Assembly: GCA_026710565.1 (NCBI GenBank)
Contig: JAPOQV010000241.1
Location: 1 to 16,650, forward strand
Source of the DNA: Spirochaetaceae bacterium
GTDB lineage: Bacteria; Spirochaetota; Spirochaetia; SZUA-6; Bin103
Length of the DNA stretch: 16,650 nt
Reading direction: 5' to 3'
This document shows, one piece after another, positions 1-16,650 of the stretch. The notes below the pieces were generated by a model. The model saw only the letters and a list, made by a program, of their open reading frames with translations. It ran no database searches and had not been told where the DNA came from. Each line of letters starts with the position of its first letter. Within the stretch, counting starts at the first letter, position 1. Made by a program: the position numbers and the translations under genes.

Positions 1-339
1 CAGGAACGGTTGGAGCGGGACGTGCGGGAGCGCACGGAACGGCTGCTGTCGTCCGATGACGTCGCCGACCGGGTGGTGCCCGCGGTCGCGCTGCTGCTGG
101 CCCGTTCCGACGTCAATGAGGAGCTCAGCCGCCTGCGCGCCCACCTCGCCGGCATGCGCACGGGGATTGCCGCCGCCGGGGGCCCGCACGGCAAGAAGCT
201 CGAGTTCTACTGCCAGGAGCTGCTCCGCGAGACCAACACGATCGGCGCCAAGGCGTCATCGGCGCAGGTCGATGGGCACGTTCTGACCGTCAAGGAGAGT
301 GTCGAGCGCATGCGCGAGCAGTTACGCAATGTCGAGTGA
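1..339 (+). CDS. yicC: YicC family endoribonuclease, C-terminal part (5' end outside window)
   Basis: The reading frame is open from base 1, so this is the 3' part of a gene that starts outside the window; the TTG at 10 is an internal leucine codon, not a start. The visible 112 residues match the conserved C-terminal domain of YicC-like proteins (DUF1732): a helical stretch, then a segment with GGPHGKKLEFYCQELLRETN and TIGAKASS, and a final helix ending in MREQLRNVE. This is the typical YicC ending (GGxxGRKLDFxxQEMxREANTIGSKS...KxxxExxREQxxNxE). E. coli YicC has been described as an endoribonuclease that affects small RNA turnover. In many bacteria the gene precedes a nucleotide kinase (gmk) and rpoZ; here it precedes a cytidylate-type kinase and rpoZ, which fits that arrangement. 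The stop codon lies in the first unit of a 27-base tandem repeat shared with the next gene. Confidence 0.93.
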   Translation, partial: QERLERDVRERTERLLSSDDVADRVVPAVALLLARSDVNEELSRLRAHLAGMRTGIAAAGGPHGKKLEFYCQELLRETNTIGAKASSAQVDGHVLTVKESVERMREQLRNVE

Positions 340-931
340 GGCGGGCGAACCACACTCGAAGAGTGAGCAAAGCGAACCACACTCGAAGAGTGAGCGCAGC
401 GGCGACTTGGTGATCACGATCTCGGGCAAGTCGGGATGCGGCAACTCGACCGTGTCCCGACTCGTTGCGGAGCGTCTGGGCCTCCGGCACATCAACTTCA
501 CCCTGCGTGACCTGGCGCGCGAGCGCGGCTTGAGTTTCGAGCAACTGTGGGAACGTGCGCAGTACGACCAGTCGGTCGATCACGACCTGGACCACAGGCT
601 CATGGATCTCGCCGCCGGCGGCGGGTGCGTGCTCGGCACGCGGCTGGCCATCTGGCTGATCGAGGACCAGGACCTGTCGATCTACCTGGAGGCGACCCAG
701 CAGACGCGGGCGGCGCGCATCGCGTCGCGGGAAGCCATGTCCTATGGGGCCGCGCTCGCGGCTACCGATCAGCGCGACCGGCGCGACCGCAACCGGTATC
801 TGCGGCTGTACGACATCGACATCGATGACGCCTCGCAGGCCGACGTGGTGGTGGACACCGAGGATCTCGACGAGCATGCCGTGGCAGGCAAGATCATCGA
901 GGCGCTGCGGACACGCAACCTGTTCGACTGA
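329..931 (+). CDS. cmk: Cytidylate kinase-like protein (archaeal/spirochaetal type) with altered P-loop
   Basis: A P-loop nucleotide kinase of the small Cytidylate_kin2 type, expected to phosphorylate CMP/dCMP with ATP in pyrimidine nucleotide recycling. Seen: VITISGKSGCGNSTVSRLVA (P-loop, residues 28-47), the segment VLGTRLAIWLI, and RDRRDRNRYLRLYDIDIDD followed by ADVVVDT, which matches the substrate/LID pattern RDxxDxxRYxxLYxIDxxD of this family. Oddity: the Walker A lysine is replaced by Asn39 (GKSGCGNST), although Lys34 lies at the start of the loop. The start is uncertain. ATG 329 overlaps the yicC end and gives an N-terminus made of the 27-base repeat; TTG 407 or GTG 410 would give the usual family start M-V-I-T-I-S-G. 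The family assignment is fairly secure; activity with this P-loop is an open question. Confidence 0.87.
   Translation: MSSEAGEPHSKSEQSEPHSKSERSGDLVITISGKSGCGNSTVSRLVAERLGLRHINFTLRDLARERGLSFEQLWERAQYDQSVDHDLDHRLMDLAAGGGCVLGTRLAIWLIEDQDLSIYLEATQQTRAARIASREAMSYGAALAATDQRDRRDRNRYLRLYDIDIDDASQADVVVDTEDLDEHAVAGKIIEALRTRNLFD
334..402 (+). repeat. 27-base tandem repeat, about 2.5 units, across the yicC stop codon
   Basis: Units run 334-360, 361-387 and a partial 388-402. Each begins GAGTGAG and the two full units end CGAACCACACTCGAA; only the five middle bases vary. CACTCGAAGAGTG at the unit boundaries is a perfect 5-bp inverted repeat around GAA, so each boundary can form a small hairpin. The yicC stop TGA (337-339) lies in unit 1. 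In the downstream kinase frame the array reads SEAGEPHSK/SEQSEPHSK/SERSG, a hydrophilic leader not expected in the enzyme. Confidence 0.85.
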
Positions 932-991
932 TCGCTGCGCCGGCGCTGGTCAGTTGCCTGCGGCGCGCTCGATGGCGTACGCTCTTTCGCG

Positions 992-1192
992 ATGATTCTG
1001 CCTCTTGAACTGTTGATCGCCGACGACTCGAACCGCTACGAGCTGTGCTCGGCAACCATGCGCCGGGCCAACCAACTCAGCCTTGCCGCCGACGAGGACG
1101 TGGAGGCCAACGGCGGAAAGGTGGTGTCCACCGCCGTCAAGCAGATCCTCACCAAGAAGGTTCGCTACGAGATAGAGCGCGCAGGCCTGTAG
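992..1192 (+). CDS. rpoZ: DNA-directed RNA polymerase omega subunit
   Basis: A 66-residue protein matching the omega subunit, which binds the beta' subunit and helps RNA polymerase assemble. The N-terminal part MILPLELLIADDSNRYELCSA corresponds to the omega segment with the N-R-x-x-L motif, and the helix TMRRANQL is equivalent to AxxRArQL. The segment EANGGKVVSTAVKQILTKKV is the C-terminal conserved helix (K-x-V-x-x-A-x-x-E-I/L in omega proteins). The length is short, as in spirochaetal omegas. It starts at ATG 992, 60 bases after the kinase stop. A poor sigma70-like match (TTGCCT 954-959, 18-base gap, TACGCT 978-983) lies just ahead, too close to the ATG for a long leader, so it is not listed as a promoter. 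Confidence 0.85.
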   Translation: MILPLELLIADDSNRYELCSATMRRANQLSLAADEDVEANGGKVVSTAVKQILTKKVRYEIERAGL

Positions 1193-1226
1193 GCGACGCA
1201 TAGCATCCTCAGCCAGGCGCCGGCCC

Positions 1227-2111
1227 GTGCCGGTGATCTTCGGTCCGACCGCCGTGGGCAAGTCGGCGGCGATCGGCGCGGTTGCGGGCGAGCATGACGA
1301 GATCGTCAGTGCTGATGCCCTGCAGGTGTACCGTCACCTTGACATCGGCACCGCAAAACCGACGCGCGCCGAGCGTGAGCGCTTCCGCCACCACCTGATC
1401 GACGTCGCCGATCCCGGCGAACAGTTCGATGCCGGCCGTTTCGTCCGCTGCGCCGACGCCGCGCTGCACGACATCGACGCCCGCGGACGCCGCCCGATCG
1501 TCGCCGGAGGGTGCGCGTACTACCTGCGCACCCTGGTATGCGGACTGCCGGAGTCGCCGCGCGGCGATCCGGACATCCGCGCCCGGCTGACGCGGAGGAT
1601 GCACGCGGAAGGCAGGGAGGCGCTGCGGGGCGAGTTGCAGGAAGCCGACCCGAAGTCGGCTCGTCGCATCCATGTCAACGACACCTACCGGATCGTGCGG
1701 GCGCTGGAGGTCCTGGCCGCTACCGGCCGGCCGCTCTCATCGTTCCGGGTGCCCGATCGCCCGGCCGATCCCGGCCGCTTCCGCCTGGTCGGGCTGCAGC
1801 GCCCGCGCGAGGATCTGGTCGTCCGTATCGACGCACGGGTGGAGGCGATGCGCGCCGCGGGATTCGCGGATGAAGTCCGCGAGCTGCTGGCGCGCGGCTA
1901 TGACGCCACCTGCCCGGGGCTGCGCGGCATCGGCTACCGGGAGCTCGCGGCGGCCGGGGGAACGGGGTCGACGGAAGCGTGGGAGGCGATCAAGCGCAGC
2001 ACGAGACGCTACGCAAAGCGCCAGATGACGTTCTTTCGGTCGCTCCCCGGCGTGACCTGGATCGACGCCGACGACCGGGCGGCCCTGCGAGCCCTGATCG
2101 GCGAGCCCTGA
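1227..2111 (+). CDS. miaA: tRNA dimethylallyltransferase
   Basis: Transfers a dimethylallyl group from DMAPP to N6 of A37 in tRNAs that read U-starting codons. The 294-residue length is typical. Seen: P-loop GPTAVGKS (residues 6-13), then ADALQVYRHLDIGTAKP, the substrate-binding segment equivalent to D-S-M-Q-V-Y-R-G-M-D-I-G-T-A-K-P; HHLIDVADP; the V-A-G-G-C-A-Y-Y-L-R loop (usual VGGTGLYL); NDTYRIVRALEV; and the C-terminal zipper-like region RSTRRYAKRQMTFFR, the family's KxxTRxYAKRQxTWFR. The start is GTG 1227; GTG 1233 is also possible, and no ATG is available upstream in frame. The gene follows rpoZ by 34 bases and ends inside a 14-base tandem repeat. Confidence 0.95.
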   Translation: MPVIFGPTAVGKSAAIGAVAGEHDEIVSADALQVYRHLDIGTAKPTRAERERFRHHLIDVADPGEQFDAGRFVRCADAALHDIDARGRRPIVAGGCAYYLRTLVCGLPESPRGDPDIRARLTRRMHAEGREALRGELQEADPKSARRIHVNDTYRIVRALEVLAATGRPLSSFRVPDRPADPGRFRLVGLQRPREDLVVRIDARVEAMRAAGFADEVRELLARGYDATCPGLRGIGYRELAAAGGTGSTEAWEAIKRSTRRYAKRQMTFFRSLPGVTWIDADDRAALRALIGEP

Positions 2112-2134
2112 TTGGCGATTCCTGATCGGCCGGT
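2093..2134 (+). repeat. 14-base tandem repeat, three units, across the miaA stop codon
   Basis: Three imperfect units of 14 bases, CCTGATCGGCGAGC (2093-2106), CCTGATTGGCGATT (2107-2120) and CCTGATCGGCCGGT (2121-2134). The miaA stop TGA (2109-2111) is part of unit 2; the same TGA occurs in each unit in a different reading frame, because 14 is not a multiple of three. No inverted repeat strong enough to be a terminator was seen. Confidence 0.75.
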
Positions 2135-2143
2135 CTCGCTCTG

Positions 2144-2172
2144 TTGACAGCGGCCGGCGTTGTGCCGATACT
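2144..2172 (+). promoter_or_regulatory. Sigma70-type promoter for the small ribosomal protein gene
   Basis: A perfect -35 hexamer TTGACA (2144-2149), a 17-base spacer and GATACT as -10 (2167-2172, four of six matches to TATAAT with the key A and final T present). It lies about 40 bases before ATG 2212, leaving a short leader with the Shine-Dalgarno AGGAG at 2202-2206. This is the best promoter match noticed in the window and the spacing is ideal; no experiment is implied. Confidence 0.6.
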
Positions 2173-2211
2173 CCGCAACATCCAATCGACAACCCCCCAA
2201 CAGGAGCGCTG

Positions 2212-2301
2212 ATGCCTTGCGGTCGTAAACGCAAGCGGCACAAGATCGCTACGCATAAACGAAAGAAGAAACTCCGAAAGAATCGCCACAAGAAGGGATA
2301 G
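2212..2301 (+). CDS. 29-residue basic protein, AURKAIP1/COX24-like small ribosomal subunit protein
   Basis: A very short gene: ATG 2212, stop TAG 2299-2301, 29 residues, of which 18 are Lys, Arg or His. It begins MPCGRKRKRHKIATHKRKKK and ends LRKNRHKKG. This pattern (MPxGKKRKRHKxATHKRKKRxRxNRHKKK) is a conserved tiny protein family in Bacteroidota, Spirochaetota and relatives that databases label AURKAIP1/COX24 domain-containing. It is related to the bS22-like extra small-subunit ribosomal protein of mycobacteria and to a mitochondrial ribosomal protein. Expected role: binding 16S rRNA in the small subunit. Support for real translation is good: AGGAG with a 5-base spacer, a strong promoter just upstream, and codon choice (cgt, aaa) less GC-rich than neighbouring genes, as often in highly expressed ribosomal genes. 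Confidence 0.85.
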   Translation: MPCGRKRKRHKIATHKRKKKLRKNRHKKG

Positions 2302-2450
2302 GGTTCTGTCGGACCGGCGCGTCAGCAGCCTGTCCGACGGGAATCCGGTCTCGAATGTGGCGATGAGCCCACATCGGGTGCCCGACCGTCACCGTCCGGC
2401 TGAACCTGTCGATGGGGTGTCGGTCGCGGGCGCCGATCCGGGCCCGTTCC

Positions 2451-3314
2451 ATGCAGATACTCTGGAGTAGCGGCGACAGGCCGCAGAAGGGCTCCCGCGT
2501 TCTGGATCTCCGCCGCAAGGCGGTGATGGGCGTGATCAATCGCACGCCCGATTCGTTCTTTCCGGCAAGCCGGCATGCTTCCGCCGGGCAGGCGTACCGG
2601 CAGGCAGAGGCGATGGCCGCCGGTGGCGCGGCCATCATCGACATCGGCGGCGAATCCACCCGGCCGGGATCGGATCCCGTGCCCGCGGACCACGAGTGCG
2701 AGCGCGTGCTGCCGGTCATCGCGTGCCTGCGCGCGGTATCCGATGTCGCCATCTCGATCGACACGCAGAAGCCGGACGTCGCCGAGCGCGCGCTCGACGC
2801 GGGCGCGGACCTGATCAACGACGTGTCCGCGCTGGCGAACCCGCGCATGCGGTCGCTGGCGGCCGAGCGGGAGACTCCCGTGGTGCTCGTGCACATGCGC
2901 GGCACGCCCCGGACCATGCAGCGCGCTCCCCACTACGACGCGGTCGTCGAGGAGGTCATGGCCGAGTTGCAGGCCGCGATCGACCGGGCCCTTGCGGCAG
3001 GCGTGCGCGAAGACCGGATCATCGTCGATCCCGGCATCGGCTTCGGCAAACGGGTCCAGGACAACCTGGCGATCCTTCGTGACGTCGGCGCGTTCCGCCG
3101 GCTGGGTCGTCCCGTGCTGATCGGATTGTCTCACAAGTCTTTTCTGGGGAAGGTTCTGGGGGACCGGCCGGTGGATGGTCGGCATACCGCGTCGATCGTC
3201 GGCGGCTGTCTTGCCCTCGCCGGGGGGGCCGACATCATTCGCGTGCATGACGTGGCTGCCGCCGTCGACACCGTCCGCGTGCTGGAAGCGGTGAGCGGAG
3301 GGACGGCTCGGTGA
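2451..3314 (+). CDS. folP: Dihydropteroate synthase
   Basis: Joins p-aminobenzoate to 6-hydroxymethyl-dihydropterin pyrophosphate in folate synthesis; the target of sulfonamides. A TIM-barrel protein with the family motifs in order: VMGVINRTPDSFF, IDIGGESTRPGSDPVP, AISIDTQKP, LINDVSAL, VLVHMRGTPRTMQ, IIVDPGIGFGK, LIGLSHKSFLG and a final RVHDV. Two departures from the E. coli pattern: NRTPDSFF instead of NVTPDSFSD (a variant known in several phyla) and SHK where SRK is usual in the pterin/sulfonamide pocket. ATG 2451 puts 26 residues before the VMG motif, a normal distance; ATG 2412 in the same frame would add 13 more. The stop overlaps the acpS start by 4 bases (GTGA). The 149 bases after the small ribosomal gene contain no other gene and no clear terminator. 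Confidence 0.94.
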   Translation: MQILWSSGDRPQKGSRVLDLRRKAVMGVINRTPDSFFPASRHASAGQAYRQAEAMAAGGAAIIDIGGESTRPGSDPVPADHECERVLPVIACLRAVSDVAISIDTQKPDVAERALDAGADLINDVSALANPRMRSLAAERETPVVLVHMRGTPRTMQRAPHYDAVVEEVMAELQAAIDRALAAGVREDRIIVDPGIGFGKRVQDNLAILRDVGAFRRLGRPVLIGLSHKSFLGKVLGDRPVDGRHTASIVGGCLALAGGADIIRVHDVAAAVDTVRVLEAVSGGTAR

Positions 3315-3703
3315 TCCTGGGGCTGGGAATCGACGTGGTCCATCCGCGGCGCCTGCGTCGCTGGCAGGAGTGGCCCGGCCTGTTCGAGCGTTTCTACCAT
3401 CCCGATGAGCTGGCGGAGTGCCGGAAGAGGCCGGATGGCGGGTTGCTGTCGCTGGCGGCACGGTTCGCCGCCAAGGAAGCGTTCGGCAAGGCGCTGGGAT
3501 CGGGGCTGCGCGGCATGGCGCTGCGCGACATCATCGTGATCAACGAGCCCGGCGGCCGGCCGGTGCTGCGCGTGATCGGTACCGCTCGCAAGGCACTTGT
3601 GGCGGCCGGCGGGACGGAAGTGATGGTCTCGCTGTCACACGAAGAAGAGGCGGCCATCGCGGTCGTGATCATCCAGGGCAACCCGCCCGAAGCCCGCGGT
3701 TGA
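3311..3703 (+). CDS. acpS: Holo-[acyl-carrier-protein] synthase
   Basis: Transfers 4'-phosphopantetheine from CoA to the serine of acyl carrier protein, needed for fatty acid synthesis. The 130-residue length is normal for AcpS. Seen: LGLGIDVV with the magnesium ligand Asp8, RFYHPDELAEC (the family's F-x-x-x-E region), SLAARFAAKEAFGKALGSG with the second ligand Glu56, and VMVSLSHEEEAAIAVVI near the end. The start GTG 3311 overlaps the folP stop by 4 bases, so translation is probably coupled. The gene is followed by truA after 13 bases. Confidence 0.94.
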   Translation: MILGLGIDVVHPRRLRRWQEWPGLFERFYHPDELAECRKRPDGGLLSLAARFAAKEAFGKALGSGLRGMALRDIIVINEPGGRPVLRVIGTARKALVAAGGTEVMVSLSHEEEAAIAVVIIQGNPPEARG

Positions 3704-3716
3704 CCGGCCGCATCGC

Positions 3717-4526
3717 TTGACGCGCACCATTCGGGCAACGGTCGCCTACGACGGGACCGACTTTGCCGGTTGGCAGATCCAGGAAAGGCAGCGGACCGTT
3801 CAGGGCGTATTCGAGCAGGCGCTCGCGCGCATGCACGGCGAACGCGTGCCCGTCAGGGCCGCCGGCCGCACCGATGCCGGCGTTCACGCGCTCGGCCAGG
3901 TCGTGAGCTTCCGCACCGGGATCGACAGCCTGACACCGCCGGTCCTGCCGCGAGCGCTCAACTCGTATCTTCCCCATGACGTGCGGGTGGTCGACGCGCT
4001 GGAGGCGGAGGACGGATTCGACGCACGGCGCTCCGCGCGGTTGCGGGTGTATCGGTACCAGTTGCTGCCGGGCCGGCAGCTTCCCCACCTGCGGCGGTAC
4101 ACGCTGTGGGTGCGCCGGCCGCTGCGGCTGGCGACGCTCAACCGGATGGCGTCGGCCATCGTCGGCGAGCATGACTTCACGACCTTCGCGGCCGCCGGCG
4201 CGTCCGGGGCGTCGATACGGCGTGTCGAGCAGGCCTCCTTCCTTGCCGATGGACCGCTGATCGTGTTCCGCATCGCCGCCCGGTCGTTTCTGTGGAAGAT
4301 GGTGCGCAGCCTGGTGGGGACGATGCTGGCGCTGGAAGCCGAGTGCGGAGAAAGCCTCGAGGCGGCCCGGGCGCGAATGGAGCATCTGCTTGCCGAACCG
4401 GACCGCGATCGGGTGGGGCAGACCGCGCCGGCCTGGGGTCTGTTCCTCGAACGGGTGTGCTACGCCGACGATCCGCCGCCGGCCGGCACGCTGCCGTATG
4501 ATCGTGGACGGAGATCCGCCGGATGA
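3717..4526 (+). CDS. truA: tRNA pseudouridine(38-40) synthase
   Basis: Converts uridines 38-40 of the tRNA anticodon arm to pseudouridine. 269 residues, normal for TruA. Seen: TVAYDGTDFAGWQIQ at the N-terminus, TVQGVFEQAL, the catalytic loop AAGRTDAGVHALGQV with Asp53, the FDARRSARLRVYRY segment (usual FdaRfsA.sRrYrY), HDFTTFAAAG, and FLWKMVRSLVGTML (family: FLxxMVRxIVGxLL). The start is TTG 3717: this frame has no ATG or GTG between the end of acpS and the conserved N-terminal strand. The last bases overlap the next gene as ATGA. Confidence 0.94.
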   Translation: MTRTIRATVAYDGTDFAGWQIQERQRTVQGVFEQALARMHGERVPVRAAGRTDAGVHALGQVVSFRTGIDSLTPPVLPRALNSYLPHDVRVVDALEAEDGFDARRSARLRVYRYQLLPGRQLPHLRRYTLWVRRPLRLATLNRMASAIVGEHDFTTFAAAGASGASIRRVEQASFLADGPLIVFRIAARSFLWKMVRSLVGTMLALEAECGESLEAARARMEHLLAEPDRDRVGQTAPAWGLFLERVCYADDPPPAGTLPYDRGRRSAG

Positions 4527-5269
4527 GCGACCTGACTGCCCGGTACTGGAAACTGCTGCGGCTGGCCGAGGACTACTTCGACGGTCAGACGCGCGGCGAG
4601 CGGGAGTACGCGGTCCCCGTGCTCCGTTCCCGCACACCGGCGGGGGAGCCGGCTCGGGAGCCGGGCGGCGGCGCCGCTCACGCGGAGCTCCCTCGGGAGC
4701 AGCCGGGATCGACCGTGGACGCGCTGGCTGCGATCGGCGACGAGGTGTCCGGGTGCCGGCTCTGCAGGCTGTGTGAGGGCCGTACCACCGCCGTCCCCGG
4801 CGAGGGGGTGCCGAACCCGGAGGTGATGGTGATCGGCGAGGGTCCGGGCGCGGCCGAGGACCGCAGCGGCCGGCCGTTCGTGGGGCCGGCCGGCCAGTAC
4901 CTGGACAGGTGGCTGGCCGCGATCGAGCTCGACCGCCGCCGGAACTGCTTCATCGCCAACGTGGTCAAGTGCCGGCCGCCCGGCAACCGCGATCCCCACC
5001 CGGACGAGGTCGCCGCCTGCATGCCGTACCTGGCGCGCCAGATCGACCTGCTGCGTCCGCGGGCGTTGCTCGCCGTTGGCCGGGTGGCCGCCAACCACCT
5101 GCTCGGCGTGGCCCGCACGCTGGCCGAGCATCGGTCCGGGCGGCACGAGCACCGCGGGCTGCCGCTGTTCGTGACCTACCACCCGAGCGCCGTGCTGCGC
5201 GATTCGTCGCTCCGGGCGCCGGTCTGGGAGGACTTGCAGAAGCTGCGCGCCCATCTCGACCACACGTAG
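4523..5269 (+). CDS. Type-4 (Fe-S) uracil-DNA glycosylase
   Basis: Removes uracil from DNA after cytosine deamination, the first step of base excision repair. Features of family 4: four probable [4Fe-4S] cysteines, Cys78 and Cys81 (CRLCRLCEGRT), Cys150 (NVVKCRPPGNRDP) and Cys166 (VAAC); motif 1 GEGPGAAEDRSGRPFVGPAG (residues 105-124); and motif 3 TYHPSAVLR (residues 218-226). The first 70 residues are a helix followed by a Gly/Pro/Glu-rich linker (about residues 36-64) not needed for catalysis, as seen in many bacterial members where this domain precedes the enzyme core. It starts at ATG 4523, overlapping the truA stop by 4 bases. The stop codon TAG (5267-5269) lies in the first unit of a 16-base tandem repeat. 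Confidence 0.92.
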   Translation: MSDLTARYWKLLRLAEDYFDGQTRGEREYAVPVLRSRTPAGEPAREPGGGAAHAELPREQPGSTVDALAAIGDEVSGCRLCRLCEGRTTAVPGEGVPNPEVMVIGEGPGAAEDRSGRPFVGPAGQYLDRWLAAIELDRRRNCFIANVVKCRPPGNRDPHPDEVAACMPYLARQIDLLRPRALLAVGRVAANHLLGVARTLAEHRSGRHEHRGLPLFVTYHPSAVLRDSSLRAPVWEDLQKLRAHLDHT

Positions 5270-5344
5270 ATGGGGCCAGACGTAGATGGGGCCAGACGTA
5301 GATGGGGCCAGACGTAGATGGGGCCAGACGTAGATGGGGCCAGA
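5265..5344 (+). repeat. 16-base minisatellite, five perfect units, between UDG and priA
   Basis: Five identical head-to-tail copies of CGTAGATGGGGCCAGA at 5265-5280, 5281-5296, 5297-5312, 5313-5328 and 5329-5344, followed by a diverged remnant (CGCAAATGTGGG, 5345-5356). Each unit contains TAGATG, a stop next to a start. The UDG stop is the TAG of unit 1 and the best priA start is the ATG of unit 5. A run of four G occurs in each unit. Sixteen is not a multiple of three, so the array cannot code in one frame. Confidence 0.97.
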
Positions 5345-7334
5345 CGCAAATGTGGGTAGCCTGACCGTGTCCGGGTTCGTGGATCTGGCCTTCAACCTGC
5401 CGATCGACAAGCGGTTCACCTACCAGGTCCCGGAAGCGAAGTGCGCTGAGGATGGCGGCGCCGCGATCGGAGCCCGCGCGACCGCTCCGTTCAAGGGCCG
5501 GACGCTCACCGGGTTCATCGTGGCTGCCCGCGACCAGCCGCCGGAGGGCGTAGAGCCGCGCGCGCTGTCCCGCATCGTCGACCGGGAGCCGCTGGTCGAT
5601 CGCGGGATGCTGGAGCTGGCGCGCTGGATCGCGGACACCTACCTGTGCTCGCTCGGCGAGGCGCTGGCGGCGATCGTCCCGGGCGGCCGTCGCGAGTCGC
5701 TGCTGCAGGACGCGGTGCAGCCGGCGGTGGCCCGCGCGCATCGGCTGACCCCCGCGCAAAGCGCCGCGCTCGAAGGCATCCTGCGGGAGCCGGCCGCGAC
5801 CTCCTACCTGTTCGGGGTGACCGGCTCGGGCAAGACGGCGGTGTTCCTTGAGGCGACGCGCAGCACCCTGGCCGGCGGCCGTGCGGTGATCTACCTGGTG
5901 CCCGAGATCGGCCTGACCCACCAGGTGGTCGCCGCCTTCACCGCGGCCTTCGGCGAGCTGGTGGCGGTCATTCACTCGGGCCTGACGCCGTCTCAGCGGC
6001 TCAGGGAGTGGCGGCGTCTGCAGCACGGCCGCGCACGCATCGCCGTCGGCGCGCGCAGCGCGGTGTTCGCCCCGGTGCGCACGCTTGGCCTGATCGTCAT
6101 CGACGAGGAGCACGACGGGTCCTACAAGTCGTCCTCCAGCCCGCGCTACCACGCCCGGCAGGTCGCGGCGCATCGCTGCCTGCTCGCCGGAGCCCGCCTG
6201 GTGATGGGGAGCGCCACGCCGTCGGCAGAGGCGGTTCTGCGCATGCGGTCCGGCGCGATCCGGCGCTACGACCTGCCGCGCCGGGTGGGCGGCGGCGCGC
6301 CGCCCCGCGTGCACCTGGTGCAGAGCAGCCGGCACCGCGGCGTGCTGGGGCCGGAGCTCACCGACGCGCTGCGCCGCGTGCACGCGGAGGGCCGGCAGAG
6401 CATCCTGTTCCTCAACCGCCGGGGTTTCTCGCACTACTTCCACTGCCGCTCCTGCGACTACGCGCTGACCTGCGAGCGCTGCTCGGTCACGCTGACCCTG
6501 CACCGGCCGTCCGGGGCGCTCGTCTGCCACTACTGCGGCTACCGGGCCAAGCCGCTGCAGGCGTGCCCGGAGTGCCGTTCGCTGGACGTCCGCTACGCCG
6601 GGTTCGGCACCCAGCGGGTCGAGGTCGAGTTGCGGCGCGTGCTACCGGATGCCCGCATCGAGCGCGCGGACGCCGACTCGGTGCGCGCGCGGGGTAGGTT
6701 TGCGGAGCTGTTGGAAGCGCTCCGCGACGGCAGCATCGACGTCCTGGTCGGCACGCAGATGGTCGCCAAGGGCCTGGACCTTCCGGGGGTGAAGCTGGTC
6801 GGCGTGGTCGACGCTGACACGTCCCTGCGCCTGCCCGACTTCCGCGCCGCCGAGCGGACCTTCGCGCTGGGGGTGCAGGGGGCCGGCCGCGCCGGCCGGG
6901 CCGCCGCCGACGGAGAGGTGTACATCCAGAGCGCGCATCCCGAGGCGGCCCCGATCGCCCACGCGGCCGCCGGGCGGGTCGCGGAGTTCATGGCCGGCGA
7001 GCTGGCCGCGCGCCGCGAGCAGCGCTTTCCGCCGTTCGTGCGCCTGGTCCGGCTGGTCGTGCGCGGCCGCGACGAGGACAAGGTCACCGATGCGATCGAA
7101 CGGCTGGCCTCGGTGCTGGCGGCGGAGCCGTCGATGGCCGCCGCCGGCGTGGACGGGCTCGGGCCGGCCCCCTGTCCGATCGCCAAGGTGGCGCGCAACC
7201 ACCGCCACCACCTGCTGGTGCGCGCGCCGGCGATGCGCCCCATCCTGGCCACGCTGCAGCGCCGCCTGGGCAGCATTCGGCTGGAGCGGGGCGTGCACCT
7301 GGAGCTCGATCCCGACCCGGTGGCCGTGCTGTAG
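5334..7334 (+). CDS. priA: Primosomal protein N', replication restart helicase PriA
   Basis: A 3'-to-5' superfamily 2 helicase that recognises stalled forks and reloads DnaB. 666 residues, somewhat shorter than E. coli PriA (732). In order: N-terminal DNA-binding domain (VDLAFNLPIDKRFTYQVP, residues 16-33), Walker A GVTGSGKT (161-168), Walker B/DEEH box (257-260) followed by SYKSSSSPRYHARQVA, MGSATPS (291-297), and eight zinc-binding cysteines (371, 374, 380, 383, 398, 401, 411, 414) for two zinc ions. Then come GTQMVAKGLDLPGV (473-486), DADTSLRLPDFRAAERTF and an arginine-finger motif QGAGRAGRA where QVAGRAGR is usual. An in-frame TAG at 5331-5333 excludes any earlier start, so ATG 5334 (inside the last minisatellite unit), GTG 5352 or GTG 5367 are the candidates. 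Confidence 0.95.
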   Translation: MGPDANVGSLTVSGFVDLAFNLPIDKRFTYQVPEAKCAEDGGAAIGARATAPFKGRTLTGFIVAARDQPPEGVEPRALSRIVDREPLVDRGMLELARWIADTYLCSLGEALAAIVPGGRRESLLQDAVQPAVARAHRLTPAQSAALEGILREPAATSYLFGVTGSGKTAVFLEATRSTLAGGRAVIYLVPEIGLTHQVVAAFTAAFGELVAVIHSGLTPSQRLREWRRLQHGRARIAVGARSAVFAPVRTLGLIVIDEEHDGSYKSSSSPRYHARQVAAHRCLLAGARLVMGSATPSAEAVLRMRSGAIRRYDLPRRVGGGAPPRVHLVQSSRHRGVLGPELTDALRRVHAEGRQSILFLNRRGFSHYFHCRSCDYALTCERCSVTLTLHRPSGALVCHYCGYRAKPLQACPECRSLDVRYAGFGTQRVEVELRRVLPDARIERADADSVRARGRFAELLEALRDGSIDVLVGTQMVAKGLDLPGVKLVGVVDADTSLRLPDFRAAERTFALGVQGAGRAGRAAADGEVYIQSAHPEAAPIAHAAAGRVAEFMAGELAARREQRFPPFVRLVRLVVRGRDEDKVTDAIERLASVLAAEPSMAAAGVDGLGPAPCPIAKVARNHRHHLLVRAPAMRPILATLQRRLGSIRLERGVHLELDPDPVAVL

Positions 7335-7339
7335 AATCG

Positions 7340-7834
7340 ATGCGGATGCTGGATCTGGTCACCTACCCCGACCCTCGCCTGAACGCGCAGTCGGAGCCTG
7401 CCGACCCGGACGAGGTGCGCGATCTGGTCGGTGCGATGTTCGAGACGATGTACGCCGAGGAAGGGATCGGACTGGCGGCCGTGCAGGTCGGCCGGCCGCT
7501 GCGCGTGTTCATCACCAAGGTCCGGGACGACCGCGAGCGCGTCTACATCAATCCGGAGATCGTCGAGACCTCGATCGAGGAGGACACCGCGGAGGAGGGC
7601 TGCCTGAGCATTCCCGACGTACGCGCCGACGTCACCCGGCCGGCCCGCGTGGGCGTGCAGGCGACCAACCTCAAGGGCCGCACCTTCCGCCTGAATGCCC
7701 AGGGGTTGCTGGCGCGGGCGATCCAGCATGAGCTGGACCACCTGAACGGCCGGCTCTTCATCGACCACCTGGACGAGCGGGAACGTGAGGCCCTGCTCGC
7801 CGACTACGCGGGATCGCCGCGGCGCGAGCGTTGA
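7340..7834 (+). CDS. def: Peptide deformylase
   Basis: Removes the formyl group from N-formylmethionine of new proteins. All three family motifs are present: GIGLAAVQ (residues 42-49), EGCLSIP (86-92; metal ligand Cys88) and QHELDHLNG (129-137; ligands His130 and His134, catalytic Glu131). 164 residues is normal. The start is ATG 7340, with ATG 7346 two codons on as an alternative; the gene begins 5 bases after the priA stop. In many bacteria fmt follows directly; here two other genes lie between. Confidence 0.95.
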   Translation: MRMLDLVTYPDPRLNAQSEPADPDEVRDLVGAMFETMYAEEGIGLAAVQVGRPLRVFITKVRDDRERVYINPEIVETSIEEDTAEEGCLSIPDVRADVTRPARVGVQATNLKGRTFRLNAQGLLARAIQHELDHLNGRLFIDHLDEREREALLADYAGSPRRER

Positions 7835-7842
7835 ACGAACGC

Positions 7843-8358
7843 ATGCCGCGGTATGTCGAGATCACCCTGCGCAAGCGCAGCGTCGCGTGTGTCGCCGCGC
7901 TGCTCGACGAGCACGCGCCTCACACCTGCCGGGCGGTGTGGGAAGCGCTCCCTCAGGAAGGGGACGTGTACCACGCCAAGTACGCCAGCAACGAAATCTA
8001 CGCGCTCGTGCCGGCGTTTCCCGCCGAGCCGCCGGGCGTCGAGAACGGCAGCATCGTGCCGGCCAAGGGCGACGTGGGCTATTTCCACCTGCCGGCCGGG
8101 ACGCGCCTGCCGGCCGATGCGCAGCGCAGCCTGGGCGGGCAGGCGGTTGTGGACCTGGCGCTGTTCTACGACCGCAACAACATCCTGCTGTCGCCGAGCG
8201 AGGGGTACCTGACCTGCAACGTCTTCGCCACCGTCGTGCGCAACCTGGAGCAGGTCACCGTCGCCGGCAACGACATCTGGCGCGCCGGCGCCATCGGTGA
8301 ACGGCTCGCCTTCCGCCGTCTCGAAGGGGCTGCGCTGGAGCGCTGGGGACTGGCGTGA
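7843..8358 (+). CDS. DUF3830 family cyclophilin-like protein
   Basis: 171 residues from ATG 7843. The pattern YVEITLRKRSVACVAALLDEHAPHTC, AVWEALPQEGDVYHAKYASNEIYALVP, ENGSIVPAKGDVGYFHLPAG and LFYDRNNILLSPSEGYLTCNVFATV fits the DUF3830 family, a beta-barrel fold related to cyclophilin. The biochemical function of DUF3830 is not known to me; members often sit beside amidase, racemase or transporter genes in amino-acid or amide catabolism. TTG 7831 would overlap the def stop (TTGA) and add MNER; ATG 7843 was chosen because it directly precedes the conserved strand. The stop overlaps the next gene by 4 bases (GTGA), so the two are probably made together. Confidence 0.82.
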   Translation: MPRYVEITLRKRSVACVAALLDEHAPHTCRAVWEALPQEGDVYHAKYASNEIYALVPAFPAEPPGVENGSIVPAKGDVGYFHLPAGTRLPADAQRSLGGQAVVDLALFYDRNNILLSPSEGYLTCNVFATVVRNLEQVTVAGNDIWRAGAIGERLAFRRLEGAALERWGLA

Positions 8359-9119
8359 AGCGCCTCACCATCGGCGGCGTGTGGCCCGACGACGCCTGGG
8401 TCGACCGCGACAAGCAGCCGATGTGTGCCGACTTCGCCCGCTACCTGCCGCCGGATGTCGACCTGGTCACGGCATCGCATCCGGTCTTGCCGGGTCCCAA
8501 TACCGTGGTCCTCGGCCGCGCGATCGCGGATGGCGGCACGGTGGAGGAGGCGGCGCGGCGCATGTTGCGCTACCGGCCGGACGGCATCGCCTACTACTGC
8601 ACCACGATCAGCTTCGTGCGCGGCCCCGGAGGAGACCGGCGCCTTGCCGACGCCATGGCGTCGGCGACCGATCTGCCGGTGACCACGACCAGCACCGCGA
8701 TGGTCGCCGCGTTTCAGGCCCTCGGGGTGAGGAGGATCTCCGTGGCCAGCCCCTACCTGCCGGACGTCGAGGCGATGTTCGTGAGCTTCATCGAGCACCA
8801 CGGTGTGGCGGTGCTGGCCAGCGAGTCGATGCACCTGCCGGACGACCACTCGATCGTGCCGCCGCAGGCGATGGCGGAGATGGCCGTGGCCGCCGACCGG
8901 CCGCACGCCGAGGCCATCTTCGTGGGCTGCAGCGGCCAGCGGCTGGCGGGGCACCTGGCGCATATCGAGGAGGCCGTCGGCAAGCCGGTGCTGAGCGCCA
9001 ATCAGGTGACCGGCTGGCACATGCTGCGTATCCTCGGCCGTACGGAGCGCATGCCCCGGCTCGGCTCACTTGCCGACGTCTGCCCCGCGCACGCGGCCGA
9101 GCCTCCGACCGCACCGTAA
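8355..9119 (+). CDS. Asp/Glu racemase superfamily protein, maleate isomerase/arylmalonate decarboxylase-like
   Basis: 254 residues of the cofactor-independent Asp/Glu/hydantoin racemase superfamily. Seen: AYYCTTISFVRGPGGDRRL with Cys82, LPVTTTSTAMVAAFQALGVRRISVASPY, and EAIFVGCSGQRL with Cys192, then GKPVLSANQVTGWHMLRILG. Two opposed cysteines are the catalytic pair of maleate cis-trans isomerases and racemases; arylmalonate decarboxylases keep only one. Both are present here, so isomerase or racemase chemistry on a dicarboxylic acid or amino acid derivative is likelier than decarboxylation; the substrate cannot be told from sequence. It overlaps the DUF3830 gene by 4 bases, which suggests joint function. 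It ends 63 bases before fmt. Confidence 0.85.
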   Translation: MKRLTIGGVWPDDAWVDRDKQPMCADFARYLPPDVDLVTASHPVLPGPNTVVLGRAIADGGTVEEAARRMLRYRPDGIAYYCTTISFVRGPGGDRRLADAMASATDLPVTTTSTAMVAAFQALGVRRISVASPYLPDVEAMFVSFIEHHGVAVLASESMHLPDDHSIVPPQAMAEMAVAADRPHAEAIFVGCSGQRLAGHLAHIEEAVGKPVLSANQVTGWHMLRILGRTERMPRLGSLADVCPAHAAEPPTAP

Positions 9120-9182
9120 GGGAGCGATCCCGGCGGCATCCCGGAACTGCCGATCGCGCGACACATCCGCCATACTGGCATC

Positions 9183-10112
9183 GTGCGTGTGCTGTTCGCC
9201 GGTGCGCCGTCGTTCGCCGTGCCGGCGCTGGTGTCGGTGGCGGAACGGTTCGAGGTCCGCGGCGTGCTCACGGCTCCGGACCGGCCCGCCGGGCGCGGCC
9301 GCCGGATGACCCCGACGCCGGTGCGGCAGGAGGCCGACCGCCTGGGGCTGCCGGTGATCGCTCCCGGACGGCTCGATGAGGCCGCGACGCAGGAACTGGC
9401 CGGCCTGCGCGCCGAGGTCCTGGCGGTGGCCGCCTACGGCGTGATCTTCACGCAGCGCTTTCTCCGCCTGTTCGCGCGCGGCGCGGTGAACGTGCATCCG
9501 TCGCTCTTGCCCCGGTATCGCGGAGCCGCGCCGATCCCCGCGGCCATCCTCGCCGGCGACGGGGAGACCGGCGTCACCATCCAGCGGGTGGTACGGCGCT
9601 TGGACTCGGGGCCGATCCTGGCCAGGCGGGTCCACTCCCTCGACGGCACCGAGACCACCGGTCAGTTGACGGAGGCCTTGGCGGAGACCGGTGCCGAACT
9701 GCTGGTCGAGGCGCTGACCGGCATACAACTGGGAACGGTCATGGAGGAAGCCCAGGTCGAGGAGCGGGCAACGTACTGCGCGAAGGTGACGGCCGCGGAC
9801 GGCCGGATCGACTGGAGCAGCCACGACGCAGCCGTCATCGAGCGCATGGTTCGCGCCTATGATCCCTGGCCGCGTGCCCACTGCCGGCTGGGCGAGCGGC
9901 GTGTCAATCTGCTGGCGGCGCGTCCGAGCGCCGGTCTGCCGGCGGGGGAGCCGGGCCGGATCGCCCGCGTGGACGGCCGTCACGGGATCCTGGTACACAC
10001 GGCGCGGGGCACGTTGGGAGTCACCGAACTGCAGCTCGAAGGCAGGCGCGCGATGGACTGGAAGTCGTTCGCCAACGGCTACGGAGGACTTGCGGGAGTA
10101 CGGCTCACGTGA
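9183..10112 (+). CDS. fmt: Methionyl-tRNA formyltransferase
   Basis: Formylates initiator Met-tRNA using 10-formyl-tetrahydrofolate. 309 residues with an N-terminal formyltransferase domain and a C-terminal tRNA-binding domain. Catalytic pattern: NVHPSLLPRYRGAAPIPAAI carries Asn103 and His105, and Asp141 in RRLDSGPIL matches the third residue, with the same spacing as Asn106/His108/Asp144 of E. coli. The N-terminal RVLFAGAPSFAVPAL and the C-terminal ATYCAKVTAADGRIDW are also family hallmarks. The start is GTG 9183, the only candidate at the beginning of the first strand. The 63 bases before it show no gene; a weak CATACT could be a -10 but has no good -35. The stop overlaps the next start by 4 bases. 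Confidence 0.95.
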   Translation: MRVLFAGAPSFAVPALVSVAERFEVRGVLTAPDRPAGRGRRMTPTPVRQEADRLGLPVIAPGRLDEAATQELAGLRAEVLAVAAYGVIFTQRFLRLFARGAVNVHPSLLPRYRGAAPIPAAILAGDGETGVTIQRVVRRLDSGPILARRVHSLDGTETTGQLTEALAETGAELLVEALTGIQLGTVMEEAQVEERATYCAKVTAADGRIDWSSHDAAVIERMVRAYDPWPRAHCRLGERRVNLLAARPSAGLPAGEPGRIARVDGRHGILVHTARGTLGVTELQLEGRRAMDWKSFANGYGGLAGVRLT

Positions 10113-11101
10113 ACGATTCACAGCGCGGACCGACCGTCGTCACGTTCCCGCTGGCGTTGCTGACCGTGGCCGTCCTGATCGCGACGGCCGTCGTCACGTT
10201 CTTCGCCATGGTCCGCGGCGAGGAGGAGACGCAGGTGCCGGCGATCGTCGGCGCGGACCTGCTGGCGGCGATGGAGCAGTTGCAGGAGAAGGGACTGGCC
10301 GCCCGCGTGGAGGGCCGCTTCACGTCGGAGGTGCCGATCTGGCACGTGATGGCGCAGACCCCGGAGGCCGGCTCTCTGGTCAAGGCCGGCCGTCCGGTCA
10401 CGGTGGTGGTCAGCCGGGGCCGCGCCGTGCCGCAGGTAGGGGACTACGTGGGCAGGGACATCGACGAGGTCCGGCTGGAGTTGCAGACGCTGTCGGCCAG
10501 CGGGGAGTCCCCGATCAGGATCTCCGAATCAGGTCCACGCATCGCCGATCCCAGGCCGCCCGGAACGATATTGGGCCAGAGTCCGGCTCCGGGGACGGAG
10601 GTAGCCGAGGGGCTCATGATCCTGGTGACCGTGAGCCGCGGGCCCAGGGGCGATCTGGTCGAGGTTCCGTATTTCGTCGACATGACCTACCTTGATGCGC
10701 TTGCCGCGTTGGCGGAGCGCAATCAGGCGTTCGTGATCACCGTCCGCGCGGGAAGCGCCGAGGACCCGCCGGGGACGGTGGTGTTCCAGTCCCCCGACGG
10801 CGGCAGCGAGGTGCCGCACAGCACCGTACTGCAGGTGGGAATCACCCGCCCCGCGCTGGAGAGCGACGACCAGGTGTTCGGCATGTACGAGTACGACGTG
10901 GAGCGGTACCCGATCCTGGTGGACCTGACGCTGACGGCGGAGATCCCCGACCAACCCGACCCTGTAGTGCTGCTGGAGACCCGCACCCAGGGTGGGCTGA
11001 TCGCGGTTCCGTTCGTCACATCCCGGAACGCGGCACTGGCGCTGACCGTCCTGGACCGGCAGGTCGATCGCCGGCCGGCCGAGCGCTTCGCCATCGACTG
11101 A
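10109..11101 (+). CDS. Membrane-anchored PASTA-domain protein
   Basis: 330 residues. A short cytoplasmic N-terminus is followed by one membrane segment (about residues 13-35, FPLALLTVAVLIATAVVTFF) and an outside region with three PASTA domains at roughly 40-103, 107-180 and 184-250. Each has the pattern V-P-x-x-x-G-x-x-x-x-x-A/V...G-x-V-x-x-Q-x-P-x-x-G-x-x-V with endings such as VTVVVSRG and ILVTVSRG. PASTA domains bind peptidoglycan or muropeptides when attached to Ser/Thr kinases or penicillin-binding proteins; here there is no kinase or transpeptidase part. The last 80 residues are of unknown type. The gene overlaps fmt by 4 bases (GTGA). A PASTA protein directly after def/fmt is, to my knowledge, a spirochaetal arrangement; a cell-wall sensing or anchoring role is inference. 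Confidence 0.88.
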   Translation: MNDSQRGPTVVTFPLALLTVAVLIATAVVTFFAMVRGEEETQVPAIVGADLLAAMEQLQEKGLAARVEGRFTSEVPIWHVMAQTPEAGSLVKAGRPVTVVVSRGRAVPQVGDYVGRDIDEVRLELQTLSASGESPIRISESGPRIADPRPPGTILGQSPAPGTEVAEGLMILVTVSRGPRGDLVEVPYFVDMTYLDALAALAERNQAFVITVRAGSAEDPPGTVVFQSPDGGSEVPHSTVLQVGITRPALESDDQVFGMYEYDVERYPILVDLTLTAEIPDQPDPVVLLETRTQGGLIAVPFVTSRNAALALTVLDRQVDRRPAERFAID

Positions 11102-11104
11102 CCT

Positions 11105-11130
11105 GCCACGCCCATGGTACGCTGCGTGGC
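11105..11130 (+). terminator. GC-rich hairpin after the PASTA gene, possible terminator or regulatory stem
   Basis: GCCACGC (11105-11111) and GCGTGGC (11124-11130) form a perfect 7-bp stem with a 12-base loop that itself contains CCATGG. It begins three bases after the PASTA stop codon and ends seven bases before the tRNA. No T-run follows, so it is not a classic intrinsic terminator; the loop also holds TACGCT (11118-11123), which could be a -10 element for the tRNA. Either reading is possible. Confidence 0.4.
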
Positions 11131-11137
11131 TACAGCC

Positions 11138-11209
11138 GCGAGCGTCGTATAATGGTTATTACCCGAGCTTCCCAAGCTCGTGACGGGGGTTCGATTCCCC
11201 TCGCTCGCT
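11138..11209 (+). tRNA. tRNA-Gly (anticodon CCC)
   Basis: A 72-base cloverleaf. The acceptor stem GCGAGCG (11138-11144) pairs with CGCTCGC (11202-11208), and the discriminator base is T11209. The anticodon stem CGAGC/GCTCG (11164-11168/11176-11180) encloses loop TTCCCAA, giving anticodon CCC (11171-11173), which reads GGG. The T arm GGGGG-TTCGATT-CCCCT (11185-11201) has one G-T wobble; the D arm has the GG pair in AATGGTT. The sequence closely resembles E. coli tRNA-Gly(CCC). CCA is not encoded and would be added after transcription. Confidence 0.95.
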
Positions 11210-11217
11210 GACCCCTT

Positions 11218-11244
11218 GGCCGCGGGTGGCCGATCATCCCGCGG
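11218..11244 (+). terminator. GC-rich hairpin downstream of tRNA-Gly
   Basis: CCGCGGG (11220-11226) and CCCGCGG (11238-11244) can form a 7-bp stem with an 11-base loop, nine bases beyond the tRNA. A further CCCGCGGG follows at about 11253-11260. There is no T-run, so factor-independent termination is uncertain. The next roughly 180 bases (to about 11420) hold nothing recognisable. Confidence 0.35.
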
Positions 11245-11422
11245 GCCGCCGTCCCGCGGGCCCCACCAGCCCACACGCTCCGCACAGCCCTCACCTCGTG
11301 GCCTCCAGCCCAACGACCGCCCTCAGGCCCGTCTCAAGCACCACCCTCGGGAGCAATCCGCCCGGCCAGGGCATCGGCTCCCGTTACCCGCCCCGCCCAG
11401 TAGAGGTCCCCAGGACGATCCG

Positions 11423-11642
11423 GCGGTCGGCGATGGCCGAACGATCGTCTCCAGAAGTGACGGGACAACCGGGGCGGAAGCCAGCGCTACCGCGACCGAT
11501 CAAAACCTGCTCGGAATAGCCGGAAACGGCGTGCACAGCGCCGACGGTCTCATGGACCGAGGCATATGCCACCGACGAAGAGCTTTTCGTATCGCGTGGG
11601 GCGGCAACCGATTCGTCGCGCTTGGACGCGACACGATCCATC
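11423..11642 (+). pseudogene. Decayed fragment of a WGGNRFVAVG-repeat (beta-propeller-like) protein
   Basis: Three pieces in two reading frames line up with the repeat unit of large secreted proteins built from copies of xGIAWGGxRFVAVGxxGTIxxSxDGxTWT. Frame A, 11423-about 11549: AVGDGRTIVSRSDGTT, EASATATDQNLLGIA, then GNGVHSADGL. Frame B (shifted): WTEAYATDEELF (about 11553-11590). Frame A again: RIAWGGNRFVALGRDTIHLS. Two lost bases before the TGG and one after the TTT would explain both shifts, and roughly twelve codons (WGGNRFVAVG) seem to be missing after LLGIA. There is no start codon or signal peptide. The fragment stops exactly where the IS-like repeats begin. Such repeat proteins are common in some environmental spirochaetes (from memory); function unknown. 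Confidence 0.7.
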
Positions 11643-11704
11643 TGTCAATGGCAATCGAAAATTGCGCATTCTTGTCAATCGGAAATTGCGCACTTTCGCC
11701 GGAC
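11643..11704. mobile_element. Possible end of an IS21-type insertion sequence (remnant)
   Basis: Two direct repeats with cores AATCGAAAATTGCGCA (11653-11668) and AATCGGAAATTGCGCA (11677-11692), 15 of 16 bases alike, each preceded by TGTCAAT (11643-11649, 11673-11679). IS21-family elements have TG...CA ends with several short repeats of this look (TGTCAATGGCAATCGAAAATTG-like). The stretch is AT-rich compared with everything around it, and lies exactly between a truncated + strand fragment and a truncated minus-strand hicB. No istA or istB coding sequence remains, so only about 60 bases of the element would be left. Confidence 0.5.
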
Positions 11705-11851
11705 AGGATCCAGTCCCAAGGCATCTTCGGCCATCGCAAGCGCTTCGGCTCGATCGTCGCCGCAGGTCAGCGCTCCCGCTACGTCGGGAAAAGACACGGC
11801 ATATCCTCCCTCTGACTCCGGGGTTAGCACGCACGGATACAGGTACTGCAT
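11675..11851 (-). pseudogene. hicB: HicB-family antitoxin, truncated at the 3' end
   Basis: Starts at ATG 11851 (minus strand) with a strong Shine-Dalgarno AGGAGG (11859-11864) seven bases upstream. The first 46 residues are a clear HicB N-terminal domain: MQYLYPCVLTPESEGGYAVS, then FPDVAGALTCGDDRAEALAM and AEDALG, matching the family pattern YPxxxxPExEGGYxVxFPDxxxAxTxGDxxxEALxxAxxAL. After DALG the similarity stops; LDPVRRKCAISD is read from the IS-like repeats and ends at TGA 11675-11677. A complete HicB of this type has over 100 residues, with a DNA-binding part at the C-terminus, here missing. Normally HicB neutralises the HicA mRNA interferase and represses its own operon; this copy could at most keep the toxin-binding part. 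Confidence 0.8.
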
Positions 11852-11930
11852 CAGAAATCCTCCTGGTCGATTCGCTTTCCGAGCTCTTTGCGCGGAACGG
11901 TCGTAAAGCGCCCGCGTACATGGACGCGGC
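11851..11930 (-). pseudogene. C-terminal remnant resembling HicA toxin
   Basis: On the minus strand a frame reads GRVHVRGRFTTVPRKELGKR then IDQEDF and ends at TGA 11851-11853. That stop overlaps the hicB ATG by one base (TGATG), the usual coupling of hicA and hicB. GRFTTVP...KEL resembles the end of HicA, which normally continues with about 10-15 residues (GTLRxILRQAG) before a final Asp/Glu-Asp/Glu-Phe. Those residues seem to be deleted here, and everything N-terminal to GRVHV, including the catalytic His region, is absent, replaced by the end of the transferase gene. The position and coupling support the call more than the sequence does. Confidence 0.5.
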
Positions 11931-11938
11931 CACATCGA

Positions 11939-13003
11939 CTATGCTTTTCGCTCCCGTCGGTGCCCGCGGCGCAGAGACAGAACGGCGGCGCGATAGGAGC
12001 CCAGGTAGAGCCCTGCCTGCACGACGAGGGCGGGCAGGGCCCATGCGCGGGTGTGCGGGGCCGCGCTGACGAAGACCAGGCTGGCGGCCATCGTGCCCCA
12101 CAGGAGTGCGCCGACGGCCGGGTTCGCGTAGCGGCAGGCGGTGGTGCCGCGCAGGGCGCGCCGCAGGTTTCGGTAGATGAGGTGGTGCAGGTGGGCCTTG
12201 TCCGCACGGCCGGGGCCATAGCCCTTGCGCAGGGTCTTTCTGAGGATCGAGTAGAGCGTCTCCGACACCGGGTAGCCCAGCACCACGAGGACGATCCACG
12301 GCGATACCTCGGGATTGCGCTGGGGCAGCATGACGCCCACGGCGGCCAGCAGGAAGCCGACCAGGTAGGCGCCGCCGTCGCCCATGATCAGCGGGCCGCG
12401 GGGGAAGTTGACCAGCAGGAAGCCGGCGACGGCGGCGCCGACGAGCAGGGCGAGCGCCGCCAGCTCGGAGTCGCCGGCGTGCAGGGCGACGACGCCGAAC
12501 GCGGCCAGCATGATGACGACGCCGCCGGCCGACAGGCCGTTGAAGCCGTCGATGATGTTGACCGAGTGGGCGATGCCGGCGATCGCGAACGCCGTGAAGG
12601 GGATGGCGATCCAGGGGTAGGCCAGGGCGTAGTGGTCGACGAAGCCGATCTCCACGCGGGCGACCACGTGGCCGGTGACCAGGCTGAACAGGAGGCCCGC
12701 CAGCAGGGTCGCGGACATGCGCATGGTGCCGGAGACCTTCTTGGTGAAGTCCTCGGCGAGTCCGGCCCCGAAGGCCAGCAGTCCGCAGGCGCCCAGGATC
12801 GCCAGCTCGCCCCGGATCGCCGGCGGCGCGGCGAGCGTGGCGGCCCAGAAGCCGGCGAACACGGCCACGCCGCCGATCCGTGGCACCACGGTGCGCTGGA
12901 CCTTCTGGGGGCCGCTCAGGCTGTCCAGGCTGAGCCTGCCGTGCCAGCGTCGGGTCACGACGATCAGCACGCTGGCCGCGAACGACACGCCAGCGGCGAG
13001 CAC
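11939..13003 (-). CDS. WecA/MraY-type polyprenyl-phosphate sugar-1-phosphate transferase
   Basis: A multi-pass membrane protein (about ten hydrophobic segments) of glycosyltransferase family 4, which moves a UDP-activated amino-sugar phosphate onto undecaprenyl phosphate. Motifs: PRIGGVAVF (residues 41-49), AEDFTKKVS (83-91, the place of the usual DDxxxK; the first Asp is Glu here), NIIDGFNGLSAG (149-160, the catalytic NxxDGxNGLA), FPRGPLIMGDGGAYLVGF (200-217) and the cytoplasmic HLHH (271-274). HxHH and MGDxG favour the WecA/TagO/Rfe branch over MraY proper, so the product would be an O-antigen, teichoic or exopolysaccharide lipid precursor rather than lipid I; this is inference. The start is GTG 13003; upstream the same frame runs into the dehydrogenase remnant's stop at 13073-13075. 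The C-terminus ends basic (RRGHRRERKA), just before the HicA remnant. Confidence 0.9.
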   Translation of the reverse strand: MLAAGVSFAASVLIVVTRRWHGRLSLDSLSGPQKVQRTVVPRIGGVAVFAGFWAATLAAPPAIRGELAILGACGLLAFGAGLAEDFTKKVSGTMRMSATLLAGLLFSLVTGHVVARVEIGFVDHYALAYPWIAIPFTAFAIAGIAHSVNIIDGFNGLSAGGVVIMLAAFGVVALHAGDSELAALALLVGAAVAGFLLVNFPRGPLIMGDGGAYLVGFLLAAVGVMLPQRNPEVSPWIVLVVLGYPVSETLYSILRKTLRKGYGPGRADKAHLHHLIYRNLRRALRGTTACRYANPAVGALLWGTMAASLVFVSAAPHTRAWALPALVVQAGLYLGSYRAAVLSLRRGHRRERKA

Positions 13004-13072
13004 GGCCGGGAGCGCTACCTGATCGATGGCGGTCGTCCCGAAGAGGGGTTGGCGGCACCCATGACGCGCCCG

Positions 13073-13198
13073 TCAGACAAGGGCGACAGCCTTCGCCAGT
13101 CTCGCGGTCCAGCCGCCGTCGGCGTTATACGCGGCCCCGGTGACGAAGCTCGACTCGTCTCCGGCCAGGAACAGCGCCACCTTGTCCCGCAGTCGCAT
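13073..13198 (-). pseudogene. Short-chain dehydrogenase/reductase with an internal deletion (41 codons left)
   Basis: A short frame from ATG 13198 with Shine-Dalgarno GAGGAGG (13206-13212) overlapping the stop of the upstream dioxygenase gene. The product begins MRLRDKVAL, the usual first strand of SDR enzymes (normally followed by xTGAxxGIG), and then continues directly with FLAGDESSFVTGAAYNADGG and WTA, the usual SDR C-terminal end (FLASDExSFVTGxxxxVDGGxTA). About 200 residues, including the NAD-binding glycines and the Tyr-x-x-x-Lys catalytic pair, are absent, yet the reading frame is kept from start to stop. It is translatable but cannot be an active dehydrogenase. The location suggests it was the last gene of the GH38/aldolase/dioxygenase operon. 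Confidence 0.8.
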
Positions 13199-13210
13199 CG
13201 TGTCGCCTCC

Positions 13211-14884
13211 TCAGAATTCGTTGGCCGGGGTGATCGACGGGTCCCACCGTTCTGCGGTCAGCAGGCCGATCGCCGCGTCCAGCGCCGCCGGCGATCCGAT
13301 GCGCCGCAGCGCCTCCACCGCATAGGTCGCGACCTGACCGCAGCGGTCGTCGAGCGCGTGGATCAGTTCGTCCTGTGCGGGGGAGGCCGCCGGGCCCAGG
13401 CGAGCGAGCGCCGTGGCGGCGTTCACGCGCACCTGATCGCGAACGCTCCAGGTTCTCATCTCCGCCTCTTCCCATGCGGGCCGCTTCAGCCGGAACAGCG
13501 CTCCCAGCGGCGCTGCCGCTTCAGGCGCACCGATGGCGCCCAGCGCATCCGCCACGGTCCGCACCACGAGATGGGACGGGTCGTCCAGCGCGTCGATCAG
13601 CGCCGGGACGGCCGCCAGAGCCTGCCGGTCCATCTCGCCCAACGCGAACGCGGCGTTCATCCGAGCCCACCCGTCCCCGCCTTCCAGCAGGTCCAGCAGG
13701 GGATGGAGCGCCGCGGTGCCGATTGCGCACAGGGCATAGGCGGCGTCGTCGAGCCGCAGCGCGGTCTCGATCGATCCGTGACGGCGATGCTGCTCGGCCA
13801 TCCGTGTCCGCATCATCGAAGCGGCGTCGCCGCGGCCGCGCAGCGAGTCGATCAATGCGGAACCCGCCGGCTCGCCGATCGCTCCCAGCGCGTAGACGGC
13901 CGCCACCCGAACCGGGTCGGGGCGGCGATTGAGGCAGCTCATCAGAGCGGAAGTCGCCGGCGCCGCATCCCCTGCCAGGGTCGCCAGCGTTTCGGCTGCG
14001 GCCACCCGGTCCGCGTCCGGACGGTCGTGCTCCAACGCGGACACCAGCGCGCCCACGCCGACGCGAGGCTCGCGGTGCGGCAACGCGCCGTTGCGAAGGC
14101 TGGCGTAGCGGTCGCCGGCGCCGCGCAGCCAGTCCCAGAGATGCGACCAGGCGAGCGACATCCGATCGCCACCGTAGCGCTCCGGGTCGCTCCACCGGTG
14201 CTCGGGTCCCGCCCGGCCGTCTGCCCGCGGCAGCGACGCACGCTGGTAGATGAACTTGACCATGAACCGCCGTTGTCCGGTCAGGTTGATGCCGGCCGCG
14301 TGGCCGACGTCGAAGTGGGTGATGGACACCGTGCCGGCCGGCCCGGCGACCGGCAGCGGCCGCGCGCGCTCGGCTTCGCTGAGGGTGGTGTTCAGATGCG
14401 TCCCCGGAATCACATGGGTGGGCCCCAGGGACTCGGGCGTGTCCTGCGGGTAGTACATGACCCGCGCGTACCGGATGTGGTGGTGACGCGGCCGGGCGAG
14501 CGGCGTGTACGAGTCCTGGTGGCAGTTGGCTGCGAGCTTCGCTCTCCGATCCATGTCAGGCCGATCCAGTCCGGGGTCCTCCGGCGGCTCCTCCACGTGG
14601 CAGAAACGGTGCGGGTGCTCAAGGTAGTCCGGTCCCAGCAGGGTCTGGAGGGCGCCGCTCACCTCCGGAGACTTCAGCACGTGCCGCATCTCCGGCACCA
14701 GCGGCAGGATGTTGTTGCCGGGGTTGCCCTTCCGATCCGGGATCGACTCGTCGAGCCGCCGCCGGATGGACTCGTGCAACTCGCGCGGCAGCGACGGCCG
14801 CAGGATCAGGTAACCGTCGGCGACGAACCGCCGCACCTGCTCGTCGCTCAGGGGAATCGCGGTGCCGTTGGTTCCGTTGTTCAT
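13211..14884 (-). CDS. Phytanoyl-CoA dioxygenase family protein fused to HEAT repeats
   Basis: 557 residues from ATG 14884, 13 bases after the aldolase stop and preceded by GAGGG. The N-terminal half (about 10-270) is an Fe(II)/2-oxoglutarate oxygenase of the PhyH type: DEQVRRFVADGYLILRPSLP at the start, iron ligands His122 and Asp124 in NCHQDS, and the distal His195 in THFDVGHAAGINLTGQRRFM, with Arg205/206 as likely 2-oxoglutarate contact. SLGPTHVIPGTHL is the familiar PhyH loop. The C-terminal half (about 275-550) is a run of HEAT-like helical repeats with recurring VRVAAVYALGAIGEPA, ARMNAAFALGEM, VVRTVADALGAIG and VRVNAATALARLGPAA. HEAT arrays bind proteins or ligands. PhyH members hydroxylate many small molecules; the substrate is unknown. 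An in-frame earlier start (14941) would add 19 residues inside the aldolase gene and is unlikely. Confidence 0.88.
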   Translation of the reverse strand: MNNGTNGTAIPLSDEQVRRFVADGYLILRPSLPRELHESIRRRLDESIPDRKGNPGNNILPLVPEMRHVLKSPEVSGALQTLLGPDYLEHPHRFCHVEEPPEDPGLDRPDMDRRAKLAANCHQDSYTPLARPRHHHIRYARVMYYPQDTPESLGPTHVIPGTHLNTTLSEAERARPLPVAGPAGTVSITHFDVGHAAGINLTGQRRFMVKFIYQRASLPRADGRAGPEHRWSDPERYGGDRMSLAWSHLWDWLRGAGDRYASLRNGALPHREPRVGVGALVSALEHDRPDADRVAAAETLATLAGDAAPATSALMSCLNRRPDPVRVAAVYALGAIGEPAGSALIDSLRGRGDAASMMRTRMAEQHRRHGSIETALRLDDAAYALCAIGTAALHPLLDLLEGGDGWARMNAAFALGEMDRQALAAVPALIDALDDPSHLVVRTVADALGAIGAPEAAAPLGALFRLKRPAWEEAEMRTWSVRDQVRVNAATALARLGPAASPAQDELIHALDDRCGQVATYAVEALRRIGSPAALDAAIGLLTAERWDPSITPANEF

Positions 14885-14897
14885 GGTGGCCCTCACT

Positions 14898-15719
14898 CTA
14901 CTCCGCTCGATACGCGGCCACGGCCGCCCGTGCGCCTTCATGCAGCAGGGCCAGCTCGTCGACCAGCTCGAAGAACCGGCAACCCCTTCGGACCCAGTCG
15001 GCGGCCGCGTCGGGCCCCGACGGCGTGGTGCCGAACGCCACGCCGTGTTGCAGGCACAGGTCGAGCACGGTGCCGAGCGCTGCCTTCATGTCGGGGTGAT
15101 CGTACTCGCCCGGATGGCCCAGGGAGATCGCCGTGTCGTAGGGGCCCACGTACACCATGTCGAGGTGTGGGGTGGCGACGATCTCGGCTGCCCGATCGAG
15201 TCCGGCCATCGTCTCGATGTGGGCGATCACGGCGGTGGCCGCGTTGCTGCGCCGCAGCCAGTCGGCATCGTCCTCAGGGTACGTGTAGTCGGCGCCGCCG
15301 TAGCCCGGTGCGCCGGCGCGGCTGCCGAGCGGCGGGTACTTCACCAGATCGACCAACTCGGCGCCCTGCTCCGCCGATTCGGTGCGCGGGAGCTGGATTC
15401 CCACCACTCCGGCATCCAGCAGCCGCGCCACCTCGGAGCGGTTCAGCTCGCCTACCTTGGAGATGACCGGAATGCCGTTGTCGCGGGCGCAGAGCGCGAA
15501 GTCGGGCAGCTCGCTGCCTTCCAACATGCCGTGCTCCTTCTCGATGAAGATGAAGTCGAAACCGGCGTTGCGGAAGATCTTGACCAGCGACGGCCGCAGG
15601 TACTCGACCGCCATCGCGCCGAGCAGCGGCGAACCGCTCTGCACGCGTCGCCTGAAACGGCGTCCGAGCGCCGTCGGGTCATGCTGCGCGCCGCGGTCGT
15701 TCTCTCCGGTCCTGGCCAT
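14898..15719 (-). CDS. HpcH/HpaI aldolase/citrate lyase family protein
   Basis: 273 residues of the class II, metal-dependent aldolase family that cleaves or forms 2-keto-3-deoxy acids and related compounds (2,4-dihydroxyhept-2-enedioate aldolase, KDR aldolase). Seen: GFDFIFIEKEHGML (strand with Glu and the general-base His), VVGIQLPRTESAEQGAELVD, the Gly-rich GSRAGAPGYGG, IAHIETMAGLDRAAEI with the metal ligand Glu, and HLDMVYVGPYDTAISLGHPG with the metal ligand Asp and the GPxDxxxSLG signature. ATG 15719 was chosen because AGGAGG lies six bases upstream; GTG 15725 would overlap the upstream stop as GTGA but has no room for that Shine-Dalgarno. Direct neighbours (mannosidase, PhyH, SDR remnant) suggest sugar or sugar-acid breakdown, by inference. 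Confidence 0.9.
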   Translation of the reverse strand: MARTGENDRGAQHDPTALGRRFRRRVQSGSPLLGAMAVEYLRPSLVKIFRNAGFDFIFIEKEHGMLEGSELPDFALCARDNGIPVISKVGELNRSEVARLLDAGVVGIQLPRTESAEQGAELVDLVKYPPLGSRAGAPGYGGADYTYPEDDADWLRRSNAATAVIAHIETMAGLDRAAEIVATPHLDMVYVGPYDTAISLGHPGEYDHPDMKAALGTVLDLCLQHGVAFGTTPSGPDAAADWVRRGCRFFELVDELALLHEGARAAVAAYRAE

Positions 15720-15721
15720 CG

Positions 15722-16650
15722 TCACCCTCCTCCGTCGTGGTTCGTCGTCAGACCGATCGTGTGGATCTCGTACGGGCCGAATTCCAGGGAGATCGACCCG
15801 TCGCGGACGGCAAGCGGACGTGTGCGGCGCTCCATCAGATCGAGCAGGTGGGCGTCCGCCACCGGCACTCCCACGTGCAGCGTCGCGGTGCGACCGCCGC
15901 CCGCAGCCTCATGGAGGCGAATGATGAGGTCGCCGCCTTCCTCGGCCTGCTTCACGGTCTCGACGACGATGTCCCTGCCGTCCGGTTCACACAGCGAGAA
16001 GTCCGCCGGCAGCGGTCCGGGATGGGCGCTTGCGTCCACGCGTTCGACCGGCACGTTCAGTTCGTAAGCGGCCTGTATGACGCCGCCCGCGACGTGGTCG
16101 CCGGCGTGCGGCAGCAGCGCGTAGCTGAAGCGGTGCTCCTCCTGGTCGGTGAAGCGCGGATCGGGCTCTCCCGGAGGCACCGGCCCGTACTCGATCTTCG
16201 CCCCGGAGAACGGCACGCTGCGGATCAGGTTGAGGTCCAGCACGCTGTCCTTGACCCGGTAGCCGTACTTCGAGTCGTTGAGCAGCGCCGCCCCGTACGT
16301 GCGTCGCGAGATGTCCACCCACTTGTGAGCGGCGACCTCGTCCTTGGCCAGGTCCCAGGAGGTGTTGCTGTGCGTGGGCCGCCGGATGCTGCCGAACTGG
16401 ATGTCGCAGGTCGCCTCTTCCGCCTGCACGGCCAGCGGAAAGGAAGTGCGCAGCATGCACGCCGTCTCCCGCCACGACACCAGGGTATCGAAGCGCAGCA
16501 CCCGGCTGCCGGCTGTGACGCTCACCTCCTGGACCAGTTCCGAGTGGCCGATCCGGTACACGTGGCGGAGCACCGCGCGCGGTCCGTCGATGCGGGGAGC
16601 GGCGGACACCAGGGTCAGCCGGCGCGGCGTCTGCCGGCGGTAGGTCACCG
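15722..16650 (-). CDS. GH38 alpha-mannosidase, C-terminal part (5' end outside window)
   Basis: The frame is open to the right edge of the window, so about 309 C-terminal residues are visible. They match the C-terminal beta-sandwich domains of glycoside hydrolase family 38: FDTLVSWRETACMLRTSFPL (usual vDW.E.....K..fp), IRRPTHSNTSWD, KWVDISRRTYGAALLNDSKY, GYRVKDSVLDLNLIRSVPFS and HRFSYALLPHAGDH, followed by DLIIRLHEAAGG and SLEFGPYEIHTIGL (usual ..L.RlyE..G......l.PfEIkTl.l). The catalytic N-terminal domain lies outside. The enzyme removes alpha-linked mannose from glycans. The stop is 2 bases before the aldolase ATG, so the two are in one operon. Confidence 0.93.
   Translation of the reverse strand, partial: VTYRRQTPRRLTLVSAAPRIDGPRAVLRHVYRIGHSELVQEVSVTAGSRVLRFDTLVSWRETACMLRTSFPLAVQAEEATCDIQFGSIRRPTHSNTSWDLAKDEVAAHKWVDISRRTYGAALLNDSKYGYRVKDSVLDLNLIRSVPFSGAKIEYGPVPPGEPDPRFTDQEEHRFSYALLPHAGDHVAGGVIQAAYELNVPVERVDASAHPGPLPADFSLCEPDGRDIVVETVKQAEEGGDLIIRLHEAAGGGRTATLHVGVPVADAHLLDLMERRTRPLAVRDGSISLEFGPYEIHTIGLTTNHDGGG

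Follow-up and report, generated by a model that had tools for sequence, protein, structure and literature searches.

Among the described systems closest to the locus analyzed here are the mycobacterial interspersed repetitive units (MIRU), repeats with units of about 40–100 bp that are dispersed across many genome sites and carry small open reading frames (ORFs) overlapping the stop and start codons of the neighboring genes. For the senX3-regX3 spacer, three 77-bp MIRU are described in H37Rv and two of 77 bp plus one of 53 bp in CDC1551, and promoter activity has been reported for this spacer (PMC4213456). The second relevant system is the termination–reinitiation coupling of adjacent genes, which is reported to be most efficient at small distances (PMC12548453). 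A distance of −8 to +10 nt is taken as predictive of coupling; in its direct form, coupling is reported to have almost disappeared when the genes are some 20 nt apart and, at 38 nt, to be either strongly reduced or lost (PMC10666635).

The 16,650-nucleotide stretch of DNA analyzed here (hereafter, the window; contig JAPOQV010000241.1 of the Spirochaetaceae assembly GCA_026710565.1) contains, between the genes for a type-4 uracil-DNA glycosylase (UDG) and PriA, both on the forward strand, an intergenic minisatellite, an element of a known kind that can be compared to the MIRU located between operon genes but is distinguished by a repeated unit that most likely is the stop–start junction itself. 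As in senX3-regX3, where the make-up of the MIRU is strain-dependent, the tandem repeats are located between two genes of an operon, and the small ORFs predicted in the array abut the stop and start of the flanking genes in a MIRU-like manner. Unlike MIRU, however, the array has a 16-bp unit, outside the MIRU sizes given above (53 and 77 bp in senX3-regX3), and is apparently a copy of the local junction rather than a member of a dispersed family. Furthermore, in contrast to the promoter activity reported for the senX3-regX3 spacer, no promoter-like site was found at the array, and a consensus scan of positions 4900–5700 detected neither a promoter nor a terminator. Judged on the one sequence of the locus at hand, the identical head-to-tail inner copies and diverged ends resemble those of a bacterial minisatellite (VNTR), but, unlike in the usual bacterial minisatellite, the unit itself holds the stop of one gene and the start of the next.

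Five identical copies of CGTAGATGGGGCCAGA, each with TAGATG, were read directly at positions 5265–5344, in agreement with the sequence-only reading that had first drawn attention to them, and TRF delineated the array at 5260–5346 (period 16, 5.4 copies, 98 % matches, score 167). The same array can be read in an alternative register, at 5260–5355, as six 16-base copies (c0–c5) with diverged end copies. In this register, c0 (5260–5275, CCACACGTAGATGGGG) matches the unit at 15 of 16 positions and comprises the native 3′ end of UDG, of the kind found in relatives, plus TAG–ATG; c1–c4 (5276–5339) are four identical copies of CCAGACGTAGATGGGG; and c5 (5340–5355, CCAGACGCAAATGTGG), with 13 of 16 matches, is the diverged last copy that lacks TAG and is followed by GTAGCCTGACC and then by GTG 5367. 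The perfect identity that had been attributed to all copies accordingly applies to the inner copies c1–c4 and not to c0 and c5. Consisting of head-to-tail copies within the 10–100 bp range and in excess of chance, the array qualifies as a minisatellite, and the pattern TAGATG-N10-TAGATG occurs four times in the window compared with none in 200 dinucleotide-preserving shuffles. On a common TRF scale (period 8–60, at least 3 copies, score of at least 150), 419,001 bases of G540, the nearest genome compared, yielded four rows (three 24-mers within one 20-kb stretch and one 15-mer), and 80 assorted loci with 1,376,050 bases yielded three. Folding of the array as DNA gave nothing unusual (z of 0.14 and 0.36); the outermost five bases on either side, CCACA (5260–5264) and TGTGG (5351–5355), are complementary and fall where c0 and c5 have diverged, an unexplained feature that might be due to chance.

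The named relatives of the window PriA belong to Spirochaetia. G540, whose family and order are represented by 4 and 26 genomes, respectively, encodes a PriA that is 85 % identical and a UDG that is 78–81 % identical to those of the window, and the truA-UDG-priA-def operons of the two are collinear. The array is absent in G540: the blastn blocks end at 5259 and restart at 5358 on the window side, and at 9718 and 9722 on the G540 side, and the global alignment has a 95-bp gap at 5261–5355, a net gain of 95 bp in the window. At the G540 junction, UDG ends with GGA GCC TGA and, two bases on, priA begins with GTG GCG CGG TTC; because this UDG ends in LDGA with TGA, TAG–ATG is not the G540 junction. 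Farther along, the window carries between def and fmt two genes (7820–9181), one with a DUF3830 product and one similar to arylmalonate decarboxylase, which are missing from the corresponding position in G540.

The UDG–priA spacing was examined in 24 loci of 16 genomes, of which 12 allowed measurement of both genes and 4 had one gene per stretch; its endpoints are the stop of UDG and whichever priA codon aligns to GTG 5367 of the window, so that it is based on alignment, not on annotated starts. In 11 of the 12 measurable genomes, the spacing falls between −8 and +23 nt (G540, +2; G402, +19; G462, +20; G622, +23; G390, −2; G624, −4; G588, +9; G552, −8; G486, −8; G526, +21; G612, +10), the twelfth, from the distant G371, being +138 nt. 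The junction is thus tight in the relatives, as in termination–reinitiation coupling, with most spacings inside or close to the range of −8 to +10 nt that is taken as predictive (PMC10666635), whereas in the window the direct distance from the UDG stop, 64 nt to ATG 5334 or 97 nt to GTG 5367, lies outside this range.

The UDG gene (4523–5269, forward strand), the product of which matches TIGR00758 above the curated NCBIfam cut-off, ends with LDHT-stop, and its final codons and stop (TAG 5267–5269) are inside c0, so that the stop is indeed supplied by the first unit of the array, as had been proposed; by sequence comparison, c0 is the UDG gene's own end. Among the 13 closest UDG clusters (P0121–P0133), 8 end in LDQT (P0122–P0127, P0130, P0133) and the remaining 5 in LDHT (P0121, which is 98 % identical to the window UDG), LDET, LDQA, LDA and LDT; farther clusters, including that of G540, have endings such as LDGA. 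Read in the UDG register, c1–c4 encode Gln-Thr-stop (CAG ACG TAG), the LDQT-type ending of the relatives, and the inner copies hence look as though they preserve an apparently ancestral Gln.

The longest priA ORF (5334–7334, forward strand, 666 aa; PriA matches TIGR00595 above the curated NCBIfam cut-off) opens with ATG 5334 in c4, immediately 3′ of the in-frame TAG 5331–5333. The proposal that the fifth unit provides the priA start is supported by this arrangement and by P0001, a PriA that is 99 % identical and has the same N-terminus as specified from ATG 5334, MGPDANVGSL; it is weakened by homology, which points to GTG 5367 (5367–7334, forward strand, 655 aa). Because priA of G540 starts at the aligned codon, as do 7 of the 11 PriA clusters nearest to the window (P0003, P0005–P0010; identity of at least 72 % throughout P0001–P0011), GTG 5367, which lies outside the array, is favored as the original start of priA. 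P0002 and P0011 begin 5 and 2 residues upstream of its equivalent, P0004 has a short N-terminus, and GTG 5352 is a further candidate in the window. The predicted pairing with the anti-Shine-Dalgarno string amounts to −5.6 kcal/mol for the G540 GTG, −3.8 for GTG 5367 and −4.7 for ATG 5334, in the latter case via the GGGG of the preceding unit, and ATG 5334 may be used as the priA start at present.

Taken with these comparisons, the array is probably a local minisatellite that arose by tandem duplication of the native UDG–priA junction and is tolerated by both genes. Since the first copy is the UDG end and c1–c4 carry the LDQT-type ending, the unit most likely represents the native junction amplified in place, which explains why, however many copies there are, the first one terminates UDG and a start for priA comes after it. 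From the proteins of the relatives, we infer a single-copy ancestor in which UDG would have ended with approximately CAG ACG TAG, directly followed by a priA start. A 16-bp stretch spanning the stop–start point would then have been duplicated and have grown to six copies, probably by strand slippage, the inner copies remaining or becoming identical and the end copies drifting. With a stop and a start in each complete unit, the bodies of UDG and PriA would have stayed unaltered and the expansion would have been tolerated, even as it pushed GTG 5367, the presumed original start, to 97 nt past the UDG stop. Translation of priA would now proceed by independent initiation at GTG 5367, GTG 5352 or ATG 5334, the last of which would use GGGG from the unit before it as a weak ribosome-binding site, or by hops between mini-ORFs. 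Such an origin implies one CAGACGTAGATG before priA at the junctions of the LDQT relatives. The beginning of PriA P0002, MGCLSVARF, fits, at the protein level, ATG-GG right behind a stop; counting against the proposed origin, TAG–ATG is not the junction of G540, and c5 deviates both from the unit and, by 2 nt in its tail, from the sequence implied by P0002. The array is unusual but probably neutral, although identical inner copies would also follow from maintained function.

The earlier suggestion of a dispersed repeat that landed here fared less well. Insertion of a dispersed or mobile short repeat between UDG and priA would account for the 95 bp that the window has in excess of G540, and the complementary outer CCACA and TGTGG might be taken in its favor, but it appears very unlikely given that c0 holds the final codons of UDG, an ending with a length and near-identical residues shared with relatives. 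Moreover, a search of the four family genomes for the 16-base unit with up to 2 mismatches produced 13 matches, all at 2 mismatches, fewer than the 20 of the backwards control, and exact searches returned no 26-mer in IMG/VR and no 20-mer in 8 other genomes or records. No viral contigs encoding this UDG were found, and in a PriA scan of genome contigs none of the 80 matches listed was named as a spirochaete.

An assembly or sequencing artefact, to which we assign hardly any probability, would be in line with the 7 of 666 residues at which the window PriA differs from P0001, among them glycines in LLVQVAGRAGR that are constant across P0001–P0011, a hint of base errors in the contig. However, P0001 retains the array-derived N-terminus and P0121 retains LDHT, so that each end of the array is also represented in sequences other than this contig, even if the copy number is not readable from proteins. 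Besides, reads of the usual kind should easily cross an array of 96 bp.

Under a functional interpretation, the TAG–ATG units would form a termination–reinitiation relay that passes ribosomes from UDG to priA via mini-ORFs, coupling the two genes with an output perhaps set by the copy number. Two such mini-ORFs are predicted on the forward strand: one at 5270–5317, with an ATG directly 3′ of the UDG stop, 15 codons and TAG 5315–5317, and one at 5318–5359, with 13 codons and TAG 5357–5359, which is 7 nt before GTG 5367. The hops in this chain are 0, 0 and 7 nt; as 16 exceeds a multiple of 3 by one, a frame opened by an ATG next to a stop closes at the stop located three units later. When the array is varied from 2 to 12 copies, the chain ends in rotation in the PriA frame, 7 nt short of GTG 5367 or 2 nt short of it, and the relay would maintain coupling that a 97-nt spacer would otherwise abolish, the relatives having a tight junction here. 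We nevertheless consider the relay possible but unlikely. Shuffled spacers chain as well, in 118 of 2000 cases (ATG only) or 372 of 2000 (ATG or GTG) when hops between −5 and +7 nt are allowed (6–19 %), and in 203 and 538 of 2000, respectively, with hops up to +10 nt, and the real chain breaks when hops are restricted to at most +2 nt. Recomputation for 2–12 copies bore out the earlier claim that gain or loss of whole units leaves both proteins intact, but any duplication covering a stop together with a start is automatically frame-neutral, so that this property is no sign of function. No second stop-start junction array was detected among the loci examined. No support was found for tuning of the UDG/priA coupling by copy number, also suggested at the outset. 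A more elaborate version, in which mini-ORFs of 13–20 codons at every copy number and three states of priA output (in-frame start, 7 nt and 2 nt), changing with the gain or loss of units, would constitute a translational phase-variation switch that breaks neither protein, is quite improbable. The predicted RNA fold of 5240–5390 is not unusual (z of −0.14), and at the Rfam gathering threshold the array has no match, the sole match being a tRNA at 11138–11209.

With local duplication as the preferred reading, the locus suggests how an operon can acquire a long spacer harmlessly, since neither protein is by construction affected when a stop and a start are duplicated together. The junction also offers a natural test piece for ribosomes crossing consecutive mini-ORFs, which would be relevant if the copy number is variable.

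A recurrent class of such arrays was considered and rejected: the triple TAGATG pattern was present in 36 of 394 Spirochaetia genomes compared with 28 for the backwards control. In 30 loci, a single one per genome from 30 of the matching genomes, 26 arrays had a frame open throughout, which fits coding repeats, and 4 were closed; inspection by eye of 3 of the closed loci (L165 being left out) revealed no gene–gene stop–start junction. In one locus, L163 of G539, the 23-mer TAGATGATTGTTGAATCCAGAAG is present in 13 copies, soon after a tRNA-like sequence, with all frames closed. No array built of a stop–start junction came up in the literature searched, which included a minority of subscription papers.

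Other repeats were observed in the window and in G540. At the end of miaA (2087–2130), TRF detected three 14-bp tandem copies (86 % matches) with TGA in each, where the alignment with G540 has a gap of 20 bp (window 2104–2123). This repeat looks older than the UDG–priA array, and gene ends of this lineage seem prone to slips. The 15-mer array of G540 (L105, 17052–17144; 6.2 copies, 97 %) is located just upstream of the homolog of the window gene 13211–14941, and TRF lists no array at that position of the window, making it another lineage-specific array. Finally, the window contains, at 2212–2301, a very basic ORF of 29 residues (MPCGRKRKRHKIATHKRKKKLRKNRHKKG) that has no Pfam match and presumably resembles small basic proteins of the COX24/AURKAIP1 type.
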